DNA of 64,000 bases from Actinoplanes siamensis (lineage in GTDB: Bacteria; Actinomycetota; Actinomycetes; Mycobacteriales; Micromonosporaceae): the NCBI RefSeq assembly GCF_016862395.1, contig NZ_BOMW01000028.1, forward strand, positions 62,001 to 126,000, written 5' to 3'. Positions 1 to 64,000 of the stretch are shown in pieces. Below the pieces are notes generated by a model. That model was given only the letters and a program-made list of their open reading frames with translations. It was not told the origin of the DNA and searched no databases. The position numbers and the translations under genes are program-made. The number at the start of each line of letters is the position of its first letter. Position 1 is the stretch's first letter.

Positions 1-19
1 AAGCCAGCCGGGCGAGCGG

Positions 20-1138
20 TCAGGCGGCCCACTCCTTGGCGAGGAGTTCGTAGGAGTGGACGCGGTCCGCGTGCCGGTGGGTGATCGTGGTGACCAGCAG
101 CTCGTCGGCGCCGGTCACCCGCCGCAACGTCTCCAGCTTCGCCGCGACCGTCGACGGCGAGCCGACGAACTGCGTGTCCACCCGGTCGGCCACCAGCGCC
201 CGGTCCTGCGGGGTCCAGGCGAACGCGGCCGCCTCCTGCTCGCTGGGGAACGGCACCGCCCCGAGCCCGGACCGGATGCTGCGCACCCAGTGGGCGTACG
301 GCGCGGCCAGCCGCCGGGCCGTCTCGTCGTCCTCCGCGACCACCACGTCGGCCGACACCATCAGGTACGGCCGGGCCAGAGTCGCCGAGGGCACGAACGA
401 CTCCCGGTACGCCGACACCGCCTCCAGCACCTTCGCCGGCGCGACGTGGTAGTTCGCGGCGAACGGCAGCCCCCGTGCGCCGGCCGTGCGCGCGCTCTCC
501 CCACCGCTACTGCCCAGCAGCCAGACCGACAGGTCCGCGCCAGCCCCGGGCACCGCTGTCACCTCGTTGCCCTTGCCGTCCGGGTACGGCCCGGCGAGCA
601 GCCCGAAGATCTGGTCGAGGATCTCGTCGAGCCCCATCGGCTCGGCGCCGGGCTGCGCGAGCAGGCTGCTGGCCAGCGCGGTCCGGTCGGAGGCGAAGAT
701 CGGCGCCCAGGAGAACGGTTTCGGGATCAGCAGCCCGTCGACGACGCGATCCCCGGCGGGTTCGGCCGCCGCGGCGGCCGCGCGCAGCGCCTCCTTCTTG
801 GCCTGCCCGGACCGGCCCAGCCCGAGGTCGAACCGGCCCGGATAGAGCGCGTCGAGCAGGCCGAATTGCTCGACGATCGACAGCGCCGTCTGGTGCCCGG
901 TCTGCACCGCGCCGGATCCGAGCCGGATCCGTGAGGTCACCGCGGCGATCTGCCCGAGCAGCAGCGCCGGCTGGGCCGAGGCGACGCCGGGGGTGAAGTG
1001 GTGCTCGGCCACCCAGTACCGGTGGTAGCCGAACCGCTCGGCGCTGCGCGCCAGATCGAGCGTGCGGCGCAGCGCGTCGCCGACGTCGCCGCCGGACACG
1101 AGTGGGGCGAGGTCGAGGACCGACAGGGGTACGGACAT
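20..1138 (-). CDS. LLM-class flavin-dependent monooxygenase, MsnO8-like
   Basis: A 372-residue bacterial-luciferase-fold oxidoreductase, expected to use reduced FMN (or F420) and oxygen on a small organic substrate in the cytosol. The N-terminus ([14 protein letters not shown]) and the [11 protein letters not shown] stretch near residue 42 are typical of the MsnO8/LuxA-like subfamily. It is the last gene of a minus-strand operon and starts 3 bp after the stop of the next LLM gene. No flavin reductase lies in the operon, so reduced flavin must come from elsewhere. The substrate cannot be read from sequence; the operon context suggests organosulfur or related scavenging. Confidence 0.88.
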
Positions 1139-1141
1139 GGC

Positions 1142-2155
1142 TTACCGACCTTTCAACTGGCGTAGCACGGGGGCGACCTCACCGGCGAAGAGCTCCAGGC
1201 TGGCCCGCTGCTGCTTCTCGGTCAGGCCTTCGGTGTCAGCGGACAGGTGGGTGAGCTCGTGACCGAACCGCTCGTGGTAGCGGTGCACCTTGTCGATGAT
1301 CTGCTGCGGGCTGCCGATCAGCGCGGAGCTGCGCTCGACGGCGTCCTCGATGGTCGGGAACACCGGCTCGACCCCGACCTTACGGAACTGGTCGATCCGG
1401 GCCTGCCAGATCGGCCGGTACACGTCGAGCGCCTCCTGCGACGTGCGTGCGACGTAGAACCCGGCGCTGCCGGCGCCGATCCGGATCGCTGCCGGGTCGT
1501 GGCCGTGGAAGGCCCAGCGTTCCCGGTAGAAATCGATCAGTTCGGCGTACGGCTCGATCGGGTTGGTGACGTTCGCCGAGAACAGCGGGTCGCCGTACCG
1601 CGCGGCCAGCTCCACCGAGGCCCGGCTGGTCGCGCTGCCGTGCCAGACGGTGATCGGCTGCTGCAGCGGCCGGGGCCAGGTCTCCGCGTCGGTCAGCGAC
1701 GGCCGGAACCTGCCTTCCCAGGTCACCGTGGGTTCGCGCCACAGCCGGCGGAACAGTTCGTAGCTCTCCCGTTGCCGTTCCCACTGGTCCTCGACGGTGA
1801 CGTGGAACAGTTTCGCCTGCGCGGTCCCGTTGCCCTTGCCGACGATCAGTTCGAGGCGCCCGCCGCAGAGGTTGTCCAGCGTGCTGTAGTCCTCGAAGGC
1901 GCGGACCGGGTCGAGCAGGCTGAGCGTGGTGACGCCGGTCCAGAGCCGGATCCGGGACGTCCTGGCGGCGATGTGGCTGAGCACGACGGGCGGCGACGAG
2001 GACAGGAACGGCCGCTCGTGCCGCTCTCCCACGGCGAACCCGTCGAAGCCGAGCTCCTCGCCGAGGACCGCGCTGTCGACGACCTCGCGCAGCCGCTGCG
2101 CCGGGCTCTTGTCCCGGTCGAAGTGGGTGATCAGGGTGAGCAGCAGGAATTTCAT
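1142..2155 (-). CDS. LLM-class flavin-dependent oxidoreductase
   Basis: A 337-residue luciferase-like monooxygenase. The open frame runs further upstream, but ATG at 2155 is preferred: it overlaps the stop of the preceding gene by four bases (ATGA), and the protein then begins with a proper first beta strand (MKFLLLTLITHF). GFDGFAVGERHERPF near residue 40 and the GRLELIVGKGNG loop near residue 105 are family hallmarks. It is translationally coupled to the NtaA/DszA-type gene upstream, which implies joint function on one substrate or on successive intermediates. Confidence 0.87.
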   Translation of the reverse strand: MKFLLLTLITHFDRDKSPAQRLREVVDSAVLGEELGFDGFAVGERHERPFLSSSPPVVLSHIAARTSRIRLWTGVTTLSLLDPVRAFEDYSTLDNLCGGRLELIVGKGNGTAQAKLFHVTVEDQWERQRESYELFRRLWREPTVTWEGRFRPSLTDAETWPRPLQQPITVWHGSATSRASVELAARYGDPLFSANVTNPIEPYAELIDFYRERWAFHGHDPAAIRIGAGSAGFYVARTSQEALDVYRPIWQARIDQFRKVGVEPVFPTIEDAVERSSALIGSPQQIIDKVHRYHERFGHELTHLSADTEGLTEKQQRASLELFAGEVAPVLRQLKGR

Positions 2156-3420
2156 GCCAGCCCCAGGTGGCCGCGCAGGGTCGTGGACGAGTACTCGGTA
2201 CGGAACACGCCGCGCTCCTGCAGCAACGGGACCACCTGGTCCACGAAGTCGTCCAGGCCGGCCGGCGTCAGGTGCGGGACCAGGATGAACCCGTCGCAGG
2301 CGTCGGTCTGCACGTACTCGTCGAGCTGCTCGGCGACACGCGCGGCCGTGCCGATGAAGTTCTGCCGCCCGGTCACCTCGATCACCAGGTCCCGGATCGA
2401 CAGCTTCTTGGCCTCGGCGAGGGCCCGCCACTCGTTGGCGGTCCTGATCCGGTCCGGGAACATGCCGGCCCGGCCCTTGATGATCGTGTCGTCCTCGTCG
2501 AGCACCGGGTCCGCCGTGGGCAGCGGCCCGTCCGGGTCGTAGGCCGACAGGTCCTGGTTCCACAGCTGCTCCAGCAGCAGGATCGCGGTCTGCGGGCTGA
2601 CCTGCTGCCGCCGGATGTGGTGTGCCTTCTCCTGCGCGTCGGCGTCGGTGTCCCCCAGCACGTAGGACACCCCAGGGATGATCTTCAAGGAATCGGGACG
2701 GCGGCCGTACGCCGGCAGCCGGTCCTTGACGTCGCGGTAGAACTGCCGCGCGTCCTCCAGCCGGTGGTGCCGCGAGAAGATCGCGTCGGCGTGCCGGGCG
2801 GCGAGTTCGCGCCCTTGCGCCGAGTCGCCGGCCTGCAGGATCACCGGGTGTCCCTGCGGGCTGCGCGGCGCCCCGAACCGCCCGTGGATGTCGAACTGCG
2901 AGCTTCTGATCGCGAAGTCGCCGCCGTCGGTGTCCCACAGGGTGCGCGCCGCCTCGATGAACTCGCCGGCCCGCCGGTACCGGTCGGCGTGGTCGAGGAA
3001 TCCGCCGCGCCGGAAGTTCTCGCCGAAGAACGCCCCGTGTGAGGTGACCACGTTCCACGCGGCCCGCCCGCCGGACAGGTGGTCGAGCGTCGCGAGTTGC
3101 CGGGCCAGCTCGTACGGCTCGTGGAACGTCGCGTTCAGCGTCCCGGCCAGACCCAGGTGCTCGGTGACCGCGGCCAGCGCGGCCAGCACGGTGAGCGTGT
3201 CCGGGCGGCCGACCACGTCGAGGTCGTGGATGAGCCCGCGCTGCTCGCGCAGCCGCAGGCCCTCGGCGAGGAAGAAGAAGTCGAACCTGCCGCGCTCGGC
3301 GGTGCGGGCCAGGTGCTCGAACGACGAGAAGTCGATCTGGCTGCCGGAATCCGGGTCGCTCCAGACGGTGGTGTTGTTCACGCCGGGGAAGTGCGCGGCG
3401 AGAATGATCTGCTTAGGCAC
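2152..3420 (-). CDS. NtaA/SnaA/DszA-family FMNH2-dependent monooxygenase
   Basis: A 422-residue monooxygenase of the nitrilotriacetate/dibenzothiophene-sulfone/dimethylsulfide type (NtaA, DszA, DmoA, B. subtilis CmoJ/YtnJ). Seen: the opening PKQIILAAHFPG, the WSDPDSGSQIDFSSFEHLA block, AAWNVVTSHG near residue 117, and FGAPRSPQGHPVILQAG near residue 185. GTG at 3420 is chosen because it overlaps the upstream stop by 8 bp and matches the family N-terminus; a start at 3471 would add an arginine-rich stretch absent from the family. Known members split C-S or C-N bonds with FMNH2 and oxygen. Its place beside an ABC importer resembles the sulfur-scavenging ytmI operon of B. subtilis. Confidence 0.88.
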   Translation of the reverse strand: MPKQIILAAHFPGVNNTTVWSDPDSGSQIDFSSFEHLARTAERGRFDFFFLAEGLRLREQRGLIHDLDVVGRPDTLTVLAALAAVTEHLGLAGTLNATFHEPYELARQLATLDHLSGGRAAWNVVTSHGAFFGENFRRGGFLDHADRYRRAGEFIEAARTLWDTDGGDFAIRSSQFDIHGRFGAPRSPQGHPVILQAGDSAQGRELAARHADAIFSRHHRLEDARQFYRDVKDRLPAYGRRPDSLKIIPGVSYVLGDTDADAQEKAHHIRRQQVSPQTAILLLEQLWNQDLSAYDPDGPLPTADPVLDEDDTIIKGRAGMFPDRIRTANEWRALAEAKKLSIRDLVIEVTGRQNFIGTAARVAEQLDEYVQTDACDGFILVPHLTPAGLDDFVDQVVPLLQERGVFRTEYSSTTLRGHLGLA

Positions 3421-4408
3421 GGGCGGCCTCCTGGTAACGGTTGACCGCCGCCGGCAGGCCGAGGCGCTCACGCAGGGTGGTGGCGGTGGAGGGCTCGAAC
3501 AGGCCGCGCCGCCGCAGTTCGGGCACCAGGTCTGCGGTGATCGTGGCGAGGTCGCCGGGGCCGCCGGGGCGCAACCGGATGCCGGCGATCCCGGCCGGTT
3601 GCCACCCGGCGATCAGGTCGGCGAGCTCGGCGGGCGTGCCGGCGAAGACGGCCGCGTCGGAGGTGGTGGCGCCGCGCCGGCGGATCGCGGCCTCCTGGTC
3701 GGCGTCGAGGAACGCGACGATGTCGGCGAAGACCAGTTTGCCGGCCGGGATCCGCCGGACGAACCCGGCGGCGCTGCTCACGTCGGCCGGGGTCACGAAG
3801 TAGACGTCGACGTCGAGCCGCTCCCAGGCCTGCGGCCCGTGGGTGAGCGCGGCGACGACCGGCTGGCCCTGCGGCGGCCGCGGCACGATCGACGGGCCCT
3901 TCACCGAGAAGTACGTACCGTCGAAGTCGATGTAGTGCAGTTTGTCCCGGTCGATGAACCGGCCGGTGGCGACGTCCTTGATGATCGCGTCGTCCTCCCA
4001 GCTGTCCCAGAGCCGGCGCACCACCTCCACCGCGTCGGCCGCCTCGGCGAGCAGCTCGTCGGCGCCGAGCGGCTCGCGGCGCCCGAGCAGGGCCGCCTCG
4101 GCCGGGTCGGCGGAGACCCGCACCTGCCAGCCGGCCCGCCCGCGGCTGACGTGGTCGAGGGTGGCCAGCGAGGTGGACAGGTGGAACGGCTCGGTGTGGG
4201 TGGTGGTGGCGACCGGGATCAGCCCGACGTGCCGGGTCAGCGGCGCGACCCGGGCGGCGACCAGCACGGCGTCCGGGCCTTGCCGCCCGAACCGGTCGTC
4301 GAAGGTCACGAAGTCCAGCCGCGCCCGGTCGGCCTGCCGGACCGCGTCGATCCAGTCGGCGGCCGCGAAGGAGGCGTCCTCCAACGCCACCGCGATCCGT
4401 AGGGTCAT
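3413..4408 (-). CDS. Short NtaA/DszA-like LLM monooxygenase
   Basis: A 331-residue LLM protein related to the neighbouring NtaA-type enzyme. It shares the IDFDGTYFSVKGPSIVPRPP block (residues about 160-180) and the C-terminal RERLGL tail of DszA-like proteins, but is about 90 residues shorter, so the family's usual insertion segments are reduced. It overlaps the next gene by 8 bp and the ATPase gene upstream by 4 bp (ATGA). With its neighbour it may form two steps on one substrate or a pair of different specificity. The substrate is unknown. Confidence 0.83.
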   Translation of the reverse strand: MTLRIAVALEDASFAAADWIDAVRQADRARLDFVTFDDRFGRQGPDAVLVAARVAPLTRHVGLIPVATTTHTEPFHLSTSLATLDHVSRGRAGWQVRVSADPAEAALLGRREPLGADELLAEAADAVEVVRRLWDSWEDDAIIKDVATGRFIDRDKLHYIDFDGTYFSVKGPSIVPRPPQGQPVVAALTHGPQAWERLDVDVYFVTPADVSSAAGFVRRIPAGKLVFADIVAFLDADQEAAIRRRGATTSDAAVFAGTPAELADLIAGWQPAGIAGIRLRPGGPGDLATITADLVPELRRRGLFEPSTATTLRERLGLPAAVNRYQEAARA

Positions 4409-5937
4409 GCGGGAACCTCCAATGTCGGCACAGCGGCCAGCAGTTCGCGGGTGTACTCGTGTGCGGGCCGGTCGAAGACGGCCGATGCGGGGCCCTGCTC
4501 GACCACCCGGCCGTCGTGCATGACCAGGACCCGGTCGGCCAGGTCGCGGACCACGCCGAGGTCGTGCGAGATGAACAGCAACGCGGTCCCGTCCTGTTCG
4601 CGGATCTCCGCGAGCAGGTCGAGCACCTGCGCCTGGACCGAGACGTCGAGGGCGGAGACCGGCTCGTCGCAGATGATCAGGCTCGGTCGCGGGGCGATGG
4701 CGCGGGCGATCGCGACGCGCTGCCGCTGCCCGCCGGAGAGCTGCCGCGGGTACCGGTCGAGGACGTCCTCGCCGAGCCCGACGCGCTCCAGGAACGGCGC
4801 CGGGGACGCGCCGCGGGGCAGGGCCTCGGCGACGATGCGCCGCACGGTCCAGCGCGGGTCGAACGCCGACAGCGGGTCCTGCGCGATGAACTGCAGCCGC
4901 CGGCGCAGCGGCCGCCGGGCCCGCTCGGGCACCCCGCTGAACCGCTGCCCCTCGAACCGGACCTGCCCGGACGTCGGCTCGGCCAGCCCGAACAGCAGCT
5001 GCGCCACGGTGGTCTTGCCGGACCCGGACTCGCCGACCAGCCCGACGATCTCGCCGCGCCGGACCGTCACGTCGACGTCGCGCACCACGGCCCGGTCGCC
5101 GTAGACCTTGCGCAGCGCGGTCGCCTCCACGACCACCGGGCCGGGTGCGGGGCCGGTCGCGCGCCGGCGTCCGGCCGCGGCTTCGACCAAAGTCCGGGTG
5201 TACGTGTGGACAGCGCCCGTGAGCAGTGCCTTCGTCGGCGCCGACTCGACGATCCGGCCGTCCTTCATGACCAGCACCCGATCGGCGAGCTGCGCCACCA
5301 CGGCCAGGTCGTGGCTGATCAGCAGCAGCGTCTGGCCGGCCGCGCGACGCTCGGCGAGCAGCCTGAGGATCTGCGCCTGGACGGTGGCGTCCAGCGCCGT
5401 GGTGGGCTCGTCGGCGATCAACAGCTTCGGGGCGGCGGCCAGAGCCGAGGCGATCAGCGCGCGCTGGCGCAGGCCACCGGAGAGTTGATGCGGGTACTGC
5501 CCGGCCCGCCGCTGGGGTTCGGGGACGTGCACCTCCTCCAGGAGACGGTGTGCCTGTCTCGTACGAGCGGACCGGGAACGCTCGCCATGGACCCGCAGGA
5601 CCTCGGAGATCTCCGCCCCCACCGTGCGCAGCGGATCGAGCGAGACCAGGGCGTCCTGCAGCACCAGCCCGGCGAAGCCGCCACGCAGCCGGCGCCAGTC
5701 GCGCGGCGCGAAGCGCCGCGCGTCCTGCCCGTCGACCTCCAAACGGACCGCGTCGACCCGGGCCCCCGGACCGGCCAGTCCGACCAGGCTGCGGGCGGTG
5801 ACGCTCTTACCCGAGCCGGACTCGCCGACGATCGCGACGCACTCGCCGGGTTCGATCTCGAAGCTGACGCCGCGCACGGCGTCCACGGTCCGCCGGGGCA
5901 GCTGGAAGGTGACCCGCAGGTCTTCGACCCGGATCAT
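4405..5937 (-). CDS. Peptide/nickel-type ABC importer, fused double ATPase (DppD-DppF fusion)
   Basis: A 510-residue protein with two ABC ATPase domains in tandem, the role split between DppD and DppF (OppD/OppF) in other systems. Domain 1 has Walker [11 protein letters not shown], signature [12 protein letters not shown] and Walker [13 protein letters not shown]. Domain 2 has [22 protein letters not shown] and [15 protein letters not shown] at 5937 ([11 protein letters not shown]) is chosen over a longer frame because it overlaps the permease stop as ATGA. It powers the importer made with the two permeases and binding protein upstream, at the inner face of the membrane. Confidence 0.93.
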
Positions 5938-6788
5938 GCGAGCTCCCGCCCCTCGAAGCGGCGCTGGTAGAAGCGCCCGGCCACGGTGAGCGCGACGATC
6001 GTGGCGGTGACCACGGCGCCCGGCAGCACCGAGGCCCACCAGGCGACGTGCAGGTATCCACGGCCTTCGGAGATCATCGCGCCCCATTCGGGTGAGGGTG
6101 GTTGCGGGCCCATGCCGAGGAAGCTGAGACCGGCGGCGAGCAGGATCGCCTCGCCCAGGCCGAGCACCGCGAGCACCGGGACCGGGCCCAGCACGTTGGG
6201 CAGCACGTGCCGCACCACCAGGCGGGACCGGGCGGCGCCGAACGCGACGGCGTGCGTGACGTACGCGGCCCGGCGCACCACGAACGTCTGCGCCCGCACC
6301 ACCCGGGCGAAGTGCGGCACCAGCGCCATCCCGATCGCCACGATCAGGCTGGTGGTGCCCGTCCCGGCGATCGCGATGAACAGCAGGGCGAGCAGCACCA
6401 GCGGGAACGCCGACAGCGCGTCGAACGAGCGGCTCAGCGCCTCGTCGGCGATCTTGTGGCTGAGGCCGGCGAGCAGGCCGAGCAGGATGCCGGCGCCGAC
6501 CGCGATCAGGGTGGCGGCGACACCGATGGACAACGAGTGCCGGGCGCCGTGCACCACCCGGGCGAACACGTCGCGGCCGAGCTGGTCGGTGCCGAACCAG
6601 TGCTGCCCGGACGGGGCCTCCAGCACGTGCAGCGGGTCGGCGGCCAGCGGGTCGCCGGCGAACAGCGCCGGCCAGAGGGCCGCGAGCAGCGCCAGGACCA
6701 GGAACACCGCGGCCGCGGCCAGGCCCGGCCGGGGCGCCCGCAGGCTGCGCGCCCGGGCGGCGCCGGGCCGGTCGAGAGCGATGGTCAT
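5934..6788 (-). CDS. ABC transporter permease, DppC-like
   Basis: A 284-residue inner-membrane permease of the Dpp/Opp class. It has an N-terminal hydrophobic segment (residues about 22-45), a WFGTDQLGRDVFARVVHGAR block typical of DppC/OppC, and about five further membrane spans. ATGA coupling to the ATPase gene and a 2-bp gap from the DppB-like gene show a single transcript. It is the second half of the transmembrane channel. Confidence 0.92.
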   Translation of the reverse strand: MTIALDRPGAARARSLRAPRPGLAAAAVFLVLALLAALWPALFAGDPLAADPLHVLEAPSGQHWFGTDQLGRDVFARVVHGARHSLSIGVAATLIAVGAGILLGLLAGLSHKIADEALSRSFDALSAFPLVLLALLFIAIAGTGTTSLIVAIGMALVPHFARVVRAQTFVVRRAAYVTHAVAFGAARSRLVVRHVLPNVLGPVPVLAVLGLGEAILLAAGLSFLGMGPQPPSPEWGAMISEGRGYLHVAWWASVLPGAVVTATIVALTVAGRFYQRRFEGRELA

Positions 6789-6790
6789 GG

Positions 6791-7690
6791 TCAGCTCCTC
6801 CGCAACCGGGGGTCGATGAGCAGGTAGGCCAGGTCGGTCACGGTGTTGATCACGACGAACACGGCGGCCGCGAGGATCACCACGGCGAGCACCACCGGCA
6901 GGTCGCTGGAGTTGACCGCCTGCACGGTGACCTGGCCCAGCCCGGGCCGGCCGAACACCTGCTCGACGATCACGGTGCCACCGATCAGCACCCCGAACGA
7001 CCAGCCGAGCATGGTCACCGCCGGCAGCAGCGCGTGCTTGAGCGCGTGCCGGATGAGCACCCCGCTCTCCCGCAGGCCACGGGCCCGCGCGGTGACCGCG
7101 AACGGCTCGTCCAGGGCGCGGTCCAGCCCGTCGCGCAGCACCTGGGCCAGGGTGCCGGCGATCGGCAGGCCCAGCGTGATCGCCGGCAGCACCAGGGCGG
7201 CGAAGCCGCGGTCCCCGGAGACCGGGAACCAGCCGAGCCGGAACGAGAAGATGCTGAGCAGGATGATCCCGATCAAAAACGGCGGGGTGGAGACCAGGAT
7301 CAACCCCGCCGTCGAGGTGAGGCGGCGGGCGGTGACCGCGAAGAGCAGCGCCAGGACGACCCCGAACACGGCAGCCGCCACGGCCAGCTTCAGCGTCGGC
7401 GCGAGCTGGCTGCCGATCACGGCGGAGACCGGGCGCTGCAGCAGGTACGAGCGGCCCAGGTCACCGTGCGCCGCGCGCAGCAGGAAGTCCAGGTACTGCA
7501 CCACGGCCGAGCGGTCGAGGTGCCACTCCTGGATGATCTGTGCCCGGATGCCCGGGGTGTCGGCGCCGTCGCCGACGATCGCGTCCACCGTGTCGCCGGG
7601 CGCGGCGAGCAGCGCCAGGTAGGCGGCGGTCGCGGCGGCCCAGAGGACCAGCAGCCCCGCGCCCGCCCGGCGCAGGATCGCGGTGATCAC
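6791..7690 (-). CDS. ABC transporter permease, DppB-like
   Basis: A 299-residue permease. The first membrane helix (LLVLWAAATAAYLALLAAPGD) is followed by a periplasmic-type segment and the conserved DppB GDLGRSYLLQRPVS region near residue 95. About five more helices follow, with the ARARGLRESGVLIRHALKHA coupling loop near residue 200. The GTG start at 7690 overlaps the stop of the binding-protein gene (GTGA). It pairs with the DppC-like protein to form the import channel. Confidence 0.92.
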   Translation of the reverse strand: MITAILRRAGAGLLVLWAAATAAYLALLAAPGDTVDAIVGDGADTPGIRAQIIQEWHLDRSAVVQYLDFLLRAAHGDLGRSYLLQRPVSAVIGSQLAPTLKLAVAAAVFGVVLALLFAVTARRLTSTAGLILVSTPPFLIGIILLSIFSFRLGWFPVSGDRGFAALVLPAITLGLPIAGTLAQVLRDGLDRALDEPFAVTARARGLRESGVLIRHALKHALLPAVTMLGWSFGVLIGGTVIVEQVFGRPGLGQVTVQAVNSSDLPVVLAVVILAAAVFVVINTVTDLAYLLIDPRLRRS

Positions 7691-9327
7691 TTGCCCAGCC
7701 AGAGGCGGTAGGCGCTGCCCGGGACGCCGGCGGTGGGCTCGAACCCGACACCGCCCACGCTCCTGGACGCCGCGATCTGGTCCTGCGGCGCGTAGAGCGG
7801 GAGCACCAGGGCCTGGTCGGTGATCACCAGTTGCTGCACCTTGCGGTAGAGCTCGGTGCGCCCGGCCTGGTCGGTGGTGGCGACCGCGTCGTCGAGCAGC
7901 TTGTCCAGCTGCGGGTTCTTGAAGCCGGTGCGGTTGATCGAGCCGGTCGAGTAGAGCATCAGGTTCAGCGCGGCGCCGGCGTCGGTGTCGGCGCGGGAGT
8001 TGTCGAACAGCTCGTAGGCGCCGTCGGCCAGCGCCTTGGTGGCGGTGCCCTGGTCGACCAGCTGGACCTGCAGGTCGATGCCGGCGCTCTGCTTGACCGC
8101 GGCCTGCACGGCCTGGGCCAGCACGTCGCGGCGGTCGCGGACGAACGGGGCGGACTGCACCAGTCGTACCGTCAATCGCTTCCCGTCCCTGGTCCGGAAG
8201 CCCTCGGCGTCCCGAGCCGTCCAGCCGGCCTGGTCCAGCAGCTGGTTGGCCTTCTGCGCGTTCGCGCCGTAGGTGTTCTCCAGGCTCTTGTCGTAGAACG
8301 GACTGGTCGGTCCGATCACGCTCCAGGCGCGCGTCGCGGTCTTGCGGTAGACCCCGGCGAGCACCGCCGGCACGTCCAGCGCCTCGCGGAACGCCTGCCG
8401 GACCAGCACGTCGTCGAAGGGCGCGTGCGCGGTGTTGAAGTAGTACGAGTACGTCGACCCGGAGTTGAGCCCGCGCTGCAGCGACAGGCCGGGGGTCGCG
8501 CTGATCAGCGACTCGTCGGTGGCCGGCACGCCCTCGATCAGCTGGACCTGGCCGGAGGTCAGCGCGCCGACGCGCACCGACGACTCCTTGAGGAACCGGT
8601 AGGTGATCTCGTCGAGGTAGGCCGGGCCGCTGTGGCCGGCGTTCGGCGGCGCCCAGTTGTAGGCCGGGTTCCTGGTGAAGTGCACCTCCTGGCCGGGGGT
8701 GTAGCGGTCCAGCACGAACGGGCCGGTCCCGGCCAGTTGGGGGCCGCCGGCCTTGAGGTTCTCGGCCTCCTGCAGCGACTTCGGGGAGATCTGCGCGCCC
8801 TGCGGGGAGGAGAGGAAGTCGAGGATCAGCACGTCCGGTTTCCTCAGCCGGAAGACCACCGTGGCGGCGTCCCGCACCTCGACCTTGTCGAGGTTCTTCA
8901 GCTGTACGGCGGCGACGGCCGGCGCGTAGTTGGGCGCGAGCAACTGGTCGACGTTGGCCTTCACCGCGGCCGCGTCGAACCGGGTGCCGTCCGAGAACGT
9001 GACGTCGGTGCGCAGCTTGAAGGTGTAGGCCCGGCCGTCCGGCGACACCTCGTAGCCGGTGGCCAGCCAGGGCAGGTAGCCACCCTTGTCGTCGTGGGTG
9101 AGCAGGGCCTCGAAGGTGTTCCAGACCAGCAGCCGGGTCTTGGCCTGGGCGTACTGGTGCGGGTTGAAGGTGATCGGCTCGGTCTCCACGGCCCAGGTCA
9201 GGGAGCCGCCGCTGACCGGCTCACCGGCCTGCGCGGCGTTGCCGCCCGGCGAGCCGGACGAGCAGCCGGCGACGACCAGGGTGGTGGTGACGAAAAGACT
9301 GGCAAGGGTGGCGCGAAAGCGACGCAT
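7687..9327 (-). CDS. ABC transporter substrate-binding lipoprotein, family 5 (SBP_bac_5)
   Basis: A 546-residue extracytoplasmic receptor for the Dpp-type importer. ATG at 9327 is preceded by a strong ribosome site (AGGAGG, 6 bp upstream) and gives a lipoprotein signal: MRRFRATLASLF, a hydrophobic core, then lipobox VVAGC with Cys at about residue 22. The mature part holds family-5 signatures such as GYEVSPDGRAYTFKLR and FSDGTRFDAAAVKANV. It is the first gene of the eight-gene operon and so the best guide to regulation. Family members bind peptides, opines, nickel chelates or glutathione; the LLM neighbours suggest an S- or N-alkyl compound here. Confidence 0.92.
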   Translation of the reverse strand: MRRFRATLASLFVTTTLVVAGCSSGSPGGNAAQAGEPVSGGSLTWAVETEPITFNPHQYAQAKTRLLVWNTFEALLTHDDKGGYLPWLATGYEVSPDGRAYTFKLRTDVTFSDGTRFDAAAVKANVDQLLAPNYAPAVAAVQLKNLDKVEVRDAATVVFRLRKPDVLILDFLSSPQGAQISPKSLQEAENLKAGGPQLAGTGPFVLDRYTPGQEVHFTRNPAYNWAPPNAGHSGPAYLDEITYRFLKESSVRVGALTSGQVQLIEGVPATDESLISATPGLSLQRGLNSGSTYSYYFNTAHAPFDDVLVRQAFREALDVPAVLAGVYRKTATRAWSVIGPTSPFYDKSLENTYGANAQKANQLLDQAGWTARDAEGFRTRDGKRLTVRLVQSAPFVRDRRDVLAQAVQAAVKQSAGIDLQVQLVDQGTATKALADGAYELFDNSRADTDAGAALNLMLYSTGSINRTGFKNPQLDKLLDDAVATTDQAGRTELYRKVQQLVITDQALVLPLYAPQDQIAASRSVGGVGFEPTAGVPGSAYRLWLGK

Positions 9328-9348
9328 GGACGTCCTCCTCTCCATATT

Positions 9349-9367
9349 TCCTATCGGTTGCATAGGA
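9349..9367. promoter_or_regulatory. Perfect dyad TCCTAT-N7-ATAGGA in the divergent promoter gap
   Basis: Six-base arms at 9349-9354 and 9362-9367 match perfectly around a 7-base spacer. The dyad lies in the 56-bp gap between the binding-protein operon (start 9327) and the divergent membrane protein (start 9384), so it could control both. The inner TAT-N7-ATA also fits the T-N11-A pattern of LysR-type sites. That family assignment is inference; no LysR gene is in the window. Confidence 0.55.
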
Positions 9368-9383
9368 GAAAGGCAAGAGGGCT

Positions 9384-11147
9384 ATGACGTCGGTGACACC
9401 GAGTTGGTCACCCGCCTTGAACCTTCCGCGGGCACCGTCCGTTCCCCAAGGCGTGCAACCGACTGAGCTTGCCGACCAGCAGGAGACGCCCGCTCCCCGC
9501 AGCCGCGTCCGAACCTTTCTGCAGCGCCGCGGGGTCAACCGGACCCTCACCGCGCTGGCCTGCCTGATCATCTTCGGCGAACTGCTGTTCCCGAACATCC
9601 TGCGCCGCATCGCGGTGGGCAGCTTCACCCGGATCCCGATCGAGGCGGCCGTCGCCATCGCCGTCCTGATCGTGCTGCCGCTACGCGCCCGGCGCATCGC
9701 CGCCGCCCTGTTCGGTTTCCTGCTCGGCTGGCTGGTTATCGAGAAGTGCCTGGACATGGGCTTCTTCCACGTGCTCGCCCGGCCGTTCGACCCGGTCCTG
9801 GACTGGGTGCTCCTCGACGACGCGTACAGCTTCGTCATCGACTCCTACGGCACCGCCGGCGCCGTCGGCGCGCTCGCCGCGATCGTCCTGCTGATCACCG
9901 GCGTCCTCGGCGTCACCGTCTGGGCCATGCTGCGCGTCACCCGCCTGCTCGGCCAGGACCGGCGCAGATCCGCCGGCACCGCCGGCGGCATCGCGATCGC
10001 CTGGGGCCTGACGTTCGCCTTCGGCGTCACCACCCTGCTGCCCGGCGTGCCGGTCGCCGCCCGCACCACGTTCAGCTACGCCTGGGACCGGGTCGGCCAG
10101 GCTCGCACCGGCATCAGGAACGAGGCCGCGTTCGGCCGCGAGGTCCAGGTCGACGCGTTCCGCGACGTCCCCCCGGACCAGCTGCTCACCGGCCTGACCG
10201 GCAAGGACGTCATGCTCACCTTCGTCGAGAGCTACGGCCGCAACGCCGTCGAGGCCCCGAACCTGGCCCCCGGCGTCGACCCCGTCCTGACCGCCGGCAG
10301 CGCCAAGCTCAAGGCTGCCGGCTTCACCGCCCGCAGCGGCTGGCTCACCTCACCCACCTTCGGCGGCGGCAGCTGGCTCGCGCACTCCACCACCATGTCC
10401 GGCCTGTGGATCAACAACCAGGGGCGGTACCGCAACCTCACCGCCAGCAACCGGCTCACCCTGCCCAGCCTGTTCCGCTCGGCCGGCTGGGACACCGTCA
10501 GCGTCATGCCGGGCGCCACCCGCGCCTGGCCGGAAGGCAACTTCTACGGCTTCGACCGGGTCTGGGACAGCCGCAACCTCGGCTACAACGGCCCGAAGTT
10601 CAGCTGGGCGCCGATGCCCGACCAGTACACGCTGAAGAAGTTCGGCGAGGTCGAATACACCAAGGCCGGGCGCGGACCGCTCTTCGTGGAGATGCCGCTG
10701 GTGTCCAGCCACACGCCGTGGGCGCCCCTGCCCGAGTTCATCGACTGGGATCAGGTCGGTGACGGCTCGGTCTACCACGCGATCGTCGCCAAGCAGCCCG
10801 CGAAGGCCGACATCTGGACCGCATCCTCCAAGGTCCGCGGCCAGTACGGCAAGTCGATCCAGTACACGGTCACCACGCTCGTCGACTGGATCGCGAAGTA
10901 CGGCAACGACAACCTGGTGATGATCTTCCTGGGCGACCACCAGCCGTCCCCCGTCGTCACCGGCGACAACGCCAGCCACGACGTGCCGATCACGATCGTC
11001 GCCAAGGACCCGGCGGTCATCGGGCGCATCGCCGGCTGGGGCTGGACCGACGGCATCAAACCGGCGGCCGGCGCCCCGGTCTGGCCGATGAACGCCTTCC
11101 GCGACAAGTTCCTGACCGCGATGGGCCCCGGCGGCACCAACCACTGA
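9384..11147 (+). CDS. Membrane protein with extracytoplasmic alkaline-phosphatase-superfamily (sulfatase-like) domain
   Basis: A 587-residue protein. Residues 1-45 are a cytosolic proline-rich tail, then about five membrane helices (roughly 50-75, 88-110, 112-130, 155-185, 200-225). A C-terminal hydrolase domain begins at KDVMLTFVESYGRNAVE (about 275). TSPTFGGGSWLAHSTTMSG (about 313-331) is the expected metal/nucleophile region, and MIFLGDHQPSP near 515 is the second metal site. This layout resembles LtaS-like phosphoglycerol or phosphoethanolamine transferases and membrane sulfatases. The substrate is unknown. It is divergent from the LLM/Dpp operon and shares its promoter gap. Confidence 0.8.
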   Translation: MTSVTPSWSPALNLPRAPSVPQGVQPTELADQQETPAPRSRVRTFLQRRGVNRTLTALACLIIFGELLFPNILRRIAVGSFTRIPIEAAVAIAVLIVLPLRARRIAAALFGFLLGWLVIEKCLDMGFFHVLARPFDPVLDWVLLDDAYSFVIDSYGTAGAVGALAAIVLLITGVLGVTVWAMLRVTRLLGQDRRRSAGTAGGIAIAWGLTFAFGVTTLLPGVPVAARTTFSYAWDRVGQARTGIRNEAAFGREVQVDAFRDVPPDQLLTGLTGKDVMLTFVESYGRNAVEAPNLAPGVDPVLTAGSAKLKAAGFTARSGWLTSPTFGGGSWLAHSTTMSGLWINNQGRYRNLTASNRLTLPSLFRSAGWDTVSVMPGATRAWPEGNFYGFDRVWDSRNLGYNGPKFSWAPMPDQYTLKKFGEVEYTKAGRGPLFVEMPLVSSHTPWAPLPEFIDWDQVGDGSVYHAIVAKQPAKADIWTASSKVRGQYGKSIQYTVTTLVDWIAKYGNDNLVMIFLGDHQPSPVVTGDNASHDVPITIVAKDPAVIGRIAGWGWTDGIKPAAGAPVWPMNAFRDKFLTAMGPGGTNH

Positions 11148-11188
11148 CCGGGTATGGCACAGCCCTCGACCGGTGCCGCACGCGCCGC

Positions 11189-13093
11189 TCACCCCAGCAG
11201 CGGCCGCAAGGCCTCGAGCACCGCCGGGTCCTCGATGGTCGACGGCACCGGAGTCTCCGCGCCGTCGGCCATCCCGCGCATCCTGCCCCGCAGGATCTTC
11301 CCGGACCGCGTCTTCGGCAGCGCGGCGACCACGTCCACCCGGCGCAACGCGGCCACCGGGCCGATCTGCTCACGGACCCGCGCGATCAGTTCCGCCTCCA
11401 GCCCGGCGCCGTCCGCACCGGCGGTGAGCACCACGAACGCCCGCGGCGCCTGGCCCTTCACCGCGTCGTGCACGCCGATCACCGCGCACTCGGCGACCGC
11501 CGGATGCGCGGCCAGCACCTCCTCCATGGCGCCCGTCGACAGCCGGTGCCCGGCCACGTTGATCACGTCGTCGGTGCGGCCCAGCACGTACAGGTAGCCG
11601 TCCTCGTCGAAGCGCCCGCCGTCACCGGTCAGGTAGTTGCCCTGATACGCGGAGAGGTACGACCGGACGTACCGCTCGTCGTCCTGCCACAGCGTGGGCA
11701 GGCACCCCGGCGGCAGCGGCAGGCCGATCACGATCGCCCCCTCCTCCCCCGGCGGGAGATCATTTCCGGACTCGTCGACCACGCGCACCCGGTACCCGGG
11801 CATCGGCACCGAGGGCGAGCCCGGCCTGGTCGGCAGCTCCTGCAGGCCACGCGGGCTCGCCGCGATCGGCCACCCCGTCTCGGTCTGCCACCAGTTGTCG
11901 ATCACCGGAACGCCGAGCAGCTCACCCGCCCACCGGTAGGTCTGCGGATCCAGCCGCTCGCCGGCCAGGAACAGCAGGCGCAGGGCGCTCAGGTCGTACC
12001 CGGGCAGGTGTTTACCCTCCGGGTCCTCCTTGCGGATCGCGCGCACCGCGGTCGGCGCGGTGAACAGGCTCACCACGCGATGGCGCGCGGCCACCCGCCA
12101 GAACGCCGCGGCGTCCGGCGTGCCGACCGGCTTGCCCTCGTAGAGCACCGTGGTGGCGCCCGCGAGCAGGGGCGCATAGACGATGTACGAGTGGCCGACC
12201 ACCCAGCCGACGTCCGACGCGGCCCAGAACACCTCGCCCGGCCGGACATCGAAGATGTTCTCCATCGACCAGCGCAGTGCGACCGCGTGCCCGCCGTTGT
12301 CCCGCACCACCCCCTTGGGTCTCCCGGTCGTGCCGGAGGTGTGAAGGATGTACAGCGGGTCCGTGGCCAGGACCGGCACACACTCCGCCGGCTCCGCGCC
12401 GGCGACCGCTTCGGCCCAGGTCAGGTCGCGCTCGCCGAGCGGCTCGGCGGGCAGCTCCGGCCGTTGCAGGATCACCCGGCGGTCCGGGACGTGTGCGGCA
12501 GCGGCCAGTGCGGCGTCCAGCATCGGCTGGTACGCGACCACCCGCCGGCCCTCGATCCCACACGACGTCGCAACGATCACTTTCGGTTGAGCGTCGTCGA
12601 TGCGGGCAGCCAGCTCGCGGGCGCCGAAGCCGCCGAAGACCACCGAGTGCACGGCGCCCAGACGGGCGCAGGCCAGCATCGCGATCACTGTCTCCGGCAC
12701 CATCGCCATGTAGATCACCACGCGGTCCCCGCGGGCCACCCCCAGCCCGCGGAGCGCTCCGGCGAACAGCGCGACCTCGTCGCGAAGATCCCGATAGGTG
12801 TACGACCGGATCACACCGGTCACCGGGCTGTCGTGGATCAGCGCCGGCTGGTCGCCGCGGCCCGCCGCCACGTGCCGGTCCACGGCGTTGTGGCAGGTGT
12901 TCAGCTCCGCGCCGGGGAACCAGCGGAAGATCGGGGCCTCGCTGTCGTCCAGGATCCGGGTGGGCGGGACGTGCCAGTCGACGCCGGCGGCGGCCTCGCG
13001 CCAGAACGTTTCCGGGTCGGTGATGCTGCGCTGGTAGGTCTGCCGGTAGTCAGCCATGAGGTGACGGTGCGCCGGGATGGTCGGTTTGTCCAC
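11189..13093 (-). CDS. prpE: Propionyl-CoA/acetyl-CoA synthetase (PrpE-like)
   Basis: A 634-residue acyl-CoA synthetase that activates propionate or acetate with ATP and CoA through an acyl-adenylate. Seen: the adenylate motif LHTSGTTGRPKGVVRDNGGH near residue 250, the WWQTETGWPI motif near 405, the YLTGDGGRFDEDGYLYVLGR hinge near 505 and the acetylatable lysine in KTRSGKILRG near 605. The GTG start at 13093 has a GGGGGTG ribosome site. ATG at 13057 would begin right at the family's DYRQTYQRSITDPETFW block and is a reasonable alternative. It converges on the sulfatase-like gene, with 41 bp between the stops. No methylcitrate genes are nearby. Confidence 0.9.
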   Translation of the reverse strand: MDKPTIPAHRHLMADYRQTYQRSITDPETFWREAAAGVDWHVPPTRILDDSEAPIFRWFPGAELNTCHNAVDRHVAAGRGDQPALIHDSPVTGVIRSYTYRDLRDEVALFAGALRGLGVARGDRVVIYMAMVPETVIAMLACARLGAVHSVVFGGFGARELAARIDDAQPKVIVATSCGIEGRRVVAYQPMLDAALAAAAHVPDRRVILQRPELPAEPLGERDLTWAEAVAGAEPAECVPVLATDPLYILHTSGTTGRPKGVVRDNGGHAVALRWSMENIFDVRPGEVFWAASDVGWVVGHSYIVYAPLLAGATTVLYEGKPVGTPDAAAFWRVAARHRVVSLFTAPTAVRAIRKEDPEGKHLPGYDLSALRLLFLAGERLDPQTYRWAGELLGVPVIDNWWQTETGWPIAASPRGLQELPTRPGSPSVPMPGYRVRVVDESGNDLPPGEEGAIVIGLPLPPGCLPTLWQDDERYVRSYLSAYQGNYLTGDGGRFDEDGYLYVLGRTDDVINVAGHRLSTGAMEEVLAAHPAVAECAVIGVHDAVKGQAPRAFVVLTAGADGAGLEAELIARVREQIGPVAALRRVDVVAALPKTRSGKILRGRMRGMADGAETPVPSTIEDPAVLEALRPLLG

Positions 13094-13347
13094 CCGTCTT
13101 CACCCCCCGAAAGCTCCGGCACCTCCCTCTGCCGCACCCGGCGCTCCCACCCGAAGCAAGGATCAGCCCACGAGCCTCTCCAACCACCCCGGGCACATCG
13201 TGTACGGCATCCTAGGAGGCTAGGCGAAGCACTGCCGGCGGCCGCGACCCCCGGATGCCGGCTCCCCACCGCAGACACCGCTCACCGCCGGCCGGAACCC
13301 CCGGCCTGTCCCCAGAAGGTGTCCCGGACCTCTTGAGCCGCCCCTGG

Positions 13348-13375
13348 CGACCAGCCGGAAGCTCGCGGCTGGTCG
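13348..13375. promoter_or_regulatory. Stem-loop ahead of the two-component operon; rest of 13094-13440 empty
   Basis: CGACCAGCC (13348-13356) and GGCTGGTCG (13367-13375) form a perfect 9-bp stem with a 10-base loop. It lies in the 347-bp gap between the divergent PrpE-like gene and the histidine kinase. It could be an attenuator-like or protein-binding element. A TAGGGT hexamer at 13429-13434 ends only 6 bases before the GTG start at 13441, which would fit a leaderless transcript. I see no gene in the rest of the gap. Confidence 0.4.
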
Positions 13376-13440
13376 TCAGGGTCGGGCGGTGGGGTGGCCG
13401 GGTGCGGGCGGGCACTGTGGACGGGCAGTAGGGTGCGGGA

Positions 13441-14526
13441 GTGGGGGACGGCTACGAGGCTCGGCTGGCGCCGCGGTGGCGGCGGGCGCTGCTCCTGCTG
13501 GGGGCGGTTCTCGTCGCCCCAGCGTTCTGGCTCGGCGTCACCGGCCTGCCGCCCCTCGCCGGGCGGATCGCCGCCGTCGCGCTCGCCGCCGGCCAGGTGG
13601 CCGCGCTCTGGTGGCTGGACCGGGCGCCACAGGTGGTCACGGCGGGGGTCCTGGTGGCCGGGGCCGCGCTGCAACTGCTGGTGCCGGGGCTCGGGCCGGG
13701 GCTGGCCTTCGTGGTGCTGTGCACCTACGCCTGGGCGAGACCGGCCGCCGAGAGCCTCTGGGCGCTGGGCGCAACGGTCGTCGCCGTGGGTGGACCGGCT
13801 GTCGCGCAGGGCCGGTGGCCGCTGGCCGGCGGGTGGCTGGCCGCGTCGCTGCTGGCCTGGAGCTGGGGCGCGCTCGGGCGGGCCCGCGGCGCCCGGCGGG
13901 AGGCCGAGCGGCGGCAGGCGGTGCTGGAGGAGCGCGGCCGGATCGCGCGGGAGCTGCACGACGTCCTGGCGCACACGGTGTCCGTGATGGTGGTGCAGGC
14001 GGCGGCCGCCGACGACGTCTTCGACCTCGATCCGGCGCGGGCCCGGGCGGCGATCCGGCGGACGGAGACGGCCGGGCGCGAGGCGCTTGCCGAGTTGCGG
14101 ACCTTCCTGCGTACGGTCGACGAGGGCCGGCACGACGCGCCGCCGCAGCCGACGCTGGCCGATCTCGGGCGGCTGGCCGGCACCATGGCCGGGGCCGGGC
14201 TGCGGGTGACGCTGCGCCGGGAGGGTGACGGCGAGCCGCCCGCCGGGGTGCAGCTCTGCGCCTACCGGATCGTGCAGGAGGCCCTGACCAACACGCTGCG
14301 GCATTCCGGCGCGGGCAGGGCCGAGGTGCTGATCCGGATCGGTCCGGCGGCGGTGGAGGTCGAGGTGCGCGACGACGGCGCGGGTCAGCAGCCGGGACAC
14401 GGTCCGGGCAACGGCATCCGCGGCATGCGGGAGCGCGCGGCCCTGCTCGGCGGCACTCTCACCGCCGGCCCGGGTCCCGGCGGGGGCTTCGCCGTGCGGG
14501 CCCACCTGCCGTGGGCGGCGGCGTGA
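13441..14526 (+). CDS. NarL-family sensor histidine kinase
   Basis: A 361-residue membrane sensor kinase. Residues about 17-135 form several hydrophobic helices without an obvious extracellular sensor domain, so it may sense within the membrane. The dimerisation/phosphoacceptor motif ARELHDVLAHTVSVMVVQ (about 178-195, His in ELHDV) is HisKA_3. The HATPase part has YRIVQEALTNTLRHS (N box) and GNGIRGMRERA (G box). The GTG at 13441 defines the start. It overlaps the response regulator gene by 4 bp (GTGA), so the pair is cognate. Confidence 0.92.
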   Translation: MGDGYEARLAPRWRRALLLLGAVLVAPAFWLGVTGLPPLAGRIAAVALAAGQVAALWWLDRAPQVVTAGVLVAGAALQLLVPGLGPGLAFVVLCTYAWARPAAESLWALGATVVAVGGPAVAQGRWPLAGGWLAASLLAWSWGALGRARGARREAERRQAVLEERGRIARELHDVLAHTVSVMVVQAAAADDVFDLDPARARAAIRRTETAGREALAELRTFLRTVDEGRHDAPPQPTLADLGRLAGTMAGAGLRVTLRREGDGEPPAGVQLCAYRIVQEALTNTLRHSGAGRAEVLIRIGPAAVEVEVRDDGAGQQPGHGPGNGIRGMRERAALLGGTLTAGPGPGGGFAVRAHLPWAAA

Positions 14527-15185
14527 CCGTCCGGGTGTTGATCGTGGATGACCAGGCGCTGGTGCGGGCCGGGTTCCGGATGATCATCGAGGCCCGGGAC
14601 GATCTCGAGGTGGTCGGCGAGGCCGGGGACGGGGAGCAGGCGGTACGGATCGCGGCACAGACCCGTCCCGACGTGGTGCTGATGGATGTCCGGATGCCCG
14701 GCATGGACGGCCTGACCGCGACCGCCCAGCTCACCACGGTCCCGGACGCGCCTCGCGTGATCATGCTGACCACCTATGACCTGGACGAGTCCCTCTACGC
14801 CGCGCTGCGCGCCGGGGCGAGCGGCTTCCTGCTCAAGGACGTGCGCCCGGCCGACCTGGCCGAGGCGATCCGGGTGGTGGCGCGCGGCGAGGCCCTGCTC
14901 GCCCCGAGCGCGACCCGCCGGCTGCTGGACCGCTTCGTCGCCGCCGACCTGACCCCGCCGGACGCGGACGCCCGCCTGGACCGGTTGACCGCCCGGGAGC
15001 GTGAGGTCCTGGAGTTGCTGGCCCGCGGGGCCTCGAACGCCGAGATCGCCGGCCGGATGACGGTCACCGAGGCCACGGTGAAGACCCACGTCTCCGCGAT
15101 CCTGCGGAAACTCGACGTCCGCGACCGGGTGCAGGCCGTCGTCCTGGCGTACGACCTCGGCGTCGTCTGGCCGCGCTCGTCCTGA
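14523..15185 (+). CDS. NarL/FixJ-family response regulator
   Basis: A 220-residue cytosolic regulator. The receiver domain has acidic residues in VDDQ, the phosphoacceptor Asp in DVVLMDVRMPGMDG (about residue 54) and Lys in FLLKDV. A LuxR-type helix-turn-helix (LTAREREVLELLARGASNAE) near residues 155-205 binds DNA. The GTG at 14523 gives VTVRVLIVDDQ and overlaps the kinase stop; an earlier in-frame GTG at 14511 is less likely. Its targets are unknown; the membrane protein 66 bp downstream is one candidate. Confidence 0.93.
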   Translation: MTVRVLIVDDQALVRAGFRMIIEARDDLEVVGEAGDGEQAVRIAAQTRPDVVLMDVRMPGMDGLTATAQLTTVPDAPRVIMLTTYDLDESLYAALRAGASGFLLKDVRPADLAEAIRVVARGEALLAPSATRRLLDRFVAADLTPPDADARLDRLTAREREVLELLARGASNAEIAGRMTVTEATVKTHVSAILRKLDVRDRVQAVVLAYDLGVVWPRSS

Positions 15186-15251
15186 AGTCGTAGATCGAAG
15201 ACCATCCCCGCGCCGGAGGACCCGCGCGACCGGAATTCCTAACGTCGGGAC

Positions 15252-16700
15252 ATGACCAGGAAAGCCGTCGTCACGCTGCTGATCACCACCCTCGCCGTCA
15301 GCGTGCTGCTGGCGCTGAGCACCCTCGTACTGCACGATCCGATCCTCGCCTACCAGCGGCAGCACCATCCCGGCGCCGATCCGGCCGCGCTCTCCCGGAC
15401 GCTGTGGACGCGGCCGCTGCCGATCCTCGGCGTCGCCCTGCTCCACGTCCGCTTCGCCCGGCAACTGCTGGCCGGCGACCCGCGCGCCCTGCGCCGCGTC
15501 CGGGTCGTCTCCGCCCTCGGCCTGGCCGGCGTCGCCTGGCTGCTGATCAGCGCGGAATATCCGGTGTGGCTGCGCGCCGCCGAGGTCGTCCAGCTCCTCC
15601 TGCTGGCCGCGCTGGTGATCACCGTGAACCGGCGGACCGTGCGGTCCGCCTTCGACGCGCACGTCCCCGCCGATCCCCGGCCGCGCGACCGTCGGGCGGC
15701 GTGGGCGCTGATCCTGCTGGCCCCGGTCGTCGCGGAGCTCACCCTGGGCAACCTGTCGCTGACGGAGCTGTGGGTGTTCCCGATCCTGGTGCCGATCTAC
15801 GGGGCCGGCGCGCTGCTGATCCGCGAGGTGGTCCGGCGCTTCGGCGGCGGTTTCCCGAGCCTGTTGCTGATGGGCCTGGCCTACGGCCTGATCGAGGAGG
15901 GCCTGGTGCTGCAGAGCCTGACCAGCCCGCATCTCTACGGCGCCGCGGACTGGGCGCCGCGGCTGCTCGGCGTGAACAGCGCCTACACCGAGCTGAACCT
16001 GGTGTACCACCCGGTCTTCAGCATCACGATCCCGATCGTGCTGGTCGAGTCGCTCTTCGCGGGGCACGGGCAGCGGCCCTACCTGCGCCGGGGCGGCCTG
16101 ATCGGCGCCGGCGCGGCCGCCCTGCTGGGCGCGCTGCTGCTGCGGGTGACGGTGGTGCCGAGCGAGGATCCGGGGTACCGCGTGCCGGTGGTCCCGGCCG
16201 TCGTGGTCGTCGCGGTGGCGCTGGCGGCCGGGATTACCGCTGTCCGGGTACGACTGCGGCCCGGCGGCCGCCCCGACGCCCGGTCCACCACACCCACCGT
16301 TGTCGCCGCCTGGACGGCTGCCGCCGCGTTCGCCTTCCTCGCGCTGTTGTTCCCGTTCGCCGGTGCGGAACAGTCGTTCTTCACGCACGGCGGGTGGGCG
16401 TTCGCCCCGATGGCCGCCGCGGCCGGGATCGCCGTCCTCACGGCGATCGCGCTGCGCCGCTGGACCCGAGCCCGCGACTGGTCCCCGGCCCACCTGCTGG
16501 CCGCGGCCATCGGCGCGATGGTCGGTCACACACTGTTCGGACTGGTGGCGAACGCGGGGACCGGGCCGGACCGACTGTTCCTCGGCGCGCTGGCGGCGAT
16601 CACCGCGGTGGTGGGCGCCCGGGCGATCCGCCGGATGAGCGGACGGGCCGGGGCCGCGGCGGACACGGGAGCGCCGGGCGGCGGCAGGCAGGCGGAGTAG
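15252..16700 (+). CDS. Polytopic membrane protein of unknown function
   Basis: A 482-residue protein with roughly a dozen hydrophobic segments. The first (residues about 5-28) could act as a signal anchor. The first 130 residues resemble a separate small membrane module. From about residue 155 a second module begins, with a paired-glutamate motif YGLIEEGLVLQS (Glu215-Glu216) that faintly recalls CPBP-type membrane proteases, but I do not see the family's other motifs. The C-terminus is a short charged, glycine-rich tail. It stands alone, 66 bp after the two-component pair and tail to tail with the TetR gene. Confidence 0.7.
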   Translation: MTRKAVVTLLITTLAVSVLLALSTLVLHDPILAYQRQHHPGADPAALSRTLWTRPLPILGVALLHVRFARQLLAGDPRALRRVRVVSALGLAGVAWLLISAEYPVWLRAAEVVQLLLLAALVITVNRRTVRSAFDAHVPADPRPRDRRAAWALILLAPVVAELTLGNLSLTELWVFPILVPIYGAGALLIREVVRRFGGGFPSLLLMGLAYGLIEEGLVLQSLTSPHLYGAADWAPRLLGVNSAYTELNLVYHPVFSITIPIVLVESLFAGHGQRPYLRRGGLIGAGAAALLGALLLRVTVVPSEDPGYRVPVVPAVVVVAVALAAGITAVRVRLRPGGRPDARSTTPTVVAAWTAAAAFAFLALLFPFAGAEQSFFTHGGWAFAPMAAAAGIAVLTAIALRRWTRARDWSPAHLLAAAIGAMVGHTLFGLVANAGTGPDRLFLGALAAITAVVGARAIRRMSGRAGAAADTGAPGGGRQAE

Positions 16701-16701
16701 C

Positions 16702-17361
16702 TCAAGCGGCTCGCGGGAAGACCTTCTCCACCATGGTCAGCAACGTCGCCGCCAGCAACGTGTGCACCTGTTCCCGGGTGAGCGCGCCCCGCTGCAACCA
16801 CTCCCGCGCCGTGTACGTCGCCATCCCCACGTAGGCCCGCGCCATCCCGCGCAGCCCCTCGCCGGCCGGCCGGTCCCCCAAACCGACCGCGGCCAGGATG
16901 CTGTCCGCCGCCACGTCCACCGCCTCCGCGATGACCTGGTCGACGTCGGCGTCACCGGCCATCCCGCCGGCGCTGATCGCGGCCAGCCACGAGGTGCTGT
17001 GCCGGGAGACGACGTCCAGGAACCACGTCACGATCGCGTCGACCCGCTCCGGCACACCGCCGCCGGGCAGGCGTTCCAGGGCCACCCCGGGGACGGTCAG
17101 CATCACCCGCACGACCTCCAGGTAGAGCTCCTTCTTCGTTCCGAAGTAGTGGTTGACCAGCCCCCGGGCCACACCGGCGCCGCGGGCCACGTCGGTGGTG
17201 GACACGTCCGCGTACGGCCGCTCGCCGAACAGGCGCACCGCCACCGACAGGATCTGTTCGCGCCGGGCGTCCGGTTCCAGCCGGCGCCGCCGGATCACCG
17301 GCGGGCGCACCGCGCCGGCGGGCGGGCCAGGCGTTGCTCCTGTGGACACGCAGGTGACCAT
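16702..17361 (-). CDS. TetR-family transcriptional regulator
   Basis: A regulator of about 219 residues. The helix-turn-helix sits in the N-terminal third: ARREQILSVAVRLFGERPY, then TTDVARGAGVARGLVNHYFG, then KKELYLEVV. The remainder is an all-helical ligand domain. ATG at 17361 is used; GTG at 17388 region or internal GTGs are possible because no clear ribosome site decides. It is divergent from the acyl-CoA dehydrogenase operon and is the likely repressor of it, with an acyl-CoA as probable inducer (inference from context). Confidence 0.87.
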   Translation of the reverse strand: MVTCVSTGATPGPPAGAVRPPVIRRRRLEPDARREQILSVAVRLFGERPYADVSTTDVARGAGVARGLVNHYFGTKKELYLEVVRVMLTVPGVALERLPGGGVPERVDAIVTWFLDVVSRHSTSWLAAISAGGMAGDADVDQVIAEAVDVAADSILAAVGLGDRPAGEGLRGMARAYVGMATYTAREWLQRGALTREQVHTLLAATLLTMVEKVFPRAA

Positions 17362-17452
17362 ACGGCAGATCGATTCATCGCCGGTCACGATGGGGTGAAC
17401 GTGAATGGGTGCATCGCGGCCTCAGATCAAAACAAGTCATTCATCCGGCACT

Positions 17453-17471
17453 TGTTGACAGAGCGCCAACA
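17453..17471. promoter_or_regulatory. Candidate TetR operator TGTTG-N9-CAACA
   Basis: Five-base inverted repeats at 17453-17457 and 17467-17471 lie in the divergent gap, 19 bp before the acyl-CoA dehydrogenase start. The left arm overlaps a TTGACA hexamer (17455-17460) that could be a -35 element, so binding here would block transcription. Size and position fit a TetR dimer site. Binding by the adjacent regulator is inference. Confidence 0.45.
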
Positions 17472-17489
17472 GTGATCGAAGGTGTATCG

Positions 17490-18662
17490 ATGCGGACGCC
17501 TGGACTGGATGGTTACGCCGAGCCGTGGCGCAAGCCGGAACACGACGATCTGGCCGAACTGGCGCGGGACTTCTTCCGCAACGAGGTGGTGCCGCACACC
17601 GTCCGCCTGGAGCGACAGGGCCATCCCGATCGCGAGCACTACCGCAGGGCCGGCGAGCTGGGCCTGCTCGGCCTGTCCGTGCCGGAGCAGTACGGCGGCG
17701 GGGGCGGCGACTTCACCCACGAGGCGGTGCTGCTGCACGAGCAGCAACAGGCCGGCGAGGGCAGCCTCGGCCTGGCCGTGCACAGCGGCATCGTGACCGG
17801 CTATCTGGTCGCGTACGGCACCGAGGAGCAGAAGCGGCGGTGGCTGCCCCGGCTCTGCTCCGGCGAGATGGTCGGCGCCATCGCGATGACCGAGCCGGAC
17901 GGCGGATCCGACGTCCAGGCGATCCGGACCCGTGCGGTCCGGACCGGTGAGGACTACCTGGTGAGCGGGTCCAAGACCTTCATCACCAACGGGTATCTGG
18001 CGGACTTGTTGGTCCTGGCGGTCAAGACCGATCAGTCCGCCGGGGCGCACGGCATCTCGCTGCTCGTCTGCGAACTCGACGAGGACGCGCCCGGCTTCCG
18101 GCGGGGACGCAACCTGGAGAAGATCGGGCTGCACGCGAACGACACCGCGGAGCTGTTCTTCGACGAGTTCCGGGTGCCGGCCGCGAACCTCCTGGGCGGG
18201 CCGGACGCCGAGAACACCGGCTTCTACCAGCTGATGCGGCAGCTCCCGCAGGAGCGGCTGGTGATCGGGGTGGGCGCGGTGGCGGCGATGCAGCGGGCCG
18301 TCGAGCTGGCCACGTCGTACGCCAAGCAGCGGACGGCCTTCGGGAAACCGCTCATCGGCCACCAGAACACCCGCATGGTGCTGGCCGAATGCGCGACCCG
18401 GACCCGGGTGTCGCGGGTCTTCCTGGACGACTGCATCGCCCGGCACGCCCGCGGTGAACTGGACGTGGCCGCCGCCGCGGTGGCCAAACTGTTCCTCACC
18501 GAGGGACAGTGCGAGGTGGTGGACCGCTGTCTGCAGATCTTCGGCGGATACGGCTACACCACCGAGTACCCGATCGCCCGGATGTACGCCGACGCCCGGG
18601 TGCAGAAGATCTACGGCGGCACCAACGAGATCATGAAGGAGCTGATCGCCCGTGCCCTCTGA
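17490..18662 (+). CDS. Acyl-CoA dehydrogenase
   Basis: A 390-residue FAD-dependent acyl-CoA dehydrogenase catalysing the first, alpha-beta desaturating step of beta-oxidation in the cytosol. Seen: the FAD/substrate motif [18 protein letters not shown] near residue 131, [20 protein letters not shown] near 155, and the C-terminal [20 protein letters not shown] followed by [19 protein letters not shown] at 17490 has GAAGGTG upstream; the longer frame would run through the operator. It is first of four overlapping genes. The expected catalytic glutamate is in the YGGTNEI block. Confidence 0.93.
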
Positions 18663-19881
18663 GGCCTACGTGTACGACGCGGTCCGGACCCCGCGCGGCC
18701 GGGGCAAACAGACCGGCGCCCTGCACGGGACCAAGCCGATCACCCTGGTCACGGGACTGATCGACGCCGTACGGGAAAGGAATCCCGGTCTTGATCCGAA
18801 AGTGATCGAGGATGTCGTCCTGGGCATCGTCACGCCGATCGGCGAGCAGGGCGGCGACCTGGCCCGGTCCGCGGCGCTGGTCGCCGGGCTGCCGGACACC
18901 ACCGGTGGCGTGCAGCTCAACCGGTTCTGCGCCTCCGGGCTGGAAGCGGTGAACCAGGCCGCGGCCCGGATCCGCGGCGGCTGGGAGCACCTGATCCTGG
19001 CCGGCGGGGTGGAGTCGATGTCGCGCAACCCGATGGGCTCGGACGGCGGCGCCTGGTTCCTGGACCCGGAGACCGCCCTGGCGACCAGCTTCGTGCCGCA
19101 GGGGATCAGCGCCGACCTGATCGCCACCATCGAGGGGTTCGGCCGCGACGACGTCGACGGATACGCCCTGCGGTCGCAGGAACGGGCCGCCAAGGCGATC
19201 GCCGGGGGCGCGTTCAGCCGCTCGATCGTGCCGGTGCGCGACCCGAACGGCCTGGACGTGCTGACCGCCGACGAGCATCCGCGGCCGGACACCACCCGGG
19301 CCGGGCTGGCGAAGCTGAGGCCGTCCTTCGCGGCGATCGGCGAGCAGGCCGGGTTCGACGCGGTCGCGCTGCAGAAGTACCACTGGCTGGAGGCGATCGA
19401 CCACGTCCACCACGCCGGCAACTCGTCCGGGATCGTGGACGGCGCGTCGCTGGTGCTGATCGGGTCGGAACGGATCGGCCGGGATCATGGCCTGACACCC
19501 CGCGCCAGGATCGTCGGCGCGGCGGTGAGCGGCGCCGACCCCACGCTGATGCTCACCGGCCCCACCCCGGCCACCCTGAAGGCGCTCGAGGTGGCCGGCC
19601 TGGACAAGACCGACATCGACCTTTTCGAGATCAACGAGGCGTTCGCCGCGGTGGTGCTCAAGTACATCCGCGATCTCGACCTCGACCCGGAGCAGGTGAA
19701 CGTCAACGGCGGCGCGATCGCCCTCGGCCATCCGCTCGGCGCGACCGGGGCGATGCTGGTCGGGACAGTGCTCGACGAACTGGAGCGGCGTGACCTGCGT
19801 CGGGCCGTCGTGACCCTCTGCATCGGCGGCGGCATGGGCGTCGCCACGGTCATCGAGCGCGTTCAGGAGTTCTCCGCATGA
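18652..19881 (+). CDS. fadA: Acetyl-CoA C-acyltransferase (thiolase)
   Basis: A 409-residue thiolase performing the last, thiolytic step of beta-oxidation. The active-site Cys is in [15 protein letters not shown] (about residue 90), the His in [15 protein letters not shown] (about 365) and the second Cys in [10 protein letters not shown] near the end. The GTG start at 18652 overlaps the dehydrogenase stop by 11 bp. With the downstream hydratase/dehydrogenase fusion it makes a complete FadAB-type set. Confidence 0.93.
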
Positions 19882-21905
19882 TCGACTATTCCGTGGACAA
19901 CGGCGTCGTCACGCTGACGATGAATGACCCCGACCAATCGGCCAACACGATGAACGCCGCGTACGTGGCGGCGATGACCGCCGCGCTGGACCGGCTGGAG
20001 GCCGAGCGGGAGCAGGTCACCGGCGTGATCGTGACCAGCGCGAAGAGCACGTTCTTCGCCGGCGGCGACCTGCCGTCGATGAGCCGGGCCCGCCCGGAGG
20101 ACGCGCCTGCGCTGTTCGAGCTGCTCGGCACGATCAAGCGGGACCTGCGGCGGCTGGAGACCTACGGCCGCCCGGTGGTCGCCGCGATCAACGGCGCGGC
20201 CCTCGGCGGCGGGTTCGAGATCGCGCTCGCCTGCCACCACCGGATCGCCCTGGACGCGCCGGGCACCCGGGTCGGGTTCCCCGAGGTCACGCTGGGCCTG
20301 CTGCCCGGCGCGGGCGGGGTCGCCCGGACCGTCCGGATGCTCGGCCTGGCCCCGGCGCTCACCGTCTGGCTGCTCACCGGCAAGCGGCTCACGCCGGCCG
20401 CGGCCCGGGACGCCGGGATGATCGACGAGGTGGTCGCCACGCCCGACGAGCTGATCGCGCGCGCGAAGGAGTGGATCGCGGCGAACCCGGACGCCGCCCA
20501 GCCCTGGGACCGCCCCGGTTACCGGATCCCCGGCGGCACCCCGGCCACCCCGAAGCTGGCCAACCAGCTGCCCGCCTTCCCGGCCACGCTGCGCAAGCAG
20601 CTCAAGGGCAACCGGATGCCGGCGCCCGAGGCGATCCTGGCGACCGCTGTCGAGGGCGCCCAGGTGGACCTGGAGACCGCGTTCACGATCGAGACCCGGC
20701 GGCTGATCACGCTGCTCACCGGGCGGGTCGCGAAGAACATGATCGGCGCGTTCTTCTTCGACATGCGGGCGGTCAACGGCGGGGCGGCACGGCCGGACAC
20801 CGAGGTCCCGGCGGCCACCCGGGTCGCGGTGCTGGGGGCCGGGATGATGGGCGCCGGGATCGCGTACGCGTGCGCCCGCGCCGGCCTGGACGTGGTGGTC
20901 AAGGACGTCTCCGCGGAGGCGGCGGCCCGCGCGGTGGCCGAGGGCGACCCGGCCGTGCTGGCCCGGATCACCCCGACCGCCGACGTCGAGGACCTGCGCG
21001 GCTGCGACGTGGTGATCGAGGCGGTCTTCGAGGACCCGGAGCTCAAACGCCGGGTGTTCGCCGAGGTCGAGCCGGTCCTCGCGCCCGGCGCGCTGCTCGC
21101 CTCGAACACCTCCACGCTGCCGATCACCGGCCTGGCCGAGGGCGTCTCCCGGCCGGCCGACTTCATCGGCATGCACTTCTTCTCCCCGGTCGGGAAGATG
21201 CCGCTGCTGGAGATCGTGGCCGGCGCGCGGACCGGCGACGCGGCGATCGCCCGCGCCTTCGACCTGGGCCGCCGGATCGGCAAGACGCCGATCGTGGTCG
21301 GCGACGGGCGCGGCTTCTTCACCAGCCGGGTGATCGGCCAGTTCGTCAACGAGGCGATCGGCATGGTCGCCGAGGGGGTGCCGGCCGCGTCGGTCGAGCA
21401 GGCCGCGCTGCAGGCCGGGTATCCGACCGGTCCGCTGGCGCTGGCCGACGAGGTCACGCTGACGCTGATGCGCAAGATCCACCTGGCGTACCGGGCGGCC
21501 GGGGTGGCCGTGGGGCACGACCGGGCGCACGAGCTGGTCCGGGACATGCTGGAGAACCACGGACGGGCCGGGCGATCGTGCGGGAAGGGCTTCTACACGT
21601 ACCAGGACGGCCGGCGCGGACCGCTCTGGGACGCGCTCGCCGGCTTCGCCACCGACGAGGGCCGCGCCGTGCCCTTCGCCGACCTGCAGGACCGGCTGCT
21701 GTTCAGCGAGGCCCTGGACGCGCTGCGCTGCCGGGCCGAGGGGGTGCTGCGCACCGACGCCGACGGCAACATCGGCTCGATCCTCGGCATCGGCTTCCCG
21801 GCCTGGACCGGCGGGGTGCTGCGGTACGCCGAGCAGCACCCGGACTTCAAGGGCCGGGCTGCCGAGCTGGCGGCACGATACGGGGACAGGTTCGCGCCGG
21901 CATGA
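19878..21905 (+). CDS. fadB: Enoyl-CoA hydratase / 3-hydroxyacyl-CoA dehydrogenase fusion
   Basis: A 675-residue bifunctional beta-oxidation enzyme of FadB/FadJ type. Residues 1-190 are a crotonase domain with [12 protein letters not shown] and [16 protein letters not shown] forming the oxyanion hole. From about 315 a Rossmann fold begins ([20 protein letters not shown]) with [18 protein letters not shown] carrying the catalytic His near 430. The helical C-terminal domain follows, with [12 protein letters not shown] near 515. ATGA overlaps on both sides couple it to thiolase and racemase. Length is slightly short of E. coli FadB (about 729) but complete. Confidence 0.93.
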
Positions 21906-22984
21906 CCGCGCTGAGCGGCACCCGGGTGGTGGAGCTGGCCGGGCTGGCGCCCGGTCCGTTCGGCTGCATGGTGCTGGCCGACCTCGGCGCCGACGTGGTG
22001 CTGGTGGACCGGCCGGGCGGGACGGGACCGCTCGTTCCGCCGGCCGGGCCGCTGCAGCGCGGCCGCCGCGCGGTCACCCTCGACCTCAAGTCGCAGGACG
22101 GACTGGCCGGTCTGCTGTCCCTGGTCGAGAAGGCCGACGTGCTGGTGGAGGGCTACCGGCCGGGCGTCGCCGAGCGCCTGGGCTTCGGCCCGCAGACCTG
22201 CCTCACGATCAACCCCCGGCTGGTGTACGGGCGGATCACCGGCTGGGGGCAGGACGGCCCGCTCGCCGCGGCGGCCGGACACGACATCGACTATCTGGCG
22301 ATAGCCGGCGCGCTGGAGCCGCTGGGCCGGTCCGGCGAGCGGCCGCACGCCCCGATCAACCTGCTCGCGGACTTCGCCGGGGGCGGGATGCTGCTCGCCG
22401 TCGGGGTGCTCGCCGCCCTGCTGGAGCGGGAGCGCTCGGGCCGCGGGCAGGTGGTCGACGCGGCGATGGTGGACGGGTCGGCGCTGCTCACCACATTCCT
22501 GCACGGGATGATCGGTTCCGGGCTGTGGCGCGGCGGGCGCGGGGAGAACCTGCTCGACGGCGGAGCGCCGTTCTATGACACGTACCGGACGGCGGACGGC
22601 GGCTACGTGGCGGTCGGCGCGCTGGAGCCGCAGTTCTACGCCGCGTTGCTGGCGGGTCTGGGCCTTACCGGCGACCCGGGGCTGCCGACGCAGTTCGACA
22701 GCCGCGGGTGGCCGGAGCTGCGGCGGGTCTTCACCGAGCGGTTCGCCGCCCGGACCCGGGACGAGTGGGCCGGGGTCTTCGCCGGGCTGGACGCCTGCGT
22801 GAGCCCGGTGCTGACGCCGGCCGAGGCGCCGGCGCATCCGCACAACCGGGCGCGCGACGCGTTCGTCGAGGTGGACGGGGTGCCGCAGCCGGCTCCGGCG
22901 CCACGGTTCAGCCGTACGCCGGCAGCGGTGCCGCAAGCGTGCCGGGCCGCCACCGTACCGGAGATCCTGGAACTCTGGTCCTGA
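21902..22984 (+). CDS. CaiB/BaiF CoA-transferase family protein, probable alpha-methylacyl-CoA racemase
   Basis: A 360-residue class III CoA-transferase-fold protein, the same length as mycobacterial alpha-methylacyl-CoA racemase. Candidate catalytic residues of that enzyme are visible: His in AAGHDIDYLAIAGAL (about 120-134), Asp in NLLADFAGGG and Glu in VGALEPQFY. If correct, it inverts 2R-methylacyl-CoAs to 2S so that the dehydrogenase can act, pointing to branched-chain fatty acid or sterol side-chain breakdown. ATG at 21902 overlaps the preceding stop as ATGA. A true CoA transferase is the alternative. Confidence 0.85.
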   Translation: MTALSGTRVVELAGLAPGPFGCMVLADLGADVVLVDRPGGTGPLVPPAGPLQRGRRAVTLDLKSQDGLAGLLSLVEKADVLVEGYRPGVAERLGFGPQTCLTINPRLVYGRITGWGQDGPLAAAAGHDIDYLAIAGALEPLGRSGERPHAPINLLADFAGGGMLLAVGVLAALLERERSGRGQVVDAAMVDGSALLTTFLHGMIGSGLWRGGRGENLLDGGAPFYDTYRTADGGYVAVGALEPQFYAALLAGLGLTGDPGLPTQFDSRGWPELRRVFTERFAARTRDEWAGVFAGLDACVSPVLTPAEAPAHPHNRARDAFVEVDGVPQPAPAPRFSRTPAAVPQACRAATVPEILELWS

Positions 22985-23157
22985 TCCGTGATCCCTGGGA
23001 AAGGGGCCGCCCAGCCGGACCGTTTGCCGGACCGGCCCGACTGGACGGCGTCTGACCACGGCCTCGGGCCGCGTGTTCACCTTCGGTCAGAACATCAAGG
23101 ATCAACGGTCGCGGCGGCGGAACGGCACGCCCTCGGCCCGGAACGTCAGATGGTGAA

Positions 23158-23268
23158 TCATGCGGCCTGCCCGGCGTGTTTCTCCCGATACATCACGACT
23201 TTCTCCCGATACATCGCGACGTCGGCCTCAGGCGACGCCCGCTCCGGCTCGACGATGTCGGTGCGCAC
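23158..23268 (-). pseudogene. Remnant of a GGDEF (diguanylate cyclase) C-terminus
   Basis: In the minus-strand frame ending at 23158 the peptide DIVEPERASPEADVAMYREK reads like the end of a GGDEF domain, whose usual ending is an EPG-type loop followed by ADxAMYxAK. The linker between ASPEA and DVAMYRE is shorter than usual, MYREK is duplicated by a 21-bp tandem repeat, and no GG(D/E)EF core is found upstream. A fragment left by deletion best explains this; chance resemblance is possible given the short length. Confidence 0.5.
23179..23220 (-). repeat. 21-bp tandem duplication
   Basis: Two adjacent copies, 23179-23199 and 23200-23220, differ at one base. They lie inside the GGDEF-like remnant and duplicate seven codons (MYREKVV / VAMYREK). 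Because the length is a multiple of three the reading frame is kept. Confidence 0.8.
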
Positions 23269-23300
23269 AAGCCTCCATCGGCAGGCCGGGCGAAGACATG

Positions 23301-23334
23301 AGGAAGGCCGGTCGCGGGCGTGACCGGCCTTCCT
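23301..23334. terminator. Hairpin terminator after the chemoreceptor gene
   Basis: AGGAAGGCCGGTC (23301-23313) and its exact complement (23322-23334) form a 13-bp stem with an 8-base loop. It sits 22 bp beyond the stop of the minus-strand chemoreceptor gene. No T-tract follows, as is common in high-GC actinomycetes. Confidence 0.75.
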
Positions 23335-23356
23335 GCTCCTCGTCCGGGTTACCGGG

Positions 23357-24916
23357 TCAGAACCTGAACGCGCCGACGAGCGCCCGGAGTTCCTCCGCGG
23401 TCCGGGAGACCTCCTCACTGGCCTCACGGGTTTGGTTGACGCCGCTGACGGTGACGCCGCTGGCGGCCGAGACGTCGTTGATGTTCGCGGCGATCCGGTT
23501 CGAGCCGGCCGCCACCTCGGCGATGCTGCGGCTCATCTCGCCGGTGGTGGCGGTCTGCTCCTCGACCGCCGAGGCGATGGTGGTCTGGAAGTCGTTGATC
23601 TGGGCGATCACCTCGGAGATCCGGTTGATCACCTCAACCGCGCCGCCGGTGTCCTGCTGGATGGCGTTGACCCGGGCGCCGATGTCCTCGGTGGCGCGGG
23701 CGGTCTCCTGGGCCAGGTCCTTGACCTCGCTGGCGACCACGGCGAAGCCCTTGCCGGCGTCGCCGGCCCGGGCGGCCTCGATGGTGGCGTTCAGGGCGAG
23801 CAGGTTGGTCTGCTCGGCGATGCTGGTGATCAGCTTGATCACGTTCCCGATCTCGGCGGACGAGTCACCGAGCCGGCGGATGCTCTCGGTGGCGCGGGCC
23901 GCCTCGGCGACCGCGACCGAGGCAACCTGGGCGGCCTCGGCGGCGTTGCGGGAGATCTCCCGGATCGACAGGCCCATCTCCTCGGAGCCGGCCGCGACGG
24001 TCTGCACGTTGCGGGAGATCTCGTCGGCCTCGGTCGCGGCGGACGAGCTCTGCCGGTCGGTGTTGTCCACCGCTGCGGCGATCTCGCCCGAGACGGCGGC
24101 GAGCTCGGTGGATGCGGTGGCCAGGGCGTCGGAGTCCTTGGCGATGGTGTTCATCGACCCGCGCAGCTTGTCCAGCGTGCGGTCCAGGCCCTGGGCCATG
24201 GCGCCCAACTCGTCGCGGCTGGTGATGCCGCTGCGCTCGGTGAGGTCGCCCTTGTCCAGCGCGTCGATGACCTTGCCGATCTTACGGATCGGGCCGAGGA
24301 TCGACCTGACCAGCGGGACCGCCATGCCGATCAGCAAGGCGAACCCGATCAGCGCCACGACGATCGCGGTCCACCGGGTCGACGTGACAGTGCTTCCCAT
24401 CGCGGCCTGCTCGGCCTCTACCAGCTTGGTCACTTCCTCGGTGAGCGCGTCGAGATCCCCGTCGGTCTTGGCGTTCTTCTCACCGATCTCGCTGGTCCGG
24501 CCGCGCACCGAGGAGGGATCCTTGACGCCGGCCGCGACGAAGTCCGTGATGAAGGTGTTGAAGTCGTCGAAATCACCCTGGTATTCGTCGAGCTTCTCGA
24601 CGATGGCGGACGGCAGGCCGCAGTTGCGGATGGCGGCCGTCGCGTCGGCCGAGGACTGCACGTCGTCGGCGATGTCCTGGGTGACGTCGTCGCCGAGCCC
24701 CGCCCGGTAGCCGTCGACCTTCAGCTCGCTCTGCCGGTTGTTCAGGTGGTTCAACGCCGCCAGGCCGCACTGGAGCTGGTTGACCTTCAGGCCCTGCCGC
24801 GCCAACCGCTCCTGGCCGACCATCGTGATCGCGCCCATGCCGCCCAGGGCCAGCGAGCCGGTGGCCACGATGATGCCCAGCCGTCTGGCTGTGCCGATGT
24901 TCTCCAGACCGAGCAT
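23357..24916 (-). CDS. Methyl-accepting chemotaxis protein
   Basis: A 519-residue chemoreceptor. Membrane helix 1 is at about 12-34 and helix 2 at about 188-210. Between them is a short extracytoplasmic four-helix-type ligand domain containing two cysteines (QLQCG, RNCGLP). A HAMP domain follows (LGPIRKIGKVIDALDKGDLT). The signalling hairpin tip reads [20 protein letters not shown], and EEQTATTGEMSRSI follows. ATG at 24916 (MLGLENIG) is preferred to the GTG nine codons upstream. It signals to CheA/CheW, which are not in the window, so it is an orphan receptor. Confidence 0.92.
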   Translation of the reverse strand: MLGLENIGTARRLGIIVATGSLALGGMGAITMVGQERLARQGLKVNQLQCGLAALNHLNNRQSELKVDGYRAGLGDDVTQDIADDVQSSADATAAIRNCGLPSAIVEKLDEYQGDFDDFNTFITDFVAAGVKDPSSVRGRTSEIGEKNAKTDGDLDALTEEVTKLVEAEQAAMGSTVTSTRWTAIVVALIGFALLIGMAVPLVRSILGPIRKIGKVIDALDKGDLTERSGITSRDELGAMAQGLDRTLDKLRGSMNTIAKDSDALATASTELAAVSGEIAAAVDNTDRQSSSAATEADEISRNVQTVAAGSEEMGLSIREISRNAAEAAQVASVAVAEAARATESIRRLGDSSAEIGNVIKLITSIAEQTNLLALNATIEAARAGDAGKGFAVVASEVKDLAQETARATEDIGARVNAIQQDTGGAVEVINRISEVIAQINDFQTTIASAVEEQTATTGEMSRSIAEVAAGSNRIAANINDVSAASGVTVSGVNQTREASEEVSRTAEELRALVGAFRF

Positions 24917-25041
24917 CTTCCCCCCAAGATTGTCCGACTGCACACACTGTCGACAGCGCGGCAGGCCAACTGAGGGAGAACCACGGCCTTCGCGCGGTTT
25001 TGCTCGGTTTCCTTCCGGTTGCGGGCGCTATGCTCTGATCG

Positions 25042-25386
25042 CTACCGGTGGATCTTCGAGCGCCAGTCCGCCGGGACGGCCCCCGCCGGGCCCGGCGTCG
25101 GCTGGTCCTCCGGGCGGCTGCGCGCCGGGGCCAGCTCCGGCCCGTCCAGGACCTCGTTCGTGTCGTAGTTCCAGAACCAGTCCTCGCCCGGCTCGAACGA
25201 CTGGATCACCGGGTGGCCGGTGGCCCGGAAGTGCGCGGTGGCGTGCCGCGCCGGCGAGGTGTCGCAGCAGCCGATGTGCCCGCACTGCGCGCACCGGCGC
25301 AGGTGGACCCACCACCCGTGGGACTCGAGGCACTCCACGCAACCGGTGCCGGACGGCGGGACATCTGGCCGGATCGACGCGCTCAC
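25042..25386 (-). CDS. UBP-type zinc-finger protein
   Basis: A 114-residue protein consisting almost only of a ZnF-UBP domain: CVECLESHGWWVHLRRCAQC, then GHIGCCDTSPARHATAHFRA and GHPVIQSFEPGEDWFWNY, with the expected Cys/His zinc ligands. In eukaryotes the fold binds free ubiquitin C-termini; in actinobacteria stand-alone copies are common and their partner is unknown. GTG at 25386 is the probable start. It lies between the chemoreceptor and an HxlR regulator, with no operon link to the former. Confidence 0.88.
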   Translation of the reverse strand: MSASIRPDVPPSGTGCVECLESHGWWVHLRRCAQCGHIGCCDTSPARHATAHFRATGHPVIQSFEPGEDWFWNYDTNEVLDGPELAPARSRPEDQPTPGPAGAVPADWRSKIHR

Positions 25387-25396
25387 GCCGTGGAAC

Positions 25397-25789
25397 CTAC
25401 CGCACCCCGGCGGCATGGTCCCGGTCGTATTCCGCCCGAGCCGCCCGGACCTGGCCGATCTCGCCCTCCAGCAGATCGATCAGCTCCTTCAGCTTGGCGG
25501 CGGCACGTGCGCCGAGCGGGGTCAGGCTGTACTCCACCCGGGGCGGGATGGTGGCCTGCACCTCGCGCCGGACCAGGCCGTCGCGCTCCAGCGCCTGCAG
25601 GGTCTGGGCCAGCATCTTCTCGCTGACGCCGTCGACCCGGCGGCGCAGCGCGTTGAAGCGGTAGCTGCCGTCGTGCAGCGCGGCCAGGGCCAGACCGCCC
25701 CACTTGCCGGTGACATTTGTCAGAACACCCCGGGAGGCGCAGTCCCGGGCGAAGACGCTGGGGATCAGGTCGTCGGCGGGATCACTCAT
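25397..25789 (-). CDS. HxlR-family transcriptional regulator
   Basis: A 130-residue winged-helix regulator. It starts MSDPADDLIPSVFARDCASRG, has the family's early Cys (CASRG, often a redox sensor), GKWGGLALAALHDGSYRFN, the recognition region VSEKMLAQTLQALERDGLV and the wing PRVEYSLTPLG. It is divergent from a QorB-like quinone reductase, the same arrangement as ytfH/ytfG (qorB) of E. coli, so it probably controls that gene in response to quinone or electrophile stress. Confidence 0.9.
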   Translation of the reverse strand: MSDPADDLIPSVFARDCASRGVLTNVTGKWGGLALAALHDGSYRFNALRRRVDGVSEKMLAQTLQALERDGLVRREVQATIPPRVEYSLTPLGARAAAKLKELIDLLEGEIGQVRAARAEYDRDHAAGVR

Positions 25790-25849
25790 GACAGTGAGAA
25801 TACCCAGCTCCGCAGCACTTCCCCGAGTGACGACGCACACTCCTGGTTG

Positions 25850-25870
25850 GTACTTTCTAATAGTTAGTGC
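25850..25870. promoter_or_regulatory. Candidate HxlR operator in the divergent gap
   Basis: GTACT (25850-25854) and AGTGC (25866-25870) are near-inverted (4 of 5) around an AT-rich core (TTCTAATAGTT), unusual in this GC-rich DNA. It sits between the regulator (start 25789) and the QorB-like gene (start 25915). GTAC-ended dyads with an AT-rich centre are usual for HxlR proteins; binding is inferred. Confidence 0.4.
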
Positions 25871-25914
25871 ATTCTCGGATGCAGCACTCGACGTCGAACC
25901 TCAAGGAGTTCGCC

Positions 25915-26778
25915 ATGACCACCATCGCTGTCACCGGCGCCACCGGACACCTCGGCCGCCTCGTCGTGCAGGCCCTGCTCGACCGGGGTGTCGAGCCCGG
26001 CTCGATCGTCGCCGCGGTGCGCAGCCCGGAGAAGGCGGCCGGCCTGCTCGCCCACGGGGTGCAGGCGCGCGAGGCCGACTTCGACCGGCCGGAGACCCTG
26101 GCGTCCGCGTTCGCCGGCGTCGACAGGCTGCTGCTGGTCTCCACCAGCTCGCCGGGCAGTCGGCTCACCCAGCACGTCGCGGCGATCGACGCGGCCAAGG
26201 CGGCGGGCGTCGGCTTCGTGGCGTACACCAGCATCCTGCGGGCCGACACCACACCTGTCGCGCTGGCCGCCGACCACAAGGCCACCGAGGAGCACCTGGC
26301 GGCGTCCGGGCTGGCCCACTCGTTCCTGCGCAACGGCTGGTACATCGAGAATTACACCGCGCAGATCCCCACGGTGAAGGCGACCGGGTCGTTCCTGGGC
26401 AGCGCGGGCGAGGGCCGGATCGCCGGCGCGACGCGGCTGGACTACGCCGAGGCGGCGGCCGCGGTGCTGACCGCAGCGGCGCCGAAGACGGTGTACGAGC
26501 TGGGCGGCGACCAGCCGTTCACGATGGCCGAGCTGGCCGCCGAGGTGGGCCGGCAACTGGGCGCCGAGATCTCCTACACCGACGTCCCGGCCGAGAAGCT
26601 GGTCGAGATCCTGGCCGGCGCGGGCGTCCCGCAGGGCTTCGCCGAGATCCTCGCCGACACCGACGTCCAGATCCGCGAGAACGGCGCCCTCGACAACCCG
26701 GGCCCCGACCTGCGCGACCTGATCGGCCGCCCGACCACCCCGCTCGCCACCGCGGTAGCCGAGGCACTGAAAGCCTGA
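25915..26778 (+). CDS. NAD(P)-dependent quinone oxidoreductase, QorB/NmrA-like
   Basis: A 287-residue atypical short-chain dehydrogenase. The N-terminal Rossmann motif is TGATGHLGRLVVQALLDRG. TSSPGSRLTQHVAAIDAAKA and the FLRNGWYIENYT block (about 140) are typical of QorB/NmrA proteins that reduce quinones or sense NADP. ATG at 25915 follows AAGGAG by 6 bases. The divergent HxlR gene supports a detoxification role. Confidence 0.9.
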   Translation: MTTIAVTGATGHLGRLVVQALLDRGVEPGSIVAAVRSPEKAAGLLAHGVQAREADFDRPETLASAFAGVDRLLLVSTSSPGSRLTQHVAAIDAAKAAGVGFVAYTSILRADTTPVALAADHKATEEHLAASGLAHSFLRNGWYIENYTAQIPTVKATGSFLGSAGEGRIAGATRLDYAEAAAAVLTAAAPKTVYELGGDQPFTMAELAAEVGRQLGAEISYTDVPAEKLVEILAGAGVPQGFAEILADTDVQIRENGALDNPGPDLRDLIGRPTTPLATAVAEALKA

Positions 26779-26840
26779 TCCACCCGCTCCGACCGCCGTA
26801 GTAGTTTGGGAACGGTCGTCCTACCCAGGAGGGAAGATCG

Positions 26841-27215
26841 ATGAGTGACAGGCCCCGCAAGCAGCCTGGACCCGACCACCCCATCACCGTCACGCCGACC
26901 GGCGAACGGGTGGTGGTGACGGTCGCCGGCAAGGTGGTGGCGGACACACAGAACGCGCTGAGCCTGCGCGAGGCGACGTATCCGGCGGTGCAGTACGTGC
27001 CGCTCGCCGACGTCGACCGGTCGCTGCTGGAGCGCACCGGCACGCAGACCTACTGCCCGTACAAGGGTGAGGCCGGCTACTACACGATCAACGTCGACGG
27101 GCAGCGCGCCGTCGACGCGATCTGGGAGTACGCGGACCCCTACGACGCGGTCGCGGAGATCAAGGACCACGTCGCCTTCTACCCGGACCGGGTGGAGAGC
27201 ATCCGGATCGGCTGA
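26841..27215 (+). CDS. DUF427 domain protein
   Basis: A 124-residue cytosolic protein, nearly all one DUF427 domain: VTVAGKVVADTQNALSLREA, YPAVQYVPLADVD, TQTYCPYKGEAGYYTI and the closing AFYPDRV. The function is not established. ATG at 26841 is preceded by AGGAGG 8 bases upstream. Its stop codon directly abuts the stop of the convergent LLM gene with no base between them (TGATCA). Confidence 0.9.
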   Translation: MSDRPRKQPGPDHPITVTPTGERVVVTVAGKVVADTQNALSLREATYPAVQYVPLADVDRSLLERTGTQTYCPYKGEAGYYTINVDGQRAVDAIWEYADPYDAVAEIKDHVAFYPDRVESIRIG

Positions 27216-28220
27216 TCACCCACGCAACGCGCCGCGGACCGCCGCCAGTTGGTGGCGGTCCGCCTCGTACGGCGTGTACAGCGAGATGCGGTCGATCGTC
27301 GTACCGAATCGGGCCGTCAAGCGATCGGCGACGGTAACCGGGTCGCCGGACACCGCGAACGTGTCCAGCACCTCGTCGGTGATCTCCGCGCCCATGGCGG
27401 CCCAGTCCTGTCGCCGGGACAGCAGGTTCAGCCGGTCGGCCAGCTCGCCCCAGCCGTGCATGTCGAGAACCGGGCGGTAGGCCGGCGTCGACGCGTAGAA
27501 CGCGATCTGCCGGCGCACCGCCTGTTCGGCCTCGGCGCGCCGCGCCTCGTCCGTGCCGAGCACCACCATCGCGGACAGGCTGAGGGTGAAGCCGTCCAGC
27601 GAGCCGCCGCGCGCGTCGCGCAGCGCCGGGACGATCCTTTCCCCGAGGTACGCGACGCTGGTGAGCGGGTGCACGAGAAGCCCGTCGGCGACCCGGCCGG
27701 CGGCAGCCGTCATCCGCTCCCCCACCGCGGCCAGCTCCACCGGCGGGTTGCCGTGCGGGTTCGGGCCCGGGTCGAAGAACTCGCTCATCAGCGTGTGCTT
27801 GTAGAACTCGCCGCGGAACAACAGCCGCTCGCCGGTGGCCCAGGCGTGCCAGATCGCCCGCAGCGCCGCGACGAACTCCTCCATCCGCGCCGCCGGCCGG
27901 CTCCACGGCATCGAGAAACGGCGCTCGATGTGCGGCTTGACCTGTGAGCCGAGGCCGAGCCGGAACCGCCCCTCGGAGATCAGCCGCAGGTCGTTGGCGA
28001 GCACCGCCACGGTCATCGGATTGCGCGCGAAGGCCACCGCGATCCCGGACTGCAGCGAGATCCGCCGGGTGGCCCGCGCCGCCAGGGTCAGCGTGGTGAA
28101 GACGTCGTGTCTGGTCTCCGCCGCGCCGAAACCGTCGTAGCCGCCCTCCTCGGCGGCGACCGCCGCGGCCTCGACCTCGGCGGGGGACGCGGACACGGGT
28201 GCGGTGAAGTCGACGAGCAC
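27216..28220 (-). CDS. LLM-class F420-dependent oxidoreductase (TIGR03617-like)
   Basis: A 334-residue luciferase-like protein of a type common in mycobacteria and other F420 producers. GYDGFGAAETRHDVFTTLTL (about 28-47), GIAVAFARNPMTVA and FRLGLGSQVKPHIERRF are clear. GTG at 28220 gives LVDFTAPVSASPAEV as N-terminus; the frame remains open far upstream through another gene, which is an artefact of GC bias. It likely reduces a ketone, imine or similar with F420H2; substrate unknown. Confidence 0.87.
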   Translation of the reverse strand: MLVDFTAPVSASPAEVEAAAVAAEEGGYDGFGAAETRHDVFTTLTLAARATRRISLQSGIAVAFARNPMTVAVLANDLRLISEGRFRLGLGSQVKPHIERRFSMPWSRPAARMEEFVAALRAIWHAWATGERLLFRGEFYKHTLMSEFFDPGPNPHGNPPVELAAVGERMTAAAGRVADGLLVHPLTSVAYLGERIVPALRDARGGSLDGFTLSLSAMVVLGTDEARRAEAEQAVRRQIAFYASTPAYRPVLDMHGWGELADRLNLLSRRQDWAAMGAEITDEVLDTFAVSGDPVTVADRLTARFGTTIDRISLYTPYEADRHQLAAVRGALRG

Positions 28221-28237
28221 CCCCCAGTGATAGCAGG

Positions 28238-29065
28238 TCAGGAAACCGCGGCGCGGATCGCCCGGGCCATCACCTCGGTGGTCGCCGCGCGCAGCAGGTC
28301 GAGGTCCACCTCCTCGGTCACCTCGCCGGTGGCCAGGGCGACCACGGCGTCCCCGTCGTGGCGCGAGTGCGCCGGGTGCAGGGCGCGGGCGAAACCGGTG
28401 TGGCCGCTCTGGGCGAGCAGGTGGCAGTCGGTCTTGGTGAGCCGCGCGTCGGTGAGGACCACGGCGATCGTGGTGTTCTCCCGGCCGAACCCGGCGACCG
28501 GCCGTTCCACCGGGCCGCCGCCGAACAGCGGCCGGCCCTGCTCGCCGAGGACGTCGCCCCACGCGTTCACCACGGCCAGGGCGGTGACCAGGGCCGGTCC
28601 GACCCGGCCGTCGGCGCGGCCCAGGCCGCCCGGGTCGGAGCGGCCGCGCCAGCGGCCGGTCCGGGCGCCGGCGCCGGCCCCGGCGGACCCGGTGCGGAAC
28701 TCCTCGCCGTCCAGCGCCGCCAGCGCGGCCGCCCGGCCGGACCCGGCGGACGGCGGGATGCCCGCCACCGACCCGTCGAAGATCGACATGCCGACCACGA
28801 TCGGGACCGGGCCCAGCGCCGTGGGGAAGCCCAGGCCACGCTCGCGCAGCACCTGCATCACACCGTCCACGGCGGCCAGGCCGAACGCCGAGCCGCCGGA
28901 GAGCACCACGGCGTCCACCCGGTCGACCAGGCGGGTGGGATGCAGCAGGTCGAACTCGCGGGTGGCCGGGGCGCCGCCGCGCACCTCGCCGGAGCCCACC
29001 GTGCCGGGCGGCGGGAGGATCACCGTCACGCCGGTGCCGTCGCCGGTCCAGTTGCCGAGCCGCAT
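28238..29065 (-). CDS. P1-family N-terminal-nucleophile peptidase (DmpA/NylC-like)
   Basis: A 275-residue member of the DmpA/BapA/6-aminohexanoate-oligomer hydrolase family. Such proteins cut themselves into two chains; the new N-terminal Ser/Thr is the nucleophile. Seen: ATREFDLLHPTRLVDRVDAV, VLSGGSAFGLAAVDGVMQ and GRENTTIAVVLTDARL, where cleavage before the first Thr of NTT is expected as in NylC. It would release amino acids from D- or beta-peptides or related amides. It ends 17 bp upstream of the LLM gene start and probably shares its transcript. Confidence 0.88.
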   Translation of the reverse strand: MRLGNWTGDGTGVTVILPPPGTVGSGEVRGGAPATREFDLLHPTRLVDRVDAVVLSGGSAFGLAAVDGVMQVLRERGLGFPTALGPVPIVVGMSIFDGSVAGIPPSAGSGRAAALAALDGEEFRTGSAGAGAGARTGRWRGRSDPGGLGRADGRVGPALVTALAVVNAWGDVLGEQGRPLFGGGPVERPVAGFGRENTTIAVVLTDARLTKTDCHLLAQSGHTGFARALHPAHSRHDGDAVVALATGEVTEEVDLDLLRAATTEVMARAIRAAVS

Positions 29066-29246
29066 GGGACCAGCCTAGTGAACGGACCGCACGGTCCCGT
29101 GGGACGCCGGAGACTGCCGGGAACAGCGGGAACCGGCGGACGGATGTTGCCGCGGCGGGCGGCCGGAAAGCCGCCGGGCCGGGCGGCGGCTTCGTACCGT
29201 AATCCTGGAAGTTGACACCAGCCGCCTGGTTGCCCGGGGGATCCTG

Positions 29247-30869
29247 ATGAGCGCGACGACCCTGACCGAGCCGCCCCCGCGGCGCGCCTTCTTCGCCGAC
29301 CTCGGCGTGGGCTACAAGATCAGCGCGGTCGTCGCGGTCGGCGTCCTGGTGTCGGTGATCGCCGGCGTCCTGGCCACCCGCGCCCTGAGCCGGTCGGCCA
29401 ACTCCGCGCAGGAGCTCTACCGGTCGAACCTGGCCAGCGAGTCGGCGCTGGCCGAGCTGGAGACCCTCTCCGTGAGCACCCGCAACAACCTGGTGAACCT
29501 GCTGATCTCGCAGTCGGCCGCCGACGACGCCAAGTACGAGCAGCGCGTCCGGGACGACTTCACCGGCTTCGACACCGCGCTGGACCGATACCGCGCGGCC
29601 GAGCCGGCCGGCGATCCGGACACCATCGCGGCCCTGGAGTCCAATTGGAACACGTACCGGAACGTCGTGGAGAGCACCCAGATCCCCAACGCCCTGGCCA
29701 AGCGCGTCACGGCGTACGTCCAGGTGCGCGACACCCAGACGTCCCCGATCATCGACAAGGTCAACGCCGGCTTCGCGGAGCTGGGGCAGGCCGAGACGAA
29801 GGACGCCGAGGCGGCCGCCGCCGACGCCGAATCCACCTACCGCACCAGCCGCAACATGATCATCACGGTCCAGGTGGTCGGCGGCCTGCTCGCCATCCTC
29901 ATCGGCGGCCTGGTGATCCGCGGCGTCGTCGGCGCGCTCACCCGGGTCAAGCAGGTGTGTGCCGCCCTGGCCACCGGCGACCTGACCCACCACACCGGCC
30001 TGACCAGCAACGACGAGACCGGGCAGGCGGGCCGTGCGCTGGACAGCGCGCTGGTGAACCTGCGCGACACGATCGCCACCATCGACCAGTCGGCCACGTC
30101 GCTGGCCGGCGCCGCCGGTGAGGTCAACGAGGTGGCCACCGAGATCGCCGGGTCCGCCGAGCGCACCACCAGCCAGGCGCAGACCGTGTCGGCCGCCGCC
30201 GAACAGATCTCCCGCAGCGTGGACACCGTCTCCGCAGGCAGCGAGGAGATGGGCGCGTCGATCCGGGAGATCTCGCAGAACGCGTCCGAGGCGGCCCAGG
30301 TCGCCACGTCCGCCGTGGGCCTGGCGTCGCGCACCTCGGCCACGATGAACCAGCTCGGCGAGTCGTCCAGCGAGATCGGCGACGTGATCAGGACGATCAC
30401 CTCGATCGCCGAGCAGACCAACCTGCTGGCCCTGAACGCGACGATCGAGGCGGCGCGTGCCGGCGAGGCGGGCAAGGGCTTCGCGGTGGTCGCCAGCGAG
30501 GTGAAGGACCTCGCCCAGGAGACCGCGCGGGCCACCGAGGACATCTCCAAGCGGGTCGAGGCGATCCAGGCGGACACCGCCGGCGCGGTCGGCGCCATCG
30601 AGGAGATCACCCGGGTGATCGCGCGGATCAGCGACTTCCAGACCACCATCGCGTCCGCTGTGGAGGAGCAGACCGCGACCACGGCCGAGATGAACCGCAG
30701 CGTCAGCGAGGCCGCCGCGGGGACCGGCGACATCGCGCAGAACATCACCGGGGTGGCCGAGGCGGCGCGCTCGACGAGCGAAGGGGTGGAGCGTTCCCAG
30801 CAGACCACCGCCGAGCTGGCCCGGATGTCGGCCGAGTTGACCTCGCTGGTGAGCCGGTTCCGCTACTGA
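29247..30869 (+). CDS. Methyl-accepting chemotaxis protein
   Basis: A 540-residue chemoreceptor. Helix 1 is at about 24-50, an extracytoplasmic 4HB-type ligand domain spans 50-205, helix 2 is about 207-230, then HAMP ([19 protein letters not shown]) and a long signalling domain whose tip is [20 protein letters not shown]. The signalling half is almost the same as in the receptor at 23357-24916, but the sensor halves differ, so the two are paralogues with different ligands. No che genes adjoin. Confidence 0.93.
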
Positions 30870-31018
30870 CAGGTCGAGTCGGCTCGGCGGGCCGACCTCG
30901 GGGGCGCCGGGTCCGCCGGGCTGGGCCTCGAGAGCGCCGGGCCCGGCCCCGGCAGGCTCGGCGCGGCCGCGACGGGCTTGGCGGAAGGGGCGGTGGGCCG
31001 CGGCGTACGCTGGCCTTC

Positions 31019-31957
31019 ATGCCCGAACCGCGTACGGTGCGCATCGGCACCCGCAACAGTCCGATGGCGCTCGCCCAGGTCGACCGTGTCCGGAACATGC
31101 TGGCCGCCCGGCACCCGGACGTGCGGGCCGAGGTGCGGTCGATGACCACCAGCGGCGACCGGTGGCAGGGTGACCTGTCGCAGCTCGGCGGCAAGGGCGC
31201 GTTCACCAAGGAGGTCGACGCCGCGCTGCTGGCCGGTGAGGTGGACCTGGTCGTGCACTGTGTCAAGGACGTGCCCGGCGACCGGCCCGCGCCGGCCGGC
31301 ACGGTGATGGCCGCCTACCTGCCCCGCGACGACGTCCGGGACGCCTGGATCCACCCGGGTGGCGTCGCGATCGGCCAGGCCCCGGCCGGGACGGTGGTCG
31401 GCACCTCCGCGGTGCGCCGGATCGCGCAGATCGCCCTGCACTGGCCGCACCTGGTGATCCGGCCGATCCGCGGCAACGCCAACCGCCGGCTGGCGAAACT
31501 CGACGCCGGGGAGTACGACGCGCTGCTGCTGGCCGTCTCCGGCCTGGACCGCATCGGCGAACCCGGCCGGATCACCCATCCGCTGGACGTCGACACGATG
31601 GTCCCGGCGGTCGGCGCCGGCACGCTGGTGTTGCAGTGCCGCGAGGACGACAACGCGGTCCGCGACCTGGCGGCGAGCCTCGGCGACACCCGGGCCTGGG
31701 CGGAGACCACCGCCGAGCGCACCATGCTGCACATCCTGCAGGGCTCCTGCCACTCCCCGATCGCCGCGCTGGCACGCACCGAGCCGGACGGCCGGATCGG
31801 CCTGCGAGCCCGGGTGATCTCCCCGGACGGCAAGACGGTCGCCGACGCGCACGAGTGGGAGCGCGACCCGGTCCTGCTCGGCACGGCGGTCGCGGTATCC
31901 CTGATGCGCCAGGGCGCCCGCGAGATCCTGGCCGCCGCCGAGGCCGCGGCCGCCTGA
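31019..31957 (+). CDS. hemC: Hydroxymethylbilane synthase (porphobilinogen deaminase) homologue
   Basis: A 312-residue protein. The catalytic Asp (Asp84, in HCVKDVPGD) and the cofactor-binding Cys (Cys244, in [11 protein letters not shown]) are present at E. coli-like positions, as are [28 protein letters not shown] and AVGAGT. Joining four porphobilinogens to hydroxymethylbilane in tetrapyrrole synthesis is the expected reaction. Several surrounding residues differ from canonical enzymes (for example GSCHSP for GGCQVP). No other heme gene adjoins, so it may be a second copy with its own role. Confidence 0.88.
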
Positions 31958-32060
31958 CGGCTGCCCACCGGTCGGCGTGCCGCACAGCAGCCGGGCGGCA
32001 CGCGCAGCCTCGCCGCCGGCCGCGAAATCGCGTGTCCTGGTCGGACGCCGGCAGGCTACT

Positions 32061-32537
32061 GTGTCTTTGGTGGGTATCTCCGCGCACCTGGCACGACTGC
32101 GGGCGATGATCGGCCACGAGCTGGTCCTGCTGCCGTCGGTGTCGGTCATCGTCGTCGACGAGCAGGCACGGCTCCTGTTGGTGCGGCATGCGGGCCACCG
32201 GGACGGGTGGGCGGTCCCGGGCGGCGCCGTCGACATCGGCGAATCGCCGGCGCGGGCTGCCGTGCGGGAGATCCAGGAGGAGACCGGCCTCCGGATCGGC
32301 TCGCCCCGGCTGCTGGATGTGCTCGGTGGCGCCGACTACGAGGTGACCTATCCCAACGGCGACCGGGTCGCCTACGTCACCGCCGTCTACCAGGCAGGTG
32401 TCGCCGGTGGGAGACCCGTCCCCGACCAGGAGGAGATCAGCGAGCTGGGCTGGTTCAGCCCGGCGCAGCTCCCCGGCGCCGACCTCAACCGATTCAGCCG
32501 GGCACTGCTACGGGCGACGGGCCACCTCGCCGGCTGA
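32061..32537 (+). CDS. NUDIX hydrolase
   Basis: A protein of about 158 residues with a perfect Nudix box, GAVDIGESPARAAVREIQEE then TGL, matching GX5EX7REUXEEXGU. Before it are LPSVSVIVVDEQARLLLVRH and GWAVPGG. It should hydrolyse a nucleoside diphosphate linked to some group X with magnesium. GTG at 32061 (VSLVGISAHLARL) has a GCAGG site; the frame is open to 31977 and other GTGs are possible. Confidence 0.87.
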   Translation: MSLVGISAHLARLRAMIGHELVLLPSVSVIVVDEQARLLLVRHAGHRDGWAVPGGAVDIGESPARAAVREIQEETGLRIGSPRLLDVLGGADYEVTYPNGDRVAYVTAVYQAGVAGGRPVPDQEEISELGWFSPAQLPGADLNRFSRALLRATGHLAG

Positions 32538-32616
32538 GGCCGGGCAATGGTCGAGGTCACCGGACACGCCACCGGAAGCCCGGCGCCGCCACGGGCCTCG
32601 CCGGCTGAAGCCGGGC
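32526..32616 (+). repeat. Dispersed 20-bp direct repeat, including the NUDIX stop
   Basis: CTCGCCGGCTGAGGCCGGGC at 32526-32545 recurs at 32597-32616 with one change. Each copy carries a short CCGGC-TGAG/TGAA-GCCGG hairpin. The first copy spans the NUDIX stop codon. The hairpins could serve as weak tandem terminators. The rest of 32538-32757 shows no gene. Confidence 0.6.
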
Positions 32617-32757
32617 GGGTTGTCCACGCGAATCCGGCTCCCTGGCCGGTGAGCCACGTAGCGCGGAACGGACCTCGCCCATCGTTGCCTGACGGCGCGC
32701 CGGGCCGCCCGCGACGACACCTGACCTCCCGCCCGTGTCCCCCGCGGAAAGAAAGCG

Positions 32758-33639
32758 TCAGGAGAACTGCGGGATGACCTCTTCGGCGAACGCCAGCAGC
32801 GGCTCGTGCTCGTACGCCACCCGCGGAATGTAGATGATCACGTAGTCCGCCCCGGCGGCCGCGATCTTCTCCAGCTTCTCCCGGATCTGCGCGCTGCTCT
32901 CCCCCGGCTCCAGGGACAGCCCCGTCGACTTGACGATCCGGCCGTAGTCGGTCCCCTGCTCGTCGCAGTGCTTGCGCAGCACGGCCAGCTTCTGCCGGAT
33001 CAGCTCGGGGTCGCCGCCGCCCACGTTGCAGCCGTCCGCGTACTTCGCGACCAGCTTCAGCGTCACCTTCTCGCCACCGCCGCCGAGCCACAGGTCCGGC
33101 TTGCGGCCGCCGGCGCCCTTCGGCTCGTTGATCGGCCCGTCGATCCGGTAGTGCCGCCCCTGGAAGACCGGCCTCTCCTCGGTCCACATCCGGTGCACGA
33201 TCTCCACGGCCTCGCGGAACGCGCGCATCCGTTCCGGCACGTCGGCCCACTCGTAGCCGTACGCCTTCCACTCGTGCTCGTACCACCCGGCGCCGAGCCC
33301 GGCCAGCAGCCGCCCGTGGCTGGCCACGTCCACAGTCGACGCGATCTTGGCGAACAGCGCCGGGTGCCGGTACCCGTTGCAGCCCACCATCTGACCGATC
33401 TTGACCCGGCTGGTGTCCCGCGCGAGCGTCGAGCTCACCGTCCACGCCTCGAACGTGGTGTTGATCGTCGGCTCCGGCACGGTGTGGAAGTGGTCGTACA
33501 CCCACACCGAGTCCCACGGCCCGGCGTCGGCCAGCTTGGCCACGGCGGTCATCGCCTCGTACTGCTCCACCGGGTCGTCGATCTCGACCAGGTCCATCCG
33601 CCAGCCCTGCGGCACGAAAAGCCCGAACTTGATGCTCAT
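32758..33639 (-). CDS. LLM-class F420-dependent oxidoreductase (TIGR03560-like)
   Basis: A 293-residue luciferase-like oxidoreductase. MSIKFGLFVPQGW opens it; WDSVWVYDHFHTVPEPTINT (about 44-63), TSRVKIGQMVGCNGYRHPAL and LLAGLGAGWYEHEWKAYGYE are typical of the F420-dependent TIGR03560 group. The lone position and the own promoter region give no substrate hint. It is the sixth LLM protein in the window. Confidence 0.88.
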   Translation of the reverse strand: MSIKFGLFVPQGWRMDLVEIDDPVEQYEAMTAVAKLADAGPWDSVWVYDHFHTVPEPTINTTFEAWTVSSTLARDTSRVKIGQMVGCNGYRHPALFAKIASTVDVASHGRLLAGLGAGWYEHEWKAYGYEWADVPERMRAFREAVEIVHRMWTEERPVFQGRHYRIDGPINEPKGAGGRKPDLWLGGGGEKVTLKLVAKYADGCNVGGGDPELIRQKLAVLRKHCDEQGTDYGRIVKSTGLSLEPGESSAQIREKLEKIAAAGADYVIIYIPRVAYEHEPLLAFAEEVIPQFS

Positions 33640-34046
33640 CCCCCCAACCTATCCACTGATCACCGCCGAGCCGCGCACCCTCACGACACACCGCCAGCGC
33701 CCCGCCGCACCCTCCCGCCGGCATCGGCGTGTGCCTGGCGACACCGTCAGGCACCCCCAGCTGCCGGCCGCGCGCTTCCGGCTGGCGCCGGTGGGTGTCT
33801 CCGGCCACCCCTTGTGGGCCGGCTGGGCTCTTCGGCCGGGAGTCAGTGGCGGGGTGGGCGGGCTCGGGTGTCCAGGGGCGGGGCCACACCGGGGATGACA
33901 CCGGCTCGGTGATCATGAGGTGCGTCACCTCTGGTTCAGTGAACGGCCATGGCCGCTTCCGTACGTGCCTCTCTGCAGCGCTGCAACCCACGACCCGTCG
34001 CTGACCTGCGTGCTCTTTCTCCTCGGCGGCGAAACGGGAGCCCTCT

Positions 34047-34059
34047 CCGTAACTTTCGG
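34047..34059 (-). promoter_or_regulatory. Operator copy 1 of the CGAAAGTTNCGG motif (regulator promoter)
   Basis: On the minus strand the site reads CCGAAAGTTACGG. The same core occurs twice in the gap between the binding-protein gene and the GH3 glycosidase gene. Its presence at the LacI promoter suggests autoregulation. LacI-family sites built on CGAA/TTCG half-sites are known for the Streptomyces xyloside regulator BxlR. Confidence 0.6.
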
Positions 34060-34069
34060 CAACGGCACC

Positions 34070-34081
34070 GGAAGCGCTCCC
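34070..34081. promoter_or_regulatory. CebR-box-like near-palindrome GGAAGCGCTCCC
   Basis: With flanks it matches 12 of 14 positions of the Streptomyces CebR box (TGGGAGCGCTCCCA): the right arm is perfect and the left arm has two changes. It may be a site for a second, cellobiose-type LacI regulator encoded elsewhere, or a chance near-match. Confidence 0.4.
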
Positions 34082-34103
34082 ACGGCAAAACCGCAGCCCG
34101 CGC

Positions 34104-34115
34104 TTAACCGGTTAA
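34104..34115. promoter_or_regulatory. Perfect palindrome TTAACCGGTTAA upstream of the LacI gene
   Basis: A perfect 12-base palindrome with a central CG, as in LacI-family operators. It is 113 bp before the ATG and overlaps the AT-rich promoter zone. It differs from the CGAAAGTTNCGG sites, so the promoter may be read by more than one regulator. Confidence 0.5.
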
Positions 34116-34227
34116 CAGAAATCGGTCACTTTCCAGCGTATTGAACTCGTGGGTAGCCATGGCATGATTTCGGTGCCGGGCCCGGAAGTTGCAGACATTG
34201 CGCCCCGGCGGTAAGGAGCGCGTCCCC

Positions 34228-35253
34228 ATGGCAGTCGGCAAGCAGCGGGTCACCATCGCCGCCATCGCGGACGCCGCCGGTGTCTCCGTGCCTACCGTCT
34301 CCCGCGTGCTCAACGGGCGCTCGGACGTGTCCCCGCAGACCCGGGAGCTCATCGAGCGGCTGCTCCGCGAGCACGACTACCGGCCTCGCAACTCTCGGCA
34401 CTCGGGACGAGCCCGGCTGATCGACCTGGTCTTCAACGACCTGGACAGCCCGTGGGCCTTGGAGCTGGTGCGCGGTGTGGAGGACGTGACCCACGCGGCA
34501 GGCGTCGGGACCGTGGTGTCCCAGGTGCACCGGCGCACCACAGCCACCCGCCAGTGGCTGCAGAACCTGCGGGCCCGCGCCTCGGACGGGGTGGTCTTCG
34601 TGACCTCCGACGTGGCCGAGCCGGTGCACAGCGAGCTGCACCGGCTCCGCGTGCCGGTGGTGATCATCGACCCGGCCGGCGGGGCGGCGACCGACGTGCC
34701 GACGATCGGGGCGACCAACTGGTCGGGCGGGCGCACGGCCACCGACCACCTGATCAGTCTCGGACATCGGCGCATCGGGTTCATCGCCGGGCCGAAGGAT
34801 CTGCTGTGCAGCCGCGCGCGGCTCGACGGGTTCCGCGCGGCGATGGAGGCGGCAGGTGTTCCGGTCGACCCGTGCCTGCTGGAGCAGGGCGACTTCCGCA
34901 ACGAGTCGGGTTTCCTGGCCGGCAGCCGGCTGCTCGACCAGCCCGACCGGCCGACCGCGATCTTCGCGTCCAGCGACCAGATGGCGCTCGGGGTCTACGA
35001 GGCGGCCCGCCGCCGTGGCCTGCGGGTGCCCGACGACCTGAGCGTGATCGGCTTCGACGACCTGCCGGACGCGTGCTGGTCCTCGCCGCCGTTGACCACG
35101 ATCCGCCAGCCGCTGGCCGAGATGGGCGCGCTCGCCGCGCGGACGATCCTGCGCCTGTCGCGCGGCGAGACCATCGAGACCCCGCGGGTGGAGCTGGTCA
35201 CCAAGCTGATCGTGCGGGAAAGCACGAAGTCACTCGCCGAGACGGCCGGCTGA
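34228..35253 (+). CDS. LacI-family transcriptional regulator (BxlR-like by context)
   Basis: A 341-residue regulator. The helix-turn-helix is TIAAIADAAGVSVPTVSRVL (about 8-27) and the hinge helix is SPQTRELIERLLREH. The sugar-binding periplasmic-protein-like domain includes DGVVFVTSDVAEP, HRRIGFIAGPKDLLCSRARL and SVIGFDDLPDACWSSPPLTT. ATG at 34228 has AAGGAG upstream; an in-frame GTG/ATG at 34189 is less likely. It is convergent with the ABC operon it most likely controls. Confidence 0.92.
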   Translation: MAVGKQRVTIAAIADAAGVSVPTVSRVLNGRSDVSPQTRELIERLLREHDYRPRNSRHSGRARLIDLVFNDLDSPWALELVRGVEDVTHAAGVGTVVSQVHRRTTATRQWLQNLRARASDGVVFVTSDVAEPVHSELHRLRVPVVIIDPAGGAATDVPTIGATNWSGGRTATDHLISLGHRRIGFIAGPKDLLCSRARLDGFRAAMEAAGVPVDPCLLEQGDFRNESGFLAGSRLLDQPDRPTAIFASSDQMALGVYEAARRRGLRVPDDLSVIGFDDLPDACWSSPPLTTIRQPLAEMGALAARTILRLSRGETIETPRVELVTKLIVRESTKSLAETAG

Positions 35254-35515
35254 CATCCGCCCGGCTCCGCCACCGGCGCCGCCGGCGGCTCACCGCGATC
35301 TCGGCGCAACGGCAGCCCACTCCCCCGGGATCGCGGCAAGAGGGGCACCTCCCGCAGCAAGGCAGCGAGGAAACAGCAGGCCGGTGACGAGCAGAGCCGG
35401 GGAGGCGCGGCCCGAGCAACACGCGAGGCGCGCGGCACGCGGAATGGGCGACACGCGAGGCGGTGACGCGCCAGTGCGGCACGGGCAAGAGCGCGACGGG
35501 CAAGGGCGCGACGCG

Positions 35516-35549
35516 CCAGTGCGGTGACCCCCGGGGGTCACCGCACTGG
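35516..35549. terminator. 34-bp perfect palindrome, bidirectional terminator
   Basis: CCAGTGCGGTGACCCCC (35516-35532) is followed immediately by its exact complement (35533-35549). It lies 15 bp beyond the stop of the last ABC permease gene and in the tail-to-tail gap with the LacI gene, so it can end both transcripts. The 311-bp gap also holds a second partial copy of its flank (GACGCGCCAGTGCGG at about 35465 and 35510) but no gene. Confidence 0.8.
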
Positions 35550-35564
35550 ACAGCGCGACGTCGC

Positions 35565-36464
35565 CTACTTGCCGAAACCGGCCGTCAGACCGCTGAGCAT
35601 CTGCCGCCGCCCGAGCACGTACAGCGTCAGGATCGGCAGCGTCGTCAGGACGACAGAAGCCAGCACCGCCGGGATGTTGATGTTGTACTGACCCTGGAAC
35701 GCGGTCAGCGCCAGCGGCAGCACCCGCCGCTCCGGGCTCTGCGTCAGGATCAGCGGCAGCAGGAAGCCGTTCCACACCTGCAGGCCCTGGTAGATCGTGA
35801 CGGTGACCAGCGCCGGCCGGGTCAGCGGCAGCGCCAGCCGCCACAGCGTGCCCCACTCGGTCGCCCCGTCCATCCGCATCGACTCGAAGAGCTCCTTCGG
35901 GATGTCCCGGATGAAGTTGGACAGCACGAGCACCGACAGCGGAATGGCGAACGCGATCGAGGGCAGGATGATCGCGCCCAGCGTGTCGTACATCTGCAGC
36001 TTGATGATGATCAGGTAAACCGGAATGATCACCGCCTGCAGCGGGATCGCCAACCCCATCAGGAAGACCGCGTTGACGGTACGCAGGAAGCGGCTCACCG
36101 CGCTGCCCCGCACGATCGCGTACGCCGCCATGAACGACACCAGGATCGCCGGGGCGACCGCGCCGACCGTGACGATCACACTGTTGAAGAAGTACCGGAC
36201 GAAGTGGTTCTCCAGGACGAACCGGTAGTTCTCCAGGGTGGGCTTCGCGGGCGGGACGAGCGGGTTGGTGGAGAAGTAGTCGGCCTGCAGCTTGAAGCTG
36301 GTGATCACGATCCAGTAGATCGGGACCAGCACCACCACCAGCCAGATCCAGCCGGCCAGGCCGCCGAGCCAGTTGTACTGCAGGAACTTGGGACGCCGGC
36401 CGGTGGCCGGGGGCGCCGCGTGAGCCGCCCGCCCGGTCTGCCGGTTGTCGAGCACGGTGGCCAT
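35565..36464 (-). CDS. bxlG: Sugar ABC transporter permease (MalG-like)
   Basis: A 299-residue permease with six helices; helix 1 is about 37-56. The EAA-type coupling loop reads ELFESMRMDGATEWGTLWRL (about 190-210), contacting an ATPase. No ATPase gene is in the operon, so a shared MsiK-type multi-sugar ATPase encoded elsewhere is expected, as in Streptomyces. The start follows GGAGGG within the end of the preceding gene, 1 bp after its stop. The symbol rests on cluster resemblance to bxlEFGA. Confidence 0.88.
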   Translation of the reverse strand: MATVLDNRQTGRAAHAAPPATGRRPKFLQYNWLGGLAGWIWLVVVLVPIYWIVITSFKLQADYFSTNPLVPPAKPTLENYRFVLENHFVRYFFNSVIVTVGAVAPAILVSFMAAYAIVRGSAVSRFLRTVNAVFLMGLAIPLQAVIIPVYLIIIKLQMYDTLGAIILPSIAFAIPLSVLVLSNFIRDIPKELFESMRMDGATEWGTLWRLALPLTRPALVTVTIYQGLQVWNGFLLPLILTQSPERRVLPLALTAFQGQYNINIPAVLASVVLTTLPILTLYVLGRRQMLSGLTAGFGK

Positions 36465-36465
36465 C

Positions 36466-37392
36466 TCAGATTCCCTCCAGCTGGCTTTCGGCCGCGTCCC
36501 GGCCGCCGAGCCGGCGCACCAGCAGGGCCAGGCCCAGTCCGAGCAGGACCAGGATCACCGCGATGACACTGGCCGGGCCCATCAGGGCGGACCGGAAACC
36601 GCGCTGGTACATGTCGACCGCGAGGGCCCGGGTGGCGTCGCCGGGACCGCCGGCGGTGAGCACCCAGATCAGGTCGAAGAAGGTCAGCGAGCCGACCACC
36701 ATCAGCGTCGACGATGTGATGATCGTGTACTTCAGCTGCGGCAGCGTGATGCTGAAGAACTTGCGGACCCGGCCCGCGCCGTCGATCTCCGCGGCCTCGT
36801 ACATCGAGGTCGGGATCTGCCGGACGCCACCTTGGTAGATCAGCGAGTGGAACGGGATCCACTGCCAGGACACCACGAAGATCACCACGCCGACGGCGAG
36901 CTTGCTCTCGCCGAGCCAGTCCTGCTGGAGGAAGCCCCAGCCGAGACCGGCGCCGAGCCCGAAGTTCGGGTCCAGCAGCATCTTGTAGGTGATCGCGATG
37001 GCCGCCTGGCTGAGCAGCAGCGGGATGAAGAACAGGACCGCGAGCACGCCGCGGTAGCGCTTGTGCGCCGCGATGAAGACCCCGATCAGGATCGAGAGCG
37101 GGGTCTGCGCCAACCAGGACAACGCCATGATCAGGAAGGTGATCCAGAGCGCGTGCGGCAGCCCCGGGTCGGACAGCACGCTCTTCCAGCTGTCCAGCCC
37201 GGTGAACGGGATGTCCTGGGTGAGGCCGCTCCACGACGAGAAGCTCAGCACCAGCACACCGAAGAGCGGGATGATCCCGAAGATCGTGAACGCGACCAGT
37301 GCCGGCCACGCCATCCAGGAGACGGAGCCGCTCCGCGCGCCGCTGGACGCGGCGGGCGGAGCGGACCGCACTGCGGGCGGTGCAATCGTCAT
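36466..37392 (-). CDS. bxlF: Sugar ABC transporter permease (MalF-like)
   Basis: A 308-residue permease with six helices. The cytosolic loop SMYEAAEIDGAGRVRKFFSI (about 195-215) is the EAA motif. ATG at 37392 overlaps the binding-protein stop as ATGA; the longer open frame running to 38415 is an artefact. It forms the importer channel with the MalG-like protein. Confidence 0.9.
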   Translation of the reverse strand: MTIAPPAVRSAPPAASSGARSGSVSWMAWPALVAFTIFGIIPLFGVLVLSFSSWSGLTQDIPFTGLDSWKSVLSDPGLPHALWITFLIMALSWLAQTPLSILIGVFIAAHKRYRGVLAVLFFIPLLLSQAAIAITYKMLLDPNFGLGAGLGWGFLQQDWLGESKLAVGVVIFVVSWQWIPFHSLIYQGGVRQIPTSMYEAAEIDGAGRVRKFFSITLPQLKYTIITSSTLMVVGSLTFFDLIWVLTAGGPGDATRALAVDMYQRGFRSALMGPASVIAVILVLLGLGLALLVRRLGGRDAAESQLEGI

Positions 37393-38714
37393 TTGCCGAT
37401 GACCGCGTTCATGTTGGTGGCGAACTGCTGCGGGCTGATCTGCAGCTGGAACAGCTTGGAGATGTTGTCCAGCAGCGTCTCGGCAGCGGTCGGGCTCAGC
37501 GCCTGGTCCCAGGACTGGGCGAAGTTGCCGGCCTTGCTCGACACGTCGTAGATGAAGTTGAGGAAGTCCTTGTCCGGCGAGGACGCCAGCTTGGCGTTCG
37601 AGCCCTGGACGATCGGCACGCCGCCGGACTCGATCCAGCCCTGCTGCTCGGTGTCGTCGAGCAGGCTGGCGAAGAACTTCTTCGCGGTCTCCTTCTGCTT
37701 CTCGGAGGCCTTCGAGTAGATCGACAGGTACTGGCCGGCGTTGCCGACGGTGTTGCTCGGGTCGCCCTTGCCGCCGTCGACGGCCGGGAAGTTGAAGTAG
37801 CCGAGCTTGCCGTCCTTGATGAAGTTGCCGCCGTCGGCCTTGATGATGCCGTACGACCAGCTGCCGTGCAGTTCCATCGCGGCCTTGCCGCGGTAGAGCA
37901 GCGCCTGGTCGGCGTTCGAGTCGGCGGTGACCGAGGAGAAGCCCTTGACGAAGCCCTTGGCGTTGATCAGCTCCTGGATCTTGGTGAGGCCCTCGATGGC
38001 GGCCGGGTTGCTCCAGGCGTCCTTCTGGCCGTCGTAGGCGTTGTTGAACACCTCGGGGCCGCCGATCCGGTCGAAGAGGAACTCCAGCCACATCATGTTG
38101 GTCCACCGCGACTGCCCGGCCAGCGAGAAGGGCGCGACGCCCTTGTCGTTGAACTTGGGCAGGATGCTCATCAGCTCGGACCAGGTCTGCGGCGGGTTCT
38201 GCACGCCGCACTTCTCGAAGACTTCCTTGTTGTACAGCATGATGATCGGCTGCACGGTCTCGGCCGGCATCGCGTAGATCTTGCCGTCGACCGTGGCCGG
38301 GCCGAAGGACGACTTGAACAGCCGGTCCTTGACCGCGGCGTTCTGTGCGAACCAGTCGGTCAGGTCGTCGACCTGTCCGTTCTGGACGTAGCTCTTGAGA
38401 CCGCCGCCGCCCCAACCCCAGATGATGGTCGGGGCTTGGCCGGCGCCGAGCGCGGTCTTCAGCTTGTCCTTGTACGTGTCGTTCTGGAAGGTGGTGACCT
38501 TCACCTGGTTGCCGGAGCCGGCCTTGTTGAACCGGTCCACCGCGCCCTGCCGGATCGGCTCGCCGGGCGGGCCGCTGAGGAACCAGTAGCTGGCGGCGTC
38601 AGCACCGCCGGAGCCGCCGCCGGAGGTGTCCGCCGGGCCCGAGTTGCCGCAGGCGGCGAGACCGGTGGCCGCGGCCGCACCCGCGGAGAGACTCAGAAAA
38701 TTCCTGCGCTTCAC
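37389..38714 (-). CDS. bxlE: Sugar ABC transporter substrate-binding lipoprotein
   Basis: A 441-residue family-1 sugar receptor. The signal peptide is MKRRNFLSLSAGAAAATGL with lipobox LAAC (Cys22); twin arginines sit at residues 3-4. Binding-site regions include PTIIWGWGGGGLKSYV, MPAETVQPIIMLYNKEVFEK and MELHGSWSYGII. The GTG start has GGAG 7 bases upstream. It heads a three-gene operon and is divergent from the GH3 enzyme that would cut the imported or external oligosaccharide. Xylobiose is the favoured ligand by synteny; cello- or other beta-oligosaccharides remain possible. Confidence 0.9.
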   Translation of the reverse strand: MKRRNFLSLSAGAAAATGLAACGNSGPADTSGGGSGGADAASYWFLSGPPGEPIRQGAVDRFNKAGSGNQVKVTTFQNDTYKDKLKTALGAGQAPTIIWGWGGGGLKSYVQNGQVDDLTDWFAQNAAVKDRLFKSSFGPATVDGKIYAMPAETVQPIIMLYNKEVFEKCGVQNPPQTWSELMSILPKFNDKGVAPFSLAGQSRWTNMMWLEFLFDRIGGPEVFNNAYDGQKDAWSNPAAIEGLTKIQELINAKGFVKGFSSVTADSNADQALLYRGKAAMELHGSWSYGIIKADGGNFIKDGKLGYFNFPAVDGGKGDPSNTVGNAGQYLSIYSKASEKQKETAKKFFASLLDDTEQQGWIESGGVPIVQGSNAKLASSPDKDFLNFIYDVSSKAGNFAQSWDQALSPTAAETLLDNISKLFQLQISPQQFATNMNAVIGK

Positions 38715-38790
38715 GCTTTTCTCCGTACTCGAAGCTAGCCACGGCAGGCCGCGGCGGGTGATATTCGATGGCGACGGCGGTCACCGAGTT

Positions 38791-38804
38791 CCGGAACTTT
38801 CGAG
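38791..38804 (-). promoter_or_regulatory. Operator copy 2 of the CGAAAGTTNCGG motif (importer promoter)
   Basis: On the minus strand it reads CTCGAAAGTTCCGG, 77 bp upstream of the binding-protein start and on its coding strand. It shares the core with the copies at 34047 and 38950. Confidence 0.6.
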
Positions 38805-38817
38805 TGACAGCCGCAAA

Positions 38818-38837
38818 TTAACGCGAGGTTTCGTTAA
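38818..38837. promoter_or_regulatory. Inverted repeat TTAACG-N8-CGTTAA
   Basis: Six-base perfect arms (38818-38823, 38832-38837) around 8 bases, midway in the 268-bp divergent gap. The right arm also forms CGTTAACG. It recalls the GTTAA-containing palindrome before the LacI gene, so it may be a second common site. Confidence 0.45.
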
Positions 38838-38949
38838 CGTAGGGTTTCGCTGTGACGGGTGTCAAGGCCCTTGCCGTAACCGTGCCTGGAGCGCGAGAGT
38901 AGGCACCGTCGGCGACCCTTCCCGGTGCGCCGGCGCGCATCTCAAGGCA

Positions 38950-38964
38950 CCCGAAAGTTTCGGG
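38950..38964 (+). promoter_or_regulatory. Operator copy 3: perfect dyad CCCGAAA-G-TTTCGGG
   Basis: A perfect 15-base palindrome ending 18 bp before the TTG start of the GH3 gene. It lies between any upstream promoter and the ribosome site, so bound repressor would block transcription. It is the best-formed of the three copies and probably the strongest. Confidence 0.7.
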
Positions 38965-38982
38965 AACCCCTCGGAGGAAACG

Positions 38983-41355
38983 TTGACCACAGAACAGGTG
39001 ACCCAGCCGTGGCGCGACCCGGCGCTGCCCGTCGCCGACCGCGTCGAGGCGCTGCTCGCCGAGATGACCCTCGAGGAGAAGGTCGCGCAGCTGGGCAGCC
39101 GCTGGGTCGGCAACGACATGGGCGACGCCGGGCACGAGGAGGGCTACGACCCGGACGAGCAGCACAACGTGGCCCCCATGCAGGACGTCTTCGCGGCCGG
39201 CGGGACGGTCCCGCTCGAGGACGCGGCACGGCACGGCCTCGGCCATCTCACCCGGGTGTACGGCAGCGTCCCGCTCACCCCGGCCGAGGGCGCCGCCGAG
39301 CTCATCCGCCAGCAGCGCGTGGTGATGTCCTCCCGGCTCGGTGTCCCGGCGCTGGTCCACGAGGAGTGCCTGACCGGTTTCACGGCGCTCGGCGCGACCG
39401 TCTACCCGGCCGCGATCGCCTGGGGCGCCACGTTCGACCCGGAGCTGATCGAGCGGATGGCCACCGCGATCGGCCGGGACATGGCCGCGCTCGGCGTGCA
39501 CCAGGGCCTGTCCCCGGTGCTCGACGTGGTCCGCGACTACCGGTGGGGACGCGTCGAGGAGACCATCGGCGAGGATCCGTACCTGGTGTCGATGGTCGGT
39601 TCGGCGTACGTCCGCGGCCTGCAGAACGGCGGGGTGATCGCCACCCTCAAGCACTTCGCGGGGTACTCCGCCTCGCGCGGCGCGCGCAACCACGGCCCGG
39701 TGCCGATGGGCCGCCGTGAGCTGATCGACCTGATCCTGCCGCCGTTCGAGACAGCGGTCCGGCTCGGCGGCGCCCGCTCGGTGATGAACTCCTACTCCGA
39801 TGTCGACGGTGTGCCGGCCGGCGCCGACTCCTGGCTGCTCACCGAGGTGCTGCGGGACGAGTGGGGCTTCACCGGCACGGTCGTCTCGGACTACTGGGCG
39901 ATCCCGTTCCTGGCGCTGATGCACGGCGTCGCCGAGGACAACACCGACGCCGGCGCGCAGGCCCTGGCCGCCGGCATCGACGTGGAGCTGCCGGACACCA
40001 TCGGGTACGGCGCCGGCCTGGTCGAGCGGGTCCGCCGCGGCGAGGTGCCGGAGGAGCACGTCGACCGGGCCGCCCGCCGCCTGCTCACCCAGAAGGCCGA
40101 GCTGGGCCTGCTCGACCCGGGCTGGACGCCGGAGGCCTCGGTGAGCGCCGCCGGGCACACCGACCTGAACGCGCCGGAGAACCAGCAGATCGCGACCGAC
40201 CTGGCGGAGCGCTCGATCGTGCTGCTGGAGCAGGGCAGCGCGCTGCCGGTCACCGAGCCGTTGCGGATCGCCGCGATCGGCCCGTGCGCCGACGACGCCC
40301 GCACCTTCCTCGGCTGCTACGCGTTCCCCAACCACGTGCTGCCCCGCTATCCGCAGCTCGGTCTCGGGCTGGAGATCCCGACCGCGCTGGACGGCCTGCG
40401 CGCCGAGTTCCCGGCCGGCGACATCGTCCACGCCAAGGGCTGCGAGGTCAGCGGTGACGACCGGTCCGGTTTCGCCGAGGCGGTCGAAGCGGCCCGCGGC
40501 GCCGACCTGGCGGTGGTGTTCGTCGGCGACCTGGCCGGTCTGTTCGGCAAGGGCACCTCCGGCGAGGGCTGCGACGCCGAGGACCTGCGGCTGCCGGGCG
40601 TGCAGCCGGAGCTGATCGAGGAGCTGCTGGCCACCGGCACGCCGCTGGTCGTGGTCGTGGTCTCCGGCCGGCCGTACGCGCTCGGCGACCTGGAGGGCCG
40701 GGTGGAAGGGCTGGTGCAGGCCTTCATGCCCGGTCAGGCCGGCGGCGCCGCGATCGCCGGTGTGCTCAGCGGCCGGGTCCAGCCCACCGGCAAGCTGCCG
40801 GTGCAGATCCCCCGGCACCCGGGCGGGCAGCCGGGCACCTACCTGCAGCCGATCCTGGGCGCCACGCACAGCGGGGTCAGCAACCTGGACCCGACGCCGC
40901 TCTACCCGTTCGGCCACGGCCGGTCGTACACCACGTTCGAGGTGGACGACCTGCGGCTGGACACGGAGACCGCGCCCACCGACGGCGAGTTCACCGCTAC
41001 CGTGCGGGTGCGCAACACCGGCGAGCGCGACGGCGCCGAGGTGGTGCAGCTCTACCTCTGCGACCCGGTCGCCCAGGTCACCCGCCCGGTCCGGCAGCTG
41101 ACCGGTTTCCAGCGCGTCGAGCTGGCCGCCGGCGCCGCCGCCGAGGTGACGTTCCGGGTACACACCGACCGGGCCGCGTTCGCCGGCCGGGACCTGCGCC
41201 GCGTGGTGGAGCCGGGCGAGCTGCGGGTGCTCGCCGGCACCTCGGCCGGGGACCTGCCGCTGCAGGCCACCGTCCGGCTGACCGGACCGGCCCGCCCGGC
41301 CGGCGCGGACCGCCGGCTCACCACCCCCGCGCAGGTCCGGCCGATCCAGGGCTGA
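38983..41355 (+). CDS. bxlA: Glycoside hydrolase family 3 beta-xylosidase/beta-glucosidase
   Basis: A 790-residue GH3 enzyme. There is no signal peptide, so it should act in the cytosol on imported oligosaccharide. The N-terminal barrel carries GVPALVHEECLTGFTALGAT, GVHQGLSPVLDVVRDYRWGR and LKHFAGYSASRGARNHGPV. The nucleophile is Asp303 in TVVSDYWAI. The C-terminal alpha/beta sandwich (from about 415) and a fibronectin-III-like end domain (from about 660) follow. The TTG at 38983 is chosen for its GGAGG five bases upstream. The sequence pattern resembles Streptomyces BxlA proteins. Confidence 0.9.
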   Translation: MTTEQVTQPWRDPALPVADRVEALLAEMTLEEKVAQLGSRWVGNDMGDAGHEEGYDPDEQHNVAPMQDVFAAGGTVPLEDAARHGLGHLTRVYGSVPLTPAEGAAELIRQQRVVMSSRLGVPALVHEECLTGFTALGATVYPAAIAWGATFDPELIERMATAIGRDMAALGVHQGLSPVLDVVRDYRWGRVEETIGEDPYLVSMVGSAYVRGLQNGGVIATLKHFAGYSASRGARNHGPVPMGRRELIDLILPPFETAVRLGGARSVMNSYSDVDGVPAGADSWLLTEVLRDEWGFTGTVVSDYWAIPFLALMHGVAEDNTDAGAQALAAGIDVELPDTIGYGAGLVERVRRGEVPEEHVDRAARRLLTQKAELGLLDPGWTPEASVSAAGHTDLNAPENQQIATDLAERSIVLLEQGSALPVTEPLRIAAIGPCADDARTFLGCYAFPNHVLPRYPQLGLGLEIPTALDGLRAEFPAGDIVHAKGCEVSGDDRSGFAEAVEAARGADLAVVFVGDLAGLFGKGTSGEGCDAEDLRLPGVQPELIEELLATGTPLVVVVVSGRPYALGDLEGRVEGLVQAFMPGQAGGAAIAGVLSGRVQPTGKLPVQIPRHPGGQPGTYLQPILGATHSGVSNLDPTPLYPFGHGRSYTTFEVDDLRLDTETAPTDGEFTATVRVRNTGERDGAEVVQLYLCDPVAQVTRPVRQLTGFQRVELAAGAAAEVTFRVHTDRAAFAGRDLRRVVEPGELRVLAGTSAGDLPLQATVRLTGPARPAGADRRLTTPAQVRPIQG

Positions 41356-41382
41356 CCCGCCGGGGCCCGGTCCCCGGTCCAT

Positions 41383-41426
41383 CGACGACGAGCTGCTGGA
41401 CGCGCCCGCCCGGCAGCTCGTCGTCG
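41383..41426. terminator. Hairpin terminator after the GH3 gene
   Basis: CGACGACGAGCTGC (41383-41396) and its exact complement (41413-41426) give a 14-bp stem with a 16-base loop, starting 28 bp after the GH3 stop. It isolates the sugar locus from the polyamine genes downstream. Confidence 0.8.
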
Positions 41427-41622
41427 TGGCGGGCGGAGGACGGCCGGACGAACGCCGGAAACCCGGGCCGCGTCCGTGCGACGGTGGGGACGGCAACCGG
41501 CCACGACGCGGCCGGAACGCACACCTCGCCGAACACGGAAAAATGCCTGTGCCCCCTTGTTCGCCACGGAATCAGCGGAAAAGATGGGGCAGCATTCGCT
41601 GATCCCCTTACCTGGAGGCCGG

Positions 41623-43059
41623 ATGACCGCCAAGCAGACCCTGCACAATTTCATCGGCGGCGCCGCGGTCGCGCCGGCCGGGGGACGGTATTCCGACCTC
41701 GTCGACCCGGCCACCGGCGAGGTCTTCGCCTCCGCCCCGGTCTCCGGCCCCGAGGACGTCGACCGCGCCATGTCGGCGGCCGCCACCGCGTTCGAGGGCT
41801 GGCGCGACACCACCCCGGCCGACCGGCAGCGGGCGCTGCTGAAGTTCGCCGACGCGGTCGAGGCGCGGGCCGGCGAGCTGGTCGCCGCCGAGTCGCGAAA
41901 CACCGGCAAGCCGCTCGGCCTGACCGCCAGCGAGGAGCTGCCGCCCGCCGTCGACCAGCTCCGGTTCTTCGCCGGCGCGGCCCGCCTGCTCGAAGGCCGC
42001 TCCGCCGGGCAGTACCTGAACGGTTTCGAGAGCTACGTGCGCCGCGAGCCGGTCGGCGTCTGCGCGCAGGTCACCCCGTGGAACTACCCGCTGATGATGG
42101 CGGTCTGGAAGATCGCGCCGGCGCTGGCCGCGGGCAACACCGTGGTGCTCAAGCCGTCCGACACCACACCTGTCACGTCGGTCCTGCTGGCCGAGATCGC
42201 CGCCGAGTTCTTCCCGGCCGGCGTGTTCAACGTGGTCCTCGGCGACCGGGACACCGGCCGCGCGCTGGTCGAGCACCGGACGCCGCAGATGGTGTCGATC
42301 ACCGGCTCGGTGCGCGCCGGCATGGAGGTGGCCGGCAGCGCCGCGGCCGATCTCAAGCGCACCCACCTGGAGCTGGGCGGCAAGGCCCCGGTCGTGGTCT
42401 TCGAGGACGCCGACGTCGCCGCGGCCGCCGCCGACATCGCGGTCGGCGGCTACTTCAACGCCGGCCAGGACTGCACCGCCGCCACCCGGGTGCTGGTCGC
42501 CCCGGCGATCTACGCCGACTTCGTGGCCGCCCTCGCCGAGCAGGCCAGAAACACCAGGACCGGGCAGCCGGACGACGAGGACGTGCTCTACGGCCCGGTC
42601 AACAACGCGGGCCAGCTGGCCCGGGTGACCGGCTTCATCGACCGCCTGCCCGACCACGCCACGATCGAGGCGGGTGGCGCCCGGGTCGGCGACCGCGGCT
42701 TCTTCTTCTCACCGACCGTCGTGGCCGGACTCCGCCAGCAGGACGAGATCATCCAGAACGAGGTGTTCGGACCGGTCATCACGGTGCAGCGGTTCACCGA
42801 CGAGGACGAGGCGGTCCGCCTGGCCAACGGCGTCGACTACGCCCTCGCCTCCAGCGTCTGGACCAGGGACCACGGCCGTGCCATGCGGATGACGCAACGG
42901 CTCGACTTCGGCTGCGTCTGGGTGAACTGCCACATCCCGCTGGTCGCCGAGATGCCGCACGGCGGCTTCAAGCACTCCGGGCACGGCAAGGACCTCTCGG
43001 TGTACGGCCTGGAGGACTACACCCGGATCAAGCACGTCATGCACAACGTAGGGGCCTGA
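41623..43059 (+). CDS. Gamma-aminobutyraldehyde / aldehyde dehydrogenase
   Basis: A 478-residue NAD-dependent aldehyde dehydrogenase of the PatD/PuuC type, oxidising 4-aminobutanal to GABA. Seen: CAQVTPWNYPLMMAVWKIAP (about 147), the active Glu in LELGGKAPVVVFEDAD (about 255) and Cys in NAGQDCTAATRVLV (about 288). It ends with GHGKDLSVYGLEDYTRIKHV, a tail typical of this subgroup. ATG at 41623 has GGAGG upstream. It starts a four-gene operon with GABA transaminase, an AsnC regulator and an FAD oxidoreductase. Confidence 0.92.
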   Translation: MTAKQTLHNFIGGAAVAPAGGRYSDLVDPATGEVFASAPVSGPEDVDRAMSAAATAFEGWRDTTPADRQRALLKFADAVEARAGELVAAESRNTGKPLGLTASEELPPAVDQLRFFAGAARLLEGRSAGQYLNGFESYVRREPVGVCAQVTPWNYPLMMAVWKIAPALAAGNTVVLKPSDTTPVTSVLLAEIAAEFFPAGVFNVVLGDRDTGRALVEHRTPQMVSITGSVRAGMEVAGSAAADLKRTHLELGGKAPVVVFEDADVAAAAADIAVGGYFNAGQDCTAATRVLVAPAIYADFVAALAEQARNTRTGQPDDEDVLYGPVNNAGQLARVTGFIDRLPDHATIEAGGARVGDRGFFFSPTVVAGLRQQDEIIQNEVFGPVITVQRFTDEDEAVRLANGVDYALASSVWTRDHGRAMRMTQRLDFGCVWVNCHIPLVAEMPHGGFKHSGHGKDLSVYGLEDYTRIKHVMHNVGA

Positions 43060-43062
43060 GCC

Positions 43063-44337
43063 GTGTCACATTCGGCTGACCTGCACAAACGCCGCCTCGC
43101 CGCGGTCGCGCGCGGGGTCGGCTCGACCATCTCGTCGTACGTCGCGCAGGCCGGCGGCGGCACGCTCACCGACGTCGACGGCCGGGAGTGGATCGACTTC
43201 GCGTCCGGCATCGCGGTCACCAACGTCGGCAACGCCGCGCCGAAGGTGGTCGAGGCGGTCCGCGCGCAGGTCGAGCGGTTCACCCACACCTGCTTCATGG
43301 TCGCGCCGTACGAGTCCTACGTGGCGGTCTGCGAGCAGCTGATCGAGTTGACCCCGGGCTCGTACGAGAAGCGGGCCGCGCTGTTCAACTCCGGCGCCGA
43401 GGCGGTGGAGAACGCCGTCAAGATCGCGCGGCACGCCACCGGCCGGCAGGCGGTCGTGGTGTTCGACCACGCGTACCACGGCCGGACCAACCTGACCATG
43501 GCGCTGACCGCGAAGAACATGCCGTACAAGCACCGGTTCGGCCCGTTCGCGCCGGAGGTCTACCGCGCGCCGATGTCGTACCCGCTGCGCGACGGCGGGC
43601 TGGACGGCGCCGAAGCGGCCCGCCGGGCGATCGACGTGATCGAGAAGCAGGTCGGCGCCGGCAACGTGGCGGCCGTGCTGATCGAGCCGATCCAGGGTGA
43701 GGGCGGCTTCGTCGTACCGGCGCCGGGTTTCCTGCCGGCGCTCGCCGCCTGGGCGGCCGAGGCCGGCGCGGTCTTCATCGCCGACGAGATCCAGACCGGT
43801 TTCTGCCGGACCGGGCAGTGGTTCGCGTCGGAGCACGAGAACCTCACGCCGGACCTGATCACCACGGCCAAGGGGATGGGCGGCGGCCTGCCGATCGCGG
43901 GCGTCGTGGGCCGCGCCGAGCTGATGGACGCCGTGCACGCGGGCGGCCTGGGCGGCACCTACGGCGGCAACCCGGTGGCCTGTGCCGCCGCGCTGGCAGC
44001 CGTCGAGACCATGCGCGAGCTGGACCTGGCCTCGGCCGCGCGGCGCATCGAGTCGATCCTGGTCCCCGCCCTGGTCGCGATCAACGATCAAGATCAAGGG
44101 ATTGCGGAGGTACGCGGCCGGGGCGCGATGATCGCGATCGAGCTCGTGACGCCCGGTGGCAACGAGCCCGACCCGCTGCGCACGGCAGCCGTGTCCAAGG
44201 CCTGTCACGACGCCGGCCTGCTCACGCTGACCTGCGGAACCTACGGCAACGTGCTCCGTTTCCTGCCACCTTTGGTGATTCCCGACGCGGACCTCCACCG
44301 CGGGCTGGACATTCTGCGCGAAGCTCTCCGGAACTAG
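43063..44337 (+). CDS. gabT: 4-aminobutyrate aminotransferase
   Basis: A 424-residue PLP-dependent class III aminotransferase moving the amino group of GABA to 2-oxoglutarate. The PLP-phosphate loop is LFNSGAEAVENAVKIARHAT (about 107-126), the YHGRTNLTMALT block follows, and IADEIQTGFCRTGQW precedes the Schiff-base Lys in TTAKGMGGGLPIAG (about 271). The GTG start is 3 bp after the dehydrogenase stop. With the dehydrogenase it turns aminobutanal into succinic semialdehyde. Confidence 0.93.
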   Translation: MSHSADLHKRRLAAVARGVGSTISSYVAQAGGGTLTDVDGREWIDFASGIAVTNVGNAAPKVVEAVRAQVERFTHTCFMVAPYESYVAVCEQLIELTPGSYEKRAALFNSGAEAVENAVKIARHATGRQAVVVFDHAYHGRTNLTMALTAKNMPYKHRFGPFAPEVYRAPMSYPLRDGGLDGAEAARRAIDVIEKQVGAGNVAAVLIEPIQGEGGFVVPAPGFLPALAAWAAEAGAVFIADEIQTGFCRTGQWFASEHENLTPDLITTAKGMGGGLPIAGVVGRAELMDAVHAGGLGGTYGGNPVACAAALAAVETMRELDLASAARRIESILVPALVAINDQDQGIAEVRGRGAMIAIELVTPGGNEPDPLRTAAVSKACHDAGLLTLTCGTYGNVLRFLPPLVIPDADLHRGLDILREALRN

Positions 44338-44370
44338 CTCAAGCGTGTGCTCCCAGGGAAGAATCGCGCC

Positions 44371-44826
44371 GTGAGCGACACGGGCCTCGACGAGATCAAC
44401 AAGCAGATCATCGATCACCTGCAGCGCGACGGGCGGATGTCGTACGCCACGCTGGCCAAGACGATCGGGCTGTCCGAGGCCGCTGTGCGCCAGCGCGTGC
44501 AGCGGCTGCTGGACAACGGCCTGATGCAGATCGTCGCGGTCACCGACCCGCTCACGCTCGGCTTCGCCCGGCAGGCGATGGTGGGCCTGCGGGTGAACGG
44601 GGACCTCCGGGAGATCGCCGACAAGCTGGCGGCGATCCCCGAGGTCGACTACGTGGTGATCTGCGCCGGGCGGTACGACCTGCTGGTCGAGCTGGTCTGC
44701 ACCGACGACGCGCACCTGCTCGACCTGCTCAACGACAAGGTCCGGGCGATCGAGGGCGTCTGCGCCGTCGACACGTTCATGTACCTCAAGCTCGCCAAAC
44801 AGACCTACGCCTGGGGAACCCGATAG
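44371..44826 (+). CDS. AsnC/Lrp-family transcriptional regulator
   Basis: A 151-residue feast/famine regulator. The DNA-binding part is DEINKQIIDHLQRDGRMSYA then LSEAAVRQRVQRLLDNGLM. The RAM ligand domain ends with VCAVDTFMYLKLAKQTYAWG. GTG at 44371 is preceded by AGGGAAG. It sits inside the catabolic operon, abutting the FAD enzyme, and likely controls it in response to an amino acid or polyamine. Confidence 0.92.
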   Translation: MSDTGLDEINKQIIDHLQRDGRMSYATLAKTIGLSEAAVRQRVQRLLDNGLMQIVAVTDPLTLGFARQAMVGLRVNGDLREIADKLAAIPEVDYVVICAGRYDLLVELVCTDDAHLLDLLNDKVRAIEGVCAVDTFMYLKLAKQTYAWGTR

Positions 44827-46062
44827 ATGAGCTTCTGGCTGGAGTCGCTCGGCCCGGTCGAGCGACGGCCACCGCTGCCCGTCGACCGGGACGCCGACGT
44901 GGCCATCGCCGGGGGCGGCTTCACCGGCCTCTGGACCGCGTACTACCTGGCCAAAGCCGATCCGTCGGTGCGCGTCACGGTGTTGGAGGCGGAGCACTGC
45001 GGGTTCGGCGCGTCCGGGCGCAACGGGGGCTGGGCGTCCGGCCTGTTCCCGGTCTCCGAGGAGAAACTGGCCCGACGGTACGGGGCCGCTGCCGCCCGGG
45101 CGATGCACGCGGCGCTCGAGGACTCGGTGGACGAGATCGCCCGGACCGGCATCGACTGTGACTACGCGAAGGGCGGGATGCTCTCGCTCCTGCGTACACC
45201 TGGGCAATTGCGCCGGGCATCAGCCACCGGGCTGCTGGACGCCGCGGCGGCCCGGGCCATCTGCAACGCCGAAGGCGTGCTGGGCGGCGTCTACAGCGAG
45301 CACTGCGCGGCGCTGCACCCGGGCAAGCTGGTCCGCGGGCTGGCCGCCGAGGTGCAGCGGCTCGGCGTGACGATCCACGAGGGCACCCGGGTGCTCGGGC
45401 TGCGCCGCGGCGCGGTGGTCACCGACCATGGCACGGTGCGCGCCGGGACGGTGCTGCGGGCGCTGGAGGGCTGGACCGCCTCGCTGGCCGGGCACCGCCG
45501 CGAACTGGCCCCCGTCTACTCGCTGATGATCGCGACCGAGCCGCTGCCGGCGGCGGTGTGGGAGCGGATCGGGCTGCGGCGCCGGGAGACGTTCACCGAC
45601 GACCGCCGCATGGTCATCTACGGGCAGCGGACCGCTGACGACCGGCTGGCGTTCGGCGGGCGGGGCGCGCCGTACCACTTCGGGTCCCGGGTGCGCCCGG
45701 AGTTCGACCGGGTGCCGGCGGTCTTCGGCAGGCTCCGGCACACCGTGCGCGAGCTGTTCGGCATCGACGTGCCGGTCGCGTACCGGTGGGGTGGGCCGCT
45801 GGGCATCCCGCGCGACTGGATGCCGGGCGTGGGATTGCGCGACGGGGTGGCCTGGGCGGGCGGCTACGTCGGCGACGGGGTCGCCGCCACGAACCTGGCC
45901 GGGCGCACCCTGACCGACCTGATCCTGGGCCGGGAGTCCGCGCTGACCGGGCTGCCCTGGGTCGGGCACCGCTCGCGCCGCTGGGAGCCGGAGCCGGCGC
46001 GCTGGCTCGGCATCAACGGCGGCCTGCACGGCACGGCCCTGCTCGACGCCCTCGACCGCTGA
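44827..46062 (+). CDS. FAD-dependent amine oxidoreductase (DadA/PuuB-like)
   Basis: A 411-residue DAO-family flavoprotein. The dinucleotide fold is ADVAIAGGGFTGLWTAYYLA (about 24-43); GFGASGRNGGWASGLF follows; the C-terminal FAD loop is AWAGGYVGDGVAATNLAGRT. Relatives oxidise gamma-glutamylputrescine or other amines to aldehydes, which would feed the dehydrogenase upstream. It is shorter than usual relatives (about 460), with apparent gaps near residues 125-130 and 215-220. The ATG directly follows the AsnC stop. Confidence 0.87.
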   Translation: MSFWLESLGPVERRPPLPVDRDADVAIAGGGFTGLWTAYYLAKADPSVRVTVLEAEHCGFGASGRNGGWASGLFPVSEEKLARRYGAAAARAMHAALEDSVDEIARTGIDCDYAKGGMLSLLRTPGQLRRASATGLLDAAAARAICNAEGVLGGVYSEHCAALHPGKLVRGLAAEVQRLGVTIHEGTRVLGLRRGAVVTDHGTVRAGTVLRALEGWTASLAGHRRELAPVYSLMIATEPLPAAVWERIGLRRRETFTDDRRMVIYGQRTADDRLAFGGRGAPYHFGSRVRPEFDRVPAVFGRLRHTVRELFGIDVPVAYRWGGPLGIPRDWMPGVGLRDGVAWAGGYVGDGVAATNLAGRTLTDLILGRESALTGLPWVGHRSRRWEPEPARWLGINGGLHGTALLDALDR

Positions 46063-46295
46063 CCCGTCCGCCCACACACACGCCTCCGCACCGCGGCCCA
46101 CACGGGGACGCGGACCACTCACCGCGCCACCGGCGGGACCCGGCCGGGGGCCAGCGCCGCTGAACCGGGCCCGTGACCACCACCAGGACCAGCCGGCACA
46201 CCGGGCTGGGGCGATCGTTGGAATGGTCGGCCCGGCGGCTTCTCCGGGGTTGATGTGCCCGCCGTCCAGCCCGGCCAGGTCGACCCGGTGCCTTT

Positions 46296-46691
46296 CTATA
46301 CAGCGCAGCGCTGGCCGTGCTGATGCGGACCGTTGTCGAGCAGTTCCTGGATGGTCGCCAGCAGCTGGTCGTTCGGGCAGGGCTTGAGCAGCACGGCGCA
46401 CACCTCGGCCGCCGCCGCGCGCGGGTCGCCCGGGGTGAGCTGGCCGGTCAGGATCGCCACCGGCAGATCCGCCACCTCCGGATGCTCGCGCACCCGCCGG
46501 ATCAGCTCCCAGCCGTCCATCCGGGGCATGCCGAGATCGGTCAGCAGCGCGTCCGGATGTTTCTCGACGATCATCTCCAGCGCGGCCTGCCCGTCCGGCG
46601 CATGCAGCACGGTCAGGCCGGCCCGCTTGCACACCCTCGCCAGGACGGCGGCGATGTCCTCGTCGTCCTCGGCGATCAACAAAGTGGCCAT
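46296..46691 (-). CDS. Stand-alone CheY-like response regulator
   Basis: A 131-residue single receiver domain: ATLLIAEDDEDIAAVL at the start, phosphoacceptor Asp in DALLTDLGMPRMDGWEL (about 52), Thr in VAILTGQ and Lys in VLLKP. It has no output domain, so it acts by protein contact in a phosphorelay or on chemotaxis-type targets. The start is the ATG at 46691. It is unlinked to a kinase here; the nearest are at 60-64 kb. The 233-bp gap before it shows no gene. Confidence 0.9.
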   Translation of the reverse strand: MATLLIAEDDEDIAAVLARVCKRAGLTVLHAPDGQAALEMIVEKHPDALLTDLGMPRMDGWELIRRVREHPEVADLPVAILTGQLTPGDPRAAAAEVCAVLLKPCPNDQLLATIQELLDNGPHQHGQRCAV

Positions 46692-46895
46692 TCTGTAAGC
46701 ATGCGCTCGTCCCGGGCGGACCGGGAGTTTTTGCAACGATTACCCAGGTGGATGCGCCGGCTGCCGGGCCCCGCACGGCATGGCCGGCGCCGGACGGGCA
46801 ACGATCGACGGCGACAAGACCCATAAGACCCTTTATCCGTACGGGGCATGATCGGAACCGGGCAGAAGTAGTCAACCGTCGATACCCTCGAACAG

Positions 46896-47627
46896 GTGAC
46901 ACATCGAGTACCCGTAGTGTTCATCGCCGCGCTCGGCGAGCCGGGGCGCACCTGGCAGCCCGTGCTCGACATCCTCGAGGACCTGACCACCGTAACCTAC
47001 GACCGGCCCGGGATCGGCCGCACGCCGCACCGCCCGGCGCCCAATCCCCCGCTGCCGTACAGCGCGTTCGCCGACGAACTGGCCGCGGAGCTCGACGCCC
47101 GGGGCGTCACCGGCGCGGCGGTGGTCGCGGCGCACTCGATCGGCAGCCTGATCGCCCGGGTCTACGCCGACCGGCACCCGCACCGGGTGGCCGGCCTGGT
47201 ACACGTGGACGGCTCGATCCCGCAGTTCCACGTGGTGCCCGGCCTGGAGTCGGCGCAGGACGGCGCCGACGGCGATCCGGACGCCACCGAGATCGACGTG
47301 GTGAGCGGGGAGGTGGAGGTGCTCTACGCCGCGACACCCACAGTGCCGACGCTGGTGCTGACCCGGACGCCGGGCCGGTGGGACGGCGCGAACCCCGCGC
47401 CGTCCGGGGCCGAGGAGCTGTGGCTGGCCAGCCAGCGCATCCTGGCCCGGGAGACCGGCTCGCCGCTGATCGTCGCGGAGCATTCCGGCCACCGGATCCC
47501 GACCGAACAGCCGGACCTGGTGGCCTACGCGATCCGGGCCGTGCACACCGCCGCGACGACCGGCCGGCCCGTGCGCCTGGCCGCCGAGGCCCTTGCGGCA
47601 GTCGGCGCTCACCTGGACAAACACTGA
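46896..47627 (+). CDS. Alpha/beta-fold hydrolase
   Basis: A 243-residue hydrolase. VVFIAALGEPGRTWQPVLDI supplies the oxyanion region, TVTYDRPGIGRT is typical of the fold, and the nucleophile Ser is in VAAHSIGSLIARVYA (about 112). The usual GxSxG is AHSIG, with Ala in place of the first Gly. The acid Asp in VHVDGSIPQF or VPTLVLTRTPGR and His in VAEHSGHRIP complete a plausible triad. The substrate is unknown. The GTG start at 46896 stands after a 204-bp promoter gap. Confidence 0.85.
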   Translation: MTHRVPVVFIAALGEPGRTWQPVLDILEDLTTVTYDRPGIGRTPHRPAPNPPLPYSAFADELAAELDARGVTGAAVVAAHSIGSLIARVYADRHPHRVAGLVHVDGSIPQFHVVPGLESAQDGADGDPDATEIDVVSGEVEVLYAATPTVPTLVLTRTPGRWDGANPAPSGAEELWLASQRILARETGSPLIVAEHSGHRIPTEQPDLVAYAIRAVHTAATTGRPVRLAAEALAAVGAHLDKH

Positions 47628-48055
47628 TTCGGCGGTACGCCGCGCGACAAAGCCCGCGCTTCCGGCCGCCGAGCGAGATCGCCGGCGCCGAGCAGTCTTC
47701 GCCACCGACACCCACCGAGCTCCGCACTCATCGTCGCCACCGATGACGCTTGACCGCCATGAGCGCCAGCCGCGCTTGCCCGGCCGGCGCTCATGGTGGC
47801 TACGGCGGCTTCCGTTACGCCGATGGAGCCCAGCGGGGAGCGACAGGGCGGGGCGCGGTGAGGCGCGGGGTGGGCGGAACGCCGCTGCGCGAGGCGGGGC
47901 GGAGCGCTGCCGCACCGGGCGAACGCGGAACGCAGCGAAGCTCCGGCGCGCGGCGGGCGGGCGGCAGGCGGGCGCGATGAAGCGGGGACGCGGTGCGGCA
48001 GGTTGGCGGTGCGCCAAGAGCGCGACGCGGCAGCAGGTCGGTGAGGTGGGTGGCC

Positions 48056-48105
48056 GGGGGGTGGGGTGGGCCCGCCGTCCGGGGGGTGGGGTGGGCCCGC
48101 CGTCC
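48056..48105 (+). repeat. 25-bp G-rich tandem repeat, two copies, in a 509-bp gap
   Basis: Two exact copies of a unit made of GGGGGGTGGGGTGGG plus CCCGCCGTCC lie at 48056-48080 and 48081-48105. The G runs could form a quadruplex. They are about 30 bp past the stop of the minus-strand aminotransferase, so a role in its termination is possible. I find no gene in the rest of 47628-48136. Confidence 0.75.
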
Positions 48106-48136
48106 GGGGAGGGCGGCGGGCCGGCGCGTCAGCGGG

Positions 48137-49537
48137 TCACAGGCGGTTCCAGGCCTCCGTCAGCACGCCCCGCAGGATCTGCTCGATCTCCGCGAACTGG
48201 GTTTCCGTCGCGGTCAGCGGCGGCGCCAGCTGGATCACCGGGTCGCCCCGGTCGTCGGCCCGGCAGTAGAGGCCGGCCTCGAACAGGGCGCTGGAGAGGA
48301 AGCCGCGCAGCAGCCGCTCCGACTCGTCGGCGGTGAAGGTCTCCTTCGTCGCCTTGTCCTTGACCATCTCGATGCCGAAGAAGTAGCCGTCGCCGCGGAC
48401 GTCGCCGACGATCGGCAGGTCGAGCAGCTTCTCCAGGTACGACCGGAAGAGCGGGCTGTTGTCCCGGACGTGCTGGTTGAGGTTCTCCCGCTGCATGATG
48501 TCCAGGTTGGCCAGGGCGACCGCGGCGCCGACCGGGTGGCCGCCGTAGGTGATGCCGTGCGCGAACCAGTTGGCGCCGGTGAGGAAAGGCTGGGCCAGGC
48601 GCTCCGACGCGATCATCGCGCCGAGCGGGACGTACCCCGAGGTCAGCCCCTTGGCGACGGTGATGATGTCGGGCTGGTAGCCGTACCTGTCGGCGCCGAA
48701 GAACTCGCCGAGCCGGCCGAACGCGCAGATCACCTCGTCGGAGACGAGCAGCACGTCGTACCGGTCGCAGATCTCGCGGACCCGTTGGAAGTATCCGGGC
48801 GGCGGCGGGAAGCAGCCGCCGGCGTTCTGCACCGGCTCCAGGTAGACCGCGGCGACGGTGTCCGGGCCCTCGAACTCGATCATCTCGGCGATGCGGTCGG
48901 CGGCCCAGACGCCGAACTGTTCCGGCGTCATGTTCTCGTCGGGGCGGCGGTAGTAGTTCGTGTTCGGTACCCGCACGGTGCTCGGGACCAGCGGCTCGAA
49001 GTCCTGCTTGAACGGCGGGATGCCGGTGATCGACAGGGCGCCCATCGAGCTGCCGTGGTAGGCCACGGCGCGTGAGATCACCTTGGTCTTCAGCGGCTTG
49101 CCGACCTTCTTGAAGTACGACCGGGCCAGCTTCCACGCCGACTCGACGGCCTCGGAGCCGCCGGTGGTGAAGAAGACCCGGTTCAGGTCGCCGGGGGCCA
49201 TCTCGGCCAGGCGGCCGGCCAGCTCGATGGCCTTGGGGTGCGCGTACGACCAGATCGGGAAGTACGCCAGCTCACCGGCCTGCTTGGCGGCGGCCTCGGC
49301 GAGTTCCTGCCGGCCGTGCCCGGTCTGCACCACGAACAGGGCGGAGAGCCCGTCCAGGTAGCGGCGGCCGGTGGAGTCCCACACGTAGCAGCCGTCACCG
49401 CGGGTGATCACCGGGACCGGCGCGTCCTGGTACGACGAGAGGCGGGTGAAGTGCATCCACAGGTGGTCACGGGCGGTCGCGGAGAGGGTTTCCACATCGT
49501 CGGGCTGTCGGTCGGTCACGGGGTCTCCACTGGCCAC
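48137..49537 (-). CDS. Aspartate aminotransferase-family protein (omega-amino acid/polyamine:pyruvate type)
   Basis: A 466-residue class III PLP transaminase. It has DGLSALFVVQTGHGRQELAE, FFTTGGSEAVESAWKLARSY (about 120), AVAYHGSSMGALSITGIP and LLVSDEVICAFGRLGEFFGA, with the Schiff-base Lys in TVAKGLTSGYVPLGAMI (about 297). Relatives use putrescine, beta-alanine or taurine with pyruvate. The GTG at 49537 is the start. It lies 144 bp from the PotC-like gene on the same strand, so it may be the last gene of the importer operon or have its own promoter. Confidence 0.9.
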   Translation of the reverse strand: MASGDPVTDRQPDDVETLSATARDHLWMHFTRLSSYQDAPVPVITRGDGCYVWDSTGRRYLDGLSALFVVQTGHGRQELAEAAAKQAGELAYFPIWSYAHPKAIELAGRLAEMAPGDLNRVFFTTGGSEAVESAWKLARSYFKKVGKPLKTKVISRAVAYHGSSMGALSITGIPPFKQDFEPLVPSTVRVPNTNYYRRPDENMTPEQFGVWAADRIAEMIEFEGPDTVAAVYLEPVQNAGGCFPPPPGYFQRVREICDRYDVLLVSDEVICAFGRLGEFFGADRYGYQPDIITVAKGLTSGYVPLGAMIASERLAQPFLTGANWFAHGITYGGHPVGAAVALANLDIMQRENLNQHVRDNSPLFRSYLEKLLDLPIVGDVRGDGYFFGIEMVKDKATKETFTADESERLLRGFLSSALFEAGLYCRADDRGDPVIQLAPPLTATETQFAEIEQILRGVLTEAWNRL

Positions 49538-49594
49538 TAGTCCTGTTGTTGCCCCTGATCCTGCCCACGGAATCCGTCGCGCACAAGTCCCGAG

Positions 49595-49613
49595 ACAACC
49601 ATTTCCGTGTTGT
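49595..49613. promoter_or_regulatory. Inverted repeat ACAAC-N9-GTTGT upstream of the aminotransferase
   Basis: Five-base perfect arms at 49595-49599 and 49609-49613, 58 bp before the aminotransferase start, in an AT-richer patch. An AGCGGAAAA string nearby (49615 region) also occurs before the aldehyde dehydrogenase at 41574. It may be an AsnC/Lrp or other regulator site; weak evidence. Confidence 0.3.
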
Positions 49614-49681
49614 TAGCGGAAAAACCTCACGTCGCGGAAGGCGCCGGCCACGGCATTCGTGACCGGCGCCGGCGGCGGGCG

Positions 49682-50512
49682 TCAGCCCCGGCGCGCCTTC
49701 GACCGGGACCGCAGGTTGGTGATCACCGCGATCAGCACGCCGGCCGCGAAGATCAGCGTGCCCATCACGTTGACCTGCGGCGGCAGGCCGACCCGGGTGG
49801 CACCCCAGATCCACAGCGGGAACGTCACGGTGGTGCCCGCGGTGAAGTTGGTGACCACGAAGTCGTCGATCGACAGCGCGAAGGCGAGCATCACGCCGGA
49901 GAACACGGCCGGCAGGATGATCGGGAAGGTGACCTTCCAGAACGTCGTCCACGGGCCCGCCCCGAGGTCGGCGGCGGCCTCCTCGATCGACCGGTCCAGG
50001 GTGATCACCCGGGCCCGGACCACTGTGGAGACGAACGAGATGGAGAACATCACGTGCGCGATGGTGATGGTGACCGCGCCCAGGCCGACCCCGGCCGAGA
50101 CGAAGAGCGTGAGCAGCGAGATGCCCATGATCAGCTCGGGCGAGGACATGGTGGCGAACATGATGAGGTTGACGCCCTCCGCGCCGCGGAACCGGTAGCG
50201 GCCCAGCGCGTATCCGATGCCGGTGCCCAGCGCCCCGGCCAGCAGCGAGCTGATCACCGCGATCACCAGCGAGATGACCAGGGCCGAGGTGAGGTCGCCG
50301 ATCTCGAAGAGCTTGGCGTACCACTTGACCGTGAAGCCCTGCCAGGTCTGGTTGTAGCGGCCCTTCGGGTTGTTGAACCCGAAGGCGATCATGATCAGGA
50401 TCGGCGCCACCAGCCAGGCGATGACCAACCAGGTGTACGTGAACAGCGCCCGCTCACCGGTGAGGCGGAACCGGCGCGCCCTCGTGGCCGGAGCCGGCAT
50501 CGTCGTGGTCAT
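49682..50512 (-). CDS. potC: Polyamine ABC transporter permease, PotC-like
   Basis: A 276-residue permease with six helices; helix 1 is about 27-47. The coupling loop DRSIEEAAADLGAGPWTTFW (about 178-197) is the classic PotC EAA motif, and ALSIDDFVVTNFTAG is characteristic of PotC. The ATG at 50512 overlaps the PotB-like stop as ATGA. Confidence 0.93.
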   Translation of the reverse strand: MTTTMPAPATRARRFRLTGERALFTYTWLVIAWLVAPILIMIAFGFNNPKGRYNQTWQGFTVKWYAKLFEIGDLTSALVISLVIAVISSLLAGALGTGIGYALGRYRFRGAEGVNLIMFATMSSPELIMGISLLTLFVSAGVGLGAVTITIAHVMFSISFVSTVVRARVITLDRSIEEAAADLGAGPWTTFWKVTFPIILPAVFSGVMLAFALSIDDFVVTNFTAGTTVTFPLWIWGATRVGLPPQVNVMGTLIFAAGVLIAVITNLRSRSKARRG

Positions 50513-51372
50513 CGCGCCGCCGCATTCATGACGTCCTCGGTGCCGAGCACCCGCGCGTACGCGAAGACGCCGGTCAGCAGCACTGCCATCAGGAAGAAGG
50601 ACAGCGCCGAGGCCATCGGGTAGTTGGAGTTGGCCAGCGCCTGCGCCTGCACGACCTGGCCGATCATGGTGGTCGACGAGCTGCCCAGCACCCCGGAGTT
50701 GACGTAGTCGGAGCTGGCCGGGACGAACGTCATCAGCACACCGGCGAAGACGCCGGGCAGCGCGAGCGGGAACACCACCCGCCGGAAGACCGTCATCGGC
50801 GCCGCGTACAGGTCCCGGGCCGCCTCCACCACGCGCGGGTCGATGCGCTCCAGGGCCACGTAGATCGGCAGCACCATGAACGGCAGGAAGTTGTAGATCA
50901 GACCGAAGATCACCGCGTACGGCGTACCCAGGATGTGGAAGCCGGGCGAGAGCAGCCCGGCCTCCTTCAGCGGGTGCAGCAGCATCCCGTCGTCGGTGAG
51001 GATCTGCCGCCACGAGATCGTCCGCAGCACGAACGACACGAAGAACGGCAGCAGGACGAGGAACAGGTAGGTCGGCTTGCGCCGGCCGCCGTAGAAGGCG
51101 ATCCAGTACGCGACCGGGAAGCTCATCACGATCAGCGCCACCGTCGTGATGAGCCCGTACACCAGCGAGCGGATCAACTGGACGCGGTAGTCGGTGATGG
51201 CGTCGAGGTAGTTCTGCCAGTGACCGGTGAACCGGTATCCGTTGATGATGTCGCCCTGCTGCAGGGAGAGCGAGAACATGGTGACCATCGGCACCACGAA
51301 GAACAGCAGCAGCCACAACCCGCCGGGCAGCACCAGCAGGTAGGGCGCGAGTGTACGTTTCACCCGGTTCAT
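50509..51372 (-). CDS. potB: Polyamine ABC transporter permease, PotB-like
   Basis: A 287-residue permease with six helices. FFVSFVLRTISWRQILTDDG (about 108) and the coupling loop ERIDPRVVEAARDLYAAPMT (about 170) are typical of PotB. It is coupled to the PotC-like gene and starts 4 bp after the binding-protein stop. Confidence 0.93.
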   Translation of the reverse strand: MNRVKRTLAPYLLVLPGGLWLLLFFVVPMVTMFSLSLQQGDIINGYRFTGHWQNYLDAITDYRVQLIRSLVYGLITTVALIVMSFPVAYWIAFYGGRRKPTYLFLVLLPFFVSFVLRTISWRQILTDDGMLLHPLKEAGLLSPGFHILGTPYAVIFGLIYNFLPFMVLPIYVALERIDPRVVEAARDLYAAPMTVFRRVVFPLALPGVFAGVLMTFVPASSDYVNSGVLGSSSTTMIGQVVQAQALANSNYPMASALSFFLMAVLLTGVFAYARVLGTEDVMNAAAR

Positions 51373-51376
51373 CGGC

Positions 51377-52627
51377 TCAGCTCAGTGTGATCGGTTCGAA
51401 GATGCGCTGGAAGTTCTGCTGCTCCTCCGCGGTGTTGAAGTCCACGTAGTAGTGCAGCTTGGCGTAGTCGGACTCGCCCGGGAACACCAGCGGGCTGTCC
51501 GCGACCTCGGTCAGCGTGGCCCTGTCGTCGCCGCTCGCGGCCGCCGCGTCCTTCTTGATCTGCGCCTGCGCGGCCGGCACCGGGCAGACGTAGTTGATGT
51601 ACTCGGCCAGCGCCGCCGCGTTCTCCACCTCGTAGAAGAAGTCCATCAGCATGATCGCGTCGACCGGGTTGGTAGCGGTGACCGGGATCGTCATGTTGTC
51701 GGTCCAGATCGTGCCGCCCTCCGACGGGATCACGAACCGGAAGTCCGTACCGTCCGACACGTTCTTCTGGAAGACGTCGCCGGACCACGCCTGGGTCAGC
51801 CAGACCTCGCCCTTGCCCAGCGCGTCGACGTAGCTCTGGTCGTAGTAGTTGCGGACCATGCCCGCGTCCTTCTGCTCCTTGAGCTTGGCCGCGGCCTTCT
51901 TCCAGTCGCCCTCCTCCGAGTCGCCCGGCTTGAGGCCCGCCGCGAGCAGGCCGAAGTTGGCCAGCTCCTGGGTGTCGGAGAACATGCCGACCTTGCCCTT
52001 GAACTTCGGGTCCCACAGGTCGGCCAGCGAGGTGATCTCCCGGCCGGTCTTCTTGATGTCGTACGCGATGCCGGTGATGCCGGACGCCCACGGGATGCTG
52101 AAGACGTTGCCCGGGTCGAACGCCTCGTTGGCGTACGACTTGGCGGCGTTCGCGGCGTAGTTCGGCAGCTTGGAGTGGTCCAGCGGGGCCAGGAAGCCGC
52201 CGGAGCGGAACTGCCCGAACTGGAGCGAGTTGGTGATCACCATGAGGTCGAAGCCGATCGACTGACCGGCCGAGAGCTGGGGCTGCACCTTGGCGAACCA
52301 GGGGCCCATCTCCTGGATGACCTCCTGGTAGTTGACCGTGATGCCGGTCCTCGCGGTGAACTTCGCGAGCTCGGGCTTCTTCGGGTCCATGTAGAGCGGC
52401 CAGTTGGCGAAGTCGACCTTGCCGTTCTTGACCTTGCCGCCCCAGAACTTCTGCACCGCGTCGGGAGCGACGCTGGCCTCCGGCGAGCCCTTGCCCTGCA
52501 CGCCGCAGGCCGCGAGGAAGGCACCAAGAGCCGACACCCCGCCGAGGCGCAGGGCGTCACGGCGGCCGAGCCGCCGCGACGTCAGGCCGCGGAGGAGGGC
52601 GGGGTCCGGCTTGTTGGTCGGGAACAT
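51377..52627 (-). CDS. potD: Polyamine-type extracellular binding protein, PotD-like
   Basis: A 416-residue receptor with a twin-arginine-like, lipoprotein-type signal: TSRRLGRRDALRLGG, a hydrophobic core and LAAC (Cys about 41). The mature part has KVDFANWPLYMD, FDLMVITNSLQFGQF, SIPWASGITGIAYDI and the C-terminal half of PotD/PotF folds. Ligand may be putrescine, spermidine or a related compound. The ATG shares one base with the ATPase stop (TGATG). Confidence 0.92.
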   Translation of the reverse strand: MFPTNKPDPALLRGLTSRRLGRRDALRLGGVSALGAFLAACGVQGKGSPEASVAPDAVQKFWGGKVKNGKVDFANWPLYMDPKKPELAKFTARTGITVNYQEVIQEMGPWFAKVQPQLSAGQSIGFDLMVITNSLQFGQFRSGGFLAPLDHSKLPNYAANAAKSYANEAFDPGNVFSIPWASGITGIAYDIKKTGREITSLADLWDPKFKGKVGMFSDTQELANFGLLAAGLKPGDSEEGDWKKAAAKLKEQKDAGMVRNYYDQSYVDALGKGEVWLTQAWSGDVFQKNVSDGTDFRFVIPSEGGTIWTDNMTIPVTATNPVDAIMLMDFFYEVENAAALAEYINYVCPVPAAQAQIKKDAAAASGDDRATLTEVADSPLVFPGESDYAKLHYYVDFNTAEEQQNFQRIFEPITLS

Positions 52628-53784
52628 CAGACTCCGATCGGGTACGAGTGCTGCGGGGCCCAGGTGAGGAAGACGCGCTCGCCGCGCGAGGCGACGTCCT
52701 CGGCATCGTGCGCGTTCTGATCGAACACCACGAAATCAGATCCAGCGGACGTCGCCACTGTGTAGTTTGTCGATGTCCCGTGGTAGACGACCTCGGTGAC
52801 GGTCCCGGCGAGGACGCTGCCGGCGGCCTGCAGGGGCGCCGTGCGGTGCAGGCCGATCTTCTCGGGCCGCACCGACACCTCGATGCCCTGCCCGGCCCGC
52901 ACCGAGCCGGGCACCGGCGCCACGATCCGCTCCCCCGGCCCGACGTCCAGCACGGCCCATCCGTTCTCCACCCGGCTGACCCGTCCGTCGACGATGTTGG
53001 AGGTGCCGATGAAGCCGGCCACGAACCGGGTCGCCGGCTTCTCGTAGATCTCCCGGGGCGTGCCGAGCTGTTCGATCAGGCCGGCGTTCATCACCGCGAT
53101 CCGGTCCGACATGGTCAGCGCCTCGCCCTGGTCGTGGGTGACGTAGACGAAGGTGATCCCGACCTCGCGCTGGATCCGCTTGAGCTCGATCTGCATCTGC
53201 TGGCGCAGCTTGAGGTCGAGCGCGCCGAGCGGCTCGTCGAGCAGCAGCGCCCGCGGGTGGTTGACCAGCGCCCGGGCCAGCGCGACGCGCTGCTGCTGGC
53301 CGCCGGACATCTCCCTGGGGTGCCGCTTCTCCATGCCGGTGAGCGAGACGATCTCCAGGATCTCGCCGACCCGCCGCCTGATCTCGGCCTTGCCGACCTT
53401 CTTGCGCTCCAGCCCGAACGAGACGTTCTGCAACACGTTGAGGTGCGGGAACAGCGCGTACGACTGGAACACCATGTTCACGTCGCGCTTGTTGGCCGCG
53501 ACGCCGGTCACGTCCTTGCCGTCCAGGAACACCCGGCCGGTGGTCGGCGCCTCGAAGCCGGCGATCATCCGCATCGTGGTGGTCTTGCCGCAGCCGGACG
53601 GACCGAGCAGCGAGAAGAACTCCCCCTGAGCGATGGACAGGTCGAGGCTCTTGACGGCCGGGACCGCCTCGCCGTGCGACAGGTATTGCTTGCGCACCCC
53701 GGCGAACTGGATCGCCGGGTGGCCGGTCCGCTCACCGCCGGCGGACCGAGCCGTCACGGCGTGATGCGGGGGAGACGTGGTCAT
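52627..53784 (-). CDS. potA: Polyamine ABC transporter ATPase, PotA-like
   Basis: A 385-residue ATPase: Walker A GPSGCGKTTTMRMIAGFE (about 60), Q-loop VFQSYALFPHL, signature MSGGQQQRVALARALV, Walker B ALLLDEPLGALD and His switch VTHDQGEALTMSDR. A C-terminal TOBE domain (from about 285) is present. ATG at 53784 has GAGGTG upstream; the longer frame to 53907 is unlikely. It is the first intact gene of the importer operon, preceded by two decayed genes on the same strand. Confidence 0.94.
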   Translation of the reverse strand: MTTSPPHHAVTARSAGGERTGHPAIQFAGVRKQYLSHGEAVPAVKSLDLSIAQGEFFSLLGPSGCGKTTTMRMIAGFEAPTTGRVFLDGKDVTGVAANKRDVNMVFQSYALFPHLNVLQNVSFGLERKKVGKAEIRRRVGEILEIVSLTGMEKRHPREMSGGQQQRVALARALVNHPRALLLDEPLGALDLKLRQQMQIELKRIQREVGITFVYVTHDQGEALTMSDRIAVMNAGLIEQLGTPREIYEKPATRFVAGFIGTSNIVDGRVSRVENGWAVLDVGPGERIVAPVPGSVRAGQGIEVSVRPEKIGLHRTAPLQAAGSVLAGTVTEVVYHGTSTNYTVATSAGSDFVVFDQNAHDAEDVASRGERVFLTWAPQHSYPIGV

Positions 53785-53831
53785 CGTGGTCACCTCGGGG
53801 CGGGGGTGGTGAAATTCGGTCGGGCAGCGGA

Positions 53832-54059
53832 TCAGCCGGGACAGCTCATCACGTGTTTGATCCGGGTGTACTCCTCGAAGCCGTGCAGGGAAAGGTCCTT
53901 GCCCCATCCCGTGTGGTGGTAGCCGGCCACCACCTCGGCGCGCGCCGGCGCGTGCGCGTAGGTCTCCCCGGCGTCGACGACCGGCGACGTCCGCCCCACC
54001 TCGGTGTCCGCGAACGACCAGCCGACGAAGTTGCGCAGCACGAGAAATTCGGTGCTCAA
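53832..54059 (-). pseudogene. Internally deleted aldehyde dehydrogenase
   Basis: A 75-codon frame whose start (LVLRNFVGWSFADTEVGRTS then PVVDAGETYAHAP) matches the first about 40 residues of PatD/PuuC-type dehydrogenases. Its end (GYHHTGWGKDLSLHGFEEY then TRIKHVMSCPG) matches the last 30. Roughly 400 middle residues, including catalytic Glu and Cys, are gone in one in-frame deletion. The closing block is close to that of the intact enzyme at 41623-43059 (GKDLSVYGLEDYTRIKHV). It lies 47 bp upstream of potA on the same strand. Confidence 0.8.
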
Positions 54060-54110
54060 GGAGGAGGTGCCTTCCGATCGTGTGGGTCTGATCACCCGAA
54101 GTGGGGTGAC

Positions 54111-54139
54111 CTTGTCACACCGGGTACAGGCGTGACAAG
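54111..54139. promoter_or_regulatory. Perfect inverted repeat CTTGTCAC-N13-GTGACAAG
   Basis: Eight-base perfect arms at 54111-54118 and 54132-54139. It lies between the decayed aminotransferase and the decayed dehydrogenase, about 330 bp upstream of potA. A second, weaker dyad (ATCACCC / GGGGTGAC, 54091-54110) adjoins. Position and symmetry suit a regulator site or the promoter of the importer operon. Confidence 0.5.
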
Positions 54140-54212
54140 GGAATCCGAAGTAATTTCCAAGCATGAAACGGAATCCAAATCCCCGGTGACCAGGGGACAA
54201 CGTAATCCCGTT

Positions 54213-54600
54213 TCAGGAGGAGCAACAACGATCCGCCACGGCGAGCGCCGCATCGATGGGCGCCAAGCCCACGCGGATCTCCTCGGCGCTCGTGGCGCAC
54301 GGCGGCACCACGGGTAAGCGGTTGACATGCGGGAACGGCAGAGCCGTCGCTCCTTGCACGCCGCCGCCTCCGCCATCGGGCCGGCCGCCGCGCCCGCCGC
54401 GTCGAACGGCACCAGCGGGGTCCGGTCCGGGTCCCGGATCAGCTCGATTGCCCGCAACACGCCCGGTCCACCGACTTCGCCACCCACGGGGCTGCTTTTC
54501 GGCGAGCTCGGCGAGACCGCGACCGCGACCGATCACGTCCTCGCCGAGCGCGCGGGATCGCGTCGGAGATCACCACACCGCCCAGCGGCACCTGGCCGGA
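54213..54600 (-). pseudogene. Frameshifted C-terminal remnant of a class III aminotransferase
   Basis: Three different minus-strand frames give successive pieces of one aminotransferase: VPLGGVVISDAI (near 54590-54555), then GLAELAEKQP, then GEVGGPGVLRAIELIRDPDR and TPLVPFDAAGAA (54480-54390), then PFPHVNRLPVVPPCATSAEE to ALAVADR (54330-54220). The segment between SDAI and the next piece lacks about 45 residues, and at least two frameshifts are needed. The N-terminal half and the PLP lysine are missing. I recognise nothing in 54601-54830. Confidence 0.75.
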
Positions 54601-54830
54601 GTCCTCCCGGGCGGGGCGGGGGCGGAAGACGTGGGTGCGGGCACGGCGTTCCGGGCGGGCCCCGGCGCCCGCACGCACGTCGGATCACCGCCGGGCCCGC
54701 AACGAAATGATGGCCACCGTCCGGGAAAACGCCTGCGCCGAGCACACCGTCGCCGAGGACGGCGGGACACCGACCTCCGACGAACCGTTTCCGCTTCTCG
54801 ATCGGCACGGACCGACTGCTCGACTACCGA

Positions 54831-56438
54831 TCAGTCCCTGACCGGGACGAAGCTGGCGAAGACCACGTCAAGCACCTCCCTGCGGTACCTGGACCAGTCC
54901 GACTCCGGGGTCTGGAACCAGAAACCGTAGGCCTGGTGCGCCGACGTGACGACGCCGCGGTTGTTGATGTGCTGGGTGCCGTTCCTGCGGTAGGTGAACT
55001 CCCAGTCGGCCGCCTTCACGAAGTAGTCCACGGACTCGAGCTTGATCTCGCGGTAGTCCGGGAAGTCGCCGCCGCGCAGCCGGGCGTCCCGCTGCGAGCG
55101 CCAGTCGGCGACCGGGTTCGATCGCGGCTGGTCGGTCTGGTCGATGCCCAGGACGTGCCCCTTCCCGTCCCGCCAGTACCGCATCGAGCCTTCCTTCGAC
55201 GTGGTCCAGCCGTCCGGCACGTACACCCGGAATCCGGTCTTGTCCGAGTAGTCGATCCACCCGGCGGGCAGCGGCGGCCGGGCATTCGCGGCGCTGCGGC
55301 TCGGCGAGGCGGACGCCGGCGGCGACGCCGGCGGGGAGGACGAGGCGGCGGCCGACGGCTTCGCGCTGGTCACGGTCGTCGCCGGGGGCACGGCCGGCGG
55401 AGAGGCCACACCGCTGCCGCCCGTGGTCGTCCGCGACGACGGGCGGTTCACCAGGAACACCGCCAGGCCGGCGAGCACCACCACCACCGCGGCGGCCAGG
55501 GCGACCAGCTTGCGCTTCGGGCTCTTCTGCGCCGGTACGGCCGGGGCAGCCGGCGGGATGTCGTCGTCGACCGGGACGCGCGGGGCCGGAATGGCGGCGG
55601 CCGCCCGGGCCACCGGCTCGGCCTCCAGCGTGGCCACGGCCTCCCGCAGCAGGCGCTCCGCCTCCTCCGCCTCGATCCGCTGCTCCGGGTCCTTGCGCAG
55701 CAGCCCCTCGAGGACCGGGGCGAGCGGACCGGCGTGCGCCGGCTGCTCCGGCTCCTCGGTGGCGAGCGCCGCCAGGGTCGCCATCGTCGACGAACGCTGG
55801 AACGGGGAATGGCCCTCGACCGCGGCGAACAGGGTGGCGCCCAGCCCCCACAGGTCGGCCGGCGGGCCGCCGGTGCCGAACCGGGCCCGCTCCGGCGCCA
55901 TGTAGAGCGGCGAGCCGAGCAGCACGTCGGACTTGCTGGTCAGGCTGTCGTCGTCGAGCGCGGCGATGCCGAAGTCGGTGAGCAGCACCCGGCCGTCGTC
56001 GGCGAGCAGCACGTTCGCCGGCTTCACGTCGCGGTGGTGCACGCCGGCCCGGTGCGCGGCCTGCAACGCGGCGAGCAGATCCAGGCCGATCCGGGCCACC
56101 CGGTACGCGTCGAGCGGGCCGTCCTCGGCGGTGACCTGGCGCAGGGAGCGGCTCGGCACGTACTCCATGACGATCCAGGTGTGGTCGTCGAGCGACAGGA
56201 CGTCGTACACCTGAACGACGTTGGGGTGGCTCAGGCGGGCCGCGGCCCGCGCCTCCCGCAGGGTCCGCCGCACGGCCGCGTCGCCCTGGGCGATCTCCTC
56301 CGGGAGATCTATCTGTTTGACAGCGACCTCGCGTTGCAGGGTCTCGTCGTGCGCCCGCCAGACCTGGCCCATGCCGCCACGGCCGAGTTCCTCACCCAGG
56401 CGATAGCGACCGGCGAGCAGGGGCGGCGCGTCAGGCAT
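54831..56438 (-). CDS. Membrane-anchored Ser/Thr protein kinase
   Basis: A 535-residue Hanks-type kinase. The catalytic domain (about 8-265) has the glycine loop GEELGRGGMGQVWRA, Lys in VAVKQIDL, catalytic HHRDVKPANVLL, DFG in LLTDFGIAAL and LGSPLYMAPERARFG. A single membrane helix is at about 308-330. A Ser/Ala/Pro-rich extracellular linker leads to a C-terminal domain (from about 390; WIDYSDKTGFRVYVPDGW) shared with other actinobacterial kinases, possibly a sensor. ATG at 56438 is used; 56513 is an alternative. Confidence 0.92.
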   Translation of the reverse strand: MPDAPPLLAGRYRLGEELGRGGMGQVWRAHDETLQREVAVKQIDLPEEIAQGDAAVRRTLREARAAARLSHPNVVQVYDVLSLDDHTWIVMEYVPSRSLRQVTAEDGPLDAYRVARIGLDLLAALQAAHRAGVHHRDVKPANVLLADDGRVLLTDFGIAALDDDSLTSKSDVLLGSPLYMAPERARFGTGGPPADLWGLGATLFAAVEGHSPFQRSSTMATLAALATEEPEQPAHAGPLAPVLEGLLRKDPEQRIEAEEAERLLREAVATLEAEPVARAAAAIPAPRVPVDDDIPPAAPAVPAQKSPKRKLVALAAAVVVVLAGLAVFLVNRPSSRTTTGGSGVASPPAVPPATTVTSAKPSAAASSSPPASPPASASPSRSAANARPPLPAGWIDYSDKTGFRVYVPDGWTTSKEGSMRYWRDGKGHVLGIDQTDQPRSNPVADWRSQRDARLRGGDFPDYREIKLESVDYFVKAADWEFTYRRNGTQHINNRGVVTSAHQAYGFWFQTPESDWSRYRREVLDVVFASFVPVRD

Positions 56439-56588
56439 GTCGTTCGATATACCCGCCCCGGCGCTCCCCGCAACGTCGGCCGCGGAACGTGCCGGATCTG
56501 CCGGGGAGTTCATCGCGCGCCTGCCGTCCTGCGCCGGGCGGAGGTCGGCGCCGGACCATCCTCGCACGCCCTGCGTAACCTGCCCGGC

Positions 56589-57356
56589 ATGGATCACGAG
56601 ACCGCAGTCGCGGCGTCGCTGGCCGCCGCCGACGTCATCCGGGGGCGGTACGGCACCGCCCTCGACCGGGTGGACAAGGGCGGCGGCGACTTCGCGACGG
56701 CCGCGGATCTCGCCGCTGAGCAGGCCATCCGGGACGTGCTCCGGGCGGCCTGCCCGGATGACGCGATCACCGGGGAGGAGCACGGGGCCACCGGGCCGGC
56801 GCAGGCCCGGCGGCGGTGGCTGGTCGACCCGCTGTGCGGGACGCTGAACTACGCGGTGCGCACGCCGCTGGTCGCGGTGAACGTGGCGCTGCGTGACGGG
56901 GAGCGGGTGCGGGCGGCCGCGGTGGCCGACCCGTTCAGCGGGGAGACGTACTGGACCGACGGGTCTGTCGCGCGGGTGCGCCGGCCGGACGGCAGCACCG
57001 CTCCGCTGGCGCCGTCCGGCGCGTCCGGGCTGGTGGACATCAACCTGGACCCGCCGTTCGAGGTGGAGCCCGCCCTGGTGATCGCGGCGCCCGGGTTCCG
57101 TGACCGGTTCCGGCCGCGGGTGCTGTCGACGACGCTGGCGCTGGTGTGGGTGGCCGACGGGCGGCGGGCTGCCTATCTGACGTACGGGGACGTGCGGGGC
57201 AGCGTGCACTTCGCCGCCGGGATCGCCGTGTGCGAGGCGGCCGGCTGCGTGGTCAGCGGGGTGGACGGGGAGCCGTGGGAGTCGGGCTCCGGATTGCTCG
57301 TGGCGGCGGACTCGTCGGTGCATGCGGCGCTGCTCGGCCTGGTCCGTTCCGCCTGA
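56589..57356 (+). CDS. Inositol monophosphatase-family protein with altered metal ligands
   Basis: A 255-residue member of the magnesium-dependent inositol-phosphatase superfamily. GGGDFATAADLAAEQAIRDV (about 31), TGEEHG (about 61) and VDPLCGTLNY (about 79-88) are in order. The usual DPLDGT motif has Cys83 in place of the second Asp, and the C-terminal WDxAAG is VHFAAG. Two metal ligands are thus changed, and activity on inositol phosphate is doubtful. It is divergent from the kinase gene. I recall DPLCGT in other actinobacterial homologues, so this may be a real subfamily. Confidence 0.83.
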   Translation: MDHETAVAASLAAADVIRGRYGTALDRVDKGGGDFATAADLAAEQAIRDVLRAACPDDAITGEEHGATGPAQARRRWLVDPLCGTLNYAVRTPLVAVNVALRDGERVRAAAVADPFSGETYWTDGSVARVRRPDGSTAPLAPSGASGLVDINLDPPFEVEPALVIAAPGFRDRFRPRVLSTTLALVWVADGRRAAYLTYGDVRGSVHFAAGIAVCEAAGCVVSGVDGEPWESGSGLLVAADSSVHAALLGLVRSA

Positions 57357-57490
57357 CCCGGGTGGGATGCGGCCGGGTACCCGTTCCGGTCGGGCGCCCG
57401 GCCGCTCGTCCGCGCGGTTCTTCGCCGGTGTCCGCGCGCTTCCCGCCGCCGGGCGGTCGACTCCGCTTCGCCGGCGGTCGCGCGCTGTCG

Positions 57491-58768
57491 TCAGCGGGAG
57501 CGGCGGATCAGGGCGACGCCGGCGGCGGCCGTGGCGAGGGCGGCTCCGAGGAGCGCGTACTCCCGGGGGTTGGCGGCGACCCGGCGCCGCGCCGAACCGA
57601 TCGCCGTGGTGGCGCGTTCCGCGGCGTCCGCCGCGGAGGAGGCCATCCTGGTGCCGGTCTGCGCGGTGGCCTCGGCGATGTGGCCAGGGGTGTGCGTCGT
57701 GCCTGCTCCCGCCGCCGGCTCGGTCTCCTTGTCCTGGGTGGCCTTGTCCTTGACCTCAGCCGCCTTGTCCTTGATCTGGGCGGCCTTGTCCGCGGCGGTC
57801 TCCTTGAGGTGCGTGGCCTTGTCCGCGGCGGCCTCCTTGAGATGCGTGGCCTTGTCCGCGGCGGCCTCCTTCAGCAGGGCGGCCTTGTCCGCGGCCGAGT
57901 TCTTCACGCGGGACGGGATGTCCACCTTGGCGACCAGGGCCTCCACGGTGTCGCCCATCTCGGCGCGGGTCTGCTCGATCTCCGCTCGCAACTCCTCGCT
58001 CCCGCGAGGGGGCGTGTCGTTCTTGTCGTCGTCCTTGCGCTCCGACTGAACAGCCATGGATCCGTTTCCCTTCGACATCTCGGACTTCATCGGCTGAGCC
58101 GTCGCGGGCTCCGGAGTGGCTTCGGCGCTCCCGGCGCCCGGCGCGTCCCGCAGCGGGCCGCCCTTCCCACCGGGAGCCGACGAGGCGCCCGCCAGGGGAT
58201 CGGACGCCGCCGCCGGCGGCACGGCCGGTGTGCTGGGCGTGACCTCCGCCGCGGCGTGCTCCGGCGGCCCGGGCTCGCTGCCCGTGGTCGGCGGCGTCGC
58301 TGCTCCTGGCGTCGCGGCGTGCTTCGGGGGCGCCGGCTTGGGGGTGGCCGGCCTCGCGCCGGCAGTGGCAGGCGTCCGAGGCGGGCCGGGCTTCGGCGGG
58401 GTGGGTCTGGGGGCCTGTGACGGACCGGGGGCGGCCTTCCCCGGCGAGCCGGCGGGGTGCTTCGCCGCCTTGGCGCCGCCCGGCGCTGTGTCGCGGGCGC
58501 CGGCCGGGGCTTTGCCCGCCGGGTCGGAGCCCGTCCCGGTCGCGGCTTTGCCGGCCTTCGGCTCCGGGACGCCGGACGCGGGGGCGGAGCCCGCTCCCGG
58601 CGCCGAGCCGGTGGCTTGCGGTGTGCCGGGGCGCTTCGGCGGCGGGGCGGGGGCCGGCGCCTTGCCCGCGGTGCCCGGACCGGGCACCGGCCGGCCGGCC
58701 CGGGCGCCGTGGTCGCGCGGACTCCGCCCGGTGGCCGGCCGGTCGCCGCTGGTGGCGTCGTCGCTCAT
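57491..58768 (-). CDS. DUF3618 protein with long Pro/Ala-rich N-terminus and AADK repeats
   Basis: A 425-residue protein. Residues 1-240 are a Pro/Ala/Gly-rich low-complexity region. Then comes the DUF3618 motif SEELRAEIEQTRAEMGDTVE (about 263-282), four to five repeats of an 11-12 residue AADKATHLKE unit forming an amphipathic helix, and a C-terminal helix (YALLGAALATAAAGVALIRR) likely in the membrane. ATG at 58768 has GGAGG upstream and overlaps the holin-like gene by 4 bp. An internal ATG at MAVQSERKD would give the usual short form. Function unknown; probably envelope stress. Confidence 0.82.
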   Translation of the reverse strand: MSDDATSGDRPATGRSPRDHGARAGRPVPGPGTAGKAPAPAPPPKRPGTPQATGSAPGAGSAPASGVPEPKAGKAATGTGSDPAGKAPAGARDTAPGGAKAAKHPAGSPGKAAPGPSQAPRPTPPKPGPPRTPATAGARPATPKPAPPKHAATPGAATPPTTGSEPGPPEHAAAEVTPSTPAVPPAAASDPLAGASSAPGGKGGPLRDAPGAGSAEATPEPATAQPMKSEMSKGNGSMAVQSERKDDDKNDTPPRGSEELRAEIEQTRAEMGDTVEALVAKVDIPSRVKNSAADKAALLKEAAADKATHLKEAAADKATHLKETAADKAAQIKDKAAEVKDKATQDKETEPAAGAGTTHTPGHIAEATAQTGTRMASSAADAAERATTAIGSARRRVAANPREYALLGAALATAAAGVALIRRSR

Positions 58769-59184
58769 GGATTCCTCCCCGAGCGGGCCGCCGACATGAA
58801 CGTGTCCACGTCCTGCCGGCCGCTGGCCATGGCCTCCTGCGGCGCCGGCGGAACGGCCTGCTTCACCTGCCCGCGTCCGATCAGCGCGGCCACGCCGGCG
58901 ACGGCGAACACCACTGCCGTCACGATCAGCGTGGCCGCCCACACCGGCAGGACCAGCGCCAGCGCCGCCCCGGCGGTGACGAGGAGCGCGCCCAGGCCGT
59001 ACATCGCCAGCAGGCCGGAAGCACCCAGCAGCCCGGCGCCCTTCCCGGCCTTCTTGCCCTTCTCCATCATCTCCATCCGGGCGAGCGTCAGCTCGTCCCG
59101 GACCAGTGTCGTGACCTGCTCACTGAGCCGGCTGACCAGTTCCGCGGTAGACGTCTGCTCGCTTCGTGCGTCGGTGTGCGCCAT
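58765..59184 (-). CDS. Phage-holin-superfamily (DUF1469-type) membrane protein
   Basis: A 139-residue protein: an amphipathic N-terminal part (ELVSRLSEQVTTLVRDELTL), two membrane helices (about 52-72 and 79-100) and a charged tail. This is the common actinobacterial phage-holin-family protein that is paired with a DUF3618 protein; it is not evidence of a prophage. ATG at 59184 has GGAGGGG upstream. It is the first gene of the two-gene unit. Confidence 0.88.
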   Translation of the reverse strand: MAHTDARSEQTSTAELVSRLSEQVTTLVRDELTLARMEMMEKGKKAGKGAGLLGASGLLAMYGLGALLVTAGAALALVLPVWAATLIVTAVVFAVAGVAALIGRGQVKQAVPPAPQEAMASGRQDVDTFMSAARSGRNP

Positions 59185-59539
59185 CGTCCCCTCCGTCCTG
59201 TACAGCTTTCCGGGTTTCGACGTACCCGCCCTAATCCGCCCTAACCACCCGACCTCAGCGATGCGCGAGGGCCCGGCCGCCCGTGCCCAGCCCCTCGATG
59301 CGCGTCCGGACGCCTTCGCGGTGCGCCCCGGCCAGGTTCGGTCCGCCACCGGCAGGCCGGGTCGCTGCGGCGCGGGGCTGCCGCCCGACCCGGTCGAGGC
59401 GTCCAAGGCATCCGGGTAAGCCTCGGCGGTGAGCGTCGAGCGCGCGGGCGGCACGAGGCAGCCCGGGGCGCCTGACCGCTTCTGATCCACAGAACCGGAA
59501 GACCGGAAAGAAGGGTGCACCGGTTGGCAGGATGAGCGC
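59185..59539. other. 355-bp divergent intergenic region without gene
   Basis: Between the holin-like gene and the Hpt gene. No frame on either strand shows recognisable protein, and I see no clear operator or hairpin. It should hold the promoters of both divergent units. Confidence 0.5.
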
Positions 59540-59926
59540 ATGGAGGACGAGCGGCTGGCCGCGGTCCGGGCGCGGATCGCGGTGATCATCGAACCGGATC
59601 CGACTCCGGACGAGCTGGCGCTGGTCCTGCGGATGCTGCGGGGATTCGTGGCGCGCACCCCGGGAGCGGTGGACCAGATGCTGGACGGGTTCCCGGGCAA
59701 GGACCTCGGCGTGCTCCGGGACCAGGCGCACGCGCTCAAGGGGTCGGCGGCCAACATCGGCGCCACCGGCCTGGCCGGGCTCTGCTCCGCGCTGGAGGAC
59801 CAGGCGCGGGCCGGCGCGATCGCCGACCCGGCGGGCACGGCCGGACGGATCCGGGCCGAGGCCGCCGGAGCGGTCGAGGCGGTGTCGACACTGGCCGAGG
59901 AGTTCGCTGGGCAACGCCTCCCCTGA
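59540..59926 (+). CDS. Hpt-domain histidine phosphotransfer protein
   Basis: A 128-residue helical protein that is a single Hpt domain. The phosphorylatable His is in DQAHALKGSAANIGATGLAG (about residue 72). It has no kinase of its own and should shuttle phosphate between a receiver and another kinase or receiver, such as the hybrid kinase at 62175 or the single receiver at 46296 (inference). ATG at 59540 has AGGATGAG upstream. Confidence 0.92.
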   Translation: MEDERLAAVRARIAVIIEPDPTPDELALVLRMLRGFVARTPGAVDQMLDGFPGKDLGVLRDQAHALKGSAANIGATGLAGLCSALEDQARAGAIADPAGTAGRIRAEAAGAVEAVSTLAEEFAGQRLP

Positions 59927-60081
59927 GCGGACAGCGGTGACCGGCGCAGGCGCATGTCGCCGCACTCCACGTAATGGGAAACGCCCCATCGGTCACTGGA
60001 CAATCAGGATCACGGAAGTTCTCATCCGTGTGACCAGGTGGTCGATCCTTCCCTCACGTGAACCACCCGCAGGAGGAACGG

Positions 60082-61278
60082 ATGCAGATGAGCGCAGTCG
60101 GTGACCAGGCCCGCGTTTCCGCGGTGCAGAGCTACCAGCTGCTCGACGCGCCCCGTCCCGTCGTCCTGGACGAGCTGGCCCGCCTGGCCAGCTCGGTGTT
60201 CGAGACGCCGATGTCCGCGGTGACGCTGATCGGAGCCGACCGGCAGTGGTTCGTCGGCAGCACCGGGATTTCGAGCCGGGGCGGGCCGCTGGAGACCTCG
60301 TTCTGCAGCCTGGTGGTGGACCGCCGGGTCCCGTTGATCGTCCGTGACACGCTGGCCCACCCGTTCTACTCGACCTGGGAGCACGTGGTCGGCGCGCCGA
60401 ACATCCGGTTCTACGCCGGCGTCCCGCTGGCCGACGAGGACGGCTTCGTGCTGGGCACCGTGTGCGTGCTCGACCACCGCCCCCGCGACGTCGGCGACCG
60501 GCAGCTGGACATGCTGCGCGCGATGGCCGGGCAGGCCGCCGGGCACCTCTCGGCGATCCGGAACCGGATGTTGCTGGCCGAGGTGGGCGACGAGTTGTCC
60601 CGGGCGATCAGCCGCGAGGAGGACTTCGTCGCCACCGTGTCGCACGAGCTGCGCACGCCGGTCACCACCATCCAGGGCTACCTGGAGCTGCTGGTCGACA
60701 ACGAGGAGCTGGCGCCGTACCGCAGGATGATCGAACCGATCCAGCGCAACGGCGAGCGCCTGGTCCGGATGGTCGATCACCTGCTCGCCGGCACCCGCCC
60801 GGCGGTCGCCCCGCTGCCGCTGCTGCGCGCGCAGACCGACCTGGTCGACGTCGCCGAGACGGCGACCGCCGCGTGCCGCGCCCAGGCCGAGCAGCGCGGG
60901 GTGGCGTTACGGCTGGAGATCCCGCAGGGCGCCGGGCCGTTCCCGGTACCCGGCGACTTCACCCGGCTCAGCCAGGCCGCGGAGCAGCTGATCCGCAACG
61001 CGGTGCTGTTCAGCCCGGGCGGCTCGGCGGTCCGGATCCGGGTCGGCGAGACAGGCATCGACGTGGTCGACCACGGCGCCGGCATCCCGGCCGACGAGCT
61101 GCCGCACGTGATCGAGCGCTTCTACCGCGGCCGGTTCGCCCGGGAACAGGCGGTGCCCGGGGTCGGCCTGGGACTCAGCATCGCCCAGCGGATCATGAAG
61201 GCGCACGACGGCGAGCTCGCCGTCTTCTCCGAGGGAAGCGGGAAGGGCACCACCGTGCGGATGACAGTGACCCCCTGA
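60082..61278 (+). CDS. GAF-domain sensor histidine kinase
   Basis: A 398-residue soluble kinase. A GAF domain (about 20-155; ETSFCSLVVDRR, FYAGVPLADEDGFVLGTVCV) is followed by HisKA with the phosphoacceptor in DFVATVSHELRTPVTTIQGY (about 190) and HATPase_c with NAVLFSPGGSAV, VVDHGAGIPADE and GVGLGLSIAQRI. ATG at 60082 follows AGGAGG by 5 bases; the GTG at 60058 is less likely. It has no membrane helix and no adjacent dedicated regulator. Confidence 0.92.
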   Translation: MQMSAVGDQARVSAVQSYQLLDAPRPVVLDELARLASSVFETPMSAVTLIGADRQWFVGSTGISSRGGPLETSFCSLVVDRRVPLIVRDTLAHPFYSTWEHVVGAPNIRFYAGVPLADEDGFVLGTVCVLDHRPRDVGDRQLDMLRAMAGQAAGHLSAIRNRMLLAEVGDELSRAISREEDFVATVSHELRTPVTTIQGYLELLVDNEELAPYRRMIEPIQRNGERLVRMVDHLLAGTRPAVAPLPLLRAQTDLVDVAETATAACRAQAEQRGVALRLEIPQGAGPFPVPGDFTRLSQAAEQLIRNAVLFSPGGSAVRIRVGETGIDVVDHGAGIPADELPHVIERFYRGRFAREQAVPGVGLGLSIAQRIMKAHDGELAVFSEGSGKGTTVRMTVTP

Positions 61279-61321
61279 CCTCGTGCCGCGGGCGGGGGCG
61301 GCGGCCGATCGGCGCGCGGCC

Positions 61322-61627
61322 TCAGGCCGCGGTGAGCAGCGCGAGAACGCCGGTGGCGGCCATCGACCGGCGCACTATCCCGCGGGCGCCCACCACCTGG
61401 AACGCCACGTCCCGCGAGGCCGCGCCGGCCCGGGCGGCGAGCAGCGCGTCGATGCCTGCCGAGTCGCAGAACGTCAGGCCGGCCACGTCCAGCACCAGCC
61501 GGCGCACGTCCTCCCCGGCCAGGGCGGCGGACACGTACGTGTCGACCAGGTCCGTGGTGGCCAGATCCAGCTCGCCGTGGAAGGCCAGCCGGACCACGCC
61601 GGGCCCGTCGTACCGGAGGATCCTCAC
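61322..61627 (-). CDS. STAS-domain anti-anti-sigma factor
   Basis: A 101-residue SpoIIAA/RsbV-like protein. The phosphorylatable Ser is in VAGLTFCDSAGIDALL (about 52-67). In known systems the unphosphorylated form binds the anti-sigma kinase and releases a sigma factor. The GTG at 61627 overlaps the stop of the kinase gene (GTGA), so the two are partners. Confidence 0.9.
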   Translation of the reverse strand: MRILRYDGPGVVRLAFHGELDLATTDLVDTYVSAALAGEDVRRLVLDVAGLTFCDSAGIDALLAARAGAASRDVAFQVVGARGIVRRSMAATGVLALLTAA

Positions 61628-62049
61628 GCGGCACCTCCGCGAGCCGAACCGGACTCCGCCGCCACGCCACCGGGGCACGGCTGCAGCGTCACCCGCACCT
61701 GCTTGCCACCCTCGTGGTTGTGCACCGTCCAGTCCACGGCGAGCGCCTCGATCAGCGCGAGGCCCCGGCCGCCCACGTCGTCCGGGTCGCGCCGCCGGGG
61801 CACCACCGAGGAGCCGTCGGCCACCGAGACCACCACCCGCGCGCCGTGCGCCTCGACGCGCAGCGCCACGCAGCCACCGCCGTGCCGCACCGCGTTGGTG
61901 ACCAGCTCGCTGACCACCACGGCGGCCGCGTCCAGCCAGTCCGGGTCACGGAAGCCCCAACCCCCGAGCACGGCCACCACCGCACGGCGGGCAGCGCCCG
62001 GCGCGCCGTGATGGAGGGGAACGTCGAGGTGGGCGGTCAGAGCGCTCAT
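61624..62049 (-). CDS. RsbW-like anti-sigma ATPase/kinase
   Basis: A 141-residue HATPase_c_2 protein. The N box is VVSELVTNAVRHGGG (about 47-61), followed by VSVADGSSVVP and the G box DDVGGRGLALIEALAVDW. It should phosphorylate the STAS partner and bind a sigma factor; no sigma gene is adjacent. ATG at 62049 follows TGAGG. Confidence 0.9.
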   Translation of the reverse strand: MSALTAHLDVPLHHGAPGAARRAVVAVLGGWGFRDPDWLDAAAVVVSELVTNAVRHGGGCVALRVEAHGARVVVSVADGSSVVPRRRDPDDVGGRGLALIEALAVDWTVHNHEGGKQVRVTLQPCPGGVAAESGSARGGAA

Positions 62050-62174
62050 GCACAAACCTCAGGAGTCGCCGATATGCGGCGGCACAGTACCCCGGTCACG
62101 CCGGTGGTGAAACATGAGCGGACCGATAGTGTTCTTTTACCTTTTAGAGAATTTTGTCGCTCTAGAGTACGGCC

Positions 62175-64000
62175 ATGGCAGCGGTGCTGGTCGTCGAGGA
62201 CAACCCGGAACATCAGGCGGTGCTCGTGGAGATCGTCCGCCGCCTCGGCCACGTGCCGACGGTCGCCGACGACGGCCGGGCCGGACTCGCCGCCGCCCTC
62301 GCCGCCCGGTTCGACCTGATCGTCGCGGACGTCGACATGCCGCACCTGGACGGGATACGGATGTGCCGGGCACTGCGGGCCGAGCCGGCCACCTCGGACG
62401 TCCCGGTCGTGCTGATCACCGGGTATCTGCCGCCCGGCGACAGCCTGCTCACCGGGGCGGGCGCGGCCGCTGTCGTACCCAAGCCGTTCCGTGTCCGCGA
62501 GCTCACCGAGACCCTGCGGCGCTGCCTGCCGCTGCCGCCGGACGACCCGTTCCTCGCCGAGCTGATGCACAGCCTGGACACCGGAGCGGTGGCCTGCGAC
62601 CGCCAGGGCCGGCCGATCTTCGTGAACCGCGCGGTCCGTGACTTCTTCGGCGACGAGTGCGCCACCGTGCCGATCCGCGAATGGCCGGAGCGGTACCACC
62701 TGCGCCGCCACGACGGCACCCCGCTGCAGCCGGACGAACTGCCGCTGGACCGGGCGCTGCGCGGCGAACGGGTGCACCACGCCGCGCTGCGGGCCTGCGA
62801 CCGCGAACACCGGCTGCGCTGGTTGACTGTCAACGCCCGGCCGGTGCGGGACCCGGGCGGGACGGTGCTCGGGGCGGTGGCCGCGGTGCACGACGTGACC
62901 GGGGAACGCCAGCAGATCCAGTACGAGAAGTGCAAGGCCGAGGTGCTCCGGGAACTGGTGCACGCCCCGGACATGCGGCACGCCGGCAAGGCCGTGCTGC
63001 GCACCCTGTCCACCTGCCTGGACTGGCCGTATCTGCGCCTCTGGCTGGTCGACGAGGTGACCGAGCGGCTGCGGTTGGAGGCCCTGCACGCCGCGCCGGA
63101 CGCCGAGGAGACCCCGGTGCCGACGACACTGCGGCGCGGGCAGGGGCTGGCCGGCCTCTGCTGGGAGCGCGCCGAGCTGATCTGGGTGCCCGACATCCAG
63201 GCGCCGGACTCGCCGATGCTGCCCCAGGTGGCGGCGGCGACCAGGTACCGGGGCGCCGGGGCGGTGCCGGTGCTCAGCGCCGAGCAGGTGGTCGGCGTGC
63301 TCACCTTCTTCAGCCCGGACCGGCAGGACCCGGAGCCGGCCCTGGCGGTGCTGCTCACCGGCATCGCCGGGCTGCTCGGGGCGTACCTGGAGCGGCGCCG
63401 CTCGGACGAGCTGGCCAACCAGCTGGCGGCCAGCATCGGCGAGTACATCGCACTGGTCGGGCACGAGCTGCGCACACCGCTGACGTCGATCGCCACGTAC
63501 ACCGATCTGATCGTGGAATCCGACGACGACACCACCATCGGCGAGGTCCGCGACCTGCTCGCGGTGATCGAGCGCAACAACGCCCGGCTGCGCTCGCTGG
63601 TCGAGCGCCTGCTGGACCTCTCCGCCCTGGAGTCCGGCCACGCCGGCCTCACCCTCGGCACCGTCGACCTCTCCGCGGTGCTGCAGACCGCGATCGCCAC
63701 GGTGACCGGCGAGACCGGCGAGCCGGGCCCGCGGATCCGCACCGACCTGCCGGACCACCTGCAGATCACCGGCGACCACGCCCGTCTACGCCAGGTCGCG
63801 GAAAATCTGATCGGCAACGCGGTCAAGTACAGCCCGGCCGGCTCCACCGTCACCGTCACCCTCACCGCCGACCAGGACGCCGCCGTCCTCACCGTCACCG
63901 ACGCCGGCATGGGCGTCCCGGACGGCGAGCGGAACCGCCTGTTCGCCCGCCTCTACCGGGCCACGAACGCCCGCCACAGCGACATCCCCGGCGCCGGGCT
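62175..64000 (+). CDS. Hybrid receiver-PAS-GAF histidine kinase (cut by window end)
   Basis: At least 608 residues, open to the last base. Domains in order: receiver (AAVLVVEDNPEH, phosphoacceptor Asp in LIVADVDMPHLDG about 54, Lys in VVPKPF), a PAS-like domain (MHSLDTGAVACDRQGRPIFV, about 137), a GAF-like domain (about 255-395), HisKA with VGHELRTPLTSIATYTDLI (about 432) and HATPase_c (ENLIGNAVKYSPAGS, TDAGMGVPDGE). An N-terminal receiver makes it an acceptor as well as a donor of phosphate. The ATG follows a notably AT-rich 45 bp that probably holds the promoter. Confidence 0.9.
   Translation, partial: MAAVLVVEDNPEHQAVLVEIVRRLGHVPTVADDGRAGLAAALAARFDLIVADVDMPHLDGIRMCRALRAEPATSDVPVVLITGYLPPGDSLLTGAGAAAVVPKPFRVRELTETLRRCLPLPPDDPFLAELMHSLDTGAVACDRQGRPIFVNRAVRDFFGDECATVPIREWPERYHLRRHDGTPLQPDELPLDRALRGERVHHAALRACDREHRLRWLTVNARPVRDPGGTVLGAVAAVHDVTGERQQIQYEKCKAEVLRELVHAPDMRHAGKAVLRTLSTCLDWPYLRLWLVDEVTERLRLEALHAAPDAEETPVPTTLRRGQGLAGLCWERAELIWVPDIQAPDSPMLPQVAAATRYRGAGAVPVLSAEQVVGVLTFFSPDRQDPEPALAVLLTGIAGLLGAYLERRRSDELANQLAASIGEYIALVGHELRTPLTSIATYTDLIVESDDDTTIGEVRDLLAVIERNNARLRSLVERLLDLSALESGHAGLTLGTVDLSAVLQTAIATVTGETGEPGPRIRTDLPDHLQITGDHARLRQVAENLIGNAVKYSPAGSTVTVTLTADQDAAVLTVTDAGMGVPDGERNRLFARLYRATNARHSDIPGAG

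Follow-up and report, generated by a model that had tools for sequence, protein, structure and literature searches.

The aminopropyl part of spermidine is converted, by way of 3-aminopropanal, beta-alanine and malonate semialdehyde, to acetyl-CoA. In Pseudomonas aeruginosa the bauABCD beta-alanine locus sets an omega-aminotransferase beside a CoA-acylating semialdehyde dehydrogenase and is linked to polyamine use. The locus described in this work would resemble bauABCD in these respects, but differs in its gene set, and because it is joined to a PotADBC importer. In sister loci an aminotransferase, an aldehyde dehydrogenase and a CoA-acylating semialdehyde dehydrogenase (MMSDH) are found together in 24/24 cases. 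The trio, lost here, would fit the route from 3-aminopropanal to acetyl-CoA, and plausibly represented the beta-alanine (aminopropyl) branch of polyamine catabolism. The solved chain nearest to the intact sister aminotransferase is 6jix (372.7 bits), a taurine:2-oxoglutarate aminotransferase, and taurine resembles beta-alanine. Intact sister enzymes fit the NCBIfam families NF004718 (aminotransferase) and NF010000 (PRK13473 aminobutyraldehyde dehydrogenase). Pieces of the copy analysed here align in order to the former, though this copy is a pseudogene, and the counterpart of the latter is reduced to 75 codons. Literature searching, through listings and the openings of abstracts, retrieved nothing recognised as treating this locus. 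Another instance of actinobacterial polyamine catabolism is the GlnA3 route of Streptomyces coelicolor, which starts by gamma-glutamylation (PMC5403932); unlike in the route as outlined there, no gamma-glutamylating synthetase is found among the module genes identified here.

The window, i.e. the whole stretch of DNA analysed, is made of 64,000 nucleotides of the soil actinobacterium Actinoplanes siamensis (G000:C28:62001-126000; genome of 8.22 Mb, draft assembly in 161 contigs). Among the relatives matched by the window PotD (36 loci), Actinoplanes and Paractinoplanes prevail. The genus comparison set includes 67 genomes, the window genome being one of them. Forty-eight loci were mapped, namely the window and those of 47 of the other 66 genomes, and 16 further genomes carrying the aminotransferase fall outside the mapped set. 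The aminotransferase L030:7775-9112, from genome G016, was used as intact sister reference protein, and dehydrogenase codons are numbered according to L030:9230-10702, in which codon 13 is the likely start. Constraint was measured by aligning nine intact sisters to the window, and retaining as invariant the columns in which a base was present in at least 8 of them and all agreed. No Rfam match was found at 53500-55000, and a plasmid search gave one match (6%). The features are collected in Table 1. The locus very probably hosts a pseudogene of a PRK06062-type aminotransferase once located before the aldehyde dehydrogenase heading the pot operon, the importer and an intergenic element having been retained. 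Several deletions and frameshifts would have collapsed the enzyme module on the lineage of this genome: a MocR-type regulator and the MMSDH would have vanished, the aminotransferase would have left two or three pieces, and of the dehydrogenase both ends and a short middle portion would have remained. The importer genes stayed intact, under selection.

Table 1. Features of the locus, in window coordinates
Feature	Position	Strand	Basis
Second aminobutyraldehyde dehydrogenase (PRK13473 type), old	41476..43059	+	NCBIfam, orthologues in sisters
GABA transaminase GabT, old	43063..44337	+	NCBIfam, orthologues in sisters
Second aminotransferase (PRK06541 type), old neighbour	48137..49537	-	NCBIfam, synteny
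potC, intact, start approximate	49682..50480	-	best NCBIfam match PotC, below cut-off
potB, intact	50509..51372	-	Pfam BPD_transp_1 over cut-off; best NCBIfam match PotB, below cut-off
potD, intact	51377..52627	-	Pfam binding-protein families over cut-off; best NCBIfam match PotD, below cut-off
potA, intact	52627..53784	-	TIGR01187 over cut-off; 17/876 invariant columns changed
Dehydrogenase remnant, codons about 13-50, 355-367, 460-490 and stop	53832..54059	-	sister DNA and protein comparison
Conserved intergenic element, putative promoter/operator for dehydrogenase and pot genes; core 54140-54158	54109..54190	-	0/45 invariant columns changed
Aminotransferase remnant, codons about 332-445 and native stop, two frames	54213..54556	-	tblastn, sister DNA, NF004718, shuffle control
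Aminotransferase remnant, codons about 275-291	54556..54608	-	83-87% to 5/5 sisters (DNA); protein piece 277-299, frame -1
Probable aminotransferase remnant, codons about 11-22	54606..54640	-	collinear place in 5/5 intact sisters
Unassigned DNA at the junction where MMSDH and MocR-type regulator were lost	54641..54739		sister matches end at 54640-54643
Serine/threonine kinase gene, flanking the lost module upstream	54831..56438	-	best NCBIfam match PknB-type, below cut-off; syntenic in sisters

The minus strand of the region 54213-54608, probably up to 54640, is a pseudogene of a class III aminotransferase of the PRK06062 type (NF004718). By tblastn, residues 277-299 of the reference protein were found at 54603-54535 (frame -1), residues 333-440 at 54557-54231 (frame -2), and residues 353-403 at 54490-54341 (frame -3, E 4.5e-17). 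The frame -1 and frame -2 matches have a joint E of 1.6e-15; the ends of the latter (333-352 and 404-440) fit, but its gapped middle does not. Residues 277-299, 333-352, 353-403 and 404-440 follow each other in order on the minus strand of 54213-54603. The real sequence scored 65.1 bits, versus a maximum of 28.9 bits in 500 dinucleotide shuffles of 54213-54640, and 20.0 bits for the same sequence reversed. The NF004718 profile independently matches 54225-54353 (E 1.9e-5), and the native TGA stop is found at 54215-54213, which is the lower boundary set by the first-pass annotation. The claim made there, that pieces of a single class III aminotransferase occur in order in three frames, is borne out by tblastn, family profile, sister DNA comparison and shuffles alike. 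The frame is disrupted by the three-frame arrangement and by two large internal gaps, most of codons 1-274 and about codons 292-331 being missing. In the comparison with G016 the preserved sequence starts at codon 275, and lysine 274 of the sister, in the FAKG motif, which we take to be the cofactor lysine, is absent. In G023 the match to the longest piece begins only at 54515. The uppermost piece is 74-80% identical to 5/5 sisters over 35-38 bases (E 1.6e-4 to 0.012). Since out-of-place matches of comparable E occur in the same DNA search, this piece belongs only probably to the remnant, as argued by its place in five of five related sisters. A putative N-terminal match at 54792-54821 (E 1.6) was rejected; it aligns with the 3' flank of the kinase gene in sisters.

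A second pseudogene, derived from an aldehyde dehydrogenase of the PRK13473 type, lies between the aminotransferase remnant and the intact potA. It retains 75 of about 478 codons. Codons from about 51 to 354 are missing, and with them the region of the residues that we assume to be the catalytic Cys and Glu. In G021, G007 and G065 a TGA is found within the dehydrogenase match, in each case ahead of the likely start codon. Collinear blocks were found in sisters; their spacings, about 1.2 kb and 4.4 kb in L030, are 20 and about 180 bases in the window. In G036, G047, G014, G016 and G032 the alignment of the kinase flank begins at 54724-54740.

The aminotransferase remnant is under relaxed constraint: 28/199 sister-invariant columns are changed in it, versus 31/2814 in the intact neighbours (potA 17/876, potD 5/896, second aminotransferase 9/1042). 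The two ends of the dehydrogenase exhibit changes at 7/80 (N-terminal, 53955-54059) and 7/79 invariant columns. Taken together, the remnants feature 42/358 changed columns, and the difference from intact neighbours is highly significant (Fisher 3e-22). Changes at codon positions 1-2 account for 12/14 of those in the dehydrogenase remnant, versus 11/31 in intact genes (Fisher 0.003). The draft state of the assembly could invite the view that an intact gene has merely been broken by sequencing or assembly errors. This is already contradicted, and we give it practically no credit, as the remnants show raised substitution, affecting every codon position in the dehydrogenase, and most of both genes is missing. 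Moreover, no aminotransferase of the NF004718 type reaching the family cut-off is found elsewhere in the window genome (best 313.8 of 472), and identity to the sister copy of the lost dehydrogenase is only 67-68% for the two others of its kind that remain.

The three dehydrogenase pieces join in frame, and form a 75-codon ORF running from TTG at 54059 to TGA at 53832. Start codon (TTG here, GTG in sisters), frame and native stop have outlasted two internal deletions, and the ORF stops 47 bases before potA, features which would suit a selected leader peptide, or a translational coupler for potA. Such a role is very improbable, because the fused ORF changes much faster than intact genes (14/159 invariant columns, with the bias to the first two codon positions reported above), the counterpart remnant in G019 is out of frame, and the in-frame survival of an ORF of this kind by chance is not rare.

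The organization preceding the decay can be read in intact relatives. L030 carries, in order, a divergent gene for a MocR-type regulator (best match below cut-off), MMSDH (TIGR01722, 688.4 bits, cut-off 448.5), aminotransferase (NF004718, 757.5 bits, cut-off 472), dehydrogenase (NF010000, 698.3 bits, cut-off 615), potA, potD, potB, potC, an FAD oxidase and the second aminotransferase (NF005102, 817.7 bits). The aminotransferase is intact in 24 of the mapped loci (in G032 it is found as two adjoining matches), and all of these feature the divergent MocR-type regulator, MMSDH, aminotransferase, dehydrogenase and potA in this order; potD, potB and potC follow potA in 14 of them, those drawn in full. 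The ancestral order earlier proposed for the operon (aminotransferase, dehydrogenase, potA, potD, potB, potC) is correct, up to potA in 24/24 loci and for the remaining genes in the 14 loci drawn in full, but the module so defined was incomplete, as MMSDH and the divergent MocR-type regulator, located further upstream, are also gone. The aminotransferase is found in 40/67 genus genomes, in one copy each. MMSDH is matched at E 1e-100 in 65/67 genomes, G000 and G046 being the only ones with no such match; in the window genome nothing reaches the MMSDH family cut-off (best 252.9 of 448.5). The dehydrogenase is matched at E 1e-150, and PotD at E 1e-100, in 64/67 genomes each. In the window the ATPase, the two permeases and the binding protein of the importer are all intact, though potA alone passes a NCBIfam Pot cut-off; judging from family names, the substrates are presumably polyamines (spermidine/putrescine). 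The FAD oxidase gene occurs, at the place corresponding to 49657-49703 of the window, in L030 and some relatives, and is absent in the window and in several sisters.

According to an earlier suggestion, the copies at 41.6-44.3 kb and 48-49.5 kb took the place of the lost enzymes. The gene at 48-49.5 kb encodes an aminotransferase, and that at 41.5-43 kb a dehydrogenase; their activities are related to the lost ones, and both regions are still intact. Replacement is unlikely all the same, because sisters that keep the module whole also carry orthologues of these genes. For the 41.5-46 kb cluster this is true of 8/8 intact sisters checked (identity of 88-92% for GabT, 93-96% for Lrp, 83-93% for the dehydrogenase, 81-87% for the FAD oxidase), and a second dehydrogenase is present in 40/40 genomes with an intact aminotransferase. 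The 48-kb aminotransferase resides beside 22/24 intact modules; it is found after the pot genes within 8.5 kb in 21 of these loci, further out in the twenty-second (G039), and is broken into three pieces in G032. Being found along with intact modules in sisters, both the cluster and the 48-kb gene predate the loss, and an arrival of these paralogues after the split is refuted, as judged by their distribution among genomes. The aminotransferase subfamilies differ as well. Those retained are PRK06058 GabT and PRK06541, that lost is PRK06062, and identity to the sister copy of the lost enzyme is 33% for GabT and 34% for the 48-kb gene. The old paralogues may rather back up the lost enzymes, and buffer their absence.

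A different candidate source of compensation is a GABA/amine cluster on contig C60 (L110:7207-14046), which encodes a cytosine/purine-type permease, an alcohol dehydrogenase, an aldehyde dehydrogenase, GabT and a further aldehyde dehydrogenase. The C60 GabT, the sole gene of the cluster searched, is matched at E 1e-200 in 1/67 genus genomes, G000 alone, and a lineage-specific cluster might have taken over and allowed the loss. This is rather doubtful, since MMSDH over cut-off is absent from the genome, and hence from the C60 cluster, and G046, which has lost the same genes, has no match of the C60 GabT type.

The conserved intergenic element lies between the aminotransferase and the dehydrogenase remnants. 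Within its bounds, which were chosen after viewing the alignment, none of 45 invariant columns is changed, versus 42/358 in the remnants (Fisher 0.008); for the whole intergenic stretch 3/79 columns are changed, and the contrast is weaker than for the chosen part (Fisher 0.04). At up to 3 mismatches the 19-base core occurs at a single place in the window, none being expected, and in the genome at one exact place and at one more with 3 mismatches. Within 5 mismatches the core is found in 42/48 loci, ahead of whichever gene opens the dehydrogenase-pot unit, and at this threshold is missing in the remaining 6 (G046, G050, G001, G006, G030, G031). Wherever the dehydrogenase is near full-length (39 loci) the core precedes it, as it does the broken dehydrogenases of the window and G019; in G017, which has no dehydrogenase at the locus, 98 bases separate the core from the aligned part of potA. 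The element most likely acts today as the promoter/operator for potADBC transcription, and would have been kept between the two broken genes for this reason. A consensus scan covering the sigma-70 type alone revealed no promoter, nor recognisable -35/-10 boxes, in the element. A terminator-like hairpin is found at 54195-54181. The element is not indispensable everywhere, because in G046, where the same genes have been lost, it is eroded, yet potA, potD and potB match over nearly full length; the Pot proteins of G046 sit on a long branch (0.16, versus 0.052 for the window). The locus is a clear case of operon decay with intact sisters at hand, in which transport genes and apparent regulatory DNA have been kept and enzymes lost. 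Through the contrast between unchanged element and changed remnants, the pseudogenes act as a natural footprint that outlines a probable regulatory site; apart from this conserved, probably regulatory island, the case is one of ordinary gene loss.

The history of the module in the genus was traced with a PotA, PotD and PotB tree of 48 genomes, obtained by a quick method and rooted by choice on G030/G031. Minimum changes on this tree are 8 for the presence of the aminotransferase, 3 for MMSDH and 5 for the whole dehydrogenase. It looks like MMSDH and aminotransferase were added once, upstream of an older dehydrogenase-pot operon, and the tree can be read as implying seven later losses of the aminotransferase, those in the window, G046 and G019 among them. 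With one addition followed by seven losses, many of the 27 genomes without the aminotransferase probably never had it. The window sits among intact genomes, in a 6-row set (SH-aLRT 97; 87/98 in the DNA tree) which is unresolved on codon positions 1-2 alone. As for the losses in G000 and G046, trees prefer separate placement of the two genomes, but the AU test does not reject a sister pair (p 0.222, 0.115, 0.307). Tentatively, and with slightly less than even confidence, we suggest that the added catabolic module has been repeatedly lost in the genus via deletions whose limits are fixed on one side by the old promoter element and on the other by the potA start. According to this view, the element would survive as a selected island between pseudogenes, and the operon, which once combined uptake and catabolism, would be left with uptake alone.

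Reduced modules are also seen in two other loci. In the stretch from kinase to potA of the G046 locus (L093) the same module is lost, and only the ends of the dehydrogenase are left. In G019 (L095:9514-10298) both aminotransferase and dehydrogenase are broken, MMSDH is near full-length, and the core of the element is unchanged.

Two other features were noticed outside the decayed module. Within a DUF3618/LEA_4-like ORF of the window, the region 57738-57906 is matched several times, at short shifts, in some sister loci, which suggests a tandem repeat varying in copy number. G000:C23:8307-9554 encodes another PotD-like binding protein (77% identity to the window PotD), and a second copy is found in part of the genus.
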